A stretch of DNA of 64,000 nt from NCBI RefSeq assembly GCF_019457475.1, contig NZ_CP080413.1, positions 3,038,001-3,102,000 of the forward strand. The letters are read 5' to 3'. The DNA is from Shewanella acanthi (lineage in GTDB: Bacteria; Pseudomonadota; Gammaproteobacteria; Enterobacterales; Shewanellaceae). The position numbers and the translations under genes are program-made. Of this stretch, positions 1 through 64,000 are shown in pieces (the first letter of the stretch is position 1; the number at the start of each line of letters is the position of its first letter). Under the pieces are notes generated by a model that saw nothing but the letters and a program-made list of their open reading frames with translations, did no database searches and had not been told where the DNA came from.

Positions 1-376
1 CGCCGTCTTTGAGATCGCAATCGATATTGTATTTTGCAATACGATCGCGGATGATTTGACCGCCTTCGAAGGCCATTTGACCAAAGAGTTTACCTTGGTC
101 TTTACCCACGGTTTTCTCAATAACATCAATGTCTCGGCTGTAGCTATTAACAATTTGACCACCGTTACGGCCTGATGCGCCCCAACCAATGCGAGCCGCT
201 TCTAATACCACCACACGAAAACCCGATTCGAGTAAATGCAGCGCCGCAGATAGACCGGTATAACCCGCGCCAATAACACACACATCGGTTTCTATCGATT
301 CCTGTAAACGTGGACGTTCAACCTTATCGTTGGCCGATGCAGCATAATATGATCCAGTGTGAGGTATAGCTGACAT
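1..376 (-). CDS. puuB: Gamma-glutamylputrescine oxidoreductase (5' part; gene runs off the left edge)
   Basis: FAD-dependent oxidase of the Puu pathway, oxidising gamma-glutamylputrescine to the aldehyde. About 125 N-terminal residues are present; the C-terminal two thirds lie outside the window. The start is ATG at 374-376. The protein opens MSAIPHTGSYYAAS, then a Rossmann dinucleotide motif (VCVIGAGYTGLSAALHL, near residues 35-51) and IGWGASGRNGGQ, then NSYSRDIDVIEK. These segments closely resemble my memory of E. coli PuuB. A PuuR-like box lies 21 bp upstream. It is a separate transcription unit from the pot operon, whose terminator lies at 582-637. A second, more divergent paralogue is at 8654-9961. 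Confidence 0.85.
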   Translation of the reverse strand, partial: MSAIPHTGSYYAASANDKVERPRLQESIETDVCVIGAGYTGLSAALHLLESGFRVVVLEAARIGWGASGRNGGQIVNSYSRDIDVIEKTVGKDQGKLFGQMAFEGGQIIRDRIAKYNIDCDLKDG

Positions 377-396
377 GATGTTCCTTTGAATTCTTA

Positions 397-411
397 TGTT
401 CATTATTTTAA
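397..411 (-). promoter_or_regulatory. PuuR-like operator in front of puuB
   Basis: Read on the minus strand the 15-mer is TTAAAATAATGAACA. It matches 12 of 15 positions of the E. coli PuuR recognition sequence as I recall it (AAAATATAATGAACA). A near-identical 18-bp stretch occurs between puuC and bauA (13519-13536). Binding by the local PuuR is inferred. Confidence 0.55.
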
Positions 412-581
412 ACAACTGTCCCATCCTACACTGTCATAAATCGAAACACTAGCCATAAAAGCACAATATTTTACACAATGTTTGATATTTCAAACAAAGC
501 TTAAGTAATTGTTAAATTCGGTTTTAAAGGCAAAGCACAGAGATAAACTAAGGTGGGGATTGATTAGTAAAAAATTACTAA

Positions 582-637
582 AAATATGGCCTTAGCGGGT
601 TGATACCACAAAGAGTATTTCCACTAAGGCCATATTT
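582..637 (-). terminator. Terminator of the pot operon
   Basis: Perfect 14-bp inverted repeat (582-595 and 624-637, arm AAATATGGCCTTAG) with a 28-nt loop, lying just downstream of the potI stop. On the minus strand it is followed by T-rich sequence, so it fits an intrinsic terminator for potFGHI. Confidence 0.65.
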
Positions 638-658
638 AGATGGAGCTTGAATGCTAAA

Positions 659-1474
659 CTAGTTCAACGGCATACGCTCACGTTTCTCGGCGCGTCTTGC
701 CATATACCATGACAGGAAGGCAATTAACGATACGCACAGAATGATAAGTGTTGCGAGGGCGTTGATCTTAGGTGATACACCTAAACGCACCGAGGAGAAC
801 ACCACCATGGGCAAGGTTGTCGCACCAGGGCCCGAAGCAAAACTCGCAATAACTAAGTCATCCAGTGACAAGCTAAAGGACAGTAACCAACCCGCCACCA
901 GTGCCGGAGAAATCATAGGAACTGTGATAAGGAAGAAGGTTTTAAGCGGCGTTGCGCCTAAGTCTAAAGCCGCCTCTTCAATCGACATATCCAACTCACG
1001 CAGTCTTGATGACACCACTACCGCCACATAGGCCGCACAGAAGGTCGAGTGGGCAATCCACACGGTCAACATGCCGCGCTCTTTTGGCCAGCCTAACAGA
1101 TCCGCCATATGCACAAACAGCAGCAGCAGTGACAGACCCGTGATAACTTCGGGCATCACCAGCGGTGCAGTAATCATGTTCGATAGCGTCAGCTTTGCCC
1201 ATGAACGCTTAAAACGTGTCATCACAAAGGCCGCCATAGTGCCGATAATCACCGCCATGGTTGAGCTATAAAACGCAATCCGCAAACTGGTCCAGACCGC
1301 ATCCAGAATTTGCTGATCGGCAAATAGCTCACCGTACCACTTAGGCGAGAAGCCGCCCCACACTGTAACCAGTTTCGATTCGTTGAACGAATAAATCACA
1401 AGGATTAGCATAGGTGCGTACAGAAAAATCAGGCCGAACCACAGCATACAAGAAGAAAAACTCAGCTTTTTCAT
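659..1474 (-). CDS. potI: Putrescine ABC transporter permease PotI
   Basis: Inner-membrane permease subunit of the putrescine importer, 271 aa, the usual length for PotI. It has about six hydrophobic segments, the first at residues 12-30. The cytoplasmic EAA loop is visible as EEAALDLGATPLKTFFLITVP (around residues 165-186), which docks on the ATPase PotG. The start ATG overlaps the potH stop by 4 bp, so the two are translationally coupled. It is the last gene of potFGHI. A PotC-type spermidine permease is the alternative, but the companion binding protein favours the putrescine system. Confidence 0.88.
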   Translation of the reverse strand: MKKLSFSSCMLWFGLIFLYAPMLILVIYSFNESKLVTVWGGFSPKWYGELFADQQILDAVWTSLRIAFYSSTMAVIIGTMAAFVMTRFKRSWAKLTLSNMITAPLVMPEVITGLSLLLLFVHMADLLGWPKERGMLTVWIAHSTFCAAYVAVVVSSRLRELDMSIEEAALDLGATPLKTFFLITVPMISPALVAGWLLSFSLSLDDLVIASFASGPGATTLPMVVFSSVRLGVSPKINALATLIILCVSLIAFLSWYMARRAEKRERMPLN

Positions 1475-2376
1475 AGGTCTTTCTCCAAACTACGCGCTTG
1501 ATAGCGATGGAATAAGGTAATAGGAATAATCAAGAGTGCCAGCATCACAATCGCCAGTGACGACGCCACAGGCCAATCGCGGTTGTTGAAGAACTCCTGC
1601 CATAGCACTTTACCGATCATGAGGGAGTCTGGACCACCGAGTAATTCTGGGATAACAAACTCACCCACCGCCGGAATAAACACCAACATAGAACCTGCGA
1701 TCACGCCACTTTTCGATAGCGGGAAGGTGATTTTCCAGAAGGTATTTAAACGGGATGAACCTAAATCTGATGCCGCTTCTACCAAGCTCATATCAAACTT
1801 CACCAAAGTCGCATACAGTGGCAGGATCATAAATGGCAAATAGGCATAGATAATTCCAATATAAACCGCAATGTTGGTGTTAAGGATCTGGAGAGGCTCA
1901 GAAATAACTCCCAACCACATCAAGGTGTTATTGATAATACCCGTGTTACTTAGTAGACCCATCCAAGCATAAACCCTAATTAAAAATGAGGTCCATGAAG
2001 GTAACATCACCAGCAATAGCAGTACGGTTTGCAATCGCGCAGGCGCTCTGGCAATGGCATAGGCCATGGGGTAACCGATGATTAAACAACCTAAGGTAGA
2101 CACCACCGCCATCTTCAACGAGCTAAGATAGGCGGTGTAATACATAGGGTCGTCAAGCAACATAAAATAGTTGCCAAGGTGCAAGAAGATGTTTAGTACA
2201 TCATCTGCGTACTGGAAAGTCGCCTCATAGGGCGGAATCGCAATCGCCGCCGTAGAAAAACTGATTTTCAGTACAATTGCAAAGGGTAAGGCAAAGAACA
2301 GCAGTAGCCACGCATAGGGAACACCTATGGTCAAGAACCGCCCTTTAAGCCATTTGAATATAGGCAACTTCATCAT
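1471..2376 (-). CDS. potH: Putrescine ABC transporter permease PotH
   Basis: First permease of the putrescine importer, 301 aa. A cytoplasmic N-terminus is followed by a hydrophobic segment (VPYAWLLLFFALPFAIVLKIS, about residues 19-39) and further membrane spans. The EAA motif reads VEAASDLGSSRLNTFWKITFP. The start overlaps the potG stop by 4 bp (ATGA arrangement) and the stop overlaps the potI start, so potG-H-I form a tightly coupled block. With PotI it would form the translocation pore in the inner membrane. Confidence 0.88.
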   Translation of the reverse strand: MMKLPIFKWLKGRFLTIGVPYAWLLLFFALPFAIVLKISFSTAAIAIPPYEATFQYADDVLNIFLHLGNYFMLLDDPMYYTAYLSSLKMAVVSTLGCLIIGYPMAYAIARAPARLQTVLLLLVMLPSWTSFLIRVYAWMGLLSNTGIINNTLMWLGVISEPLQILNTNIAVYIGIIYAYLPFMILPLYATLVKFDMSLVEAASDLGSSRLNTFWKITFPLSKSGVIAGSMLVFIPAVGEFVIPELLGGPDSLMIGKVLWQEFFNNRDWPVASSLAIVMLALLIIPITLFHRYQARSLEKDL

Positions 2377-3509
2377 GATCTTAACACCACGCCACTGGTG
2401 TCCTCCCAGCTGATGAACACTTCATCGTCCCAAGTCGCATGATCGGCACGGCGCTCGCGGTTAGTCATACTGCATTGCACGATTTGACCGTTTTCGAGGC
2501 GGATGTAATAGACAGAAATGCCACCTAAATAAGCGATGTCGTGCACAATACCCCTAGCCCAGTTATATTCGCCCTCAGGCTGTTCGCGGCTGATAATGGT
2601 CTTTTCGGGGCGAACCGCTAACCACACGTGTTTTTCTTCCACGTTAGTGGTTACACCGTAACCCACATAGAATGGCTGAGTTAAATCGTTTGGCTTGATA
2701 ACCAAATGATCAGCCTCATCGACGTCAATCTCACCAGCAAACAGATTCACCGAACCGATAAATTCGGCGATCATACGGCTATTGGGGCTTTCGTAGATAT
2801 CCATGGGTGAACCGGTTTGGGCAATCCAACCGTCACTCATAATCGAAATGCGGCCCGCCATGGTCATTGCCTCTTCCTGATCGTGGGTAACCATCACACA
2901 GGTCACCCCAACACGTTCAAGAATTTCAACCACTTCTAACTGCATCTGGGTACGCAGTTTTTTGTCGAGTGCCCCCATTGGCTCATCGAGCAACAGTAAT
3001 TTAGGACGTTTTGCCAGAGAACGAGCCAGTGCCACACGTTGACGTTGACCACCGGATAATTGGTGTGGCTTACGGCGGGCATATTGTTCCATATGCACCA
3101 ACTTGAGCATCTCTTGTACCCGCTGCTCAATCTCGGCTTTGGGTAATTTGTCCTGCTTAAGTCCGAAGGCAATGTTCTGCGCCACAGTCATATGGGGAAA
3201 CAGCGCATAGGATTGGAACATCATATTAATCGGACGCTCGTAGGGTGGTAGATCAGTAATATCGACCCCATCGAGAAAGATTCGACCAGAGGTCGGTTTC
3301 TCAAATCCCGCTAACATGCGCAGTAGCGTCGACTTACCCGAACCTGAGCCCCCAAGTAATGCAAAAATCTCACCTTTATTAATTGTCAATGATACGTCGT
3401 CTACCGCACGTACATCGTCAAACAACTTACTGACCCGATCAATCTTGAGCAGGACTTGTTCTTGCGTCTTTGTTGTGGGTTTATTGGTGACGCCCGAGGT
3501 GCTTGCCAT
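2373..3509 (-). CDS. potG: Putrescine ABC transporter ATPase PotG
   Basis: ATP-binding subunit, 378 aa. The ATPase domain shows Walker A GGSGSGKS (residues 53-60), Q-loop Q99, signature LSGGQ (151-155) and Walker B LLLLDEP with D175/E176. The C-terminal part (from about 280) is the TOBE regulatory domain typical of polyamine, maltose and iron importers. A GGAG Shine-Dalgarno lies upstream of the ATG. It is separated from potF by 167 bp carrying two hairpins, so its expression is probably lower than that of the binding protein. Confidence 0.9.
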   Translation of the reverse strand: MASTSGVTNKPTTKTQEQVLLKIDRVSKLFDDVRAVDDVSLTINKGEIFALLGGSGSGKSTLLRMLAGFEKPTSGRIFLDGVDITDLPPYERPINMMFQSYALFPHMTVAQNIAFGLKQDKLPKAEIEQRVQEMLKLVHMEQYARRKPHQLSGGQRQRVALARSLAKRPKLLLLDEPMGALDKKLRTQMQLEVVEILERVGVTCVMVTHDQEEAMTMAGRISIMSDGWIAQTGSPMDIYESPNSRMIAEFIGSVNLFAGEIDVDEADHLVIKPNDLTQPFYVGYGVTTNVEEKHVWLAVRPEKTIISREQPEGEYNWARGIVHDIAYLGGISVYYIRLENGQIVQCSMTNRERRADHATWDDEVFISWEDTSGVVLRS

Positions 3510-3629
3510 AGTACTTCTCCACCCAGCATTTATGCGTCAGTACGCGCAATACTTGGGATTTACACAATAAATTAATGAATAGAGGTTAAATATGTTGACT
3601 GAATGCCATATAAATCAGTGTCTTTCCAA

Positions 3630-3668
3630 CCATCCCTGGGATGGAAAGGGGCAGGCTTAACCTGCCCC
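3630..3668 (-). terminator. Two hairpins between potF and potG (intra-operon attenuator)
   Basis: Just after the potF stop lies an 8-bp hairpin (GGGGCAGG at 3648-3655, CCTGCCCC at 3661-3668, 5-nt loop), followed on the minus strand by TTT. A second inverted repeat, CCATCCC/GGGATGG around one base, is at 3630-3644. Such structures after a binding-protein gene commonly give partial termination and protect the upstream mRNA 3' end. That role is inferred here. Confidence 0.55.
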
Positions 3669-3676
3669 TAAGCACA

Positions 3677-4828
<1,152 letters not shown>

Positions 4829-5110
4829 TCACCGACCATCCGCTCGGTTCTTGTTGTTATTTTCGACCAATGCTACACCACTAAAACCGCATCGGCAGTC
4901 TTTACAGCACCTCAATGCCTTCATATCTAGGTCGCTGCAATTTGATAGATATCAGATTTCATGCCACTTTTGCCTATTTGCGCCTTGCATTAACACGCAA
5001 AAAAACAGACTAGATATGAAAAAGGCTCTACATCTTGCAACATTAAGACAAATGCCTCAAGTCCTTAGAAAAAACCGCTGAAACCATCTCAGAAAAATAA
5101 ATTTTTAACT

Positions 5111-5127
5111 TAACTAACAGTTAGTTA
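5111..5127. promoter_or_regulatory. Perfect 8-1-8 palindrome upstream of potF
   Basis: TAACTAAC-A-GTTAGTTA is a perfect inverted repeat around one base, about 340 bp upstream of potF. The right arm includes GTTATA, which reads as a possible -10 (TATAAC) on the minus strand. It is a possible operator; the binding protein is unknown. Confidence 0.35.
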
Positions 5128-5265
5128 TAAAAACCGCATTTATTTCAGATTTATGCACTCTCAGGCCTTGGCAAGAATCATCTACATTTTTGCCCCTTTA
5201 GGGGGGAGTTAAGAAGCAAAATGTTGATAATTTTAGTAAAAGAAAGTACCCAAATCTGAAATTGC

Positions 5266-5305
5266 TTTGCACCAAATTAGAACGAACACGTCATTTTGGT
5301 GCAAA
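5266..5305 (-). promoter_or_regulatory. 11-bp inverted repeat enclosing a PuuR-like box
   Basis: TTTGCACCAAA (5266-5276) pairs perfectly with TTTGGTGCAAA (5295-5305). The 18-nt loop contains AACGAACA. The 15-mer 5274-5288, AAATTAGAACGAACA on the plus strand, matches 12 of 15 positions of the E. coli PuuR site. It may be the puuA terminator (about 80 bp past the stop, but with little T-run), a pot operator, or both. Confidence 0.45.
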
Positions 5306-5387
5306 ACATTATTCCATTTGCTCAAGAAAGGTCGTTAACCGAATGTTATCCACTCAATTACAGACATCCTTGAGCAAAAAGGGTGCA

Positions 5388-6743
5388 CTACACGCTCAAT
5401 AACAGGAATTCACGTTCCCAAGAGCTGACCACTCGACGGAAATTTTCAAGCTCAGCCTGTTTTACCGCGACAAAACCTGTAGTAAATGCTTCACCTAAAT
5501 ATTCCTTACAGGCATCACTCTCCTGCATTGCTACTAACGCCTCTTCTAGGGTTAGCGGCAGGCAGTGTGGGTTGTTACTGCGGCTTTCATTGGCCTTGCC
5601 TTGCACTGGCGTCGAAGGTTTGAGCCCTTCGACCATACCGATGTAACCACATAGCAGACTCGCAGCAATCGCGAGGTAACAGTTCGCGTCAGCACCTGGA
5701 ATACGGTTTTCGATGCGACGGTTTTGCGGAGAAGACTCAGGAATACGCAGACCACAGGTACGGTTCTCAACGCCCCACTCCAAGTTTACCGGTGCAGACG
5801 TACCCGGCAAGAAACGGCGGAAGGAGTTAGCATTAGGCGCCATCAGCGGCAACAACTCAGGGATAAACTTCTGTAAGCCCGCGATATAACTCAAAAATAG
5901 CGCACTTTGAGTACCATCTTCATTGGTGAAGATATTCTTACCGGTTTCTTTATTGATCACGCTTTGGTGAATATGCATCGCGCTGCCGGGTTCGTCGGTC
6001 ACAGGCTTAGCCATAAAGGTTGCGCACACATTATGTTTTAAAGCCGCTTCGCGCAGGGTACGTTTAAACACAAATACCTGATCAGCAAGAGATAAAGGAT
6101 TGCCGTGACTGAAGTTAATCTCCATTTGCGCAGGGCCGTCTTCATGGATCAAGGTATCAATATCCAAGCCTTGAGCCTCACACCAATCATACATGTCTTC
6201 GAACAGGGGATCGTATTCGTTCGCCGCATCGATAGAGAAGGATTGGCGACCCGCCTCTGGGCGACCCGAACGGCCGATAGGCGGCTTCAACGGTAAGTCA
6301 TGGTCATCGCTACGGCTGGTAAGGTAGAACTCCATTTCAGGGGCAATAACAGGTTCCCAGCCCTTATCTTCATATAAAGAAAGCACTTTTTTAAGGACGT
6401 TACGGGGCGATAATTCGATAGGATTGCCCATTCGGTCATAACAATCATGGATAACCTGTGCCGTCGCTTCGACCGTCCAAGGCAGCATGAATACAGCGTT
6501 TTCATCTGGCACACAGACGAAATCAATATCAGCATCGTTTAACAGGCTGTAATAAATATCATCCCCCACGAAATCGCCTGTTACGGTTTGCAGCAGCACG
6601 CTTTCAGGTAAACGCATGCCCTTTTCATCTAAAAATTTATCAACGGGTGCGATCTTGCCACGGGCAATCCCAGTCATATCGCTGATAACACATTCGACTT
6701 CGGTTATTTTTCGTTCTTTTAAAAAATCGATTAGCTTGTTCAT
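5388..6743 (-). CDS. puuA: Gamma-glutamylputrescine synthetase PuuA
   Basis: Glutamine-synthetase-fold ligase, 451 aa, joining glutamate to putrescine with ATP as the first step of the Puu pathway in the cytoplasm. An N-terminal beta-Grasp domain is followed by the catalytic domain. GS signatures include EMEFYL (metal ligands), FMAKPVTDEPGSAMHIHQS (ATP loop and His), ANSFRRFLPG, ENRTCGLRIP and the closing ENRIPGADANCYLAIAASLL. It is 2 bp downstream of puuD and clearly co-transcribed. True GlnA is about 469 aa and carries an adenylylation Tyr region, so this is the PuuA branch. Confidence 0.9.
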   Translation of the reverse strand: MNKLIDFLKERKITEVECVISDMTGIARGKIAPVDKFLDEKGMRLPESVLLQTVTGDFVGDDIYYSLLNDADIDFVCVPDENAVFMLPWTVEATAQVIHDCYDRMGNPIELSPRNVLKKVLSLYEDKGWEPVIAPEMEFYLTSRSDDHDLPLKPPIGRSGRPEAGRQSFSIDAANEYDPLFEDMYDWCEAQGLDIDTLIHEDGPAQMEINFSHGNPLSLADQVFVFKRTLREAALKHNVCATFMAKPVTDEPGSAMHIHQSVINKETGKNIFTNEDGTQSALFLSYIAGLQKFIPELLPLMAPNANSFRRFLPGTSAPVNLEWGVENRTCGLRIPESSPQNRRIENRIPGADANCYLAIAASLLCGYIGMVEGLKPSTPVQGKANESRSNNPHCLPLTLEEALVAMQESDACKEYLGEAFTTGFVAVKQAELENFRRVVSSWEREFLLLSV

Positions 6744-6745
6744 AG

Positions 6746-7507
6746 TTATTTCACTCGCTTTGTAGCCCTACGTCTGCAGGCATCGCCGAAGGCATTGAAA
6801 ATGGAAAGGTAAAATGGGTTTTCAGATACCTTCCACTCAGGATGCCACTGCACACCAAGGGCAAATTCTTTCGCACCGCTAACGGAGAAAGCTTCCACTA
6901 GACCATCTGGAGCATAAGCTTCTGGCCGCAACCCAATCCCAAGACGCTCCACGCCTTGGGTATGAACAGAGTTCACCTCTGCAGAGTTACGGCCCCATGC
7001 CTCGTAAATGACCCCCCCAGGCTCCACAGTGATACTGTGGGATGGCCCATACTGCACCTCTAACGAGGCCTCTTTATCTTCTCTGTGTTCAATAAAACTA
7101 CCCACCTCATGTAACTTCTGGTGCAGACTGCCACCAAAAGCCACATTCATCTCCTGAAAACCACGACAGATCCCAAGCACTGGCACGCCCGCAGCAATGG
7201 CTGCATGAATAAGGGGTAAAGTGGTCGCATCACGTTTAGGATCGTGGTGCGTACCAACTTCACTCGGGGCGCCAGCATAATGATGGGGCTCGACGTTCGA
7301 AGGTGAACCGGTAAACACTATGCCATCGAGTCTTGCCAAAATGGCCTCAATCGGTTGGTTAGCACCCAAAGATGGGATCACTAAAGGCCAACCCTTTGCA
7401 CCATTTACAACACCCATAAGGTATTTTTCACCCACAATGTTAAAAGGATGGGCTCCTAATTGCTGATTACATGCAATCACACCAATAAGGGGCAACTCGA
7501 ATGACAT
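6746..7507 (-). CDS. puuD: Gamma-glutamyl-GABA hydrolase PuuD
   Basis: Class I glutamine-amidotransferase-like hydrolase (peptidase C26), 253 aa, which releases GABA and glutamate from gamma-glutamyl-GABA. The nucleophile elbow is GICRGFQEMN with C114, the catalytic position known from E. coli PuuD. The His of the triad is in LGVQWHPEWK. AAGGTGAG precedes the ATG. It is the first gene of the puuDA operon. Two PuuR-like boxes lie within 70 bp upstream, so polyamine-responsive derepression is likely. Confidence 0.92.
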   Translation of the reverse strand: MSFELPLIGVIACNQQLGAHPFNIVGEKYLMGVVNGAKGWPLVIPSLGANQPIEAILARLDGIVFTGSPSNVEPHHYAGAPSEVGTHHDPKRDATTLPLIHAAIAAGVPVLGICRGFQEMNVAFGGSLHQKLHEVGSFIEHREDKEASLEVQYGPSHSITVEPGGVIYEAWGRNSAEVNSVHTQGVERLGIGLRPEAYAPDGLVEAFSVSGAKEFALGVQWHPEWKVSENPFYLSIFNAFGDACRRRATKRVK

Positions 7508-7530
7508 ATCTCACCTTCAGTATAATTTTA

Positions 7531-7545
7531 CTAGCATAACGAACA
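7531..7545 (+). promoter_or_regulatory. PuuR-like box, puuDA promoter (distal)
   Basis: Plus-strand CTAGCATAACGAACA matches 10 of 15 positions of the PuuR consensus and shares the extended string CGAACACTTTAA with the puuR/oxidase promoter at 8567-8578. Confidence 0.4.
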
Positions 7546-7558
7546 CTTTAAGTTTTAA

Positions 7559-7573
7559 TGTTCATTTTTTCAC
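7559..7573 (-). promoter_or_regulatory. PuuR-like box, puuDA promoter (second copy)
   Basis: The minus-strand 15-mer ends AAATGAACA and matches 10 of 15 consensus positions. It is in opposite orientation to the box at 7531-7545, 13 bp away. Confidence 0.4.
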
Positions 7574-7864
7574 ACACTACACCTTATTAAGAACCTAAGC
7601 AAGAGGTTAAACGCTTGTTAAAATTTATTTTATAAAATGGTTGCTTTTTATCGAAAAGGTCAATGTATTTGGGGCTTTTAGGCCATCCTTTGTTTAAAAT
7701 GGCGGCTTTAAAATGCAAAATGAAGGGAGAAAACACAACTAATTGGATCCAACGCCAGTATTCAAACACGGCATATTTGACCAATATTATTTACACTTTG
7801 CTAATAATAGGTAGAAAGCACCAGCTACCCCAGTACGAAATAGCTGGCAAACACAGAAAGGAAA

Positions 7865-8419
7865 TCAGAAGTCCGCAGGGGTGGTTGCGCTGACAAGCCT
7901 GCAAGGTTCATCGAAGGGGTTGCGGAATCGATGGGGCAGTTCGCTATTAAAGTAATAACTGTCTCCCGCCTGTAAAATATACACTTCTTCCCCCACGGTC
8001 AGCTCGACTTTACCTTCGATGACCATGGCGGCTTCTTCGCCTTCGTGCTTTAACATCTCTTCGCCGGTATCAGAACCTGGTGGATACACTTCATCCATCA
8101 CAGACATGGCTCGATTCGGGTAATCACGGCCAATGAGCTTAAATTCCAATGGTCCAGTACCAATATCGAGTAACTCACCCGAGCGATAAACCACTTTTTG
8201 CTCACTCTCAACTTCAGCTTCAGCTTCAATGGAGAAAAACTCCACGAGAGACATTGGGATGCCCGACAATACTTTCTTTAAAGAACTGACTGATGGACTA
8301 ACACTGTTCTTCTCGATCATAGAAATAGTGCTATTTGTTACGCCCGCACGTTTGGCTAACTCACGCTGAGACAAGCCTTTCATTTTTCGAACAGTTTTGA
8401 GACTGGCTCCAATATCCAA
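7865..8419 (-). CDS. puuR: PuuR-like repressor (XRE HTH plus cupin)
   Basis: Transcriptional regulator of putrescine catabolism, 184 aa. The N-terminal XRE helix-turn-helix covers about residues 10-62 (LSQRELAKRAGVTNSTISMI). The C-terminal cupin at about 110-180 (HEGEEAAMVIEGKVELTVG) would sense putrescine. This domain pair and length match PuuR. The start is TTG at 8417-8419 with a GGGGAG ribosome site. An in-frame TGA only two codons upstream excludes an earlier start. It is divergent from the oxidase gene at 8654, so it probably autoregulates through the shared 234-bp region. Confidence 0.85.
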   Translation of the reverse strand: MDIGASLKTVRKMKGLSQRELAKRAGVTNSTISMIEKNSVSPSVSSLKKVLSGIPMSLVEFFSIEAEAEVESEQKVVYRSGELLDIGTGPLEFKLIGRDYPNRAMSVMDEVYPPGSDTGEEMLKHEGEEAAMVIEGKVELTVGEEVYILQAGDSYYFNSELPHRFRNPFDEPCRLVSATTPADF

Positions 8420-8557
8420 ATTTCACATCTCCCCAAAGGATCGGGTATCCCGATAGATGATGAATAAATTGTTCAGGATAAACACCATCCAGAACGCATT
8501 TTTGCCGCAAAAGCGTGGTTTTTAAGGCCTGCGTTGTATTCTACATAAAAAGTGTGT

Positions 8558-8572
8558 TAAATAAAACGAACA
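8558..8572 (+). promoter_or_regulatory. PuuR-like box between puuR and the FAD oxidase gene
   Basis: TAAATAAAACGAACA matches 12 of 15 positions of the PuuR consensus. A candidate -10 (TATACT, 8604-8609) for the rightward oxidase gene lies 31 bp downstream, so a bound repressor would sit near the -35 region. Confidence 0.5.
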
Positions 8573-8603
8573 CTTTAATGCAATCTGTTAAAAATGTGTT
8601 GAG

Positions 8604-8609
8604 TATACT
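8604..8609 (+). promoter_or_regulatory. Candidate -10 of the FAD oxidase gene
   Basis: TATACT lies 45 bp before the ATG at 8654. No good -35 is seen at 17 bp, as might be expected for an activated or weak promoter. Confidence 0.35.
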
Positions 8610-8653
8610 AAGACAAACCTAATTTACAATAAAAACAGATTATTGGAGAGCGC

Positions 8654-9961
8654 ATGGCAGCTAAAGCCCCAGTGCACAGTGAGCAGTATCCCCAGTCCTA
8701 TTACGTCGATACCGCCAAGGAAATTTACAGCCATCCCCAATTGGAGGGGGAAGTCAGTGTCGATGTTTGTATTGTGGGCGGTGGCTTTAGTGGCATTAAT
8801 ACTGCGATTGAACTGAGAGAACGTGGTTTAAGCGTGGTGCTGCTCGAAAGCAAACGTATTGGATGGGGGGCATCGGGACGTAATGGTGGCGAACTTATTC
8901 GCGGTATTGGCCATGATCCAGCTCAGTTTATCAATGAAATAGGCTCTGAAGGCGTGGCCGCGATAGAGCAAATGGGCTTTGAAGCGGTAGACATTGTCCG
9001 CAATCGCATCCAAACCCATAGCATCGATTGCGATCTGCAAATGGGCTATTGCGATCTCGCAGTAAAAGCACGCCATTTGGATGAACTCAGCGTTGAATAT
9101 GAACACCTAAAGAAACTAGGGTATAAACACGACGTCAAACTGCTAGCAAAATCTAAGATAGGTGAAGTTATTGCATCGGACTGTTACCAAGGCGCGCTGA
9201 TGGACATGGGGAGCGGTCATTTGCATCCCCTCAATTTAGTGCTTGGTGAAGCTAGAGTTGCCCGCGAACTTGGGGTTCAAATCTTTGAATACAGCGGTGC
9301 GGATAAAATCATTAAAGGCGCGAAACCAAAGGTCATCACAGCAAAGGGTGAAGTGAGCTGCCAATATTTAGTGCTTACAGGTAATGCCTACATAGGCCAT
9401 AAACTCAATCCCTATCTTGGCGGCAAAGTACTCCCAGCAGGCAGTTATCTGCTCGCAACCGAGCCATTAACACCTGAGCAGTGCGCCGAGATTATTCCAA
9501 AGAATATGGCCTTTGCGGATATGCGAATCGCCTTAGATTACTTCCACTTATCGGCCGATAGACGATTGCTGTTTGGCGGTTTATGCACCTACTCGGGTAA
9601 AGATCCAAAGGATATCGAAGCGGCGCTAAGACCAAATCTTGAAAAGGTGTTCCCGCAACTAAAGGGAATTAAAATTGATTACCAATGGGGGGGAATGATA
9701 GGCATAGGTGCTAACCGTATGCCGCAGATTGGTCGCCTGCCCGATGCGGATAATATCTTTTTTGCCCAAGCCTACGCGGGGCATGGTGTGAACGCGACCC
9801 ATATGGCGGCCAAATTACTTGCTGAAGCGATATGCAAACAGGCAGGACACTTCGATGTATTCGCCAAAATCAAGCATATGACCTTCCCCGGCGGCCCCAC
9901 CTTCCGCTCACCTATGCTGGCAGCAGGCATGCTGTACCATAGATTTAAAGACTTGTTTTAA
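8654..9961 (+). CDS. FAD-dependent oxidoreductase, PuuB/OrdL family (second paralogue)
   Basis: DAO-family flavoenzyme, 435 aa. The dinucleotide-binding motif VDVCIVGGGFSGINTAIEL is at about residues 36-54, followed by IGWGASGRNGGE. The C-terminal FAD-closing segment is NIFFAQAYAGHGVNATHMAAKLLAEA. The GGAGAG ribosome site is 6 nt before the ATG. It differs from the puuB gene at the left edge throughout the N-terminus, so it may prefer another gamma-glutamylated amine or a different polyamine. It is divergent from puuR and shares its operator region. Role in polyamine oxidation is inferred from family and location. Confidence 0.82.
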   Translation: MAAKAPVHSEQYPQSYYVDTAKEIYSHPQLEGEVSVDVCIVGGGFSGINTAIELRERGLSVVLLESKRIGWGASGRNGGELIRGIGHDPAQFINEIGSEGVAAIEQMGFEAVDIVRNRIQTHSIDCDLQMGYCDLAVKARHLDELSVEYEHLKKLGYKHDVKLLAKSKIGEVIASDCYQGALMDMGSGHLHPLNLVLGEARVARELGVQIFEYSGADKIIKGAKPKVITAKGEVSCQYLVLTGNAYIGHKLNPYLGGKVLPAGSYLLATEPLTPEQCAEIIPKNMAFADMRIALDYFHLSADRRLLFGGLCTYSGKDPKDIEAALRPNLEKVFPQLKGIKIDYQWGGMIGIGANRMPQIGRLPDADNIFFAQAYAGHGVNATHMAAKLLAEAICKQAGHFDVFAKIKHMTFPGGPTFRSPMLAAGMLYHRFKDLF

Positions 9962-9979
9962 CCGCAAACCATAAAACAA

Positions 9980-10035
9980 AAATGCCCATCACCAATACAA
10001 TAAAGATGAACTTACTCTAGCTATGATGGGCATTT
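9980..10035. terminator. Bidirectional terminator between the FAD oxidase and sulfurtransferase genes
   Basis: Perfect 12-bp inverted repeat AAATGCCCATCA (9980-9991) and TGATGGGCATTT (10024-10035) between two convergent genes, flanked by A-rich and T-rich bases. The loop is long (32 nt). Confidence 0.55.
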
Positions 10036-10060
10036 CTATAAAGCCAATAAAACTGCGAAA

Positions 10061-10918
10061 TCAACACTCAATCGGCAGATCTGCTCGACTGCCCCAATCC
10101 GCCCAGGAACCATCGTAAAGCACTGCATTGCTATGGCCCGCAGCAACCGAAGCCAAGATCAAAATACAGGCGGTTATGCCTGAGCCGCAGCTAAAAACTC
10201 GCTGCGTTTTATCACCAGCAAGGCCTTGAAAAATCTTCTGAAGCTCTATAGGCGATTTGATGCTATAGCCCTTTAATACCTCACCAAAAGGGAGATTGAC
10301 TGAGTTTGGAATATGACCGCTACGAATGCCAGATCGGGGCTCTGCAACCTGGCCTAAAAAGCGGCTTCTGCCACGGGCATCGATAATGGCTGTTTCTTTA
10401 TCGTCAATTTTACTGAGCACCGTCTTTGCATCGCAAACCAGCTCATCTTGATAGCTCAGCACCTCGGCCAGTGCATCAATATCACTTAGGCCAAAGTCGA
10501 TACCCTCTTCCTGATAGCGGGATGAAATCACTCTGTCCTCTTCCATCCACAGTGGCAGACCGCCATCGAGCACATATACCCGGTGAAACCCCATGACCTT
10601 AAACAGCCACCAAGCTCGAGGCGCGCTATAAATCCCTTGATTATCATAGATAACGACAAGGCTTTCAGGCGTAATCCCAAGCTGTGCAATCCCAGCAATA
10701 AACTGGGCTAACGTCGGCATAGCATGAATTTGGCTGGAACTTAGATCGCAAAAATCCTGCTCTAAGTCGAAGCGTCTGGAGCGAGGAATACACACGCTTT
10801 CATCGTAAACAATAGGCTCCTTGCCAATCACAGTCTTCATGCTGGCATCGAGTAACACTAAATTGCTATCGTTTAAATGATCTTCGAGCCATTGGGTACT
10901 AACCAGTGGATATTCCAT
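10061..10918 (-). CDS. Rhodanese-type sulfurtransferase (3-mercaptopyruvate/thiosulfate)
   Basis: Two-domain rhodanese, about 285 aa, transferring sulfane sulfur to a thiophilic acceptor. The catalytic loop in the C-terminal domain is FSCGSGITAC near residue 240; the CGSGxTA loop is typical of 3-mercaptopyruvate sulfurtransferase (SseA) rather than thiosulfate rhodanese. The N-terminal domain shows LVVIYDNQGIYSAPRAWW. I chose ATG at 10918 (MEYPLVSTQWL); a TTG three codons earlier is possible. It sits within the polyamine block without an obvious functional link, on the opposite strand from its left neighbour. Confidence 0.8.
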   Translation of the reverse strand: MEYPLVSTQWLEDHLNDSNLVLLDASMKTVIGKEPIVYDESVCIPRSRRFDLEQDFCDLSSSQIHAMPTLAQFIAGIAQLGITPESLVVIYDNQGIYSAPRAWWLFKVMGFHRVYVLDGGLPLWMEEDRVISSRYQEEGIDFGLSDIDALAEVLSYQDELVCDAKTVLSKIDDKETAIIDARGRSRFLGQVAEPRSGIRSGHIPNSVNLPFGEVLKGYSIKSPIELQKIFQGLAGDKTQRVFSCGSGITACILILASVAAGHSNAVLYDGSWADWGSRADLPIEC

Positions 10919-11082
10919 ATTTATCAATCCCTTTCTTGAGTATCTGTTCTTAATATCGATATGGGAACGGCTGATGGATTTAGCAAGTCCTTCCCTTTCG
11001 ACTCCCTCACGTTATCAGCCTATCGCGATGAGAGTATTACAACAGAAACCGAACCTGTTACAGGACGCTAAAACCACTGCCA

Positions 11083-11478
11083 CTAGTCTCTTAATGGCAC
11101 CTTAATGACTTCAATTTTCACATCGAGTAACCCTTCAGATGTCTTGCCAATGCTTTTAAACGCCGATTTAGAGAGGTCAATAATACGGCCACGTATAAAA
11201 GGCCCTCTGTCGTTAATCCTCACCACCACAGCCTTTCCATTTTCAAGGTTAGTAACTTTTACTTCTGAGCCAAAGGGGATTTCCCGATGGGCTGCTGTCT
11301 TTAATTGGTGCTGATAACGCTCACCACTCGCCGTCTTACGATTTTGATGCTTATTGGCGTAATAGGACGCTTGACCTTTATCGGTATATCCCTGCCATTT
11401 ATCGCCAGGTGTAGAAGAACAGCCCGATAAAATACCAATCATTGTGGCAAAGGCGAGATGAATAATAACGGATTTCAT
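11083..11478 (-). CDS. RlpA-like septal ring lipoprotein (double-psi beta-barrel)
   Basis: Short RlpA-family protein, 131 aa. It has a lipoprotein signal with lipobox LSGC (Cys at about residue 20) and then an RlpA/DPBB domain (GQASYYANKHQNRKTASGE, AAHREIPFGSEVKV, VVVRINDRGPF, RIIDLSKSAF). RlpA proteins are outer-membrane-anchored lytic transglycosylases acting on denuded peptidoglycan. This copy lacks a SPOR domain, unlike full-length RlpA (over 300 aa), so septal targeting is doubtful. Monocistronic by position. Confidence 0.82.
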   Translation of the reverse strand: MKSVIIHLAFATMIGILSGCSSTPGDKWQGYTDKGQASYYANKHQNRKTASGERYQHQLKTAAHREIPFGSEVKVTNLENGKAVVVRINDRGPFIRGRIIDLSKSAFKSIGKTSEGLLDVKIEVIKVPLRD

Positions 11479-11800
11479 TATGCGCTCGAAAATGACCTCT
11501 ATTTCAGCATGTAAAATTCTTAACAGCGAAAGGAAAGTCGAATGTTTTTCTGAATGTTACTTGAATCTTGCATCGTCAGAAACTGTATGCCAAAGCATTT
11601 ATGTATTTGGTTCAGGCTTCATTAAACCAAGGTATAGATTAGCGCTTATTTTTTTAATAAAACTAGCCACTTAATCACTAAGGCAGAACAATCAAGTTAG
11701 AATTGTTTGAATAGATAAGTTGAATCTTCCATTAAAAGACCGCTTTTATCTTGGATAAAAGCGGCCTAATGAGCACAACGGCATACTTAAAAAGCGCCAG
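11479..11800. other. 322-bp gap between rlpA-like gene and puuC
   Basis: It contains the puuC terminator (11740-11764) and presumably the leftward promoter of the rlpA-like gene. No gene seen. A 64-codon plus-strand frame starting at 11480 has no ribosome site or recognisable features. Confidence 0.5.
11740..11764 (-). terminator. puuC terminator
   Basis: Perfect 11-bp stem CCGCTTTTATC/GATAAAAGCGG with a 3-nt loop. Read on the minus strand it is followed by CTTTTAAT. Confidence 0.75.
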
Positions 11801-13297
11801 TTACAACGCAATCCAAGTCGCTTTAACTTCGGTATATTTATCAAACGAATGCAGGGACTTATCGCGACCATTTCCCGACTGCTTATAGCCACCAAATGGC
11901 GCGGTCATATCGCCGCCATCGTAATGGTTAATCCACACCATCCCCGTTCTGAGCGCCTTAGCGGTTTTATGTGCCTTACTGATATCAGACGTCCACACTC
12001 CTGCAGCAAGACCATAAATTGTGTCGTTAGCAATCTTTATCGCCTCATCCATGCCATCAAATTCAATCACGGACAGCACTGGGCCAAAGATCTCTTCGCT
12101 GGCGATTTTCATCTTGTTATGCACATTACTAAAAACAGTCGGTTGAACATATACACCGCCAGACTCGGCAAGTACTTGACTGCCACCATGGACAAGATTT
12201 GCGCCCTCATCATGGCCTGCTTTGATATAGCTTAAAATCGTATCGAGCTGCTGCTTATCAACCACGGCGCCACTGACGGTTTGAGGATCGAGTGGATGAC
12301 CCGGCTGCCAAGAGGCAAGCTCCTCGGCGATTAAGGCAATCAGCTCATCTTTAACGCCCGATTCCACCAGCAGGCGCGAACCAGCAGTACACACTTCGCC
12401 TTGGTTAAAGGCAATGGCTTCTGCCGCAGCAACTGCGGCCGCTTTAAGATCCGGCGCATCATTAAAGACGATGTTAGGGCTCTTACCGCCAGCCTCTAGC
12501 CACACCCGCTTCATGTTAGACTCACCAGCATAAATCATTAATTGCTTAGCGATTTTGGTTGAACCTGTAAATACCAAGGTATCCACATCCATATGCAGCG
12601 CCAACGCTTTACCGACTGTGTGACCAAAACCTGGTAATACGTTAAGCACGCCCTTAGGAATGCCCGCTTCAATTGCCAGCTCGGCAATACGAATGGCAGT
12701 TAATGGCGATTTTTCGGAGGGTTTGAGTACAACGCTGTTACCCGTTGCTAACGCAGGGCCGAGTTTCCAACAGGCCATTAGCAGTGGGAAATTCCACGGT
12801 ACAATTGCCGCGACCACACCAACGGCTTCGCGGGTAATCATGCCAATTTCGTTGTGGGCGGTTGGCGCTAATTCATCGTAGAGTTTATCGATGGCTTCAC
12901 CCGACCAGCGAATTGCGCGGGCAGCGCCAGCAATATCCACCGCCTTTGAAAAACGAATCGGTTTACCCATGTCGAGGGTTTCTAACAGCGCTAATTCGTT
13001 GGCGTTTTCTTCGAGTAATTCGGCAAAACGGATCATGACTTGTTTGCGTTTAACTGGCGCAGCCTTTGACCACACACCCGACTCAAATACCTCACGGGCA
13101 TTGGCCACCGCAATGTTGGCATCGGCTACATCACAGCTAGCAATTTGCGCTAACACACGGCCATCAATCGGACTCACGCAGTCAAAGGTTGCGCCAGATT
13201 CGGCATCTTTATAGCTGCCATTAATAAAGGCCTTACCATTGATAGACAGGCTCGCTTGCATCGCTTCCCAGTCGCTACGCGTTTTAGGTGTACTCAT
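11801..13297 (-). CDS. puuC: Gamma-glutamyl-gamma-aminobutyraldehyde dehydrogenase PuuC
   Basis: NAD(P)-dependent aldehyde dehydrogenase, 498 aa (E. coli PuuC is 495), oxidising gamma-glutamyl-aminobutyraldehyde. Motifs are VPWNFPLLMACWKLGPALA (cofactor pocket), VFTGSTKIAKQLM, catalytic Glu in LEAGGKSPNIVF, catalytic Cys in GEVCTAGSR (about residue 302) and EEIFGPVLSV. The N-terminus WEAMQASLSINGKAFINGSY fits PuuC. GAGGTCATC precedes the ATG. It is divergent from bauA, with a PuuR-like box between them. Broad aldehyde specificity is possible, including 3-aminopropanal derivatives. Confidence 0.87.
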   Translation of the reverse strand: MSTPKTRSDWEAMQASLSINGKAFINGSYKDAESGATFDCVSPIDGRVLAQIASCDVADANIAVANAREVFESGVWSKAAPVKRKQVMIRFAELLEENANELALLETLDMGKPIRFSKAVDIAGAARAIRWSGEAIDKLYDELAPTAHNEIGMITREAVGVVAAIVPWNFPLLMACWKLGPALATGNSVVLKPSEKSPLTAIRIAELAIEAGIPKGVLNVLPGFGHTVGKALALHMDVDTLVFTGSTKIAKQLMIYAGESNMKRVWLEAGGKSPNIVFNDAPDLKAAAVAAAEAIAFNQGEVCTAGSRLLVESGVKDELIALIAEELASWQPGHPLDPQTVSGAVVDKQQLDTILSYIKAGHDEGANLVHGGSQVLAESGGVYVQPTVFSNVHNKMKIASEEIFGPVLSVIEFDGMDEAIKIANDTIYGLAAGVWTSDISKAHKTAKALRTGMVWINHYDGGDMTAPFGGYKQSGNGRDKSLHSFDKYTEVKATWIAL

Positions 13298-13611
13298 GAT
13301 GACCTCTTAATTGTTTGTATTTGTTGGGTAAAGATTTCAACAATATTGGGGAACTGACCTTGCAGTAGGCTAACTTGCGCATCAACTGATTTACCATTCA
13401 AACGCACAACCAGCACAAGGCTGAAATTGGCAATCAGATTACGCTGTTTGAACACTAATATTCAATATTTTTTACAAAAATAGCATTTTTGCCACAAATA
13501 ACTGCACACACCTCTTCCATGTTCATTATTTCTAACATAGCATAGAAAATATTCGCCACCCATAACGAAGACCTGACCTCATTGAACAAGGCAAAGGACA
13601 AGGTAAACATC
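13298..13611. other. Divergent control region, puuC / bauA
   Basis: 314 bp serving both the leftward puuC and rightward bauA genes. The only element I can support is the PuuR-like box at 13520-13534; the rest is AT-rich (13440-13500) with no clear hairpin. Confidence 0.5.
13520..13534 (-). promoter_or_regulatory. PuuR-like operator between puuC and bauA
   Basis: Minus-strand TAGAAATAATGAACA matches 12 of 15 positions of the PuuR site. The surrounding ATGTTCATTATTT is identical to that at 396-408 upstream of puuB. Its position would let one repressor control both puuC and the bau genes. Confidence 0.55.
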
Positions 13612-14949
13612 ATGGCAGATTCAACCTATTCTTCTAAAGAGCCAACGACGCTCGAACATTACTGGATGCCCTTCACTGCTAATCGCCAGTTTAAGGCCAG
13701 TCCGCGACTACTCGCCAAAGCTGAAGGCATGTATTACACCGATGTTGATGGCAATCAGGTCCTAGATTCCACCGCAGGTTTATGGTGCTGTAACGCTGGC
13801 CATGGTCGCAGAGAAATCAGTGAAGCGGTGAGCAAACAAATTCGTGAAATGGATTACGCCCCGTCGTTCCAAATGGGTCATCCCTTAGCGTTCGAACTCG
13901 CCTCGCGCTTAACCGAATTAAGCCCAGAGGGGATGAATAAGGTCTTCTTTACCAACTCAGGCTCAGAATCCGTCGATACCGCTCTCAAAATGGCGCTGTG
14001 TTACCACAGAGCCAATGGTCAGGCATCGCGTACTCGTTTTATTGGCCGAGAACTCGGTTACCACGGTGTCGGCTTTGGTGGGATTTCAGTGGGTGGCCTG
14101 AGTAATAACCGCAAGGCCTTTAGTGGACAATTACTCCAAGGTGTCGATCATCTTCCCCACACCTTAGATATTCAAAATGCCGCCTTCACCCGCGGTCTAC
14201 CTGAATTTGGCGCAGAGAAGGCCGAGGTATTAGAACAATTAGTGACCCTGCATGGCGCCGAAAATATCGCGGCGGTGATTGTAGAACCTATGTCTGGTTC
14301 AGCTGGTGTGATTCTGCCGCCACAGGGCTATTTAAAACGCCTACGTGAAATTACCCAAAAATACGGCATCCTGTTGATTTTTGATGAAGTCATCACAGGC
14401 TTTGGCCGTGTTGGCGCCGCCTTTGCCAGCCAGCGCTGGGGCGTCACGCCGGACATTATCACCACAGCCAAGGCCATCAATAATGGCGCTATCCCCATGG
14501 GCGCGGTGTTTGTGCAGGACTATATCCACGATACCTGCATGCAGGGGCCGACCGAATTAATCGAGTTCTTCCACGGTTATACCTATTCAGGGCACCCAGT
14601 AGCCGCTGCAGCAGCGCTCGCCACCTTATCCATTTATGAAAATGAACAGCTATTTGAGCGCAGCATGTCGCTGGAACGTTATTTCGAAGAGGCGGTTCAC
14701 AGCTTGAAGGGCTTGCCAAACGTGATTGATATCCGCAACACGGGATTGGTCGCTGGCATCCAGCTGGCACCATCAAGCCAAGGCGCGGGTAAACGTGGCT
14801 ACAGCGTGTTCGAGCATTGTTTTCGCCACGGCACACTTGTGCGGGCAACGGGTGACATCATTGCCATGTCTCCGCCACTGATTGTAGAAAAACACCATAT
14901 AGACCAGATGATTAACAGCTTAAGCGATGCTATCACCGCCGTTGGATGA
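13612..14949 (+). CDS. bauA: Beta-alanine (omega-amino acid):pyruvate aminotransferase
   Basis: PLP-dependent class III aminotransferase, 445 aa. The opening HYWMPFTANRQFKASPRLL and GLWCCNAGHGRREI are hallmarks of the omega-amino-acid:pyruvate family (Pseudomonas BauA, PA0132 type). It would convert beta-alanine and pyruvate to malonate semialdehyde and alanine. The PLP lysine is K287 in TTAKAINNGAIPMG; the cofactor Asp is in LLIFDEVITGFGR. I chose ATG 13612 (AAGG 8 nt upstream) over an in-frame TTG at 13582. The following bauC and bauB genes support the assignment. A GabT-like role on GABA is the alternative. Confidence 0.82.
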   Translation: MADSTYSSKEPTTLEHYWMPFTANRQFKASPRLLAKAEGMYYTDVDGNQVLDSTAGLWCCNAGHGRREISEAVSKQIREMDYAPSFQMGHPLAFELASRLTELSPEGMNKVFFTNSGSESVDTALKMALCYHRANGQASRTRFIGRELGYHGVGFGGISVGGLSNNRKAFSGQLLQGVDHLPHTLDIQNAAFTRGLPEFGAEKAEVLEQLVTLHGAENIAAVIVEPMSGSAGVILPPQGYLKRLREITQKYGILLIFDEVITGFGRVGAAFASQRWGVTPDIITTAKAINNGAIPMGAVFVQDYIHDTCMQGPTELIEFFHGYTYSGHPVAAAAALATLSIYENEQLFERSMSLERYFEEAVHSLKGLPNVIDIRNTGLVAGIQLAPSSQGAGKRGYSVFEHCFRHGTLVRATGDIIAMSPPLIVEKHHIDQMINSLSDAITAVG

Positions 14950-14994
14950 TACGGCTTGTATTTACTCACCCGCATAAGGGATTAAAGGTTACCT

Positions 14995-16485
14995 ATGTTA
15001 AAGATCACCCATTTTGTTAACGGCCAACATACGCCAGCTAGCAGCAGAACCCAGGATATTTTTGAGCCCGCCACGGGCGAGCGTCGGGGCGAAGTCTCCC
15101 TCGCAAGTTGCGATGAAGTCTCACAGGCCATCGCAGCGGCAAAAACGGCCTTCGATTCTTGGTCACAGGTAACCCCCTTAAATCGCGCCCGAGTCCTGTT
15201 TAAATTTAAAGCGCTGGTTGAAGCGCATATGGATGAACTGGCAGAGCTTATTACCCGCGAGCATGGCAAAGTACTCGACGATGCCAGAGGCGAGCTTATC
15301 CGCGGCCTTGAAGTCGTCGAATTTGCCTGTGGTATCCCGCATCTACTCAAGGGTGAACATACCCAGCAGGTCGGTGGCGGAGTGGATGCCTGGTCAGTCA
15401 ATCAAGCTTTAGGTGTTGTCGCAGGGATTGCCCCCTTTAACTTCCCCGTGATGGTTCCCATGTGGATGTTCCCAATCGCCATTGCCTGCGGTAACACCTT
15501 TATTATGAAACCCTCGGAAAAAGACCCAAGTTCGGTCATGCGTATCGCCGAACTGCTTAAAGAAGCAGGCTTACCCGATGGGGTCTTTAACGTAGTAAAT
15601 GGCGATAAAGAAGCCGTCGATACCCTGCTAAGCCATCCCGATATTCAGGCGGTAAGCTTTGTGGGTTCAACGCCCATTGCCGAATACATCTATTCCACAG
15701 CATCGAAGCACGGTAAACGCGTTCAAGCCCTCGGCGGCGCCAAAAACCATATGCTGTTGATGCCAGATGCGGATCTCGACCAAGCCGTGAGCGCCTTAAT
15801 GGGCGCGGCCTACGGCAGTGCCGGTGAGCGTTGTATGGCCATCTCCGTTGTATTAGCGGTCGGCGATGTGGGCGATAAATTAGTCGAGAAACTCCTTCCA
15901 CAAATTAAAAGCCTAAAAGTCGGTAACGGCCTCACTCCTGAAATGGAAATGGGGCCGCTGATTTCACAGCAGCATCTTGCCAAAGTGACTCAGTTTGTCG
16001 AAGCAGGCCTTAATGAAGGTGCAACTCTGTTAGTCGATGGCCGCAACTTAAGCGTTGAAGACCACCAGCAGGGCTACTTCCTTGGCGCCTGCCTTTTCGA
16101 CCATGTCACTGCTGATATGAGCATTTACCGTGAAGAGATTTTTGGCCCTGTGCTCGCCATTGTGCGCGTAAAGGATTATCCAACGGCACTTGAGCTTATC
16201 AATCAACACGAATTTGGTAACGGCACCGCCATATTTACCCAAAGCGGTGAGGCGGCGAGACATTTTTGTCACCATGTGCAGGTCGGTATGGTCGGCGTTA
16301 ACGTGCCGATTCCTGTGCCAATGGCCTTCCACAGCTTTGGCGGATGGAAGCGCTCATTATTTGGTCCGCTGCATATGCACGGCCCAGATGGCGTGCGTTT
16401 TTACACTAAGCGCAAGGCGATTACCGCGCGTTGGCCCGTGGGCAAAAGCACCCAAGCCGAATTTGTTATGCCCACCATGAAATAA
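14995..16485 (+). CDS. bauC: Malonate-/methylmalonate-semialdehyde dehydrogenase (acylating)
   Basis: CoA-acylating aldehyde dehydrogenase of the MmsA family, 496 aa. Seen: FNFPVMVPMWMFPIAIACGN, FVGSTPIAEYIY, GGAKNHMLLMPDADLD, catalytic C280 in GSAGERCMAIS, and the CoA-type EEIFGPVLAIVRV. The family converts malonate semialdehyde to acetyl-CoA and CO2 (BauC), or methylmalonate semialdehyde to propionyl-CoA (MmsA). Adjacency to bauA and bauB favours the beta-alanine route. It starts 45 bp after bauA with AAGG before the ATG. Confidence 0.83.
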   Translation: MLKITHFVNGQHTPASSRTQDIFEPATGERRGEVSLASCDEVSQAIAAAKTAFDSWSQVTPLNRARVLFKFKALVEAHMDELAELITREHGKVLDDARGELIRGLEVVEFACGIPHLLKGEHTQQVGGGVDAWSVNQALGVVAGIAPFNFPVMVPMWMFPIAIACGNTFIMKPSEKDPSSVMRIAELLKEAGLPDGVFNVVNGDKEAVDTLLSHPDIQAVSFVGSTPIAEYIYSTASKHGKRVQALGGAKNHMLLMPDADLDQAVSALMGAAYGSAGERCMAISVVLAVGDVGDKLVEKLLPQIKSLKVGNGLTPEMEMGPLISQQHLAKVTQFVEAGLNEGATLLVDGRNLSVEDHQQGYFLGACLFDHVTADMSIYREEIFGPVLAIVRVKDYPTALELINQHEFGNGTAIFTQSGEAARHFCHHVQVGMVGVNVPIPVPMAFHSFGGWKRSLFGPLHMHGPDGVRFYTKRKAITARWPVGKSTQAEFVMPTMK

Positions 16486-16502
16486 CGGCCGAGGGTTAAA
16501 TA

Positions 16503-16868
16503 ATGACAGTTAGTGTTAACGCCATTGTAAGATTCGCTGCGACCCATTCTCCAGTTGAAACCTATCAACTGCCGGCAGAAAAGTTGGTTACTGGGAATCC
16601 AACCCAAACACTGGAAAATCACTATTCAAGCCCGTGCAATCAGTTTCACAGTGGAATTTGGCAAAGTGAATCAGGTACTTGGAATGTGAACTATACCGAA
16701 TACGAGTATTGCGAAATCCTCGAAGGCAGCAGTATTATCACAGATACGCAAGGGCAATCTCAGTCCTTTAGCAAGGGCGATCGTTTTATCATTCCCGCGG
16801 GCTTTCAGGGGACGTGGGAAGTCTGCGAGCCCTGCCGCAAGGTGTACGTCATTTTCGAGCAAAAGTAA
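16503..16868 (+). CDS. bauB: Cupin protein BauB-like (DUF861)
   Basis: Small single-domain cupin, 121 aa. The barrel strands include WQSESGTWNVNYTEYEYCEILEG truncated to motif level as YTEYEYCEILEG, and FSKGDRFIIPAGFQGTWEV, typical of the EutQ-like/DUF861 fold. It starts 17 bp after bauC with a GAGGG ribosome site and is surely co-transcribed. A cupin of this type accompanies bauA and bauC in Pseudomonas. Its biochemical role is unknown to me. Confidence 0.75.
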   Translation: MTVSVNAIVRFAATHSPVETYQLPAEKLVTGNPTQTLENHYSSPCNQFHSGIWQSESGTWNVNYTEYEYCEILEGSSIITDTQGQSQSFSKGDRFIIPAGFQGTWEVCEPCRKVYVIFEQK

Positions 16869-16897
16869 GGCGCTTTTGCACCTTACCTCGATTATCT

Positions 16898-16914
16898 GGC
16901 TAACTTGGTTAGCC
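16898..16914 (+). terminator. Possible terminator after bauB
   Basis: 7-bp stem GGCTAAC/GTTAGCC with a 3-nt loop, 30 bp past the bauB stop and followed by TTATTC. Weak T-run. Confidence 0.4.
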
Positions 16915-16953
16915 TTATTCGCCAAAGATGTCGCAGCAACGGAATTTCCTAGG

Positions 16954-16982
16954 CTGATGTTTGGCAAAACAACGGATATAAT
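16954..16982 (+). promoter_or_regulatory. Promoter of the porin-like gene
   Basis: Perfect -10 TATAAT (16977-16982), with CTGATG 17 bp upstream as a poor -35. It lies 67 bp before the chosen GTG start at 17049. Confidence 0.4.
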
Positions 16983-17048
16983 ACACTGTTATTTAAACAA
17001 AAAATAATCAGTGATACATCCGTGTCAACCAAAAATGGGAGAAATACC

Positions 17049-17771
17049 GTGTATAACAATCTGAATAAAAAACGGCTAGTACCACTGGTCGCGCTGGCGC
17101 TAAGCGCGACATTATTCACTGACATTGCTGCGGCTGAAGTCTCTGGTGAAATTGCTGTTACCAATGATTATCGCTTCCGCGGCATTTCGCAAACCGCGGG
17201 CGATCCCGCTGTGCAAGCAGGGGTTGATTGGAGCTTCGAGTCAGGTTTCTCTGTGGGCGCTTGGGCCAGTAACGTTGACTTTGATGAGCCAGGCTACAAC
17301 GGCCCAGACATTGAATACGATTTCTATGTCGCCTACGGCGGTGAAATCAATGAAGATATCAGCTACGACGTGACCTTAAACCGTTACAACTACTCTGGCG
17401 ACAGCGATCTTGGCTATTTCGAAGTCACTGCCGGCGTTGAATACAGCGGTTTCCGTTTAGCTTACTGGTTCACAGACGATTACAGTGGCACTGATTTAGA
17501 TTATCACTACACCGAACTTAACTATTCCTATGAATTCGTTGAGAACTGGAGCGTCGATTTTCACTACGGCTACAACGCTGGCGATGCATTAGACGATGGC
17601 GAAGGCTTCGATAGCTATTCAGACTATTCAATTGGCGTTTCAACTGAGTTAGCTGGTTTTGGCCTGTCGCTGGCTTGGTTAGGCTCTGATTTAGATGGCG
17701 CGCAAAAGGTATCTAAGGGCGCAGGGCGCAACGACGATACAATCCTTGCAACCGTTAGCTACGCGTTCTAA
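17049..17771 (+). CDS. TorF-family putative outer-membrane porin
   Basis: About 240 aa beta-barrel protein of the TIGR02001/TorF type. A signal peptide (KKRLVPLVALALSATLF, cleavage near AAA-EVSG) is followed by VTNDYRFRGISQTAGDPAVQAG, the family signature, then alternating aromatic strands ending in a C-terminal Phe (TILATVSYAF), the usual barrel-assembly signal. I chose GTG 17049 because GGGAG lies 7 nt upstream; an in-frame GTG at 17022 lacks this. Substrate unknown. It sits between the bau and nag blocks with its own promoter and terminator. Confidence 0.78.
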   Translation: MYNNLNKKRLVPLVALALSATLFTDIAAAEVSGEIAVTNDYRFRGISQTAGDPAVQAGVDWSFESGFSVGAWASNVDFDEPGYNGPDIEYDFYVAYGGEINEDISYDVTLNRYNYSGDSDLGYFEVTAGVEYSGFRLAYWFTDDYSGTDLDYHYTELNYSYEFVENWSVDFHYGYNAGDALDDGEGFDSYSDYSIGVSTELAGFGLSLAWLGSDLDGAQKVSKGAGRNDDTILATVSYAF

Positions 17772-17803
17772 TTGCTAGTTTAGGCTCAGTCTCAACATTC
17801 ACT

Positions 17804-17829
17804 AAAAAGCCCTCATTCGAGGGCTTTTT
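17804..17829. terminator. Bidirectional terminator, porin gene / nagP
   Basis: 11-bp perfect stem AAAAAGCCCTC/GAGGGCTTTTT with an ATTC loop between convergent genes; a T-run is present on both strands. Confidence 0.88.
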
Positions 17830-17845
17830 ATTTTCTGTTCATCTA

Positions 17846-19150
17846 TTACCAGTGGCGCATTTTATGCCCCTTAACGGCATAGAACAGGATAAATAAATAA
17901 CAAGGTAACATCACCATATAGCCGCCCTGCTGACCCATATCAGTGGCTGAACTCATCAGGCCCCAGAACAGTGGTCCAAAGGCGCCGCCCGCGATCCCCA
18001 TGATAAGGAGCGCAGAGCCCGTACTCGTGAACTTACCTAAACCTGACAACGCTAAAGGCCAAACCGCTGGCCACACGATGGCATTGGCTAAACCAAGGAA
18101 AGCAATCAGCAATAATGTATCTGGCAGCGCAACACCGCCAAATGGTACTAATAGCGTATTTGCAATGACGTAGGAATTGTTATCTCCAAACAGAATACCC
18201 AAGGTTAATAGCAAACCGAGAATCGCCGAAATCATCAGTGCGGTAGGCTGGGAGATAAATCGCGGGATAAGCAAAATGCCTAGGGTGTAACCCAGCACCA
18301 TACACACCATGGTATAGGAGGTCATCACCCCGTAGTGCTCTACGCCAAGTGAGAGCGCAAAGGTGCCAATGGTATCACCGGCAATCACCTCGACCGCAAC
18401 ATATACGAATAGCGCAATCACACCAAGGGCAAGGTTTGGGTGGGAAAGCGTCGCCTTGATTTGGCCTTTGTCAGCAGCCTCTGCCACCTCTTCGCTATTG
18501 CTCAGTTCTGGCAATGGCGACTTTTTAACCGCTATTGCTAACACCCCGATAAAAATTGCCATACCAAGGTAAGGTAATACTAAGCCATTGGCCATCTCAT
18601 CGATTTGCGCTTGAGATAAGGTTGTGCCGATACGGTCCTTAAAGCTATCTAAAATCAGCGCCGAGAAAACTAACGGGGCAATCACGCCTGCGCCCTTATT
18701 TAAAATCCCCATGACGCTAACCCTTGCTGCGGCAGACTCTTCAGGGCCTAAGCGAACGACATAGGGGTTTACTGCAGTTTGCAGTAGGGTTTGCCCTGCC
18801 CCCATCACTAATTGGGCACACAAAAACAGTGCAAAAACTTGGGTCTTAGCCGCAGGGATAAATAACAAGCCAGCCAGCATCATAATGCCCATGCCAAGCG
18901 CCATACCATTTTTATAGCCAACCTTACGGATAACCCAGGCCGATGGCAGCGCGGTAAAGGTCACCGCAATATAAAAAGAAAATAGAATTAACGAAGCTTG
19001 AAAGGGATTGAGCTGCAATATCTGCTTTAGATAGGGCATTAAGGAGCCATTTAACCAAGTGGCAAATCCGAGGATAAAAAAAAGTGCCGCCACTATCGCC
19101 ATGGGAATAAAGCTGCTTTTCTGCTGGCTTTTATCGAGTGTCATTTCCAT
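17846..19150 (-). CDS. nagP: N-acetylglucosamine MFS transporter NagP
   Basis: Twelve-helix major-facilitator sugar permease of the FucP/GluP family, about 434 aa, expected to carry GlcNAc across the inner membrane in place of a PTS. Seen: PMAIVAALFFILGFATWLNG at the N-terminus, VMGAGQTLLQTAVNPYVVRLG and ALANAIVWPAVWPLALSGLG-like segments typical of the family. The open frame extends to 19288, but that would place codons near the NagR operator, and GCAGG precedes the ATG pair at 19150/19144, so I start here. It is last in the nag block, with its own operator at 19291-19309. Confidence 0.85.
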   Translation of the reverse strand: MEMTLDKSQQKSSFIPMAIVAALFFILGFATWLNGSLMPYLKQILQLNPFQASLILFSFYIAVTFTALPSAWVIRKVGYKNGMALGMGIMMLAGLLFIPAAKTQVFALFLCAQLVMGAGQTLLQTAVNPYVVRLGPEESAAARVSVMGILNKGAGVIAPLVFSALILDSFKDRIGTTLSQAQIDEMANGLVLPYLGMAIFIGVLAIAVKKSPLPELSNSEEVAEAADKGQIKATLSHPNLALGVIALFVYVAVEVIAGDTIGTFALSLGVEHYGVMTSYTMVCMVLGYTLGILLIPRFISQPTALMISAILGLLLTLGILFGDNNSYVIANTLLVPFGGVALPDTLLLIAFLGLANAIVWPAVWPLALSGLGKFTSTGSALLIMGIAGGAFGPLFWGLMSSATDMGQQGGYMVMLPCYLFILFYAVKGHKMRHW

Positions 19151-19290
19151 AAACCTGCTTCTTATAGTAATTAATTTAATAGGTTGGGACTCAAAACCGC
19201 GAGTTAGCCCGAATTGTAACCCGTCTTCAAGGCCAGATGTTAGCATCCAACTGCGCCATTGTTTCATCGATGTTAAAACAAACAACACAA

Positions 19291-19309
19291 AAAGACAACG
19301 CTGTCATTT
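19291..19309. promoter_or_regulatory. NagR operator upstream of nagP
   Basis: AAAGACAACGCTGTCATTT, core palindrome GACAACGCTGTC. On the minus strand TTGTCT-17 bp-TAACAT can be read as a promoter whose -35 overlaps the operator, consistent with repression by a LacI-type protein. Confidence 0.7.
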
Positions 19310-19387
19310 GTTATTTATATCTTCAATCGAAAGCACTGCAGAAGCATTTACTCTCTTAATGTGATGTGCACATTCACAAATCATAAA

Positions 19388-19411
19388 AAGCCGCAGTAAA
19401 AACTGCGGCTT
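19388..19411 (-). terminator. nagX terminator
   Basis: 10-bp perfect stem AAGCCGCAGT/ACTGCGGCTT with a 4-A loop, followed by TTTTTATGA on the minus strand; it lies 49 bp after the nagX stop. Confidence 0.8.
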
Positions 19412-19459
19412 AATTGAAATAAAACCTCACCACTGTGAACCAATTAAGCGGAACAACCT

Positions 19460-20668
19460 TTAAATTCGCACAAAAATCTTTTTGCGATACATCCAATACA
19501 GCAGAAGCCACTGAACCGCGAGTAAAGCAATCACAGCGCCAAGTGGCTGCGCAGTTTCAGGTAAGGCCCCAATAATCCCACCAAACAGACTTTGAGATAG
19601 GTACTTCCAATCCACTAGGCTGGACGCAAGGTAAATAATGATGGCATTGCTTCCTATCACGACAAATACAAAGGCGAGTCTATGCCAGTGAAGCACATCA
19701 ATAACGCCATAGAAAAATGCCAACAGCAACATGCTCCAGCCGCAGGTCACCAGTACAAAGGAGCTCGTCCAAAGATCCTTATTCACAGGAATAATGCCAT
19801 CTAACAGCCATCCCAGCGCGAGGCTCAAAGCGCCCACAAACGCTAATAATGCAACCTTGGTCCACTCCCCTTGGGGATGGGGTTTGACAATAAAATGCCC
19901 AACGAATACCCCGACTAGCGCGTTAACGATCGCAGGTAGCGTTGATAATATGCCCTCGGGATCTGGCGTTCTGGCTTGATAACTGATACCAGGAAGTAAA
20001 AGACTGTCCACATAAGCATTAAGTGAATCTGCCTGAGAAAAACTGCCCGCTTGCCCCGTAGGATAAGGCAGCCATAGCTGCATCACGCCATAGGTCACTA
20101 AGATCCCTAAAGCCACTGCGATTTGCGCTCTCAAACTGGTGTGCCAAACCAAGATTGCTGCGAAAAACCACGCGAAGGCAATGCGGCCTAACACGCTGGC
20201 ATAGCGAATTTTATCGGGATCGGCCGGTATTCCTGTCCCCCAACCGTGGTTATAAACAACGCCAAGTAACAGTAATAAACCTAAGCGTTTAACACCGTGG
20301 CGATAAACAGGCAGGCGCTCAACCATAGGTAATTTGTCTAAACGTTTAGGAGAAAGACCCAGCGCAACACCGGACAGAAAAATAAACAGCGGAAAGATCA
20401 AATCGTAGAAACGGAAGCCATGCCACTGGCTATGGTGCATTTGCTCATCGCCCCACTGCCATCCCGCCCAGCCAGTAAGCAGCAATAATGCAGCAAATAG
20501 TCCTTCAGCGCCTAATATCCAAAACATATCGAAGCCCCTAAGGGCATCGAGGGACTTAAGCCTTTGCTTCGACTTCGCTAAATTTGTAGGCTGATCGCTT
20601 TGCCCCCCACGTTCGGATAACGCTCCCATTCCCTTTCCTTTATTATTGTTATTTTGAGTGTTTTTCAT
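19460..20668 (-). CDS. nagX: NagX, membrane acyltransferase-like protein (DUF5009 type)
   Basis: Polytopic membrane protein, 402 aa. A 35-residue Asn/Gly/Gln-rich N-terminus is followed by RLKSLDALRGFDMFWILGAEGLF, the conserved start of the heparan-alpha-glucosaminide acetyltransferase-like/DUF5009 family, then about ten hydrophobic spans (e.g. RLGLLLLLGVVYNHGWG). Comparative genomics of Shewanella placed nagX in the GlcNAc regulon. Its activity is not established to my knowledge. It lies between nagA and nagP on the same strand. A 158-bp gap separates it from nagA, with an 8-bp inverted repeat (20732-20739/20780-20787) but no operator. Confidence 0.8.
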   Translation of the reverse strand: MKNTQNNNNKGKGMGALSERGGQSDQPTNLAKSKQRLKSLDALRGFDMFWILGAEGLFAALLLLTGWAGWQWGDEQMHHSQWHGFRFYDLIFPLFIFLSGVALGLSPKRLDKLPMVERLPVYRHGVKRLGLLLLLGVVYNHGWGTGIPADPDKIRYASVLGRIAFAWFFAAILVWHTSLRAQIAVALGILVTYGVMQLWLPYPTGQAGSFSQADSLNAYVDSLLLPGISYQARTPDPEGILSTLPAIVNALVGVFVGHFIVKPHPQGEWTKVALLAFVGALSLALGWLLDGIIPVNKDLWTSSFVLVTCGWSMLLLAFFYGVIDVLHWHRLAFVFVVIGSNAIIIYLASSLVDWKYLSQSLFGGIIGALPETAQPLGAVIALLAVQWLLLYWMYRKKIFVRI

Positions 20669-20826
20669 TCATTTGTACAAAATCGCAACTGTATATTTAA
20701 AAATCGTAGCCCCGGTTATCAAAATAATCTGTGGATGAATTTTAAACAATCAATAATATCAATGAATTAGCTTAATAATCATCCACTACTGATAGCGATT
20801 ACAGACTTAGCAGAGTACAAAATAAA

Positions 20827-21963
20827 TTAGCCACGATGATAAACTTGCTGCCCGGCAATATAGTTCGCCAAGACTTGGTTTTTCCCATTTAGCAACAGTA
20901 AATCGGCTCGGTATCCTGATGCGATTGTTCCGTATTGCTTATCAATGCCTAAAAACTGCGCAGGATAAAGGGATGCCATACGAAGCGCCTCATCGAGCCC
21001 TAACCCTAACATACTCACGGTATTATCAACGGCGCTCGCCATATCCAGCACACAACCCGCCAGTTCCCCAGTGACCGCATTGAGCCTGTCTCCAACACGC
21101 TGCACTTGAGTGCCAAACAGCTCAAAGCTGGTCTCATCGTCCATGCCAACGGGCGGCATCGCATCGGTGACTAGCATCATCTTACCGCGCGGTTTGGCTC
21201 TAAGAGCAACTTTGGCTGATGCAGGGTGAACATGGTGGCCATCAACAATGAGACCGCACCATGAATATGGGTCTTCAATCGCAGCGCCCACCATACCAGG
21301 CTCACGTGAACCTAGGGCCGACATAGCATTAAAGAGGTGAGTAAAGCCCGTCGCACCGGCTTCTAATGCCGCAACCACGGTTTGGTAGTCCGCATTCGAG
21401 TGGCCTAAGCAGACCTTAACCCCAGCGTCGACTAATTTTCGGATAACCGCGGAAGATACATTCTCAGGCGCCAAAGTCACTACCCTAAGCCCGAGATCCT
21501 GACGGCAGAAAATCTCAATCTCCGCTTCAGAGATTTCGCGAATAAAACCTTGGGGATGAACGCCCTTCTTTGGCACCGATAAGTGCGGTCCCTCAAAATG
21601 CACCCCGAGAACGCCTTTACTGTGATTGGCAACGGCTTTAGCCACCGCATCGGCAGCCTTGGCCATCACGCTCACATCGTCGGTAATCAAGGTAGGTAAA
21701 AACCCCGTAGTGCCAAATTGCGCATGCGCCCGACCGATGGTTTCGATACAAGCAACGCTTGGCGTGGCATTAAATAATGCGCCACCGCCGCCATTGACCT
21801 GCACATCAATAAAACCAGGCACAAGTGTCCCTGCGACGCGGATTTCCTTCGCGCCAGCAACCGTATCCAAACTGATAATATGGCCATCTTCAATGGATAC
21901 AGGCAGATGTTGATGGAACTCATGGCCATCAAATACACGCTCGGCAATCAGGGTAAACGTCAT
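20827..21963 (-). CDS. nagA: N-acetylglucosamine-6-phosphate deacetylase
   Basis: Amidohydrolase, 378 aa, releasing acetate from GlcNAc-6-phosphate. Metal and active-site segments are visible: PGFIDVQVNGGGGALFN, GVHFEGPHLS, VCLGHSNADY, GFTHLFNAMS, IVDGHHVHPA and the catalytic Asp in LVTDAMPPVG. The C-terminal beta-sandwich part ends SGYRADLLLLNGKNQVLANYI. It is third in nagK-nagB-nagA, 40 bp after nagB, and supplies glucosamine-6-phosphate to NagB-II. Confidence 0.93.
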   Translation of the reverse strand: MTFTLIAERVFDGHEFHQHLPVSIEDGHIISLDTVAGAKEIRVAGTLVPGFIDVQVNGGGGALFNATPSVACIETIGRAHAQFGTTGFLPTLITDDVSVMAKAADAVAKAVANHSKGVLGVHFEGPHLSVPKKGVHPQGFIREISEAEIEIFCRQDLGLRVVTLAPENVSSAVIRKLVDAGVKVCLGHSNADYQTVVAALEAGATGFTHLFNAMSALGSREPGMVGAAIEDPYSWCGLIVDGHHVHPASAKVALRAKPRGKMMLVTDAMPPVGMDDETSFELFGTQVQRVGDRLNAVTGELAGCVLDMASAVDNTVSMLGLGLDEALRMASLYPAQFLGIDKQYGTIASGYRADLLLLNGKNQVLANYIAGQQVYHRG

Positions 21964-22003
21964 CTCAAACCTCTTTAAAATACAGCGCTATAGCCTTACA
22001 AGC

Positions 22004-23002
22004 TTACAGGGTTTGGGTCACTTTTTTGAGACCTGCAGGCTGATCAGGGTCGATACCACGGGCAATCGCAACGGCGGCAACATCGATATAGAATCGTTGC
22101 AGTAGCGCCAGTGGTGCAACACGTGGGTGGATCTCGAACGCGGTTTGATTTAAATGAACAAGAATGGCACCGCGCTCCTTCACATTGGCAATCTGCTCGA
22201 TATGACTGGCGTAGGACTCATCACCAATACATACATCGACGATAGTAAGTTTTTTCTCAACTAGCGTCACCGGACCGTGCAGGAACTCAGCACTGCTAAA
22301 GGCCTCGGCATGAATAGAGCACACCTCTTTTAATTTCAGGGCAATTTCCTTAGACACCGCATAACCTAAACCGCGACCTAGTACCACGAGGTTTTTCACA
22401 TCCTCAACCGACTCAGCAGTGAGTTGCGGCTCGGCATCCACTGCGCTCTGTAGCGCTTGGGGTAAAGAATTGACCGCATCCTTTAAAGACTCATTCTGTG
22501 TCCAAGCCGCAGCTAACTGCAGGATGGCAGATAAGGTCGCAAGGTAACTCTTCGTTGCAGCAACCGCGTGCTCAACACCCGCACGCAGTGGCACTACCAT
22601 ATCGACAATGTCCTTAATCGGCGCGCTTTCATCATTAACAAGCGCGACACAATAAGCACCCGCGTTTTTCGCCATACGGGCCTGTGCCAAAATATCTGGG
22701 CTGCGACCCGATTGCGAAATCACAATCACGAGGCCACCTTCAAGTTGTAAGCTCTTTCCATAGACGCTGGCAACTGAAGGGGCTGCGGCAAAAGTAGGAA
22801 CACCCGCTTCAATCTCAAATAAATACTTAGCAAACACGCCGGCGTGATCCGATGAACCACGGCCAACAATCATCACAAATCGAGGAGCATATGCACGTAG
22901 CTGCTCACCGAGGGATTGCATAATGCCTTGGTTGGCCGTAATTTGCGCGGCGATTTTTTGCGGGGCGGTGCGAGCTTCTTGCTCCATAATAGTGTTAGTC
23001 AT
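22004..23002 (-). CDS. nagB: Glucosamine-6-phosphate deaminase, NagB-II type
   Basis: Two-SIS-domain isomerase/deaminase, 332 aa, related to the sugar-binding half of GlmS rather than to classical NagB. SIS domain 1 is marked by MIVGRGSSDHAGVFAKY and VISQSGRSPDIL, SIS domain 2 by VVLGRGLGYAVSKEIALKLKE and SAEFLHGPVTL. The C-terminus DPDQPAGLKKVTQTL is the usual SIS-deaminase ending. It converts GlcN-6-P to fructose-6-phosphate and ammonia. The NagB-II type was described in Shewanella as a non-orthologous replacement of NagB. Confidence 0.9.
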   Translation of the reverse strand: MTNTIMEQEARTAPQKIAAQITANQGIMQSLGEQLRAYAPRFVMIVGRGSSDHAGVFAKYLFEIEAGVPTFAAAPSVASVYGKSLQLEGGLVIVISQSGRSPDILAQARMAKNAGAYCVALVNDESAPIKDIVDMVVPLRAGVEHAVAATKSYLATLSAILQLAAAWTQNESLKDAVNSLPQALQSAVDAEPQLTAESVEDVKNLVVLGRGLGYAVSKEIALKLKEVCSIHAEAFSSAEFLHGPVTLVEKKLTIVDVCIGDESYASHIEQIANVKERGAILVHLNQTAFEIHPRVAPLALLQRFYIDVAAVAIARGIDPDQPAGLKKVTQTL

Positions 23003-23083
23003 GTTCTTACCTTAAGAGTCATCGTTATTCTGCTGCATGGATTATTTGAGGTTGTTAACACTCAAGCCATTACCTACAGCAGC

Positions 23084-23977
23084 TTATTTCGTAAATTCTT
23101 GCTGGGCGAAATACATGGCGCCAAGTTCTGGCGGCGCTAGGGTTTCGGAAATTTTTGCAACCACATCGGTGCCAAGCCAAGGCCTTAAAGGCTCTGCAAG
23201 GCCACCTATCATGGAGAAGCGCACAGGATTGAGACTAAAGAGTTTTCGCGCCATCTCGCTAATATAGCCAGCGCCTTCCTGCACGATAGCCGCAGCGACC
23301 TTATCCCCTGAAACAGCACAATCCAGTACGCCTTTGGCAAGTTCCGCATAACAGCTTGATGATTTACCTGCCAAATGCTCAACAATCCCAAGGGCATCTT
23401 TTACATCAAAATGTTGCAGCAACATTGGCGTCAGCTTTGTCGGCTCAGCAAAACCATCAAGAGTTAGCAGCACATGTTCAGCGGCCTTTAACCCGAGCCA
23501 GGCACCACTCCCTTTGTCACCTAAAGCAAAACCGTGGCCGCCAATACTGAGACTTGCCTCTCCCACATGGGCATAACCGCAGGAACCGGTGCCAGTGATG
23601 ATCACCGCGCCATCTGCACCGCGATGGGCACCAATGCAGGCGGTATGTAGATCGGTAGTGACATACATGGCCGCAAAGGGATGTTGCCAGTTGATCACAT
23701 CTTGATATAACCGCGGTACGTTCACACCAGCCAAACCCAGCCCTGCCACCAGCAGTTTGATATCGGTTTGTGCCATTCCTGCATCCCGTAAAGCTAAACG
23801 AGTCGATGCCTCAATGGATTCAAAGGTCTGCGCGAGTCCATGCAGCGGATTAGCGCGGCCTGCGACCCCCGTCCCTAAAACTTGACCGTCTGCGGTATAG
23901 ATAGTGGCGCGGCATTTACTGCCGCCACCATCAACACCGACATATAGTGGTCTCTCTTTTGTCAGGACTCCCCCCAT
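23084..23977 (-). CDS. nagK: N-acetylglucosamine kinase, BadF/BcrA ATPase family
   Basis: ASKHA-fold kinase, 297 aa, phosphorylating cytoplasmic GlcNAc at O6, as needed when uptake is by a permease. Phosphate-binding motif 1 is YVGVDGGGSKCRATIYTADG; the second is IITGTGSCGYA; the adenosine region is FALGDKGSGAWLGLKA. It is the first gene of the nagK-nagB-nagA operon, with a NagR operator 87 bp upstream (24064-24081). This family differs from E. coli NagK (ROK family). Confidence 0.88.
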   Translation of the reverse strand: MGGVLTKERPLYVGVDGGGSKCRATIYTADGQVLGTGVAGRANPLHGLAQTFESIEASTRLALRDAGMAQTDIKLLVAGLGLAGVNVPRLYQDVINWQHPFAAMYVTTDLHTACIGAHRGADGAVIITGTGSCGYAHVGEASLSIGGHGFALGDKGSGAWLGLKAAEHVLLTLDGFAEPTKLTPMLLQHFDVKDALGIVEHLAGKSSSCYAELAKGVLDCAVSGDKVAAAIVQEGAGYISEMARKLFSLNPVRFSMIGGLAEPLRPWLGTDVVAKISETLAPPELGAMYFAQQEFTK

Positions 23978-24063
23978 GACACCCCTCTTTCATCTCTAAT
24001 CTGCTAGACCATCAATTGGCGAAATTCAGCATTTGGCTTGAGTTAAATCTATGTTACAACCAA

Positions 24064-24081
24064 AATGACAGCGTTGTCATT
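24064..24081. promoter_or_regulatory. NagR operator upstream of nagKBA
   Basis: AATGACAGCGTTGTCATT, a near-perfect 18-bp palindrome identical on the minus strand to the consensus AATGACAACGCTGTCATT. It lies between the nagK start and the hex terminator. Confidence 0.8.
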
Positions 24082-24147
24082 TTATTTTTGAAAGCAAATG
24101 CGAATTAATTTAAAAATGGCTTTCCACACTACATTGGAAGATTTAAA

Positions 24148-24177
24148 AGGCCGTATTTTCCTAGGAAAATACGGCCT
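24148..24177 (-). terminator. hex terminator
   Basis: A 30-bp perfect palindrome (AGGCCGTATTTTC/GAAAATACGGCCT with a CTAG centre), 8 bp past the hex stop; on the minus strand it is followed by TTTAAAT. Confidence 0.7.
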
Positions 24178-24185
24178 GATATTAA

Positions 24186-26873
24186 TTACTTTTCAATAAA
24201 GAGGCTGCGGCCGCGGCGATTTCCATCTGCAGCAATAGCGCGAATGTCGAGCGGCGTTTTAACGGCAACACCCTCTTGATAGGTCTGCCAATCACCATTT
24301 TGCTCTCGATACTCAATCTTAAGGCCTGGGTAGGCAATATTGGCAAACAGCTTTCCATCCTTAATGCTTGCCCCCACCGTTGGCACTCGGTAATCGATAC
24401 CCGCCTTATCAAGCTTAATTAACTCCTTATGCCCTAAGGTATTGGCTAATCGCTGCCAATCTTCAGCCTGCCGCGCTCGCATTTCTGGAGTAAAAAAACC
24501 GCTGCTTTGATTGTAAACAGCGCCTTGATATTGATAGGGAACCTCCCACTCGGCCTGATGCCAAGCTCGCTCTGCAAGCATCAATAGCCTAGGGAAAATC
24601 ATATATTCGGCGGTATCATCGCTGCGAATCGTCTCACTCCAAAGCTGTCCTTGAATCCCTCGGAAGGCCTTACCTTGCTTCCTTGGACTCGCGGTAACGT
24701 TACCGTCAGCATCTTTTTTCACAGTATCATCCGCCTCAAAGGGCAGATTTTGTAAATCAGTCCACTGCTCGGCATTAGCCGCTAAGTTATCCGGCATGAA
24801 GCTAAACACTTTGTGACTATTGGTTGCCCTGCTTGCCCAGTAATAGCCATGCTCCTTTGGATCCGCTTCGTAGGGAAAATCGAAGTACAGCACTTCGGGA
24901 TTGGACAATACGACATCCCAGCCGTTGTTTAACTGCTTATGGGCCCGCTCATGCCCTTTGTAGGCAATCACATCCCAAATATTAGACTGCACTTTAGCGG
25001 GCATTTTTTCGGGGCGAACATGACCCATGCCATCGCTCCAACCTGCAGCCTCAATGCCTTTGCTCGCCAATTGATTGGAAATGCGTTCGATAAAATAGGC
25101 GCCCAGATCATCAATGGAAGCTACCCCCTTATCGTTATTAGCGATAAAAGCTAAACATTCAGGGGATTGTTTCCAGGCACCCGCGGTTTCATCGGCGCCA
25201 ATATGGTAACGAGAAAGCGGCACGCCTGCGGCTTGATGTAATTTGGCAATTTCATCAATCACTTTATCGACAAATTGATAGGTCGACTCCATGCACACAT
25301 TCAAAGTGTTATCGTCGTAATATTGCACTGAAGAATAGACAGTCTTGTCATTGGCATCGGACAGCAAGTAACGATTCGCCTCACCTTTTTCCCCCTGCGC
25401 CATCAGCTTACGGTAACGAGCCTCCATCGATTTGATTGCTGCGCGGCTATGCCCTGGCATATCCATAGATGGGATCACCTGAATTTGGCGAGCATCGGCA
25501 TACTGTAAAATGTCGATATAATCCTGCTTGCTGTAAAAGCCATTGACGCTAGTATCGGCAAAGGGGCCGCTGCCCAGTTGCGGCAATAAACACTTATCCT
25601 CATCTAAATCGTGACACCGTTTACTACCAATATCGGTAAGCTCCGGCAGATCAGCAATTTCTAAGCGCCAGCCCTCATCGTCGGCCATATGCAGATGTAA
25701 TTTGTTGAGCTTATAAGCCGCCATTTGATCGAGCAGCTTAAAGATCATTTCCTTCCCGTGGAAATTACGTGCCACATCGATGTGCATGCCCCTGAAGGGA
25801 TAACGGGGGCTGTCGGTAATCGTCATAGGATTTACACGCAGATCCTTCACATCGACTAGGCTAGCAAGGGTAGATAGGCCATAGGAAAATCCAGATGCGT
25901 CATTTGCGGCGATACGTATTTCAGTTGACGTAATATCAAGCAGATAACTGCCCTCAATACCTTCTCGCTTTTCAAGGTTAACCTTAAGCCCCTGCTCGCT
26001 TTGCATCACACCTAATCTTGCAAGGCGTGTTAGCGCTGCGGCGATTTGTTCAGGTTTTAGCAGTTCTTGAATAGCGCCCTGATAAACAATCTTTACCCCC
26101 TTACTGAGCAAGACTGATTTATCGTGAGCTTTAATATCAATATGTTGTGGCGTAGGAACAATACTATTGACGGCAAGCGCGGCATTATCACTTACGGCAG
26201 CATTGTTGATATATAACTGTGCTGCAGTGGCGGGAGGCAATTTATCGGCCTCGGTGCGGCGGTATTGCTTTACCATGTCATGGTAAGCCTCGACATAGGG
26301 TCTAAGCTCCAGCCCTGTCTCACTGTCTTTTTGAAGCACAGTGCTTGCAATCACCACAGGCGCTAAACCGGGAGACACTAAATAATAATTTGGCATGGCA
26401 TCGGTTTCAGAAAGCTGCCATAGCTCACCCCGAAACCGTAACGTCTTTTTAATGCCTTGCTGAAAACCCACAAATGCGGCCGTAGGCTCGATACGGTAGA
26501 GATCGCCCTTTACGTGGGTAAGTGTGAATTCATCACCTTCAACCGAATGCACTGGACGCATTTGGCTGAAATAAATAGCCCAATCTTTATGGTTAAAATC
26601 GATATTCGACTGAAGGTCGATTTCAGCAACAAAACAGCGCCCATCAGCCTGTGCTTTATCGCAATGTTCATCGGGGATATTAGTCACTACGCGATAGCGC
26701 ACCGCAAGATTATCACCAAATTGTTGTAGCTGAGTTTGGCGGTCAGTTGTTGGCACAGAGGATGTTGATGCCTCAAACAGGGTTGATGGCGTCACCTTTT
26801 CATTAACGGTGACTTCGGAGCAAGCACTTAATCCCAGTGTCAATAAAATCGATGTAGCGATTTGTTTTTTCAT
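24186..26873 (-). CDS. hex: Beta-N-acetylhexosaminidase (GH20) lipoprotein
   Basis: Chitobiase-type enzyme, 895 aa, releasing GlcNAc from chitin oligosaccharides in the periplasm or at the outer membrane. Lipobox LSAC (Cys at about 18) marks it as a lipoprotein. The order is an N-terminal carbohydrate-binding CHB_HEX domain (about 45-210), a GH20b domain (about 250-360, VPTPQHIDIKAHD), the catalytic barrel from about 365 (YPFRGMHIDVARNFHGKEM) with the catalytic pair in HIGADETAGAW (near 559-560), and a C-terminal Ig-like tail. Its start is 434 bp from a NagR operator, an unusually long leader. Confidence 0.9.
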   Translation of the reverse strand: MKKQIATSILLTLGLSACSEVTVNEKVTPSTLFEASTSSVPTTDRQTQLQQFGDNLAVRYRVVTNIPDEHCDKAQADGRCFVAEIDLQSNIDFNHKDWAIYFSQMRPVHSVEGDEFTLTHVKGDLYRIEPTAAFVGFQQGIKKTLRFRGELWQLSETDAMPNYYLVSPGLAPVVIASTVLQKDSETGLELRPYVEAYHDMVKQYRRTEADKLPPATAAQLYINNAAVSDNAALAVNSIVPTPQHIDIKAHDKSVLLSKGVKIVYQGAIQELLKPEQIAAALTRLARLGVMQSEQGLKVNLEKREGIEGSYLLDITSTEIRIAANDASGFSYGLSTLASLVDVKDLRVNPMTITDSPRYPFRGMHIDVARNFHGKEMIFKLLDQMAAYKLNKLHLHMADDEGWRLEIADLPELTDIGSKRCHDLDEDKCLLPQLGSGPFADTSVNGFYSKQDYIDILQYADARQIQVIPSMDMPGHSRAAIKSMEARYRKLMAQGEKGEANRYLLSDANDKTVYSSVQYYDDNTLNVCMESTYQFVDKVIDEIAKLHQAAGVPLSRYHIGADETAGAWKQSPECLAFIANNDKGVASIDDLGAYFIERISNQLASKGIEAAGWSDGMGHVRPEKMPAKVQSNIWDVIAYKGHERAHKQLNNGWDVVLSNPEVLYFDFPYEADPKEHGYYWASRATNSHKVFSFMPDNLAANAEQWTDLQNLPFEADDTVKKDADGNVTASPRKQGKAFRGIQGQLWSETIRSDDTAEYMIFPRLLMLAERAWHQAEWEVPYQYQGAVYNQSSGFFTPEMRARQAEDWQRLANTLGHKELIKLDKAGIDYRVPTVGASIKDGKLFANIAYPGLKIEYREQNGDWQTYQEGVAVKTPLDIRAIAADGNRRGRSLFIEK

Positions 26874-27109
26874 TCTTTTCCCTTCAATAACTGCAGGCTC
26901 TTAACGGCATTTGCGTCCGAGATGACAATGCTCGTACAGTTAAATACTTCTTCAATTCAGTGCGCTTTCTAGAATCTTTGAGCCTGTATCTAAAATCTAT
27001 ACATGGATTATTCGAACACTGAATCTTTAGTATTTCGATAAATCCTACCCGTAACATTCTCAAATTTCTTTAGGCTTCTACTCAGTGAAAATCCCCAAAT
27101 CATCCACTA

Positions 27110-27144
27110 AAAAAATGGCTGAGTACTGCAATCAGTACCCAGCC
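27110..27144 (-). terminator. Intrinsic terminator in the hex leader
   Basis: On the minus strand the stem GGCTG-G-GTACTG pairs with CAGTAC-T-CAGCC (one mismatch) around an ATTG loop and is followed by ATTTTTTTAG. The T-run of seven makes it a strong Rho-independent candidate. It ends no recognisable gene. Confidence 0.7.
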
Positions 27145-27301
27145 CACACCAGTTTCTGGGGAGAGAAAATCAAAGACAAGCGTATGACTACCCGACTAGC
27201 AATACCTTGCCAAACATGAGTAAGGAGACCTCATCCTTCCCATGCGGACCTTTCGACGAAGCGAAGCAATTGACTTACGAAGCCTTGATTAAGTGTTCCA
27301 A
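27145..27301 (-). ncRNA. Candidate NagR-controlled small RNA or leader RNA
   Basis: About 160 bp between a NagR operator and an intrinsic terminator, both oriented for leftward transcription. The longest ATG frame I found on that strand is 14 codons (ATG at the GCATGGGAAGG site), without conservation evidence. Internal complementarity (GCTTCG/CGAAAG, CCTTACTC/GAGG) is suggestive only. The transcript is hypothetical. Confidence 0.35.
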
Positions 27302-27329
27302 TAATCAATGACAACGCTGTCATTGATTA
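27302..27329. promoter_or_regulatory. NagR operator (hex / candidate RNA)
   Basis: The 18-bp core AATGACAACGCTGTCATT at 27307-27324 is extended on both sides into a 28-bp near-perfect palindrome (TAATC...GATTA), the longest of the four NagR sites here. Confidence 0.78.
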
Positions 27330-27540
27330 AGTTACACAAGTATCAACCTAATTTCTACATTTTTCTGACATTTAAAATAAGGAATTTGTTCTGTTATATC
27401 TTTTTTCATTTATTTCAGATTGTTATAGAGATTAGAGTCGCAATTCAATCTATCTATACAAGAAGGGAAGCGTGAACTGAGGGCGAATTCTGTTAATGGG
27501 TAAGATTAAAATCCCTAAAAGCGAACGTTGAGAGAGTTAA

Positions 27541-27577
27541 AAGCCAGAACAATAGGAAACTCCCCATGTTCTGGCTT
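27541..27577 (-). terminator. Terminator of the TonB receptor-halogenase-sapC unit
   Basis: 11-bp perfect arms AAGCCAGAACA/TGTTCTGGCTT with a 15-nt loop, 44 bp downstream of the sapC-like stop. T-run weak on the minus strand. Confidence 0.55.
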
Positions 27578-27620
27578 AGAGAACTAAATATGATATAGCA
27601 ATCGTATGCTGAACCACTTA

Positions 27621-28307
27621 TTAGTCGATAACAACATCCATCATACTTAGCGAGCAAAGATGTGCATAGATTGGGCCGTAGAATCCGCGTTTCGCGAAAT
27701 CCAGCATAGTTGCTTCATCGAGTTGAGCTAATTTCTGCTCATCAACAGTGTAAATACCGTCGATATTGGTCTTAGCACCATTAAGCGCAGTGACCGTTAG
27801 GGTGCGAGGTTGCAGTAATTCTTTCTCTACTAACGTTTTGATGAAAAAATGGCTCACATCACGGTATTTTGCCTGCGCGCTAGCAAGTTCTAAACGCTTG
27901 TTCAGGTAATCGGTTTTATCGCCATCTTCGTTGAATAAACGATTTGGACCATCCTCATTAACCGCTGCATTATTGATATCAATCCCAAGGATAATACGGT
28001 CTTCCGACACATTACTCATACCGAAAGGATAAAGCTGCACTTGCATCGGCAGATAACGAGACTGCCATTTTCCTTCTTTTAATAACTTATTAGTGTTCGG
28101 TTTTAAGGCGGTTAAGGCTACGGCAATAAACTCACCGGTTTGGGCATTTTTGGTAAAAATGATCGGAAAGCTGGTCGCGGCAGTGACAAATTCTTGCACG
28201 AATAAAGGCAACATGTGCACAGTTTCAAAGTAGCTATAATCAACCTTGTCATTGACCGTTAGGTTTTTATGCGCCGCATCATTCAACGGTACAAATTGTG
28301 TTTTCAT
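27621..28307 (-). CDS. SapC-like protein
   Basis: 228 aa soluble protein of the SapC family (named after Campylobacter S-layer locus genes). It starts MKTQFVPLNDAAHKNLTV and contains HMLPLFVQEFVTAATSFPIIF and YLPMQVQLYPFGMS, the usual family landmarks; no signal peptide. In Alteromonadales and Caulobacterales such genes recur next to TonB receptors and tryptophan-halogenase-like genes in sugar regulons. Function unknown. It lies 35 bp after the halogenase-like gene, probably in one operon. Confidence 0.72.
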   Translation of the reverse strand: MKTQFVPLNDAAHKNLTVNDKVDYSYFETVHMLPLFVQEFVTAATSFPIIFTKNAQTGEFIAVALTALKPNTNKLLKEGKWQSRYLPMQVQLYPFGMSNVSEDRIILGIDINNAAVNEDGPNRLFNEDGDKTDYLNKRLELASAQAKYRDVSHFFIKTLVEKELLQPRTLTVTALNGAKTNIDGIYTVDEQKLAQLDEATMLDFAKRGFYGPIYAHLCSLSMMDVVID

Positions 28308-28342
28308 TCTATTTTTCCTTTTAACACAGACTATTTACTTGC

Positions 28343-29866
28343 TTAAATCGGTTGTAATCCATGGACATGGATTTTATCAATAAGTTCTCTGTGGCCCGGT
28401 AAGCCATTCAATAATTGCTGCTTAGTTTGCATCATTCGACGCAGATATTCCGTGGCCGCATTGGCTGTCGCTACCCTACCATGTGCAGGCATGGTTGGAT
28501 ACCTCATGCCATAGAGAACGTACAAATAGTTATCCATGTTAAACACCTCGAACTTGGATGCAAAATCCTCTTGGATTGGGGGAAACTGTTGCCAAAGTTT
28601 AAGGCGTGTTTTTAATCCCTCGGGGATAGTTTCATCGAGACGGTTATCACACCAAAATGCCGAATCTGCCCTATCGGATAGGCAATAATGCAACTTAGCA
28701 AATTCAACCACTCGCTCCCAAGCATGACTTACCGTTGCGTTAAATCGCTGGGCTAAGTAATCACAATCTTCGTGATTCACAGGGAAACGGCTCGCAAGGA
28801 ACTGCGCAGAAAAGTCTGTCAATAGAATCGACGTTGCTTCAATCGGTTCTAAAAAACCTTGAGCAAGCCCTAAAGCGACGCAGTTTTTCTCCCAAAATCG
28901 CTGACGATAACCTACCTTCATGGGGATTTTACGATGGGGAATGTCGGCTAACTTCCCGCCAAGGTAACTATCGAATTTATCTTCAGCCGTCCCCTGCTCC
29001 ATATGGGCAGAAGAATATACAAAACCAGTCCCGCGTCGTTCGGTTAATGCGATATCCCAAATCCATCCCGCTTGATGTGCTGTTGCCAAGGTATAGGGCG
29101 GGATCTCCTCGGCTTTATCCGTAGGGATTTGTGCCACCAGCGCGGTGTCGATAAATAGCTGTTTCGATTTATCGATAAAGGGCACCTTCAAGGATTTGGC
29201 CAACAGAATAGAATCAAAACCACTGCAATCGACATAAAAATCGAAGGCTAAGTTGCCCTGCTCAGTTTGCAGCGATTGGATTGAACCATCTGCAGCAAAA
29301 TTAACCCCATGGACAGTGGCAAAACGATGCTCGACGTTAAATTTCTCGATGGCATTCTTAGCAAGTAACTTGGCAAACTTAGCGGCATTAAGATGATAGG
29401 CATAACCTAACACCCCAGTATATTCAGGCGTGGTGATAAGTTTTGGCGCCTTTTTCGCCTCACAAACACTGTGCTGCACCGAACCAAAATCAGCAAAGTG
29501 CCCTTCCCCAGCCTTGAGCCACCACTCGTTTAAATCGCCTACAGCAGATTGCGGCATATCGAAGAGATGATGATAAAAATTCCCTGCACCATGGCGAGTT
29601 TTATCTAGCCAATTTACAAACTTGATGGATTGCTTAAAGGTCACATCACAGCATCGAATAAACTCGGTTTCGCTTATGCCAAAACTTTGCAGAGAGCGGC
29701 GTATTGAAGGTACCGTGCCTTCCCCTACCCCGATGATTGGAATGTTGGGTGATTCAATTAATGTAATGCAGATGTCGGGATTGGACTTTAACGCGCGGCC
29801 TAAGTGGTTAGCAGCCAACCAGCCAGAGGTTCCACCACCTATAATGGCTATTGTTTTAATTGTCAT
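28343..29866 (-). CDS. Flavin-dependent halogenase-like protein (tryptophan halogenase family)
   Basis: 507 aa from the ATG at 29866 (MTIKTIAIIGGG); the open frame reaches 29896. FAD-binding IIGGGTSGWLAANHLG is at residues 8-23, VGEGTVPS near 47-54, and a lysine at 78 (TFKQSIKF) in the place of the catalytic Lys79 of PrnA/RebH. The halogenase WxWxIP motif is seen as WIWDIA, that is without the Pro. LAQGFLEPIEATSI is the usual C-terminal flavin region. Whether it halogenates anything is unknown. It stands between the TonB receptor and the sapC-like gene. Confidence 0.75.
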   Translation of the reverse strand: MTIKTIAIIGGGTSGWLAANHLGRALKSNPDICITLIESPNIPIIGVGEGTVPSIRRSLQSFGISETEFIRCCDVTFKQSIKFVNWLDKTRHGAGNFYHHLFDMPQSAVGDLNEWWLKAGEGHFADFGSVQHSVCEAKKAPKLITTPEYTGVLGYAYHLNAAKFAKLLAKNAIEKFNVEHRFATVHGVNFAADGSIQSLQTEQGNLAFDFYVDCSGFDSILLAKSLKVPFIDKSKQLFIDTALVAQIPTDKAEEIPPYTLATAHQAGWIWDIALTERRGTGFVYSSAHMEQGTAEDKFDSYLGGKLADIPHRKIPMKVGYRQRFWEKNCVALGLAQGFLEPIEATSILLTDFSAQFLASRFPVNHEDCDYLAQRFNATVSHAWERVVEFAKLHYCLSDRADSAFWCDNRLDETIPEGLKTRLKLWQQFPPIQEDFASKFEVFNMDNYLYVLYGMRYPTMPAHGRVATANAATEYLRRMMQTKQQLLNGLPGHRELIDKIHVHGLQPI

Positions 29867-29934
29867 AGTTTTTCCATAAGCACTGCCAATTATCAATCAA
29901 TGATGTAAACAACTAACGTAATCCATCAGATAAC

Positions 29935-29962
29935 AAAAAGCCTAGCGAATGCTAGGCTTTTT
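29935..29962 (-). terminator. Terminator after the TonB receptor gene
   Basis: 12-bp perfect stem AAAAAGCCTAGC/GCTAGGCTTTTT with a GAAT loop, 15 bp past the receptor stop. Read-through would be needed for the halogenase-like gene unless that has its own promoter. Confidence 0.85.
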
Positions 29963-29976
29963 CATTGCATATCAGC

Positions 29977-32601
29977 TTAGAAGCGTAACGCTACGCCCAG
30001 CTTGTAACGGGCTTCACCATCAAAGCTCCATACAGGGTAGTTATCTTTAAACTCACTGATAACCCCTTCAGCATCGAGTGCTGCCACACCTTTTTGCACA
30101 CTATCTTCTTCAAGTAAGTTAACTACTTCAAAGGTAACGGATAGGTAATCGGTTACATCATAGTTAGCACTTAAATCAACTGTGCCATAGGCTTGATGCT
30201 CACGGTTACCATAGAAACCGGGTAATTCGCGCATCATATACTCCGAACGCCAGTTATAAGCGACACGGGCAGAGAAATCATCCATCTCGTAGTAACCCAC
30301 TAAGTTAACAGTGTGTTTAGACGAGTCAGAGAATACGCCAACACGGTCAGGATAGTTTTCAGCAGGCGAGGTTGCATCGGCAAAGGTGTAGTTAGCTGAA
30401 TAGCCGAAACCATTGTCGAATGAGTCCTGCAGCTGCAACTCAATACCGTCGATTGAACCGCCAGTCGCATTGTAGTAATTGGTCAATGACCAACAATCGT
30501 ACTCTCCATCCCCACAAGCGCTTCCACCGTCTTCGATTAAATTTGGATCTTCAATGCCGATTTGTTGGTTTAGTTTTTCGCGGGTTGAGATAAAAGAGCT
30601 AACGTCCTTAATAAAGTAAGTCGCCGCAAATAAACCTTCACCGCTAAAATACCACTCTAAGCTGAGATCCGCCTGTGATGCCTTAAACGGTTTAAGACCA
30701 ACGTTACCTCTAACCATTTTCTCATTACGCGGAGTACCGTCATTGAATCCAGGTAATCGTGAAGTTGCAAAAAGATCGGCGTAGTTAGGACGAGAAATCA
30801 CTTGCGCCGCAGACGCCCTTAAAATTAACTCACTGCTTAAGTCAAAGGCGATGTTTACACTTGGTAAAACATCATCGTAACTCGCTTTATCCGTGCTTAA
30901 TGCATTCGCATAACTACCATCGCTTCCTAAATCGTAATAATCCGATTCGATATCGGTAGAGATATAGCGTAAGCCGAAGTTACCGCGAACACCTTCACCT
31001 GCAAAAGTGGCCATACCGTACAGGGCGAAGTTTTTCTCCTGCAGCGTGCCATAACCCGATTTATCTAGGGTAAAACCATCAATAACCGCGTAGGAATCTT
31101 TGATCATGTTGTCGAAGATTGGCTCAGGCAGAGTAAAGCCCGCACCTGAAGACATAGTACCGGAGTAATAAGCTGAGGCATCTTTAGCGACGATATTTGA
31201 AGAGTTTGCCGCTTCAGTCGTTTGGGTTACTTCATGGTCTGCATAGCTTAAACCCGTTTTGAACGAGGTAATCACCCCAAGTTCTACCGGCACTGTGATA
31301 TCGAAAGTCGCAAACGCCTCTTCATCGGTGTTAGGTTGCTTTTTCAGCGCCCAACCCGCAGTTTCTAACTGACCATTGAAATCGTCCGCATCGAATGATT
31401 TGTTGGCGATATCAATATCAATTACATCACCCGTTGCATCGTAGGTACCGGCAAAATCCGCTGGAACACCAATTGATTGACCATAGTTGGCCGTTAAATC
31501 GGTACCGCCTTCAGCTTTAGTCTTTCCGATACGGCCTTCTAGCTTGTAGCTTTCTGCCTGATAGGCAAAATCAAAATCTACTGTGTCAGAAGACATGCTG
31601 GCCTTACGTGCCCAAGTCTGTGCCCAAGCGAATCCACCTTGATCGGTATGTTCAATTAAGGTACATACGCCAGCTGCGTTTTGTTTAAGACAGGTATTCT
31701 CACCCTGTTGAGTCGGGAAGAGGAAAATCGAGGTATTGGCGTTGTTCGCATCGAGCTGAAGGCTCATTAGGTTTAGGCCAAACTCTAAATTGTCTGTTGG
31801 TCTATATTGCAGCGCTGCGTTAATTGCAGTGCGCTCACGATCCTGTTGGAATGTCGTGGGAACAATTTCCCCCCAACCTAAAAGCGTTTCAATACCATTA
31901 CGTTGGTATTCTGTTTGATCTAAAGAACCCGCGACTAGGAAGCCGAATTTCTCGTCATCGGTTTTCCAGCTATAAAGGCCTGAGGTTTGTGGATCGATTT
32001 CTTCAGAAACCGTGCCGTAGTCGCCTTTGGCACTCAAAAATACTGAGTTAGCTTCTAAATCTAATGGTTTACGGGTTTTTACAATCACAGTACCACCAAT
32101 ACCGCCTTCGGCAATATCGGCTTGGGATGATTTGTACACTTGAATACCGCCAACCATTTCGGGCGGCAGTAAGCTGTAGTTAAAGCTGCGGTCAATGGCC
32201 TGTTGATCGAACCAGCCCGTAGAGGCAACGGAATGACCATTGAGTAAGGTACTGGTTAATTGGCTCGACGCGCCACGGATAGAAACCTGCTGACCCTGAC
32301 CAAACTGGCGGTTAACAGCAACACCAGGGATCCGACCAAGAGATTCACCCACGTCACCGTCAGGGAACTTACCAATATCTTCTGCGGTTACTGCATCAAC
32401 AACAGCATCAGAAAAACGTTTATCGTTTACCGATGCCTTCATTGATGCGCGCATACCACGCACTTCAATTTTTTCAATATTTTCAGGAGCCGCATTGGCT
32501 GCAGCTTCCTCGGCGGCAACGGCACTGATAGAAACCGCGCTGCCAAGCAAAAGAGCAATGTTTGTCGCGAGGACACTTTTCTTAAAGGTTGATGGTCGCA
32601 T
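29977..32601 (-). CDS. TonB-dependent receptor, probable chito-oligosaccharide/GlcNAc importer
   Basis: Outer-membrane receptor, 874 aa from ATG 32601 (GGAAGGGAAACGAG upstream; the frame is open to 32649, adjacent to the operator). A signal peptide (FKKSVLATNIALLLGSAVS...AVAAEE) is followed by a plug domain (SDAVVDAVTAEDIGKFPDGDV, SIRGASSQLTSTLLNGHSV, GGIGGTVIVKTRKPL) and a long barrel ending in Phe (YKLGVALRF). The plug features are those of the TonB-Xanth-Caul sugar receptors. The NagR operator at 32659-32676 ties it to GlcNAc oligomer uptake, supplying Hex and NagP. Confidence 0.88.
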   Translation of the reverse strand: MRPSTFKKSVLATNIALLLGSAVSISAVAAEEAAANAAPENIEKIEVRGMRASMKASVNDKRFSDAVVDAVTAEDIGKFPDGDVGESLGRIPGVAVNRQFGQGQQVSIRGASSQLTSTLLNGHSVASTGWFDQQAIDRSFNYSLLPPEMVGGIQVYKSSQADIAEGGIGGTVIVKTRKPLDLEANSVFLSAKGDYGTVSEEIDPQTSGLYSWKTDDEKFGFLVAGSLDQTEYQRNGIETLLGWGEIVPTTFQQDRERTAINAALQYRPTDNLEFGLNLMSLQLDANNANTSIFLFPTQQGENTCLKQNAAGVCTLIEHTDQGGFAWAQTWARKASMSSDTVDFDFAYQAESYKLEGRIGKTKAEGGTDLTANYGQSIGVPADFAGTYDATGDVIDIDIANKSFDADDFNGQLETAGWALKKQPNTDEEAFATFDITVPVELGVITSFKTGLSYADHEVTQTTEAANSSNIVAKDASAYYSGTMSSGAGFTLPEPIFDNMIKDSYAVIDGFTLDKSGYGTLQEKNFALYGMATFAGEGVRGNFGLRYISTDIESDYYDLGSDGSYANALSTDKASYDDVLPSVNIAFDLSSELILRASAAQVISRPNYADLFATSRLPGFNDGTPRNEKMVRGNVGLKPFKASQADLSLEWYFSGEGLFAATYFIKDVSSFISTREKLNQQIGIEDPNLIEDGGSACGDGEYDCWSLTNYYNATGGSIDGIELQLQDSFDNGFGYSANYTFADATSPAENYPDRVGVFSDSSKHTVNLVGYYEMDDFSARVAYNWRSEYMMRELPGFYGNREHQAYGTVDLSANYDVTDYLSVTFEVVNLLEEDSVQKGVAALDAEGVISEFKDNYPVWSFDGEARYKLGVALRF

Positions 32602-32658
32602 CTCGTTTCCCTTCCATAACTTTATTATCGTTTTAGTATTCATAACCATTCCATCGGA

Positions 32659-32676
32659 ATGACAACGCTGTCATGT
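32659..32676. promoter_or_regulatory. NagR operator upstream of the TonB receptor gene
   Basis: AATGACAACGCTGTCATG, 17 of 18 bases as in the hex site. On the minus strand TTGTCA followed by TATGAA at 15 bp could serve as a weak promoter. Confidence 0.78.
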
Positions 32677-32924
32677 CTGTGCAAACATTACACAATTATT
32701 AACAGCCTTGCCACAACAAAATAACGGGAAAGGAAAAAAAATATCGAAATACAAATTGCTACCGACTAAATTAAGATTATTTTCCAACAAATACAGTGAC
32801 TTGAATATTAGGGTGTAAAGTTACAACTAATCACTGACTGTCAATAGCTTAAAAAATACTGAAAATTGTAACAATTGAGCATTGCTAAGCAGCGTAAATA
32901 CTCGCACTATAGCCCTGAAAATAA

Positions 32925-32949
32925 TAAAAATGCAGACCGAAGAGTCTGC
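32925..32949 (-). terminator. Terminator-like hairpin, leftward, just upstream of nagR
   Basis: GCAGAC/GTCTGC stem (32932-32937, 32944-32949) with a TCTTCG loop, followed on the minus strand by ATTTTTATTATTTT. No leftward gene ends here; it would stop transcription antisense to nagR. Confidence 0.4.
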
Positions 32950-33026
32950 CAGTAGACGCGATAAAAGCGTTTTACACTTCTTTAAAAGCCAGCTTTTCGC
33001 AAATTTGATTAAGAGTTTTTACATCA

Positions 33027-34046
33027 ATGAAAGTCACTATCAACGACGTAGCTAAATATGCGGGCGTTTCGATAAAAACGGTATCCCGCGTTACCAATAA
33101 TGAACCCTCGGTGAAACAAGCCACTGTTGATAAAGTTAATGAAGCCATTAAAGCGTTAAATTATCAGCCTAACCTTGCCGCACGAAACCTTGCGGGCACA
33201 AAGTCCTATGCTATTGGTTTTATTTACGATAACCCCAATGCCTATTATATTATCGACATGCAAAACGGTATTCTTTCGGCCTGTAAAGATAAAGGTTATG
33301 AACTAGTAATTCATCCCTGCAATGCGAAATCGGAGAACATCTGTGATGAACTCTGTAACCTGGTTAAGCATTCCAGACTCGCGGGCTTAGTATTAACTCC
33401 ACCGCTCTCTGAAGATCCCAAGGTGCTCAAAGCGCTTAGCGAAATTGACGCTAACTATGTACGTATTATTGCCGGGGAAGAAACTAAAGTCGGTGATGGA
33501 CTCACTATTTTGGTCAATGACAAGTCTGGTGCAGTAGAAATTACCCAGCATCTGATTGATTTAGGCCATAAAGAGATTGGTTTTTTAAGTGGTGATTTAC
33601 ACCATGAATCCACCAAAGAGCGTTTACAAGGCTTTAAACATGCCTTAACAAAGAACAAGCTCAAGCTGAATAAAGATTACATAATTGAAGGAAAGTATTC
33701 TTTTGAATCAGGGGTGGCTGGTGCCAATCAATTGATCACACTTGAGAATCGCCCTACAGCTATTGTTGCTTGTAACGACGAAATTGCCGCTGGGGCATTA
33801 TTTGCGGCCAGACTAGCTGGATTGGATATTCCAAATGATCTTTCAATCGTCGGCTTCGAAGACAGTCCATTTTCGAGACAAACTTGGCCTAAACTCACTA
33901 CTGTCCATCAACCCAATACCGAAATAGCCAAGGTGGCGACAGAGTTGTTAATTGCCAATCGCCGTGAACAACATACGACCCTCTCAAAAACCTTTACGCC
34001 AGAACCGGTACTTCGCGACTCTTCTGCATCACCCCATAAGCAGTAA
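33027..34046 (+). CDS. nagR: LacI-family repressor NagR
   Basis: 339 aa LacI/GalR regulator. The N-terminal HTH (TINDVAKYAGVSIKTVSRVTN, residues 3-23) and hinge helix (YQPNLAARNLAGTKS, about 52-66) are complete. A periplasmic-binding-type sensor domain follows (YAIGFIYDNPNAYYIIDMQNG; DLSIVGFEDSPFSRQTWPKLT). A regulator of this type at this locus was proposed to control GlcNAc genes in Shewanella through an operator of the type seen four times here. The effector is unknown from sequence; GlcNAc or GlcN-6-P is the natural guess. Confidence 0.88.
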   Translation: MKVTINDVAKYAGVSIKTVSRVTNNEPSVKQATVDKVNEAIKALNYQPNLAARNLAGTKSYAIGFIYDNPNAYYIIDMQNGILSACKDKGYELVIHPCNAKSENICDELCNLVKHSRLAGLVLTPPLSEDPKVLKALSEIDANYVRIIAGEETKVGDGLTILVNDKSGAVEITQHLIDLGHKEIGFLSGDLHHESTKERLQGFKHALTKNKLKLNKDYIIEGKYSFESGVAGANQLITLENRPTAIVACNDEIAAGALFAARLAGLDIPNDLSIVGFEDSPFSRQTWPKLTTVHQPNTEIAKVATELLIANRREQHTTLSKTFTPEPVLRDSSASPHKQ

Positions 34047-34072
34047 TAATTTTGCGGCGAGTGCTTAAAACA

Positions 34073-34100
34073 AAACAGAGAGCTTATGCTCTCTGTTTTA
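34073..34100. terminator. Bidirectional terminator, nagR / ndh
   Basis: 12-bp perfect stem AAAACAGAGAGC/GCTCTCTGTTTT with a TTAT loop between convergent genes. Confidence 0.88.
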
Positions 34101-34114
34101 CTAACTATATGTTT

Positions 34115-35404
34115 TTAATGCAGCTTTAATTTAGGCCGATGCCATTTCAGCAGCTTCTGCGCAACTCGATACACTATGGCAGAGAACCAACCGTACAGAC
34201 TCGCTAAATGTCGTTGATATAAGGATATATACATCATTCTTGCAATATGTCCTTCAACGAAGAAACTCCCCGAACGAAGATTTCCCATTAAATTACCGAC
34301 TGCGGAAAAACGGCTTAATGACACTAATGAACCATAGTCTTTATAGATGAATGGCTTCTCATCCTTTCCTTGTAAGCGATTAACAATATTATCAAATAAC
34401 GTATCCGCCATTTGCGAAGCAGCCTGTGCGCGGGGAGGAATCACTTTTCCTGAATCCAAAGTAAGCAATGCACAATCGCCAAGCGCATAAATGTCTGTTT
34501 GGCCTTTGACTCGCATACAAGTATCAACTTCAATCTGATTACGCGGGGTGATTGGCAGCTCGCTAAAGTATGCAAAAGCATCAGGGCCTTTGACTCCAGC
34601 AGCCCACACTTTTAAGTTTGCCGGAATGACATTGCCATCTTGAGTGATAAAACCTTCTTTAGTAACTTCTTTTACCTGCACGCCAATATGCAAACGAATC
34701 CCGATTTTATCCAGCACTGCTTGGGCGCGAGAGCTTACACGCTCAGGGAGTTGAGGTAGGATTTTGGGCGAGGCCTCAATTAAATGTACTTCTAAATGCT
34801 GCTTAGAAATATTGAGATAACCGTATTCCTTCACAGATTCAATTACATGGTGGAGCTCTGCCGCGAGCTCAACACCTGTTGCCCCAGCGCCAACGATGCC
34901 AATACTGACTTTTTCCTGGGTTTCATTGAGTTGCAATAACGCATCGAGTAGTTTTTGATGGAAAAGATTAGCCTTCTCAAGGCTATCGAGGAAGATACAA
35001 TGCTGCTCTGCCCCCTTGGTATTAAAACTATTGGAGACACCACCTAGGGCGAAAACAAGATAATCAAATTGAATTTGGCGGGGTTCTAACAAGAGTTCAC
35101 CCGAGTCATTGTTAACAGCAGCAAGTTGAATGGTTTTATTGGCGGGATCGCAGCTTTCTAATTCACCCCGAATATATCGATAGCCGTTTTTAAGCCCATG
35201 ATCTCGGTAGAGTAATCCTTCTATCGATTGATCAATCACCCCCACGGCAACTTCATGCAGCTTAGGTTTCCAAATATGGATTGGACTTTTATCAATTAAA
35301 CAAACATCGACTTTATCACCACTACCGTATTTACGACCTAGTTTTGAAGCTAACGCCAAACCCGCGGCGCCACCACCAACAATTACGATTCTTGTTGTAG
35401 CCAA
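34115..35404 (-). CDS. ndh: Type II NADH dehydrogenase
   Basis: Single-subunit, non-proton-pumping NADH:quinone oxidoreductase, about 429 aa, peripheral on the inner membrane. The N-terminal FAD motif is RIVIVGGGAAGLALASKLG and the NADH motif IGIVGAGATGVELAAELHH (about residues 168-186). ALGDCALL closes the FAD site and LSRFSAVGNL and a C-terminal amphipathic stretch follow. The TTG at 35402-35404 has GGAG 8 nt upstream; the frame is open to a TTG at 35428 without such a site. Monocistronic. Confidence 0.87.
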   Translation of the reverse strand: MATTRIVIVGGGAAGLALASKLGRKYGSGDKVDVCLIDKSPIHIWKPKLHEVAVGVIDQSIEGLLYRDHGLKNGYRYIRGELESCDPANKTIQLAAVNNDSGELLLEPRQIQFDYLVFALGGVSNSFNTKGAEQHCIFLDSLEKANLFHQKLLDALLQLNETQEKVSIGIVGAGATGVELAAELHHVIESVKEYGYLNISKQHLEVHLIEASPKILPQLPERVSSRAQAVLDKIGIRLHIGVQVKEVTKEGFITQDGNVIPANLKVWAAGVKGPDAFAYFSELPITPRNQIEVDTCMRVKGQTDIYALGDCALLTLDSGKVIPPRAQAASQMADTLFDNIVNRLQGKDEKPFIYKDYGSLVSLSRFSAVGNLMGNLRSGSFFVEGHIARMMYISLYQRHLASLYGWFSAIVYRVAQKLLKWHRPKLKLH

Positions 35405-35561
35405 AATGACAACTCCGAAACATATCAAGTGGCTAATTTATACCATGGATCAGTTTTCAAATAACTAGATAATCCTAATTAAGCGAAACAGATTTCATTA
35501 AAATTTATTTAAATACAGTAGATTCATCTACCTTGTAGATTAAAAGTAGGGGGGCAAACAA

Positions 35562-35581
35562 AAAGGGCCATAGGGCCCTTT
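35562..35581 (-). terminator. glnB terminator
   Basis: 8-bp stem AAAGGGCC/GGCCCTTT with an ATAG loop, 23 bp past the stop, followed on the minus strand by TTTGTTTG. Confidence 0.8.
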
Positions 35582-35604
35582 ATGATTCAGCGAATGAGGA
35601 AGAA

Positions 35605-35994
<390 letters not shown>

Positions 35995-36112
35995 TTACAC
36001 GTGGTTAGCGCAATATTGAAGTCTAGATCTGCTTAGGTGATAAAACACAGTTTCTACGGACATTTTTAAGCCAAATTTCTAAAATCGTTCAAGCAAGCTA
36101 AGAATATGCTTA

Positions 36113-36118
36113 TATACT
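36113..36118 (+). promoter_or_regulatory. Candidate -10 upstream of the first fimT-like gene
   Basis: TATACT within GCTTATATACTTAGTT, about 67 bp before the ATG. The similar string GCTTATACTTAATT occurs in the promoter of the second copy. No convincing -35. Confidence 0.35.
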
Positions 36119-36184
36119 TAGTTGCATAACTTAGAAAAAGCGTTTGCTGGATGCGGGCGCGGTGATAACTGACAGGGATATGTT

Positions 36185-36697
36185 ATGAATCGCTTATCTT
36201 ATGGCTTTACGCTTATCGAATTGCTCGTCACCATTACCGTTGCCGCGATATTGCTTGCAATCGGCATCCCCTCTCTGGTCGATTTTTATACCCGTTACCG
36301 CGCAGATAGCAATGTTAAACAAATTCAACAAACGCTAATGTTCGCTAGAAATCATGCAATATCGCTGGGGAGGAAAGTATCTGTATGCGCCCTAGTTGAG
36401 AGCAAATGCAGTTACAACTGGCAAGTCGGCGTTAGCGTCTTTATCGATGCCAATGAAAACAATCAATTCGATGGTGATGATAGCTTGCTAAATGTCATCA
36501 ATGCCTTTAGTAGTCAGGACACTGTGAGCAGTAATCGCATTGTATTCCGCTTTAGAGCAGATGGCCTCGCCTCTGGCACCAACGGCACAATCAAATACTG
36601 TCCATCTGACGCTAAGAGTCCCTATTCAAAATCAGTCATAGTTAACCAAGCAGGAAGAGCAAGAATATCCACGGCGAATGATGTTACATGCAACTGA
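36185..36697 (+). CDS. fimT: FimT/GspH-family minor pseudopilin (copy 1)
   Basis: Prepilin-like protein, 170 aa. A 7-residue leader (MNRLSYG) precedes FTLIELLVTITVAAILLAIG, with Glu at +5 of the mature protein as required for PilD processing and pilus packing. The globular part shows IQQTLMFARNHAISLGRKVSVC, typical of GspH/FimT, and ends in a Cys-containing tail (DVTCN). It probably primes type IV pilus assembly at the inner membrane together with PilVWXE encoded nearby. The second copy follows 153 bp downstream. Confidence 0.82.
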   Translation: MNRLSYGFTLIELLVTITVAAILLAIGIPSLVDFYTRYRADSNVKQIQQTLMFARNHAISLGRKVSVCALVESKCSYNWQVGVSVFIDANENNQFDGDDSLLNVINAFSSQDTVSSNRIVFRFRADGLASGTNGTIKYCPSDAKSPYSKSVIVNQAGRARISTANDVTCN

Positions 36698-36793
36698 TAA
36701 TGATACGAAAAAGCGTAGAGTTATAATCCAATCTTAACAACCTAAAAAGGACATAACTTAAACAATTTCACTGTGATAGGAGAAAAATAGATA

Positions 36794-36822
36794 CTGAAAT
36801 CAAGAGCACTCTCGCTTATACT
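36794..36822 (+). promoter_or_regulatory. Promoter of the second fimT-like gene
   Basis: CTGAAA (36794-36799), 17-bp spacer, TATACT (36817-36822). The -10 is inside a perfect 16-bp palindrome ATACTTAATTAAGTAT (36818-36833), a possible operator. The start codon is about 30 bp downstream. Confidence 0.5.
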
Positions 36823-36850
36823 TAATTAAGTATCGGTGAGGATAAAGCAT

Positions 36851-37318
36851 ATGCAGAAGAAATTGCGCGGTTTTACGTTAGTAGAATTAATGGTCACCAT
36901 TGCCGTGGCTGCTATCTTACTCGCTATCGGGGTACCTTCACTCACCAGCATCTATGAAAGCGTACGCGTCAACAATAACATCACCAAAATCCACGACATT
37001 ATGGTGTTTGCGAGGAGCCAAGCGATCAGTTATGGAATACCTGTCACAGTATCTGCAACAAACGGTGCATGGAAAAATGGAATAAAAGTAGTTGCAGGAA
37101 GCAAAGAACTGCGTGTTATCGACGCTTTCAATAGCAGTGATTCACTTAAAGAAAAAAGCGACGTCACTAGCTTTAGCTTCACCAGTGAAGGAATACTACC
37201 TGTGGACAGTCCAATTAATATAATTTATTGTCCAGGCGGTGAGGCTTCAAACTCCAAAAGTGTGACTGTCAGTATTAGTGGATTAATTTCCTACGGAACA
37301 GATGGCAACAGCTGCTAA
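36851..37318 (+). CDS. FimT/GspH-family minor pseudopilin (copy 2)
   Basis: 155 aa from ATG 36851 (GAGG 9 nt upstream; the frame is open from a GTG at 36836). The leader MQKKLRG is followed by FTLVELMVTIAVAAILLAIG, nearly the same helix as copy 1, then IHDIMVFARSQAISYGIPVTV. The rest of the globular domain has diverged and ends GTDGNSC. The two look like a tandem duplication with separate promoters. Role in type IV pilus assembly inferred. Confidence 0.8.
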   Translation: MQKKLRGFTLVELMVTIAVAAILLAIGVPSLTSIYESVRVNNNITKIHDIMVFARSQAISYGIPVTVSATNGAWKNGIKVVAGSKELRVIDAFNSSDSLKEKSDVTSFSFTSEGILPVDSPINIIYCPGGEASNSKSVTVSISGLISYGTDGNSC

Positions 37319-37347
37319 TATTTTATTAGCAGCTATCTAAGAATATC

Positions 37348-37650
37348 CTATCTCAAAGTCTTCGCATCAAGTTGCTTACTTTCTTCAGAGCTAAAGTCTT
37401 GACTTAAAGGCACGCACTCTACAACATCTTTAATAAAGTACTTTTTACCGTCAGAGCTTTTACGTTGTTTACTAGGCAAACTTGCCGCATTCAAACTTGC
37501 TTCATCCATTTTCCAGTGGTAGAAAATAACTTTATCGCCTTTGGCGGAAGTAATATGGCACTTATAGTCCTGTGAAGTCTGCGACGAAGCTGCAGCTAAA
37601 GTCATCACAGGCATAACCACCGACATCAAACCAACAATTAATCTAATCAT
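37348..37650 (-). CDS. Small exported protein next to pilE (TapY2-like)
   Basis: 100 aa. A signal peptide (MIRLIVGLMSVVMPVMTLAAA) precedes a short domain with two cysteines (YKCHITSAKGDKVIFYHWK and KDVVECVPLSQ) that could form a disulfide in the periplasm. Its ATG overlaps the pilE stop by 4 bp (ATGA), so translation is coupled to pilE. Position and size fit the poorly studied TapY2 family of type IVa pilus accessory proteins. That family call is from memory and uncertain. Confidence 0.6.
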   Translation of the reverse strand: MIRLIVGLMSVVMPVMTLAAASSQTSQDYKCHITSAKGDKVIFYHWKMDEASLNAASLPSKQRKSSDGKKYFIKDVVECVPLSQDFSSEESKQLDAKTLR

Positions 37651-38039
37651 TTCCAACACTCCGCTGAAGGCCCTTTTGCTCCTGTAGATGTAAGGGTTAT
37701 TGTTCCACAAGTTGTATCACGTACTTGGGAGCCAGCAGCATTTGCGGTAGCTGTAAATGAACTCCCCCCAGTAGTGGTTAAACTGTATTTTCCATGTTCA
37801 GTTACAAAAGGATCATCTAAACCTAAATCAGTTAAATCTTCAGCATAAGTTCGATTATCTAAATAATATTGTTCCTGTAGATTGGCTACTTTCATCAATG
37901 CTGCAACACCTTCAGAGCGACCACTACGAATGACGTAATCCACGTAAGAGGGATAAGCGATAGAGGCTAAAATTCCTATAATCACAACAGTGATCATCAC
38001 CTCTATCAATGTAAATCCCTTTGTATTTATAAATTTCAT
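37647..38039 (-). CDS. pilE: Type IV minor pilin PilE
   Basis: 130 aa prepilin. Leader MKFINTKG is cleaved before FTLIEVMITVVIIGILASIA (Glu at +5), followed by YPSYVDYVIRSGRSEGVAALMKVANLQEQYYLDNRTYA, the strongly conserved PilE/ComP pattern. Two cysteines (DTTCGTITL and AECWK) would close the C-terminal D-loop. It is the penultimate gene of the pilVWXY1E operon, 8 bp after pilY1, and starts within the same transcript. Confidence 0.88.
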   Translation of the reverse strand: MKFINTKGFTLIEVMITVVIIGILASIAYPSYVDYVIRSGRSEGVAALMKVANLQEQYYLDNRTYAEDLTDLGLDDPFVTEHGKYSLTTTGGSSFTATANAAGSQVRDTTCGTITLTSTGAKGPSAECWK

Positions 38040-38047
38040 TAATCTAA

Positions 38048-41000
38048 TTACTCATCAATATGGTAGTAAATTTTATTAGTGTCTAAGCCGGAGTCTAAGT
38101 CGACTGTCCCAGTGCAATTCTGACCATCTTTATCGCAAGTTCCCTTACCAATGATTAATACAGGATCAGGAATGATATCCTGCTCACCTTCTTTCTCAGC
38201 AGGAATGATTGGAGGCGTAATAATGGTTGGCGGTTGTGGTATGCAATTATCGCAAACATTCATTTCGGAATATAAACCACCTTTATGCAAGTCAAAAGTA
38301 TAAAGTTTTCCTTCGGTTAATACTGCGCAAGTATCAGCATCTTGAGCAGGGCCTGCTGGTGTAAATGATGTGAAATATACTTTGCCTTTAATGATAACTG
38401 CTGGTGATAGACTTTTTTCGCCAGAACCAGACAAGCTATAATACCAACCACGTTTTTCACCAAAGTTAATATTCTCAGTTTGTGTATCAGGAACACCTTG
38501 AGTAGCTACATCATAGAGATCCGTATATTTTATTGGACTTGGAACTGCCATCTGGCCATCACCATCTCCAAACTGCTGCGTAACAACATTTCGATCCTGT
38601 AAAACAAAAAACTTATCATCAACATTGGTACTAAGTGGATCTGCACGATTACCAGACCCCAATGTCACAGCATCGTAACTTACATTTTGAGAAGTTATGG
38701 CTGTAGTTACATTACCATCTGCGTCGGTCACACTTACCTTGCTAATGTTAGTAAAATAGGTTTGTGCTACTGCTGGCTCATAGAAAAAACGACGATCACT
38801 TGCTCCTGTACCGCCTAACTCTGCAAATTTGTATGCCCCCCATGCAGAGGGAGTAGTCGATGGCATATCCATACGCCAGACATTGCCACCTAAATCTGAA
38901 GCATATAAACGGTCGGTAATACCATCGCCATTACTATCTAAGGTTGCAATGGAACCTACTATCGAATCTGTAATGCCTGGTAATACAGTATTTAAGGGGC
39001 CATCCCCCACGCCAAAGGTGCGTAAAAGAGTACCAGTATCTGCATCAACAATATAAACCATCCTGCCATCAGAATCCTTACCACTGCCAGAATCATAAGC
39101 ATTGTTATAGCCACCACCGAAAATCAACACAGGCTTGCCATCATTAGCGGGGATCTTCGTAATTACTGGCGTCGACCAAGTTTGACCTAATTCCTCAAAA
39201 CCTGAATCTGTATTTGAAATTTCCCATTTTAATTTAGGTGTCGAAGTACTGACATCCATAGCGAAATAGGACTGACCACCACGGCCCATACCGAAATATA
39301 GCCACGCTTTAAATGTGTCACCTCGGTCAACATAGGCTATTGGCGTTCCATCTAAGCCATATACTGCATGGCCTAAAGCATAATTGTTACTACGAATGCG
39401 GCTCAAATTGGGAAGTAACTGGTATGGTAAAAATGCCCAACTCTCAGTAACTTTATCACCTTCATCTTTAAATGCATGCATCATCCCATGATTAGTGCCG
39501 ACAAAAATCATATTATAATTGCCGTAATCTATCGCTAATGGCCTAGAGTGTAATGGATCGCCCATAATATCCGCTCGGATATCACCTTCACGAGCCCCAT
39601 CTAATCCAACCCCAATAGAGGTATACTCCGCCACAGAACCGTCCGTGTTCTCCTTAGCAACATCAACGTTCCAACCGAAAATCCAGCGAAAAGCTTTCGT
39701 CAACTGGTTAGAAGCATCACTAATATCTAACCCCATATAGCGTGCTAATGCCACATACATATCAGATTCAGAAGGAGATGATATATCTTGAGCATATTTT
39801 GCAGCAGTATCTTTCACCAATGGTTGCAGCTCAGAATTAAAATCACTATAAATTGTCCGCGAAGCTGGATTTATCCTTCTAGCAGCACCACCTGCTGCTA
39901 CAATATTAGCACCGTCTTCCTCATTACCATCATCACCGACATACCCAATATCTCCTTTAGCACTACAATAGCTCCATATTGTGCAAGATGTAGCAGCCAA
40001 ACCACCTGAAGAATCGATTGCACCTTTCCCAGTAGCATCAACTAAAACCCCAGATGAGTTCACTTTCAATTTTTTTAAATTTCCAGTCCACTTTGGACTT
40101 TGTGAAGGCTCAAAAAGCGCATAATAAGCGGCATCGAGTGTTCGAGTGGGATCTGCACTGCTGAATGCCACCCCTGGGGCGGAAAAACGCTGTCCCGTTT
40201 GCTCAATTTCCGCAACTATTTTGGTAATCGCTTCGACTAACTCAACAGTATTGTCCGCGGCTGTATATGTACCGAAATCACCAGACCGTTTCGCCGTCTC
40301 TATCAATAATGGCTCAGCATGTTCCTCATCTTTTCCTAAGCTAAAACCAATAGTATGAGTAATAACACGCTGGAATCCATTGTCATCATTGTTGTCCAAA
40401 TCATTATTAAACATATACTCAGCTAGAGCGGGTAAGTAACTTGTTTTTGCGGGAATATCACCCGAGGCTTCTGCATATGTATAGGGTTTTCCACCTAAGG
40501 ATTGTATTAAAGTATCAGCACTGGTATCTAAAACAGGCGCACCGTCGGTGATATAAATAATATGACCAACTTTGTTACACTTAGATAATGGTGAAATATA
40601 ACTCCCATTGGATTCAGCACTAGTGTCATACATTGGCTGATTTGCTGTATAATGAATCGCCCCACCATTATAATTTTTATCCGCATGCCCGTATTTTATT
40701 TCTCCACCGCTAAAATAACGAAATGCTTCATATAATGTCTCACATAAAGGAGTATTAGTATCTGCGGGTAAATTCGTAATAGTTTTAATCAGCGCGTCTT
40801 TTTCAGCAGGGGTACGGGGTTTAATCGCCGCAACAATCCTTCCACCATCACTATCTCCCTCTTTGGGATAATTTAGGTTATATACTGCTAATCCAAAATC
40901 AATGGAAAATACGGTACTCACTACGCTTGAAATAGCATCTTTTGCAATAGCCAATCTGGTTTGATCTGGATAAGTGCCAGGAGTTGTATTACCTTCCTCA

Positions 41001-41689
41001 AGTTTTTTTTGATACTCCCTATACCAACGTAAATAATTAGCGGTATAAAGTGTTACTAATTCTCCCGAATTAAAATTATTTACTGCAGCTTTAGGTCCCC
41101 ATGGTTCCGCTTTACTATCTTGAGGATAACCAGTCATAAACCCCGTGCTTGGTGTTGTATCATTATTATTACTTTCATACCCAGCATCAACGTCTTCCCA
41201 GCAATCCACCGGATTATTTTCATCTTTACCTGAATTTTGTTTAATCGGCTGCCAAGTTCCTTTGCCATTACCATTCTGAATATATTCGCGGATATGACCA
41301 GAAAATCGACCGTATTTTTCTAATGACTTCCTTGCTACATAACAACCATTTAGTAGGTCATTAAATCGATTTGTTTCAGATGGGCTATCAGGTATCCCAA
41401 GACCAGATTCATCCAATCCGGTACCGATCGTAAAATAAATCATGCCATCATCATAGGAATGAGCGCTATCGATTGGCAGATAAGGTTTGTTTGGATCATT
41501 GATGTATCCGCCGGGCAAGCCTTCAACAAGGGTATCCATACTGGCAGAGTTATCAAAAATAATAAGCACTTGTGGCCTAACTTTATTCTGGGCAGGATTC
41601 AAATAAATATCAGTATCATCCGCATGCGTGTGTGCAGGGATAGCTAAGGCAGCCACAAAACCTGCGAATAACATTCTATTAAGTTTCAT
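38048..41689 (-). CDS. pilY1: Type IV pilus tip/assembly protein PilY1
   Basis: 1213 aa secreted adhesin. A signal peptide (LNRMLFAGFVAALAIPAHTHA) is followed by a von Willebrand A-like region starting QVLIIFDNSASMDTL (MIDAS DxSxS near residue 46) and a C-terminal PilC/PilY1 beta-propeller (GDPLHSRPLAIDYG, YGLDGTPIAYV, YFGMGRGGQSYFAMDVS). A calcium loop DSNGDGITDRLYASD lies near residue 915. PilY1 promotes pilus extension and surface sensing and sits at the pilus tip. It overlaps pilX by 4 bp. Confidence 0.9.
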   Translation of the reverse strand: MKLNRMLFAGFVAALAIPAHTHADDTDIYLNPAQNKVRPQVLIIFDNSASMDTLVEGLPGGYINDPNKPYLPIDSAHSYDDGMIYFTIGTGLDESGLGIPDSPSETNRFNDLLNGCYVARKSLEKYGRFSGHIREYIQNGNGKGTWQPIKQNSGKDENNPVDCWEDVDAGYESNNNDTTPSTGFMTGYPQDSKAEPWGPKAAVNNFNSGELVTLYTANYLRWYREYQKKLEEGNTTPGTYPDQTRLAIAKDAISSVVSTVFSIDFGLAVYNLNYPKEGDSDGGRIVAAIKPRTPAEKDALIKTITNLPADTNTPLCETLYEAFRYFSGGEIKYGHADKNYNGGAIHYTANQPMYDTSAESNGSYISPLSKCNKVGHIIYITDGAPVLDTSADTLIQSLGGKPYTYAEASGDIPAKTSYLPALAEYMFNNDLDNNDDNGFQRVITHTIGFSLGKDEEHAEPLLIETAKRSGDFGTYTAADNTVELVEAITKIVAEIEQTGQRFSAPGVAFSSADPTRTLDAAYYALFEPSQSPKWTGNLKKLKVNSSGVLVDATGKGAIDSSGGLAATSCTIWSYCSAKGDIGYVGDDGNEEDGANIVAAGGAARRINPASRTIYSDFNSELQPLVKDTAAKYAQDISSPSESDMYVALARYMGLDISDASNQLTKAFRWIFGWNVDVAKENTDGSVAEYTSIGVGLDGAREGDIRADIMGDPLHSRPLAIDYGNYNMIFVGTNHGMMHAFKDEGDKVTESWAFLPYQLLPNLSRIRSNNYALGHAVYGLDGTPIAYVDRGDTFKAWLYFGMGRGGQSYFAMDVSTSTPKLKWEISNTDSGFEELGQTWSTPVITKIPANDGKPVLIFGGGYNNAYDSGSGKDSDGRMVYIVDADTGTLLRTFGVGDGPLNTVLPGITDSIVGSIATLDSNGDGITDRLYASDLGGNVWRMDMPSTTPSAWGAYKFAELGGTGASDRRFFYEPAVAQTYFTNISKVSVTDADGNVTTAITSQNVSYDAVTLGSGNRADPLSTNVDDKFFVLQDRNVVTQQFGDGDGQMAVPSPIKYTDLYDVATQGVPDTQTENINFGEKRGWYYSLSGSGEKSLSPAVIIKGKVYFTSFTPAGPAQDADTCAVLTEGKLYTFDLHKGGLYSEMNVCDNCIPQPPTIITPPIIPAEKEGEQDIIPDPVLIIGKGTCDKDGQNCTGTVDLDSGLDTNKIYYHIDE

Positions 41690-42153
41690 GATCCACTCCC
41701 ATTTAACACTTCTTGCTCAATACCTGTAACCACAATTAGTCGCCCTAAATTTTCCCTGCCAAAGTTAACACTACTGGAGATTTCAAGCCTTCGACATTTA
41801 AATAGATCCGTTCCACTTGCTTTTGAACTTCTCTGACAAGACACATCTTTTGCATCTGGATTTCCATCACTATCAAGAGGTAGAGGCGTTAGTGTTTGGT
41901 TACCATCTAAAAAAGTTGAATCATCTCTCTCAGCTAATTTTGCCAGCTCTGCAGCAGAGTTATTCAGTAAAACTCTGTCAATAGCCCCATCAGCTAAAGC
42001 TTTCGCTTCAATTCTTTCTGAACTAGCCCCTGCCATTCTTAAGGACTGAGTGGAGTTAACAGCCAAAGCAACTCCGATTACAGTCATAATAAGTAGAACT
42101 ATTAAGGCAAAAAATAACACTACACCCTTTTGCTTTTTCATCATTAACCTCAT
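41686..42153 (-). CDS. pilX: Type IV pilus minor pilin PilX
   Basis: 155 aa. The N-terminus MMKKQKGVVLFFALIVLLIM is the PilX-type class III signal, lacking the Glu at +5, followed by AVNSTQSLRMAGASSERIEAKALADGAIDRVL, the PilX_N pattern. With PilV, PilW, FimT and PilE it forms the priming complex that recruits PilY1. Start overlaps the pilW stop by 1 bp; an in-frame ATG pair three codons later is possible. Confidence 0.83.
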   Translation of the reverse strand: MRLMMKKQKGVVLFFALIVLLIMTVIGVALAVNSTQSLRMAGASSERIEAKALADGAIDRVLLNNSAAELAKLAERDDSTFLDGNQTLTPLPLDSDGNPDAKDVSCQRSSKASGTDLFKCRRLEISSSVNFGRENLGRLIVVTGIEQEVLNGSGS

Positions 42154-43151
42154 TAACTGCGTATTAATACTGGGTTTTCTAATACAACAGTTGTCGATAA
42201 AACTTTACGACGATAATGATCTTCAGGTGGACGAATTGTTTTATCACCTAGCTGATAAGTCGTTTCATTGGTATAACTGCGGTCTTCATTTATTGAACGA
42301 ACTAATATAAATATCTTAATAGCAACTAAACGTTGAAATCCCACATTATCCCACATCGCAACATCAACATTTTCTGCTGAAACAAAGCTATCGGGGGTAC
42401 TATCACCGTCATTATCAAAACCATAGAGATACCTGATATTGTCAATCCCCTCTACAAGCTGCTGTCCAGTCCCCATTCCATTTATCCCTAAAGTTTTTCG
42501 CTTTAAAACAGGGATATTTTGAGATTCATTTTCAATGTAATAAACATGATGCTGGTACTCCCATAATCGGGCATTTTCGATTGGTATATCGACTGGCTCT
42601 TTCCCAGTGAAAAATATCGCTTCAGAAGTGTTTGTAACTACATTAATTGTATTCGTCGGCCCTTCTGAAAGGCTAGGACCTATAAATCTTTTTAATTGAA
42701 TGACATCTGTCTCAGATTTCACATTTTCAGATGTTAAACAGCTTAAAGTCTCTGAAGAGTCACCATTTTCATAGCCCCAGAGTCTTCTAAAATGTGCAGG
42801 TTGGTTATTAGGTAATGTCGCATTATTTAGGCCAGCTCCAATACAATCATTAGCAACAGCCGTTTTTAAAGTAGTATTCACACCAAGGATAAAGTCAGTA
42901 CCTGTCATATCCCCCATAAAGGCAATCTGACTAATATCCCGCTCCAAGATCGCCAGTGCTATCCGACCATTTTCCTGTAACTGATTAAATTGACTAGTTG
43001 TTGTTACATTTGAGGAAGACATGCTAAACATGGTAAAAACGCCTGCAGTTAAAAATAAACCAATGACCATTGCAACCATTAATTCAACAAGAGATAAGCC
43101 ATGTTGTACGTTTTTGCTATGAGAGGCCTTATGCCTTAATGTAACATTCAT
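42153..43151 (-). CDS. pilW: Type IV pilus minor pilin PilW
   Basis: 332 aa, the usual large size of PilW. The leader ends KNVQHG before LSLVELMVAMVIGLFLTAGV (Glu +5), then MFSMSSSNVTTTSQFNQLQENGRIALAILERDI, the PilW motif. The C-terminal half (IDNIRYLYGFDNDGDSTPDSF, then YRRKVLSTTVVLENP) matches the family. The gene abuts pilV without a gap (43151/43152) and overlaps pilX. Confidence 0.86.
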   Translation of the reverse strand: MNVTLRHKASHSKNVQHGLSLVELMVAMVIGLFLTAGVFTMFSMSSSNVTTTSQFNQLQENGRIALAILERDISQIAFMGDMTGTDFILGVNTTLKTAVANDCIGAGLNNATLPNNQPAHFRRLWGYENGDSSETLSCLTSENVKSETDVIQLKRFIGPSLSEGPTNTINVVTNTSEAIFFTGKEPVDIPIENARLWEYQHHVYYIENESQNIPVLKRKTLGINGMGTGQQLVEGIDNIRYLYGFDNDGDSTPDSFVSAENVDVAMWDNVGFQRLVAIKIFILVRSINEDRSYTNETTYQLGDKTIRPPEDHYRRKVLSTTVVLENPVLIRS

Positions 43152-43775
43152 CTATATAATCACTGTATTAATGACGAATAAACGTCGATTGTCTATCGCT
43201 GCATCCGCAAAACAATTAGCTACAACACTCTTGTTTGCACTGATGTTACCATCTTCAGCATCAATAACTTCGTATGGTTTCACAGTTGTTTCACGGATAC
43301 CCCGCCAAACTATCGCGACAACAACATAATTACCTTTAGCACCATCACTAACAATCTCATTCATTCCGATACATGCAGTTGCAGAATCTAACCCTCCCAC
43401 ATTTTCTGTACCAACAACCTCCAATGAACCAAATAAAGCTTTTCCCCAATCGTATTTGTCCCATGTAGCCATTTGTCCAGGAGAACATACCTGAGTTTCG
43501 CAATTCTCTGCCATAGAGGGAGGTTCTTTGTAATTATATGTTCCCACATAATTTGCCAGCTGAGTGCGATTCAACTTCATCCGATTAATAATATCAGTGG
43601 CATAGTAAGATGCTTGCGTCTGTTGAAATGACTCAAAGCTGCCCCGCTTGGCGACGATATGCAGATTAAATATGCCGATTAGGCCAATGACAAGGATCAC
43701 TAGCGCGACGAGCACTTCGATTAACGAAATGCCCTTTTGGTATTTTGTGTGCGTCAAACGTTCATTTTTAGTCAT
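43152..43775 (-). CDS. pilV: Type IV pilus minor pilin PilV
   Basis: 207 aa. Leader MTKNERLTHTKYQKG precedes ISLIEVLVALVILVIGLIG (Glu +5), then AKRGSFESFQQTQASYYATDIINRMKLNR, the PilV pattern. It is first in the pilVWXY1E operon. The ribosome site is poor (AAAAAT before the ATG). A promoter must lie in 43776-43944, which is AT-rich; none is clear. Confidence 0.85.
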   Translation of the reverse strand: MTKNERLTHTKYQKGISLIEVLVALVILVIGLIGIFNLHIVAKRGSFESFQQTQASYYATDIINRMKLNRTQLANYVGTYNYKEPPSMAENCETQVCSPGQMATWDKYDWGKALFGSLEVVGTENVGGLDSATACIGMNEIVSDGAKGNYVVVAIVWRGIRETTVKPYEVIDAEDGNISANKSVVANCFADAAIDNRRLFVINTVII

Positions 43776-43944
43776 ATTTTTGACAAGCTTTTCAGCGTTT
43801 TACTCTTTTAAAATCTTAATCTTACGCAAAAAAATTTGCTAGTAGTTAATCATAGATGAGTAAAATGTAATAGGCCAGTAACAATAGCATATAAGACCTA
43901 ATCTCATTATGCTTTAGCTGCATTTAGTGTATCGCATGCAATAA

Positions 43945-43966
43945 AAAAGAGGCCTAGGCCTCTTTT
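43945..43966. terminator. Terminator between ispH and pilV
   Basis: Perfect palindrome AAAAGAGGCC-TA-GGCCTCTTTT with T-run on the minus strand (TTTTTTAT); ends the lspA-fkpB-ispH transcript 65 bp past the ispH stop. Confidence 0.8.
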
Positions 43967-44030
43967 AAATACGTTCAGGTTATTAACCCATTTTTAGCTC
44001 AGCGCGGATTCAGGCATACGCCACTCGTTT

Positions 44031-44987
44031 CTAACGAAGCTCCGCGGGTACTGCAAAGACAGTATCTTCTTTACGACCTTCAACTTCAGTCACCACACTT
44101 GGGGCTAATTTAGCAATGGCCTGCACTACTTGCTGTACCAGTACCTCTGGTGCTGAAGCGCCTGCAGTTACCGCAACCTTAGTCACATTATCAAACCAAC
44201 TGGCATCGATATCATCTGCCGTATCAACCAAATAAGATTGCGTTCCGGTTTTGAGTGCTAATTCACGTAGACGGTTCGAATTTGAACTATTTTTAGAACC
44301 CACAACAATAAGTAAATCCACATCGGCAGACAAGTTTCGCACAGCATCCTGACGGTTTTGCGTGGCGTAACATATGTCATCCTTACGTGGACCTTCGATG
44401 GATGGGAAACGCTTTTGCAGCGCGGTGATAATATCCATAGTGTCATCCACCGACAGTGTCGTTTGGGTGACAAAACACAGATTACTTGGATCGCGCACTT
44501 CTAAGGTTTCAACATCCGCAGGGGATTCAATCAGATAAACGCCACCATTGGGGTTATCGTATTGCCCCATGGTTCCTTCAACCTCAGGGTGTCCCGCATG
44601 GCCAATCAGAATACATTCGATACCTTTGCGACTCGCTCGGGTTACCTGTAAATGCACCTTAGTGACTAATGGACATGTTGCATCGAATACCCGTAGACCA
44701 CGTTTTTTGGCTTCTGCGCGTACCGCTTGCGAAACACCATGGGCACTAAAGATAACAATATTGTTATCTGGTACTTGGTCTAACTCTTCGACAAATACCG
44801 CGCCGCGATCCTTAAGGTTTTGCACCACATAACGGTTATGTACCACTTCATGGCGAACATAAATCGGTGGCGAAAACAGTTCTAGGGCACGTTCTACAAT
44901 ACTAATGGCGCGATCCACACCAGCACAGAAGCCGCGTGGGTTAGCCAGCATAATATTCAAACCTGGGCTGGTTGGATCTAATTTCAT
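44031..44987 (-). CDS. ispH: 4-Hydroxy-3-methylbut-2-enyl diphosphate reductase
   Basis: Iron-sulfur enzyme of the last step of the MEP isoprenoid pathway, 318 aa. The three cluster cysteines are visible: C21 in [11 protein letters not shown]105 in [12 protein letters not shown] and C206 in [11 protein letters not shown]. Conserved HEVVHN and [17 protein letters not shown] carry the substrate histidines. It is the last gene of ribF-ileS-lspA-fkpB-ispH, an order conserved in gammaproteobacteria, starting 1 bp after fkpB. Confidence 0.95.
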
Positions 44988-44988
44988 C

Positions 44989-45411
44989 TTACAATACCTT
45001 CACTACGTCCAGCTCAAATGTCACTTTACGTCCAGCTAAAGGATGATTGAGATCCACAGTAATAGAATCGCCGGCAACTTCGCGCACAATGCCAGGGATT
45101 TCACTTCCTCCAGGTCCTGCGAAGCTTACGATAACCCCCGCTTCGAGTTCCATATCGGCAGGAAAACGTGTTCTATCCATATAATGAATCGCATCTGGAT
45201 TGGACTCGCCAAAGGCATCAACGGCTTCGAGTGTAAAGCTGTGTTTATCACCTTCGTTTAGCGCTTCAAGCTGTGCTTCAAACGCAGGGCTTAAGGTGCC
45301 ATCTCCAATATTTAAGCGCGCAGGTTTACCCGACGCTTTAGTACTGTCAGCGGTTGAACCATCCTCAAGCACAATATTCATATGGCACAACAAAGAACGT
45401 GTTACCGTCAC
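44989..45411 (-). CDS. fkpB: FKBP-type peptidyl-prolyl isomerase, FkpB/SlpA
   Basis: 140 aa cytoplasmic prolyl isomerase with an IF (SlyD-like) insert. Seen: [43 protein letters not shown] (SlyD-type), and the FKBP ending [21 protein letters not shown]. The GTG start at 45409-45411 overlaps the lspA stop codon by one base; an ATG ten codons on would cut the first strand. Location between lspA and ispH is diagnostic. Confidence 0.9.
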
Positions 45412-45923
45412 TACTTCACCCCTTCGGTCGTATCTTGTTCCGAATTACTGTTAAAAAATGCATCCCAAATGATCAGCACTGCACCAATAAAGATTGCCGA
45501 ATCTGCAATATTAAAGGCGGGATAATGGCTCTTTCCCCAATAAAAATCGATAAAATCCACCACAAATCCGTGCATTAATCGATCGATAAGGTTACCTAAC
45601 GCACCACCAATCACTAAGGTATAGGCAAGGTTCAGCTTCCACAATGAAGCCGCTTGCTTACGTAACCATACAGTAAGCAGAGTGCTAAAACCGATAGCTA
45701 CAATGGTGAATAACCAGCGTTGCCAGCCACCCGCTTCACTTAAAAAGCTGAACGCGGCGCCGTAGTTACGCACATAGGTGAAATTAAAAAAGGGTAATAA
45801 TTGCACCGATTCAAACAGTTCAAATTTGGCTAACACCCATTGTTTGGATAGTTGATCGGCCAAAAACACCAATACAACTACCCAATACCAACGTAAGCCA
45901 CTGTCTTTCCAAGTTAATGGCAT
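45411..45923 (-). CDS. lspA: Lipoprotein signal peptidase
   Basis: 170 aa inner-membrane aspartic peptidase cleaving prolipoproteins. Four hydrophobic segments (first WVVVLVFLADQLSKQWVLAKF reversed in part, about residues 13-33). The catalytic aspartates are in GGALGNLIDRL (about 118-128) and VVDFIDFYWG (about 133-142). It starts 9 bp after ileS and should process the lipoproteins encoded here (Hex, RlpA-like, M28 peptidase). Confidence 0.94.
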   Translation of the reverse strand: MPLTWKDSGLRWYWVVVLVFLADQLSKQWVLAKFELFESVQLLPFFNFTYVRNYGAAFSFLSEAGGWQRWLFTIVAIGFSTLLTVWLRKQAASLWKLNLAYTLVIGGALGNLIDRLMHGFVVDFIDFYWGKSHYPAFNIADSAIFIGAVLIIWDAFFNSNSEQDTTEGVK

Positions 45924-45932
45924 ACAGATCCT

Positions 45933-48755
45933 TTACGCAAACAGACGAACTTCGCCGTCACCTTCAATATTGGTTACGCAGCGATGACACAGCGTTGAAT
46001 GGGCTTCAATAGTGCCAACCTCTTCCCTATGGTGCCAACAACGTTCACATTTTTGCGCTTCTGTCGCACTGACAATCAGTTTTAACGAAGCCAGTTCAGT
46101 CTCAACCGCATCGCTCGTCGCATCCGTTAATGGCAGTAATTTAGCTTCAGACGTTAACAGCACGAAACGCAGCTCATCACCGATATGAGTTAACTGCTCG
46201 GCTAACGCGGCGTCGGCAAATAAGGTTACTTCGGCTTCTAATGAGCCTCCGATACGTTTATCACGGCGAGCCTGCTCAATCACTTTGTTAACTTCGTTAC
46301 GAACGGTCAGTAGATTTTCCCAGTAGGCATCGCTTAAGTCAGTGTCTAACGTGACGGCTTGTAAACCTTGATACCATTCTTGAGTAAAGACATAGGCATC
46401 GCGTTGACCTGGCAGTAATTGCCACACTTCATCGGCGGTAAAGCTTAGGATTGGCGCAATCCAACGCACCATAGCTTCGGCAATGTGGAACAATGCCGAC
46501 TGACAGCTACGGCGAGCATGGCCTTCCTGCTTCGCGGTATACTGACGGTCTTTAATAATATCTAAGTAGAAGCTACCTAACTCTACCGAGCAGAACTGCA
46601 TTAGCTTTTGAGTCACAATATGGAAGTTATATTGCTCATAAGCTTCAATAATTTCCTGCTGCAACGCCGCTGTGCGACGAACAGCCCAGCGATCCAGTGC
46701 AACCATATCTTCAACGGCCACTAAATCCTTTGCTGGGTCGAAACCATTTAAGTTAGCCAATAAGAAGCGGGCAGTGTTACGGATACGACGATAGGCATCG
46801 GCGCTACGGTTTAAGATTTCATCGGAAACCGTCATCTCACCGCTATAGTCCGTTGCTGCAACCCATAAACGCAGAATATCGGCGCCTAATTTATTAGTTA
46901 CTTGCTGCGGCGCAATCACGTTACCAATAGATTTCGACATCTTGCGGCCTTTACCGTCAACGGTAAAACCGTGAGTAAGCACTTGCTTGTAAGGTGCTTT
47001 GCCGTTCATCGCAGTTGAAATCATCAGTGATGACATAAACCAGCCGCGGTGTTGATCGCTACCTTCAAGGTATAAATCGACACCATGACCGTGGAACTCT
47101 GGGCGAGCGGCAACAACTGACGCAAAGGTAGAACCAGAGTCGTACCATACGTCTAAGGTATCAGTCACTTTACGGTATTGGTCGGCTTCTTCACCTAACA
47201 GCTCAGTAGCGTCGAGATCCCACCATGCTTGAATACCCTCTTGTTCGATACGGCTTGCTACACGAGCCATTAACGACACACTATCAGGGTGCAGCTCTTC
47301 GGTTTCGCGATGCACAAACAGGGTGATTGGCACGCCCCAAGTACGTTGACGGGAGATACACCAATCTGGACGATTCTCAACCATCTTCTCGATACGGCTT
47401 TGGCCCCAATCAGGGATCCACTGCGTCTGCTCAATTTCACTTAATGCTTGCTTACGCAGACCATGGTTATCCATAGAGATAAACCACTGCGGCGTTGCAC
47501 GGAAGATAATTGGCGTTTTGTGGCGCCAGCAATGTGGATAGCTGTGACGATAGGCAACATGATGTAATAGCACGCCTTTTTCTTTCAGCAGTGCAACCAC
47601 ATTATCGTTGGCTTTGAATACGTGCTGCCCTGCAAAGAACTCAGTATCTGGCTTATAAACACCGTTATCGCCAACTGGGTTTGCCACTTCTAAGCCGTAT
47701 TTTTGACCTACTACGAAGTCGTCTTGACCGTGACCAGGTGCAGTGTGCACCACGCCGGTACCTGCGTCAGTGGTGACGTGGTCACCTAAAATTGCTGGTA
47801 CATCAAAGCCTAAGAATGGATGATTAAAGCGAACCAGCTCAAGTGCAGCACCTTTAACTTTACCTACTACGTTATGACTCTCGGCGCCGTAACGTGTCAT
47901 ACAAGCTTCAACTAACACATCGGCTAAGATCACCGCGTGAGTCACGCCCTCTTTCACAAATTCAACCAAGCTGTAGTCAAGCTCAGGGCTGATAGATAAG
48001 GCGCGGTTGGCAGGCAGCGTCCAAGGTGTGGTTGTCCAAATCACCATAGACACAGGATGTGAGTAATCGCTTACCCCAAACTTGGCGGCAACAGCTTTGC
48101 TATCGGTAGCAGTAAAGGCCACATCGATTGCAGGAGACGTTTTATCTTCGTATTCAACCTCGGCTTCAGCCAGAGCAGAACCACAGTCAGTACACCAGTG
48201 AACAGGCTTAACACCCTTATGTAGGTGACCGTTTTCAATCACTTTTGATAGTGAACGAACGATGTTGGCTTCGGTCGCAAAGTCCATTGTCAGGTATGGC
48301 TTTTGCCAATCCCCCAATACACCTAAACGAATAAAGTCGGCGCGCTGACCATCGACTTGCTCGGCGGCATATTTACGGCATTCTTCACGGAATTCGGCCG
48401 CTGAAATCTTTTGACCTGGCTTACCGACTTTTTGCTCAACTTTCAGTTCAATTGGCAGACCGTGGCAATCCCAACCAGGCACATATGGCGCGTCAAAACC
48501 AGCCATGGTTTTTGACTTAACGATAATGTCCTTGAGAATTTTGTTTACTGAGTGACCAATATGAATACTGCCGTTCGCATACGGTGGGCCGTCGTGCAAA
48601 ATAAAAGGCGTGCGGCCGATTCGGCTATCACGGATCTGCTGATACAGACCATCTTTCGTCCAGCGCTCTAACATCTCTGGCTCGCGATTTGCCAAATTAC
48701 CACGCATCGGAAACTCAGTTTCCGGCAAATTCAAAGTAAATTTATAGTCGCTCAT
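45933..48755 (-). CDS. ileS: Isoleucyl-tRNA synthetase
   Basis: Class I synthetase, 940 aa, typical of the bacterial type. HIGH motif is [15 protein letters not shown] (about residues 61-75); KMSKS motif is [12 protein letters not shown] (about 600). The CP1 editing domain includes [15 protein letters not shown] and [15 protein letters not shown]. The C-terminal zinc finger is [15 protein letters not shown] plus LCHRCVTNI. It follows ribF by 32 bp. No T-box or other leader was seen. Confidence 0.97.
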
Positions 48756-48787
48756 TGATCCTATACCGTTAATTAAACTGATAAAAA

Positions 48788-49723
48788 TCAGCCTGCATCG
48801 TTACCAAATAAAGCTCTGGCTTCATTTGCATCATTCAAAATCTGTTGTTTTAGTGCTTCTAATGAATCAAAGGGTTGTTCATCACGAAGTTTGGCCACTA
48901 ACTCAACCTCAACGTGTTTACCATAAATATCACCTTCAAAATCAAAAAGATGAACCTCAAGTTGGCAAACTTGACCGTTTACGGTCGGGCGGAACCCTAC
49001 ATTGGCTACGCCTTCATAAATATCACTGTCTTCCCAATAAAGTCGTACTGCAAAGACACCGCGTACGGGAACAACATTGCGCTTGAGGGCAATATTTGCG
49101 GTCGGAAATCCAATGGTGCGGCCAATTTTTTGCCCATGTGCCACTCGACCACTTAAGGTATAAGGATGCCCGAGTAGGCGCCTTGCCTGCTCTAAGTTTC
49201 CTTTTGCCAATTGCTCTCTTACTGCGGTTGAACTCACCCTTTGTGAGCCCACCATAAAACTTTGGGTGCTAACGACGGTAAAACCGAAACGGGCTCCGGC
49301 CTGCATCAGCATTTCGAAATTGCCTTTACGTCCCTGGCCAAAGCAAAAATCATCACCAACAACCAGGTACTTAACCCCTAACTTACGAACCAGCAATTCT
49401 TCAATGAAATGTTCCGCAGGTTGGTCGGCAAAGGCACGATTAAAGTTAACACACACTAACCGCTCAACACCCAACTCATCGAGTAGGATGATTTTATCAC
49501 GCAACAAGCTCAAACGCGCAGGCGCATTCTCGCCGCGGAACAGTTCCTGAGGTTGAGGTTCAAAGGTCATCAAGGTTGACGGTAGTGATAACTGCTTGGC
49601 CTTTTGCACTAGGTTGGCAATCACCTGTGCATGACCGCGATGAACCCCATCAAAATTGCCAATAGTCAACACACACCCATGGTGAGATGACAAAATGTTA
49701 TGTATACCGCGGATTAATTCCAT
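48788..49723 (-). CDS. ribF: Bifunctional riboflavin kinase/FMN adenylyltransferase
   Basis: 311 aa. The N-terminal FAD synthetase domain has [17 protein letters not shown] (nucleotidyltransferase HxGH-like motif, about residues 20-36) and [15 protein letters not shown]. The C-terminal riboflavin kinase domain has [17 protein letters not shown] and [13 protein letters not shown]. It makes FMN and FAD, relevant to several flavoenzymes in this window. It begins the ribF-ileS-lspA-fkpB-ispH run, 65 bp after murJ. Confidence 0.95.
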
Positions 49724-49788
49724 AACCTTAGAAAACTGCCAAGCGCAAATCGGCTGATTATATAACAGCTAGCGATAAGAATCAGCAA

Positions 49789-51348
49789 TCAAACTCCCCG
49801 TTTCATTGACCAAGGGCGAATTCCCTGTACTAACAGCCCAACAGAGTAAGCTATGGCACCCAATGCAATCAGCGCCATCAGGGCTTTAGCTCTCCCCCAA
49901 AATTGCCATTCTAGCCATTGGGATTGTGAGGGTAAGAAATAGTACAAGACTACCACCATCAAAGCCGCTGAGACCATGGCTTTAACACAAAATACCAATG
50001 TCGGTTTAGTCAGTGTGTACACACCCGCTTTGTGTAAGCCACGATATAACAAGGTCGCATTTAATAAAGCAGACATAGATGTCGCAATCGCTAAGCCGAC
50101 GTAGCCAAATGGAATCGCAAAAATTAAGTTAAAGCCCATGTTAGTGATCATGGCAATAATGCCATAGCGAACAGGGGTTTTAGTATCTTGACGGGAATAG
50201 TAACCTGGTGCCAGCACTTTGATTAACATGAAACTTAATAAGCCACTGCCATAAGCCATCAAACTGTAAGATGCCATTTCCACGTCTTGAACAGAAAAGG
50301 CACCACGCATAAACAGCACCATTAGCATGGGCTTAGCAAGTACAATTAACCCCATCATGGCAGGAAGGCCGAGTAAAATAATTGCTTTAACTCCCCAATC
50401 CATGGTTTTACCAAAGCCATCACCTTCTGCATTCACGTGATTTTTGGATAAAGCGGGTAAAATAACAGTTCCAATCGCAATACCGAATAAACCTAACGGA
50501 AACTCCAATAATCGGTCGGAATAATAGAGCCAACTGATAGACCCCGTCATTAAGAAGCTGGCAATAAAAGTGTCAAATAACAGGTTAATCTGAGACACCG
50601 AAACCCCAAATAATGCCGGGATCATCAAGGTGCGTATTTTCACCACGCCAGGATGATGCCAACCCCATGATGGTTTAACTAACGCCTTTTCCCTGAGTAG
50701 AAACGGGATTTGAAATAAAAATTGGATTAACCCACCACAAAATACCCCCCATGCTAGGGTAATTTCGGGTTGTTCGGATGTTGGCGCAAAAAATACCGCA
50801 GCAGCGATAATTGCCACGTTTAAAAATACTGGGGTAAACGCGGATACCGCAAAGCGGCCACGGGTATTAAGAATGGATCCCGCAAGCGCAGTAAAGGTGA
50901 TAAACCATAAATAGGGGAACGTGATTTTAAGCACCACGGTCGCCAACTCAAACTTGGCGCCTTCCGGCTCGTCATTTAGCCAAGCGACAAACCAGCCGCC
51001 CCCAAATAAAGCCGAAAGTACCGGAGACGCTATCACCCCAATTAGGGTCACAATAGTCACTAGCAAACCTAAAGTGCCCGAGACTTTTCGCAGTAATTCT
51101 CTGGTTTCTTCCGAGGTGTTTTTTTCTTGATATTCGGTCAGAACTGGGACAAAAGCTTGGGCAAACGCACCCTCTGCAAATAATCGACGTAAAAAGTTAG
51201 GAATTTTATTAGCAAAGAAAAAAACATCAGCGCTCGTCCCTGCCCCCATTAAATTAGCTACAACTACATCACGAACCAAACCTAACACGCGTGAAATCAA
51301 GGTCATAGCACTAACAATCATGCCAGATTTTAATAATTTTTTACTCAA
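49789..51348 (-). CDS. murJ: Lipid II flippase MurJ
   Basis: Polytopic MOP-superfamily flippase, 519 aa, about 14 helices. Family landmarks are MTLISRVLGLVRDVVVANLMG, FANKIPNFLRRLFAEGAFAQAFVP (residues 47-70), the conserved inner Arg residues therein, and LLFDTFIASFLMTGSISWLYYSDRLLEFPLG. The start is TTG at 51346-51348 with GGGGGACG just upstream; no ATG is better placed. It is divergent from rpsT, as in many gammaproteobacteria. Confidence 0.94.
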   Translation of the reverse strand: MSKKLLKSGMIVSAMTLISRVLGLVRDVVVANLMGAGTSADVFFFANKIPNFLRRLFAEGAFAQAFVPVLTEYQEKNTSEETRELLRKVSGTLGLLVTIVTLIGVIASPVLSALFGGGWFVAWLNDEPEGAKFELATVVLKITFPYLWFITFTALAGSILNTRGRFAVSAFTPVFLNVAIIAAAVFFAPTSEQPEITLAWGVFCGGLIQFLFQIPFLLREKALVKPSWGWHHPGVVKIRTLMIPALFGVSVSQINLLFDTFIASFLMTGSISWLYYSDRLLEFPLGLFGIAIGTVILPALSKNHVNAEGDGFGKTMDWGVKAIILLGLPAMMGLIVLAKPMLMVLFMRGAFSVQDVEMASYSLMAYGSGLLSFMLIKVLAPGYYSRQDTKTPVRYGIIAMITNMGFNLIFAIPFGYVGLAIATSMSALLNATLLYRGLHKAGVYTLTKPTLVFCVKAMVSAALMVVVLYYFLPSQSQWLEWQFWGRAKALMALIALGAIAYSVGLLVQGIRPWSMKRGV

Positions 51349-51526
51349 ACGTCCCCCAGACCTACATCGAATGGATTAGGTGATTCATCTCAAAAAATCG
51401 ACTCAGGCTCTGTCACACTGCGGCAATAGCTGTTAGAATTGCGCCACATATTACACGAGTTGGGTTGAAGATAGCCAAGGCAGGTTGAATTAATTTATCT
51501 TTATGATGATTATTCAATCATAGTCA

Positions 51527-51555
51527 TTGACAAAGTGACTAAATGCAGGCATATT
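51527..51555 (+). promoter_or_regulatory. rpsT promoter
   Basis: Perfect -35 TTGACA (51527-51532), 17-bp spacer, CATATT (51550-51555). The predicted leader is about 40 nt. Confidence 0.65.
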
Positions 51556-51600
51556 CCTCGGCCTTTAAAAGTATCAAATCCAGTTTTTAGGAGTTGCACC

Positions 51601-51867
51601 TTGGCTAATAGCAAGTCTGCAAAGAAGCGCGCGCTTCAATCTGAAAAGCGTCGTCAGCATAACGCCAGCCGTCGCTCAATGTTACGTACATACGTTAAAA
51701 AAGTTATCGCTGCTATCAAAGCTGGCGATCACAAAACAGCGACTGAAGCTTTTGCTGCTGCGCAACCAATCGTTGACCGTATGGCGACTAAAGGTCTTAT
51801 TCACAAGAATAAAGCTGCCCGCCATAAGGCTCGTTTGAACGCTAAAATTAAAGCACTTGCTGCTTAA
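51601..51867 (+). CDS. rpsT: 30S ribosomal protein S20
   Basis: 88 aa basic protein, [25 protein letters not shown] at the N-terminus (listed in part: [17 protein letters not shown]) and [14 protein letters not shown] at the end, full S20 length. The start is TTG at 51601-51603 with AGGAG 7 nt upstream. A UUG start is also known for E. coli rpsT, where it is part of autoregulation. The frame stays open upstream to 51535, but the extension is outside the family and contains the promoter. Confidence 0.96.
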
Positions 51868-51881
51868 TCGTTTTAGCAATT

Positions 51882-51910
51882 AAAAAAAACCGGCAATTGC
51901 CGGTTTTTTT
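51882..51910. terminator. Terminator between rpsT and the hlyU-like gene
   Basis: AAAACCGGCAATTGCCGGTTTT palindrome with eight A before and seven T after; serves both convergent genes. Confidence 0.9.
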
Positions 51911-51927
51911 ATATCTATAAAATGCCA

Positions 51928-52224
51928 TTAATGACAATAAATATTGTTCAGTAAATGGATCATTTCACGTACTTCATCGCTCTTAAGTGAATAAAATACG
52001 GTTTGTGCCTCTTTGCGTGTAGTGACAAGATTGTCTTTACGTAGCCACGCCAGATGCTGCGATAATGCCGATTGACTTAAGCCTAATTTTTTATTCATTT
52101 CGCCAACACACATTTCTCCTTCATTCAAAAGATAACAAAGGATGAATAAACGGCGTTCATTTGCGAGTGCTTTCAATAGCACTACGGCATGGTCGGCTCG
52201 CTCCTGCATTAATTCGATATTCAT
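51928..52224 (-). CDS. HlyU-like ArsR-family regulator
   Basis: 98 aa winged-helix repressor. The pattern LLKALANERRLFILCYLL, LSQSALSQHLAWLRKDNLV and RKEAQTVFYSL closely follows Vibrio HlyU. Two cysteines, C30 (in FILCYLL) and C97 (in NIYCH), align with the paired HlyU cysteines implicated in thiol or persulfide sensing; metal-site cysteines of ArsR/SmtB are absent. The target genes are not evident. The adjacent M28 peptidase gene is divergent, 135 bp away. Confidence 0.83.
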   Translation of the reverse strand: MNIELMQERADHAVVLLKALANERRLFILCYLLNEGEMCVGEMNKKLGLSQSALSQHLAWLRKDNLVTTRKEAQTVFYSLKSDEVREMIHLLNNIYCH

Positions 52225-52359
52225 TACGCACTTTTTCTCCTAATACTAACCCCAGCGCTAATATAGCGTTGCCTTACAGATATAGTCGGGACATAAAGCA
52301 CACTTTTTGGTAGATTGTTTTCAAAAATGGGACATGCTTAATAAAAATAAAGGAAATCC

Positions 52360-53769
52360 ATGAAATCCTACCAAACAGCCTTAGTTACCAGCCTCTTATT
52401 TGGCAGCTTAAGCGCTTGCCAAACAAAAATTGAAATACCTGCAAAAAATGATATTGCAGTGCAATTACAACAAACCGCGCTAGGCTCCACTTTAGGTTAT
52501 GACATCGTCGAATCCCTTACTGTAGAAGTCGGCCCTAGGCTTGCTGGCAGTCCGAAGGATGCCATTGCCGTTGACTGGGCAATGAAAAAGCTCACCAGTT
52601 TAGGATTTGACAAGGTGTACAAAGAACCAGTCCAAGTGCCCATTTGGGAACGTGGTGAAGCTAAGGCTAAAATCGTCTCGCCTGTAGAACAACCACTCGT
52701 TATTACCGCCCTAGGTGGCAGTGTAGCCACTCCTGAAGGCGGTCTTAAGGCACAGATTGCCCGCTTTGATAGCTTAGCGGCACTACAATCTGCAAATCCT
52801 GTAGATGTAAAAGGTAAGATTGCCTTTATCGATCAAAAAACCGAGCGCCACATTACGGGCGAAGGTTATGGCAAAAGTGTTGGCGGACGCTCGAAAGGAG
52901 CCGTTGTTGCCGCACAAAAAGGCGCTGTAGCCGTAGTCATCCGCTCTATTGGCACAGACCACGACCGTATGGCGCACACTGGTGTGATGCGTTATCAGGA
53001 AGACACACCAAAAATCCCTGCCGCGGCCATGTCTAACCCAGATGCAGATTTAGTCTACGCCATGTTAAAGCGCGATCCTAACGCAGTGTTAGAGCTGCAT
53101 TTAACGCCTAAGGATTTAGGCTTTAATACGTCTTACAATGTCATTGCCGAAGTGACGGGTAGCAGCAAGCCTAATGAAATTGTACTAATTGGTGCCCACT
53201 TAGACTCTTGGGATGAAGGTACTGGCGCAATTGATGATGGTGCAGGGGTTGCCATTGTGACCGCAGCAGCCAAACACATTCAAGATTTGCCCCAAAAACC
53301 AGCACGTACGGTACGTGTTGTGCTCTATGCTGCAGAGGAAGTCGGTCTAGTGGGGGGCAAAGCTTATGCAAAGGCTCACAAAGATGAATTAGCACTTCAT
53401 TATATCGCTGCGGAGTCAGATTTTGGCGCAGGCCCTATCTATCAAATTGACACCCGAGTGAACGACGCTGTGTTTACGCAAGTGAAGGATGCGATTTCAC
53501 CTATGCTCTTAAACGGTGTCGCACTTGGAAATAATCTGGCATCGGGTGGCCCTGATGTGTCTATGCTTCCCGCTTTAGGCGTACCTGTTGCTTCACTACG
53601 TCAAGATGGTCATGATTATTTCGACTACCACCACACTCCCAACGATACCTTAGATAAGATAGATCCTAAGGCATTAGCGCAAAACGTGGCAGCTTACGCG
53701 CAGTTTGCTTATATCATGGCCAACGCCAATGTGACACTAAGACCTATCGTAGTAGATTCAAAACACTAG
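52360..53769 (+). CDS. M28-family zinc metallopeptidase, lipoprotein
   Basis: 469 aa. Lipobox LSAC at residues 17-20 predicts lipid anchoring. A PA-like insert lies at about 110-240 (GKIAFIDQKTERH, GAVAVVIRS). The M28 zinc ligands follow: H and D in LIGAHLDSWDEGTGAIDDGAG, EE in YAAEEVGLVGG, an acidic ligand in AESDFGAGP and H in YHHTPNDTLDKID. This matches glutamate carboxypeptidase-like aminopeptidases acting on peptides in the envelope. Substrate unknown. AAGGAAATCC precedes the ATG. Confidence 0.87.
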   Translation: MKSYQTALVTSLLFGSLSACQTKIEIPAKNDIAVQLQQTALGSTLGYDIVESLTVEVGPRLAGSPKDAIAVDWAMKKLTSLGFDKVYKEPVQVPIWERGEAKAKIVSPVEQPLVITALGGSVATPEGGLKAQIARFDSLAALQSANPVDVKGKIAFIDQKTERHITGEGYGKSVGGRSKGAVVAAQKGAVAVVIRSIGTDHDRMAHTGVMRYQEDTPKIPAAAMSNPDADLVYAMLKRDPNAVLELHLTPKDLGFNTSYNVIAEVTGSSKPNEIVLIGAHLDSWDEGTGAIDDGAGVAIVTAAAKHIQDLPQKPARTVRVVLYAAEEVGLVGGKAYAKAHKDELALHYIAAESDFGAGPIYQIDTRVNDAVFTQVKDAISPMLLNGVALGNNLASGGPDVSMLPALGVPVASLRQDGHDYFDYHHTPNDTLDKIDPKALAQNVAAYAQFAYIMANANVTLRPIVVDSKH

Positions 53770-53779
53770 TCATTTGCTT

Positions 53780-53827
53780 GCCACGAAACAACAAGAGCAG
53801 CTTAGGCTGCTCTTGTTGTTTCGTGGC
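53780..53827. terminator. Long bidirectional terminator, M28 peptidase / yaaA
   Basis: A 22-bp perfect stem (53780-53801, 53806-53827; arm GCCACGAAACAACAAGAGCA plus GC) with a TTAG loop between convergent genes. T-runs are poor, so termination may rely on the stem alone. Confidence 0.6.
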
Positions 53828-53865
53828 TAAAATAAATAGCAGATTAAAGACCCGTACAAGCCACT

Positions 53866-54642
53866 CTACTGTTGTTCTTCCCTTAGGAAGGTCGGCTCGT
53901 TCGGCGTACTGTGCTCTTCACTATAGTAATAACCAGCCACGTTAAAGGCTTTCAATTGCTCAAGAGACGTCACTTGCTGATTGATAATATAGCGCGCCAT
54001 CATGCCCCGAGCACGTTTGGCGAAGAAGCTGATCACCTTATACTGGCCATTTTTACAATCTTTGAAGACTGGTGTAATAAGACTACCTTCCAACTGTTTA
54101 GGCTTAATGGCTTTGAAGTATTCGTTGGAGGCTAAGTTGATAATAATGTCATCCCCCTGTTCAGCTAATGCTTCATTCACCGCTTGGGTCAGAATCGTCC
54201 CCCAAAATTCATAGAGATTTTTGCCTCGGTGATTTCCTAGCGCCGTCCCCATTTCTAAACGATAGGGCAGAATGATATCTAAGGGGCGTAACAGCCCATA
54301 TAAACCGGATAGGATGCGTAATTGTTTCTGGATACGCTGTATTTCATCCTCGGATAAGGTATCAGCATCAAAACCAGTATACACATCACCTCGGAATGCA
54401 AAGATAGCCTGTTTTGCGTTTGCAATACTGTAATTTGGATGCCAATCTCCAAATCGAGCGACGTTTAAACCAGCAATATTGTCACTCACCTTCATTAATG
54501 TTGCTATGTCACTTGGCGTTAACCGCTGACAGATCTCGATCAACTCTTGGCTATGCTCAAGAAAATTCGGTCTTGTGTGTTCTTGAGTCAAAGGGGGGTG
54601 CTCAAAATCTAAGGTTTTCGCGGGTGAAACCAAAATCAACAT
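53866..54642 (-). CDS. yaaA: YaaA family protein (DUF328)
   Basis: 258 aa, starting [18 protein letters not shown], the conserved YaaA opening, with GGAGCG upstream of the ATG at 54642; the frame is open to 54693. Other landmarks are [38 protein letters not shown] and [17 protein letters not shown]. In E. coli YaaA limits intracellular iron and DNA damage during peroxide stress. A helix-hairpin-helix DNA-binding role has been proposed. Monocistronic between two terminators. Confidence 0.9.
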
Positions 54643-54693
54643 TAAAACGCTCCAACAAAATAACAATACGCCGATATGATACTTAACAGACAT

Positions 54694-54724
54694 AAAAAAC
54701 CACGTCCAAATGCCGTGGTTTTTT
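54694..54724 (-). terminator. agcS terminator
   Basis: 11-bp stem AAAAAACCACG/CGTGGTTTTTT with a 9-nt loop and T-run on the minus strand, about 35 bp after the symporter stop. Confidence 0.8.
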
Positions 54725-54758
54725 CGATAGCCTTAATGCGCTGAATATAGAACCGCAG

Positions 54759-56216
54759 TTACTGAGCGTTTACCACACCCTTCACGGTTGTATCAGTTTG
54801 GGAACTCTGCCAAATATCGTCGTCCAGCTGCTCCATAAGCTCAGGAAACTTGCTGCGGTCGAATTCTGGTGTCAAGCCCTGCTTTAACTGCTCACGGTAA
54901 TCATTGATAACTCTGATAGCCAAGCCTGATAACAGCAAAAGTGCGACAATATTAACCATCGCCATTAATCCCATCGATACATCAGCCAGATTCCAGACTA
55001 AGCTAATTTTGGCAACAGCGCCAAACATCACCATACCTAAAACACAAAATCTAAATAGAGGTAAGGCTTTTGTACTATTCCCCGTTAAAAACATCACATT
55101 CGTTTCTGCATAAGAATAATTAGCAATAATCGACGTGAAACAGAACAGGAAAATCGCGATCGCAATAAAGGCTCCGCCCCAGTCACCAACATGATTTGAC
55201 ATCGCGCTGATAGTCAAACGGATCCCATCGTCACTCGAGCCAATGTCACCCGAAAGCAAAATGATGGCAGCAGTGGCTGTGCAAATCACAATGGTATCGA
55301 CAAACACACCTGTCATTTGCACAAAACCTTGGGATGCTGGGTGATTAGGATTTGGCGATGCGCTTGCAGCAACGTTAGCCGCGCTTCCCATTCCCGCTTC
55401 GTTAGAGAATAATCCCCGGGCAATCCCCGCCTGCATCGCTTGAGCTACGGTATAAGCAACGCCACCGACTGCAGCCTCTTGCCAACCAAATGCGCTTTTC
55501 ACAATGAGACTAATAATCCCCGGTAACTGCTCAATATTAAACAGTACAATAATAAAGGCGATGCAGATGTAAACCAGCGCCATAATAGGCACAATGATCT
55601 CTGAAACCCGTGCGACTTTCCGCAGACCGCCCACAATCACAAAAGCACTGCCGATGACTAGAGCGATACCAACGTAGGTAGGATTAAAACCAAAAACTCG
55701 CTCCATCGCACCTGTTATGGTATTCGCTTGAACGGCATTGAACACTAGGCCAAAAGCAATAATCAGGAAGATTGCGAACAGCACTCCCATCCATCTTTGA
55801 CCAAGCCCCTTCTCCATATAATAAGAAGGGCCACCGCGAAACTCTCCGTCGGTATCCCGCACTTTATAGACCTGTGCAAGTGTCGATTCCACCATTGCGG
55901 TGGCCATACCTAGGAGTGCGATTAACCACATCCAAAATACAGCACCTGGTCCTGCCGCTCCAATAGCCACGGCAACACCGGCCATGTTTCCTGCACCTAC
56001 ACGGGCGGCCATACTGGTACAAAACACTTGAAATGAAGAAAGACCGCTATCACAGCCTTTTCTGCTAAGGGTCATCACTTTGAGGGAGTGTTTGAAATGG
56101 GTGAGCTGGATAAATGCCAGTCTAATGGTGAAATAAAGACCCGCTGCGACTAATCCGTAAACAAGTAACTTACCCCAGAGCAGCGCATTCAAAAAATTAA
56201 CGATGGTTTCTAACAT
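54759..56216 (-). CDS. Alanine/glycine:cation symporter (AGCS family)
   Basis: 485 aa inner-membrane transporter importing alanine or glycine with Na+ or H+. The AGCS signatures GAGNMAGVAVAIGAAGPGAVFWMWL (in part GAGNMAGVAVAIGAAGPG, about residues 76-94) and QAGIARGLFSNEAGMGSAA (about 265-283) are intact, among about ten helices. It is monocistronic with a very long upstream gene-free region. Alanine is produced by BauA-type transamination, but no operon link exists. Confidence 0.9.
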   Translation of the reverse strand: MLETIVNFLNALLWGKLLVYGLVAAGLYFTIRLAFIQLTHFKHSLKVMTLSRKGCDSGLSSFQVFCTSMAARVGAGNMAGVAVAIGAAGPGAVFWMWLIALLGMATAMVESTLAQVYKVRDTDGEFRGGPSYYMEKGLGQRWMGVLFAIFLIIAFGLVFNAVQANTITGAMERVFGFNPTYVGIALVIGSAFVIVGGLRKVARVSEIIVPIMALVYICIAFIIVLFNIEQLPGIISLIVKSAFGWQEAAVGGVAYTVAQAMQAGIARGLFSNEAGMGSAANVAASASPNPNHPASQGFVQMTGVFVDTIVICTATAAIILLSGDIGSSDDGIRLTISAMSNHVGDWGGAFIAIAIFLFCFTSIIANYSYAETNVMFLTGNSTKALPLFRFCVLGMVMFGAVAKISLVWNLADVSMGLMAMVNIVALLLLSGLAIRVINDYREQLKQGLTPEFDRSKFPELMEQLDDDIWQSSQTDTTVKGVVNAQ

Positions 56217-57630
56217 ATTACTTTACTTCTTTCCGATGCAAACGCGTTATTACTCTAACGATTGAGTCACCAACTGACGTTTACAGTGAATGAGTCCTTC
56301 CTTTGTAAGCGAAAATAATGGCCGATTTCTTCCTTTGATTATTATTTTGGCAAGTAATGAAAATTAACTGCTATCGAGCCCGTCGCAGCACGTTAGCACA
56401 CTATTCGAAATTACTCATGCATTCAACCCACGATTAGAACATTTAATCAGCACAAATAAGGGTGGCAAAATGTTACACACGTAAAAATGTAAACATTTAC
56501 ACACAAATCAAACACCAAAAAAACATAACACACAAAATTGCAACAAAAATCTCATCAAGCACTACAGGTTGGAGTGAGAGTATAGATGAACAGGCTAGAC
56601 TCATCATTTAATTGCGTGTAACAGGGCTCAGAGTGTGCATCACAGATTTTGAAAACATTTCATTTATCTGCTTCAAATCCCCAAGTATCGGTTTCCCTTC
56701 GATTGATTCAATACAGAGCTATAAATTACAACTCAATTGAACATTAAAACCTAGCACTTTAGTATTACACACCGCACTGGTTTAACTGCTTTAGGGATCA
56801 ATAAATACTCCACAAAGAAAGTCAAAGAACAACGAACTGTCTATGTAGTGATTTATGGATTTTTTAGACATAACTTTAATACCAAATGATATATCGAAAC
56901 GACGTATCGTATAAATAGGCCTCATTCATTAACGCCGTTTATCGGTTGGTAAAGTTAAAGCGCAAAGAATACGCCAAGTTTACAAACAACATTGAATGCA
57001 TAAAGCATTTTTGATTGTTTAAATCAAACTTTAGCCACATTAACTAAACAATAAACTCTCAATTTCACACCAACACTGACCATCATAAACATAGTTAAAA
57101 AACTTGACTAAAAGGTTAACAAGCTAGAGGGAAAGAGACTGATCTTAAATAGTTTTTAATTAAGATTAAATATCAACACACAAATATGCCTTTATAAAGA
57201 ACACCTAAAAACAGCCAGAAAAAATAATCCAAAAGACTTATTTTATCTATAGTTCATATCAAGAATGAGCATTTAGCCTTTTAATTCCACATAAAATTGC
57301 TCTAGTCTTAATATTGACTTAATAACGGTGATTATTTAATTCATTAAGCTGACAGCAGACAGTCATTTACACCTTCCCACAAAGGAATACACCGTCAAAA
57401 AACCTCCTAAACAATTCAATAACAAAAAAGTTTTACATTCGAACTTGCGTTACAACTGAAAAGGAGCTTAAATTTTTTGGTAAGATAAAAACATCTGATT
57501 TCATGCTGGAAAATCTCAACAAATCAAGTAATAATTAGTTGCTGGCTATAATACCTAAGGATCCCCACATTAAGTGCTAGCGATGTTTTGCATAAAAACT
57601 GCAAAGCATATTGGTGGAGAATCATTAACA
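56217..57630. other. 1.4-kb AT-rich gene-free region
   Basis: Between agcS (leftward) and the ompA-like gene (rightward). No frame over 60 codons of coding appearance, no terminator-grade hairpin and no RNA gene recognised. Small inverted repeats are TGTAAA-CA-TTTACA (56488-56501), TTTGATT/AATCAAA (57010-57028) and ATCTTAA/TTAAGAT (57142-57166). It may be a large regulatory region or a decayed locus. Confidence 0.5.
57547..57552 (+). promoter_or_regulatory. -10 element of the ompA-like gene
   Basis: TATAAT in CTGGCTATAATACC; -35 region TCAAGT at 17 bp is poor. It predicts a 70-90 nt leader before the likely starts at 57631-57649. Confidence 0.5.
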
Positions 57631-58734
57631 ATGGACTTAGAGAAAATGATGAAGAACACATTAAAAGTAGCTTTGCTAACATCAATGCTTCCACTTGCTG
57701 CCAGTGCATCCCAAGAACTTACGCCTTGGTATGTGGGTGCAGGTCTAGGCGTCAATAACTATGAACACGTTGCAACGATGAACGGTGATGATAATCCTTA
57801 TGCATGGGATGTTTTCGCTGGTTATATGTTTAATGACTACTTTGGTGCTGAAATCGGCTATCGCGATCTAGGCAGTGCTGATTGGGACTTTGGTCCAATT
57901 CATAATGATATGGACGTTAAAGGAGCCACACTCGGTTTAGTGGGCGTATGGCCAATGGCTAACAACTGGAGCATTTCAGCTGAAGCCGGTGCAATGTACT
58001 ACACCCTCGAAAACAATCAGCGTTCAACTTCAGGTGCCAAAAGCTCTTACAGTGCTGATGACTTTGCACCTTACTTTGGTGCAGGTGTTGGCTATAACTT
58101 CACTGAAAATCTGAAGTTACAAGCTAAATACCGTCGTTATGAGAATTTGGATGAAACAGATTTTAATACTATCGAAGCTGACAGTAACTACTGGGGCTTA
58201 GAACTGAGCTACCGCTTCGGTCATCCTGCTGCTGTTGCCGCAGTTGTCGCTGCAGCACCTGGCGATTCAGATAATGATGGTGTTTACGACGATACAGACC
58301 AATGCCCAGCAACTCCAGAAACTCACAAAGTGGATTCTGTAGGCTGTACCATCTACGAAAGCATTAAGAAACAAGAAGATGTAGGCTCTATCCAGTTTGC
58401 TAACAATTCTGCTGTAGTGAAACAAGAATACTACAAAGATATTGAAAGACTGGCTAACTACATGAATAAGAATCCTGAGCACACTGTTGAAATCGCAGGT
58501 CACGCCTCTAACGTAGGTAAACCTGATTACAACATGGAACTGTCTCAGAAACGTGCTGACGCTGTAGCTGACGTATTAGTATCTAAATACGGTATCAGTC
58601 AAAGCCGTGTAACCTCTGTAGGTTATGGTATTACTAAACCATTAGTTGAAGGTAACACTCGTGAAGCTCATGCAGCAAACCGCCGCATTGAAGCTATCGT
58701 TACCACTACAGAAAAACAACCAGTTCTGAAGTAA
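57631..58734 (+). CDS. OmpA-family outer-membrane protein
   Basis: About 367 aa. A signal peptide (MKNTLKVALLTSMLPLAASA) is followed by an eight-strand barrel (PWYVGAGLGVNNYE, FNDYFGAEIGYRDLG, YWGLELSYRFG), a calcium-binding type 3 repeat (DSDNDGVYDDTDQCPATPE) and the OmpA peptidoglycan-binding domain (VEIAGHASNVGKPDYNMELSQ, VTSVGYGITKP). The start is uncertain: ATG 57631 has GGAG but 11 nt away; ATG 57646 or 57649 gives a cleaner signal peptide. It links outer membrane to peptidoglycan. Confidence 0.88.
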   Translation: MDLEKMMKNTLKVALLTSMLPLAASASQELTPWYVGAGLGVNNYEHVATMNGDDNPYAWDVFAGYMFNDYFGAEIGYRDLGSADWDFGPIHNDMDVKGATLGLVGVWPMANNWSISAEAGAMYYTLENNQRSTSGAKSSYSADDFAPYFGAGVGYNFTENLKLQAKYRRYENLDETDFNTIEADSNYWGLELSYRFGHPAAVAAVVAAAPGDSDNDGVYDDTDQCPATPETHKVDSVGCTIYESIKKQEDVGSIQFANNSAVVKQEYYKDIERLANYMNKNPEHTVEIAGHASNVGKPDYNMELSQKRADAVADVLVSKYGISQSRVTSVGYGITKPLVEGNTREAHAANRRIEAIVTTTEKQPVLK

Positions 58735-58748
58735 TCTTACTTCTTGGT

Positions 58749-58776
58749 AAAAAGTCGCTGCTTGCAGCGACTTTTT
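58749..58776 (+). terminator. Terminator after the ompA-like gene
   Basis: 13-bp perfect stem AAAAAGTCGCTGC/GCAGCGACTTTTT followed by GTTTTTTC, 14 bp past the stop. Confidence 0.88.
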
Positions 58777-58902
58777 GTTTTTTCAGTATTTATAAAAGCG
58801 AGAGCGATAACTTCCGCCAGCCTCACCGCGATGTACAAAGCTATTTTTTATCGCGAAAATAGACGAATGCCAGTCATTTTTGTAATTTTTTTACAAACTA
58901 GG

Positions 58903-58931
58903 TTGGAAAAGTTAGCAAAATCGCTTCTAAT
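58903..58931 (+). promoter_or_regulatory. tal-pgi promoter
   Basis: TTGGAA (58903-58908), 17-bp spacer, TCTAAT (58926-58931), ending 51 bp before the tal ATG. Confidence 0.55.
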
Positions 58932-58982
58932 AGTCATCTGCAAACTCCAAGTTTAGTCAGCTATCTGAGAAGGATGTTTTTC

Positions 58983-59939
58983 ATGGCAAACACATTAGAG
59001 CAACTCAAGTCGTATACTACCATTGTGGCGGATACCGGTGACATCGAGGCAATTAAACGTTACCAACCTGAAGACGCAACTACAAACCCCTCTCTTATTC
59101 TAAAAGCCGCTCAAATACCTGAATACAGTCCTCTTATTGATGATGCTATCGCATGGGCAAAAGTACAAAGCACCGATCTTGCTCAACAAATCGACGATGC
59201 CAGCGATAAGCTAGCGGTAAACATTGGCGTTGAAATACTTAAACTGGTTCCTGGCCGTATCTCAACTGAAGTAGATGCGCGTTTGTCCTTCGATAAAGAA
59301 AAATCGATAGCTAAGGCTCATAAACTGGTGCGTCTATACCAAGAAGCTGGCATTGATAAATCTCGCATCCTGATCAAACTTGCTTCCACCTGGGAAGGTA
59401 TTTGTGCAGCTAAAGAATTAGAGCAAGAAGGCATTAACTGTAATTTAACGCTACTGTTCAGCTTCGCCCAAGCACGTGCCTGTGCTGAAGCCGGAGTGTA
59501 TTTAATTTCGCCATTTGTTGGCCGCATTTTAGATTGGTACAAAAAAGATACAGGCAAAGATTATGATGCCGTAAATGACCCAGGTGTTGTTTCTGTGACT
59601 GAGATTTACAACTACTACAAACAACACGGCTACAACACCGTTGTAATGGGTGCAAGTTTCCGTAACATTGGTGAAATCATCGAATTGGCCGGCTGCGACC
59701 GCTTAACAATCGGCCCTTCATTATTAGAAGAATTAGCCAATTCACAAGTGGCAATTCAAGCTAAGCTGACACCAGCAACGACAACTGTTGCTCCAACAGC
59801 ACCATTAACAGAAGCACAATTCCGTTGGGACTTTAACCAAGATGCAATGGCAGTAGACAAACTGGCAGAAGGGATTCGCAACTTTGCCATCGACCAAGGT
59901 AAACTTGAAGTCATGCTCCAAGCAAAATTGGCAAACTAA
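58983..59939 (+). CDS. tal: Transaldolase
   Basis: 318 aa cytoplasmic enzyme of the non-oxidative pentose phosphate pathway. The Schiff-base lysine is K132 in [13 protein letters not shown], the same number as in E. coli TalB. Other landmarks are [14 protein letters not shown] and [23 protein letters not shown] 58983 has AAGGA 8 nt upstream; an in-frame ATG three codons earlier is less well placed. It is followed after 20 bp by pgi in one operon. Confidence 0.95.
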
Positions 59940-59959
59940 GCATCTGCGGAGACAGTTGG

Positions 59960-61597
59960 ATGACACACTTGACCCAAAGTAAAACGTGGCAAGCATTATC
60001 TGCCCATAGCCACAAGATCCCGCATATGCGGGAGTTATTTGCGAGTGATCCGGCTCGCTTTAACACTATGTCGTTATCGGCTTGTGGATTGTTTTTAGAT
60101 TATTCCAAAAATAGAGCCACGGCAGAAACCCTTGAGTTGCTCCAAACCTTAGCGAATGAGGTTTCACTCAAAGATAAAATTAAAGCGATGTTTACTGGTG
60201 AGATTATTAATACCACTGAAAAACGCGCTGTTTTGCATACCGCTTTACGCAGCACTACTGAGCAATCAATCGTCGCTGAGGGTCAAGATATTGTTCCAGA
60301 AGTTCATCAAACGCTGGAAAAAATGCAGCAGTTTGTTACAGCAGTTAGCTCAGGACAATGGAAAGGTTATACCGGTAAAGCTATTACCGATATCGTCAGT
60401 ATTGGGATTGGCGGCTCTTTCCTCGGCCCTAAAATTGTTTCCCAGGCTTTGCGTCCTTACTGGAATACCGGCTTAAATTGTCATTTTGTGGCAAACGTTG
60501 ATGGCACCTCCATTAGCGAAAAGTTAAAACCACTCGATCCTGAAACCACCTTATTTATTATGTCTTCCAAGTCATTTGGCACCCAAGAGACATTAACTAA
60601 CACCCTTACAGCAAAGGCATGGTTTTTAGCCAAAGGTGGCAGCCAATCAGATGTTGCGAAACATTTTGTGGCAGTCACCTCAAACGTGGCGAAGGCCACT
60701 GAATTTGGCATAGATGCCAAAAACATTTTCCCAATGTGGGACTGGGTTGGCGGTCGTTATTCCCTGTGGTCAGCAATTGGTTTACCAATTGCGTTACTGA
60801 TTGGCATGGATAACTTCAAGGCGCTACTCAAAGGTGCGCAACAAATGGATAAGCACTTTGCCGAGGCGCCTTTGACAGAAAATATGCCTGTCATCATGGG
60901 AATGCTGTCCCTTTGGTATGGTAATTTCTTTAATGCCCAATCCCATGTCGTGCTGACCTATGATCATTATCTACGTGGCTTACCCGCTTACTTCCAGCAA
61001 CTCGATATGGAAAGTAACGGTAAATCAGTCACATTAAATGGTACTGATGTGGATTTCAGCACAGGTCCTGTTATTTGGGGTGGAGAAGGCACTAACGGCC
61101 AGCACGCCTACCACCAGCTGTTGCACCAAGGCACAGCACTTATTCCCGCCGATTTTATTATGCCATTACAAAGTCATAATCCTATTGGTGAACACCATGA
61201 CCAGCTCGCATCAAATTGCTTTGGCCAAACACAGGCTTTAATGCAGGGCAGAACGCTCGATGAAGCAATGGCTGAACTGACCAAAAGTTCACTGAGCGAC
61301 GATGAAAAGCTGCTTATCGCCAAACATAAAGTGATGCCAGGAAATAAGCCAAGCAACACGCTGTTAATGGACAAATTAACACCAGAGACCTTAGGTGCGT
61401 TGATTGCCCTTTATGAGCATAGAACCTTCGTTCAGGGCGCCATTTGGGATATCAACTCCTTCGACCAATGGGGCGTAGAACTCGGTAAGAGTTTAGGTAA
61501 TGATATTTTGGCAAGGATCGGCGCTGCGCAAAATTCAGATGCGCTTGATGCTTCAAGTAATGGATTAATTAACCTGTATCGACAGGGCAAAATCTAA
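59960..61597 (+). CDS. pgi: Glucose-6-phosphate isomerase
   Basis: 545 aa. PGI signatures are present: [19 protein letters not shown] (about residues 155-173), [32 protein letters not shown] and the C-terminal [13 protein letters not shown]. It interconverts glucose-6-P and fructose-6-P, the latter also being the product of NagB-II. A GGAGACAG ribosome site precedes the ATG. The tal-pgi pairing indicates coupling of the pentose phosphate and Entner-Doudoroff/gluconeogenic flow. Confidence 0.96.
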
Positions 61598-61603
61598 CCA
61601 CTT

Positions 61604-61630
61604 AAAAAGCCAGCGAAAGCTGGCTTTTTT
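61604..61630 (+). terminator. tal-pgi terminator
   Basis: 11-bp stem AAAAAGCCAGC/GCTGGCTTTTT with a GAAA tetraloop and T-run of six, 6 bp past the pgi stop. Confidence 0.92.
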
Positions 61631-61803
61631 ATTTTTACTAAACTGATTTTATTGCGTAAAAACGCATACATCATCATCGGCAAGCCCCAAGCAATCATTC
61701 AAACTTCATCTTAAGTTAACAAGTTTGAAACATAATTCTTGCACCCTGTTTTGAAAATATGTTATTTAATCGCTGACAAAACATACAACAACAGGAGGTT
61801 GCC

Positions 61804-61989
61804 ATGGATCGACTAGATTATGGTTGTGCGCTAGATGAAGTCGTAGAAAGACCCGATCGCTCGCGAGGCTCCAATAAAAAGCGTAAGTGGCGAGAGATTG
61901 AAGCGTTAAAGGATAAACATCGTTTGCTCAAAGAACTTCAAGAAATTGATAACAATTTTGAGTACGATATCGACGCAATCCAGTTGTAA
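61804..61989 (+). CDS. Small DUF3545/PA3496-type protein
   Basis: 61 aa, highly charged. The central part KKRKWREIEALKDKHRLLKELQEID is the family core (seen in part as KRKWREIEALKDKHRLL), with predicted coiled helix and no membrane segment. GGAGG lies immediately upstream of the ATG with a short gap, and a strong terminator follows, so it is a real gene despite its size. Function is not established to my knowledge. Monocistronic between pgi and the hemerythrin-like gene. Confidence 0.75.
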   Translation: MDRLDYGCALDEVVERPDRSRGSNKKRKWREIEALKDKHRLLKELQEIDNNFEYDIDAIQL

Positions 61990-62016
61990 GTCGCTGTTAA
62001 GATTAACAGCAAACAG

Positions 62017-62040
62017 AAAAAGCGCCCTAGGCGCTTTTTT
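62017..62040. terminator. Terminator between the small-protein and hemerythrin-like genes
   Basis: 10-bp stem AAAAAGCGCC/GGCGCTTTTT with a CTA loop between convergent genes. Confidence 0.88.
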
Positions 62041-62065
62041 CGCAATGACAGCAGAGCATAGGACG

Positions 62066-62608
62066 TTAACTCGGCTCTGCATTCCTTAAGTAAGAACGTA
62101 ATTCATCAAAGGCCTGCTGTTCACGGTCCAAAAACAGGGGATCGTCGATTAATGAATCCTGACACTGCCGTTCAATAACCTGCCAGTCTTCTTCAGTTAG
62201 ATTTTTCGCTAAGAGTGGAAAGATATCTCGCTCTTCCATCTGCATATGCTTTTCTTGTAATTCAACATACTCCGCAAAATCTGCAATTAATTTTTCACGT
62301 GCGACAACAATGTCATTAAGGATCAAATTAAGCGTATGCATTAAAGCGCTAGAGGCTGCGGTCACCACTTCATGCTCTTCACTCAGCTTATCGATGCTGT
62401 TATTGGCTTTATGGGCTAAATAATATGCATAGATGATATCTTCTACAGGATGATGGCTACGCTCAGCATATCCTTGCATATATTCAACAATATCTCGTAC
62501 CACAACAAAATTGATTGCCTCACCTTCAGACAACCTCATTTGTTTGTTTTTCAAGACATTTAATAGCACCGCTATATGTTTATGATCATGCATGAGTCTC
62601 TTCAGCAT
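62066..62608 (-). CDS. Hemerythrin-domain protein
   Basis: 180 aa four-helix-bundle protein. ATG 62608 has GGAGGTGTT upstream; the frame is open to 62662. Putative iron ligands are His and Glu in MHDHKHIAVLL, RSHHPVEDIIY, SEEHEVV and KHMQMEERDIFPLL, spaced as in bacterial DUF542-less hemerythrins. Such proteins bind O2 or NO or act in iron-sulfur repair. No partner gene is adjacent, so the role is open. Confidence 0.82.
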   Translation of the reverse strand: MLKRLMHDHKHIAVLLNVLKNKQMRLSEGEAINFVVVRDIVEYMQGYAERSHHPVEDIIYAYYLAHKANNSIDKLSEEHEVVTAASSALMHTLNLILNDIVVAREKLIADFAEYVELQEKHMQMEERDIFPLLAKNLTEEDWQVIERQCQDSLIDDPLFLDREQQAFDELRSYLRNAEPS

Positions 62609-62806
62609 AACACCTCCTGAAATAGGGCTTTGACTATTGATACTAGTCAAGTCAATTATCAAACTCCAATATAACAGGCGAATTGCCGTTCACTTTATGA
62701 CGACGATCAATTAATTAACATTACATACCTTAAATAATGACAACCACTTTCAATAATGTGTTCGGCCGCACATTTGAGCCTCAAAAAGCAGGCATTACCT
62801 CATTGA

Positions 62807-63526
62807 TTACTGCGGCTGCTGTTGCCGCTGCAACTGTAATAATTTGAACCTAGCGCGTTGCTCAGCAAACTCTCGAGTAACTTGCCCCCCTTGCGCAGCT
62901 AATGCGGGATAATGCTTTAACAATTTTTGTTCGAGAGCTAATGCCTGCTGAGATTGATGCTCATTAAGCAGTTTCTGCAACTGCGCCAATGATTCAGAAA
63001 GCGGTAATCTTTCTTCCGCTAACAACGGTCTAACTGCGTCTGTAAGTTCACCTTTTGCCAACTCAGCGGTCGAAGTCGCAGGGCTTATCGAATTCATGCG
63101 AGGCTCTGTATTACTGAGTTCCTGCTCTACCCGGACGGCATCTGCACGCTGAGCTGACTGAGCCAATTTGGGTTGCTCTGGACTGCCATTAATCCTCGCG
63201 GCTGAGGCTAATACCGGTACCACCTCATCCATGCTCTGAGTTGGTGTCATCACTAAAGCATCTTCAAATTGCCATGGATTTATCAACACTAAACCGAAGA
63301 TAATTAACAATGATGCTGCACTTGATAGACCCCAGGATACTTTGCGCCAAGATTTTTTGGGCGGCAGTTTAAGCTCTGTGACATTAGAATCCGCCAGCTG
63401 AGTCTGGGATAGTTGCAATATATCTGCATCCAGCTTTTCGGTGGGTATTTCAAGCGCTTGGCTGCGATACCAAAGTGACACCTGCTGATACAGTGCGTCT
63501 TCATTTTCACTATTGGCATTATTCAT
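62807..63526 (-). CDS. Putative membrane anti-sigma factor
   Basis: 239 aa from ATG 63526 (GGCGGGAC upstream). A cytoplasmic N-terminus of about 65 residues is followed by one hydrophobic span (VSWGLSSAASLLIIFGLVLI, about 64-83) and a periplasmic part rich in Ala, Gln and Leu, ending in a Gln/Leu-rich coiled region. The start overlaps the sigma gene stop by 8 bp, the usual coupling of ECF sigma and anti-sigma. No zinc HxxxCxxC motif is seen. Role assigned by position and topology only. Confidence 0.6.
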   Translation of the reverse strand: MNNANSENEDALYQQVSLWYRSQALEIPTEKLDADILQLSQTQLADSNVTELKLPPKKSWRKVSWGLSSAASLLIIFGLVLINPWQFEDALVMTPTQSMDEVVPVLASAARINGSPEQPKLAQSAQRADAVRVEQELSNTEPRMNSISPATSTAELAKGELTDAVRPLLAEERLPLSESLAQLQKLLNEHQSQQALALEQKLLKHYPALAAQGGQVTREFAEQRARFKLLQLQRQQQPQ

Positions 63527-64000
63527 GTCCCGCCTCCCGCCATTTAGCATCAACGCAGTTTTTTAAGCTTTGATAGGCGTAACGAATCCGACTCTTGGTT
63601 GCCTCTAGCGTAACGCCTGCGATGTCACTAATGATCAGTGCGGTAAAACCCATTTCAATATTCAAAATAAAGGCTTCTTTTTGTACATGGGGTAACAGGC
63701 TGATACAAGATTTTAGCAACATGCTTTTCTGGTTTTCTTCCCAAACAACATCAGGTTTATCAACCACCTCTGCAGCCAACGCATCCATTTCCACGTCGTC
63801 AAGACCCACAGCTTCAACGGGTTTTACCGCCCTGACATGGTCTATGAGCAAGTTATGGGCGATGCGATACACCCAAGTCGTAAATTTGGCACTAGGTTCG
63901 TAGTTGGCAGCAGCACGGATCACCCTACTCCACGTTTCCTGATATAAATCTTCAGCTAACTGTTTATCCGCTAGCTGACGAACAAAATACCGATACAGCG
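63519..64000 (-). CDS. ECF RNA polymerase sigma factor (5' end beyond the right edge)
   Basis: Partial; about 160 C-terminal codons are present, reading LYRYFVRQLADKQLAEDLYQ at the edge. Region 2 includes QETWSRVIRAAANYEPSAKF and TTWVYRIAHNLLIDHVR (2.4 recognition of the -10). Region 4 is ISLLPHVQKEAFILNIEMGF, TALIISDIAGVTLEATKSRI and RYAYQSLKNC. Identity within ECF groups is unclear; genes of this arrangement are often annotated as RpoE-like sigma-70 factors. The neighbouring frame starting at 63923 is only an internal GTG. Confidence 0.88.
   Translation of the reverse strand, partial: LYRYFVRQLADKQLAEDLYQETWSRVIRAAANYEPSAKFTTWVYRIAHNLLIDHVRAVKPVEAVGLDDVEMDALAAEVVDKPDVVWEENQKSMLLKSCISLLPHVQKEAFILNIEMGFTALIISDIAGVTLEATKSRIRYAYQSLKNCVDAKWREAGHE

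Follow-up and report, generated by a model that had tools for sequence, protein, structure and literature searches.

The intergenic stretch that separates a SapC-family gene (27621-28307) from hex (24186-26873), read on the minus strand of the window (i.e., the whole 64-kb stretch of Shewanella acanthi DNA that was analysed), is not a chance arrangement of signals: comparison of homologous sequences indicates that it encodes a structured RNA conserved across the genus, with a NagR operator at its predicted start and an intrinsic terminator at its end (Table 1). The reading that we place first, and to which we give about equal weight for and against, is that this is a small RNA, repressed by NagR and inducible by GlcNAc, and that read-through of its terminator lets the (mcp)-hex-nag operon use the same promoter.

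Table 1. Features of the locus, in the coordinates of the window
Feature	Position	Strand	Basis or remark
Predicted -35 element, TAGAAA	27352..27357	-	17 nt from the -10 element; 4/6 match to the sigma-70 consensus
Predicted -10 element, TAACTT	27329..27334	-	TAnnnT kept here or one base off, 76 loci
NagR operator, 28-bp palindrome	27302..27329	.	18-bp core at 27307-27324; overlaps the predicted transcription start
Structured RNA	27109..27322	-	Runs to the last T of the T-run; start predicted to within a few bases of 27322
Hairpin P1, conserved loop region GAUGAGGUCUCC (27224-27235)	27214..27245	-	Helices 1 and 2 covary; no less than 90% of cells pair
P3 region UUCUCUCCCCAGAAACUGG, near-invariant pyrimidine-rich loop	27149..27167	-	Invariant alignment columns
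Intrinsic terminator, 12-bp stem, A and seven T	27109..27144	-	Pattern scan; 9 of 11 modelled pairs with double changes
hex, beta-N-acetylhexosaminidase (GH20)	24186..26873	-	Pfam Glyco_hydro_20 and CHB_HEX; first downstream gene in the window genome
Separate NagR operator ahead of nagK	24064..24081	.	Exact core match; same place in nearly all loci
LacI-family regulator, presumed NagR	33027..34046	+	Pfam LacI and Peripla_BP; position in the nag cluster

The operator, which a preliminary description of this DNA had given as 28 bp long, is a near-perfect palindrome of that length (TAATCAATGACAACGCTGTCATTGATTA) and contains an exact (18/18) match to the core AATGACANCGNTGTCATT. The 28-bp extension is peculiar to the window genome, the genus-wide operator being the 18-bp core. 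Sites with up to three mismatches to the core number four in the 64 kb (0.31 expected). With the intact core at the promoter, and an operator abutting the RNA in 76 of 77 loci (in the exception, L125, it lies 228 bp upstream), the RNA probably falls within the NagR regulon. The predicted promoter is conserved across loci in the form TAGA(A/T)A, 17 nt, TAnnnT: TAGAAA or TAGATA stands as the -35 element at the same position in 44 of 76 loci, and most of the remainder are offset by one. A generic promoter scan missed this -35 element, which matches the sigma-70 consensus at only four of six positions.

The place of the LacI-family gene in the nag cluster fits the description of NagR (PMC3223726). 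In S. oneidensis, NagR binds the region upstream of mcpNag, and GlcNAc releases it from nagK operator DNA (PMC3223726). The published Shewanella NagR regulon (mcpNag-hex, nagK, nagP, ompNag and cbp) includes the same site, assigned to mcpNag-hex, but makes no mention of an RNA or a terminator between the operator and the genes (PMC3223726). At the RNA promoter the operator overlaps the predicted transcription start; the nagK and nagP operators are placed further upstream, close to the -35 element. Both the nagK operator and a left-hand one (19291-19308), in homologous loci as well as in the window, lie near a predicted -35 element with a conserved TGTAACAT or TTTTAACAT downstream.

A second NagR-like operator was seen upstream in 33 loci (L061-L136), mostly 143-156 bp from that of the RNA and sometimes 317-336 bp from it. 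We considered a looping partner about 150 bp upstream and rejected it, the neighbouring gene being divergent in 32 of the 33 (by eye, a TSUP-like membrane protein, or SapC). The second operator more likely belongs to this divergent neighbour, which suggests that these genes, too, are NagR-controlled. Just past the SapC gene in the window, an inverted repeat found by eye (GCCAGAACA...TGTTCTGGC, then TTTT; 27538-27578, minus strand) would insulate the RNA promoter from the upstream unit.

Searched as DNA, positions 27100-27420 were matched in 29 of 36 Shewanella genomes (the window's own included) and in none of 24 from other genera. The matches formed two blocks, one covering the promoter and operator, the other the 3' part of the interval. 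When oriented on the operator, the loci share the layout CTTGTGTAnnTT / operator / UGCUUGUGUGAC ... GUAAGGUCUGCAUG ... AGGA(A/U)GAGGUCUCCU ... CAUG, followed by a variable hairpin, UAGUCUCUCCCCAGAAACUAG and the terminator. A covariance model (R1; 178 positions and 27 pairs, built from the 21 sequences of alignment A1) found exactly one copy in 97 of 129 Shewanella genomes, i.e., about three quarters (E 3e-32 to 9e-5), and among 394 genomes sampled from the order all 23 matches were in Shewanella. A pattern scan of named records gave 46 of 47 matches in Shewanella, and for the sole exception, a Nitrospirae MAG, the covariance model gave no match. The match in the window (27109-27268, 122 bits, E 9e-22) is to a divergent member of the family, which is extended by about 38 nt on its 5' side and has an operator at -56 rather than -18 and a P3 region that has lost its closing stem.

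Among 74 distinct sequences of an alignment (A2), fitted to the model so that its covariation counts lean towards structure, 93.4% of cells pair and 165 show two-sided changes (50 in shuffles), the controls with slid partners being far lower (at most 49); 15 pairs carry double changes. The covariation is carried by P1 and the terminator, P3 being almost invariant. The loops GAGGUCU and CUCUCCCCAGA are near-invariant. The P1 loop, the U-rich linker, the tail and part of the P3 loop all have a high mean unpaired probability. The preliminary description had proposed either a NagR-controlled small RNA or an antitermination leader, and had staked this in part on conservation of the interval. That conservation proved strong, and the conserved structure, the fixed operator and the covarying terminator all support the proposal.

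The motif AGGUCU occurs twice in the homologues of this alignment, once as 5' AAGGUCUGC and once in the P1 loop as GAGGUCUCC, and P3 has a similar sequence, AGUCUCUC. Because it is self-complementary when G-U pairs are allowed, a loop-loop contact or a dimer is conceivable.

The terminator stem on the minus strand, GGCTGGGTACTG-ATTG-CAGTACTCAGCC (27144-27117), is followed by A and seven T, to 27109. It had been described as a 12-bp stem with one mismatch and seven T; the stem and the T-run stand, but the mismatch is a G-U pair, and all 12 positions pair in the RNA. The hex start codon lies 236 bp beyond the T-run, in agreement with the 235 bp given earlier. A terminator-like pattern is by itself not rare (one found in the region, 0.8 expected), so the case rests on conservation: this terminator is above chance because it is conserved with compensatory changes in 77 loci. 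Of the 77 RNA copies, 66 have a T-run of at least seven, a length reached by 6 of 127 intergenic terminators elsewhere in these loci (Fisher p 2e-34, uncorrected for relatedness). At least seven T is a described property of the terminators of Hfq-binding small RNAs (PMC5558911). As in that class, the Shewanella RNA combines a conserved predicted promoter of its own with a terminator of at least seven T. Long T-runs occur in attenuators too.

In all 77 loci the RNA lies on the same strand as, directly upstream of and at the head of an operon with the order (285-360 aa protein)(MCP)hex-nagK-nagB-nagA-nagX, members of which are missing in some species. The neighbours on the other side vary (tryptophan halogenase, SapC in either direction, a divergent membrane protein, a TonB receptor). 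Control of hex had been suggested; the operator and the RNA do head the unit, but this is the whole (mcp)-hex-nag unit and not hex alone. The protein of 285-360 aa encoded after the RNA and before the MCP gene (L079:3248-4141 and 26 homologues, cluster c9) looks secreted, has no Pfam match, and may be the binding partner of the chemoreceptor.

The spacer from the terminator to the first gene is 24-56 nt in five genomes and less than 100 nt in 16 of 75; because start codons were those of the longest frame, the real lengths can exceed these by some tens of bases. The spacers hold about as many promoter-like sites as chance would give (26 observed, 23.8 expected) and, besides that of nagK in L120, no NagR operator. 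Because the spacers are short and there is no conserved promoter past the terminator, mcp/hex transcripts probably pass the terminator, the operon being read through it. In S. oneidensis, deletion of nagR raises mcpNag 16-fold (PMC3223726), and a hexB-gfp fusion rises 6-12-fold without nagR (PMC5424254), so that read-through would need to be appreciable in this species.

The position at the operon head and the short spacers with promoter-like sites only at chance also favour a conditional attenuator, i.e., a leader acting in cis, in which a ligand or an RNA-binding or antitermination factor on the conserved loops decides passage into mcp/hex. This chief alternative is possible, although on balance we doubt it. 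The pattern of loss bears on it too, because strict synteny and loss of the RNA together with the operon fit a cis role equally well, and so weigh against a small RNA. The RNA is almost always absent where the operon is absent: of 25 genomes of the genus without it, 22 have no hex and 20 no nagA. The three RNA-less genomes with a hex match are G071 (a fragment only), G113 and G001. In G113 (L188), which of the genomes without the RNA has the hex most similar in sequence (76% identity), hex comes straight after a TonB receptor gene, and the operator, the RNA and the terminator are all gone; that hex runs without the RNA there speaks against the attenuator. In G001 the operator and a perfect 12-bp terminator are kept and the body is barely recognisable (E 0.008). 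The terminator likewise outlasts the body in the degenerate copies L124 and L125, which favours the attenuator over the small RNA. So does L120, the sole genome that lost hex: there nagK follows the RNA, and the P3 loop is damaged.

On the other side, no stacked covarying pairs were found between the terminator arms and upstream columns, the best complement falling at scattered positions. A terminator-type riboswitch or attenuator with competing helices was thus rejected for want of a conserved antiterminator, the arms varying among clades while the loops stay fixed. No antiterminator protein was recognised by Pfam among the neighbouring proteins scanned. An attenuator working through a leader peptide was also rejected: 15 further codons separate the ATG in the interval from a stop, and among 75 loci there is no conserved short frame, frame and length varying (1 to 97 codons). 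This bears out the earlier statement that the interval has no sizeable frame. A genus-specific class of antitermination RNA, whose loops would bind an amino-sugar ligand or a protein with no competing helix, as a second layer of control atop NagR, strikes us as unlikely.

A small RNA with read-through fits the data better than a classical attenuator does, because the T-run is long, the loops are fixed while the arms vary, neither an antiterminator nor a leader peptide was found, and sgrS-setA provides a precedent. Weighing against a small RNA is that no conserved trans target was found. The 14 nt complementary to the P3 loop gave no shared site in start regions; the matches with one mismatch that were inspected were to the RNA itself or otherwise inside or beside unrelated coding genes. 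Pairing with the start regions of hex, nagK, nagB, nagA, nagX, mcp and neighbouring genes gave mean z values of -0.6 to 0.3, with a single tonB value (z 1.3) as the outlier. A CsrA site was considered and rejected, the sole conserved GGA sitting in the P1 stem.

From this arrangement we infer how the small RNA might work. It would be about 170-235 nt long, with a promoter common to it and the (mcp)-hex-nag operon, and NagR would sit on the predicted transcription start. When GlcNAc removes NagR, polymerase would make the RNA and in most cases end there, at the conserved terminator, while a minority of polymerases would read on into mcp/hex. The small RNA so released would carry a long U tail of a kind that suits Hfq, which it would be expected to bind. 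It would most likely act in trans via its exposed, near-invariant loops GAGGUCU and CUCUCCCCAGA, the latter of which could cover Shine-Dalgarno sequences; trans targets would be complementary to GAGGUCU or CUCUCCCC.

A combined reading, in which an attenuator yields a terminated product that works as a small RNA as well, would draw on the same observations as the two single readings, and no measurement separates it from them; it requires two functions where one would explain the data, and we consider it rather improbable. Very improbable, finally, is a constant brake, i.e., a leaky terminator of fixed strength, preceded by a non-regulatory body, that reduces the output of mcp/hex in relation to nagK: nagK does have its own NagR operator in nearly every locus, G001 has kept operator and terminator with a nearly unrecognisable body, and hex in G113 has neither operator, RNA nor terminator, but the near-invariant exposed loops, and the covariation in most species of helices other than the terminator, require that the body be under selection.

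A close likeness to the proposed small RNA is SgrS of Escherichia coli, which is also of about 200 nt, has its own sugar-regulated promoter and a long T-run terminator, and lies directly upstream of a sugar gene, setA, which is transcribed via read-through of the sgrS terminator (PMC4509938). It differs in that SgrS is controlled by the activator SgrR rather than a LacI-type repressor, and in that the Shewanella RNA encodes no conserved peptide; homology to SgrS, in sequence and structure, was rejected, there being no Rfam match. Terminator-type riboswitches and attenuators resemble it in having a conserved folded leader and then an intrinsic terminator ahead of a metabolic operon, but here there is no detectable competing antiterminator helix and no match to a known family. 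The staphylococcal RNAs RsaE and RsaI are C-rich, anti-Shine-Dalgarno small RNAs of Gram-positive bacteria. They share with the Shewanella RNA an exposed, conserved UCUCCCC-like loop and, as predicted for the latter, control by sugar, but belong to another phylum and are not homologous.

Rfam 15 gave no match at the gathering score in the window or in 20 homologous loci, and only sub-threshold chance matches at relaxed E-values. Literature on Shewanella small RNAs with NagR or GlcNAc, and on SO3510/mcpNag, yielded regulon papers with no RNA mentioned. The locus is not among the 16 cis candidates in the available part of a computational survey of small RNAs in S. piezotolerans WP3 (PMC5471319). 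The earlier statement that no RNA is described here thus agrees with our searches, and by novelty we mean that a description was not found, rather than that the RNA is proven new.

The use of GlcNAc and chitin is a central pathway in Shewanella, and S. oneidensis MR-1 gains growth on glucose by mutations causing loss of NagR (PMC5424254). If NagR-induced cells make the RNA too, nagR phenotypes may be partly post-transcriptional.
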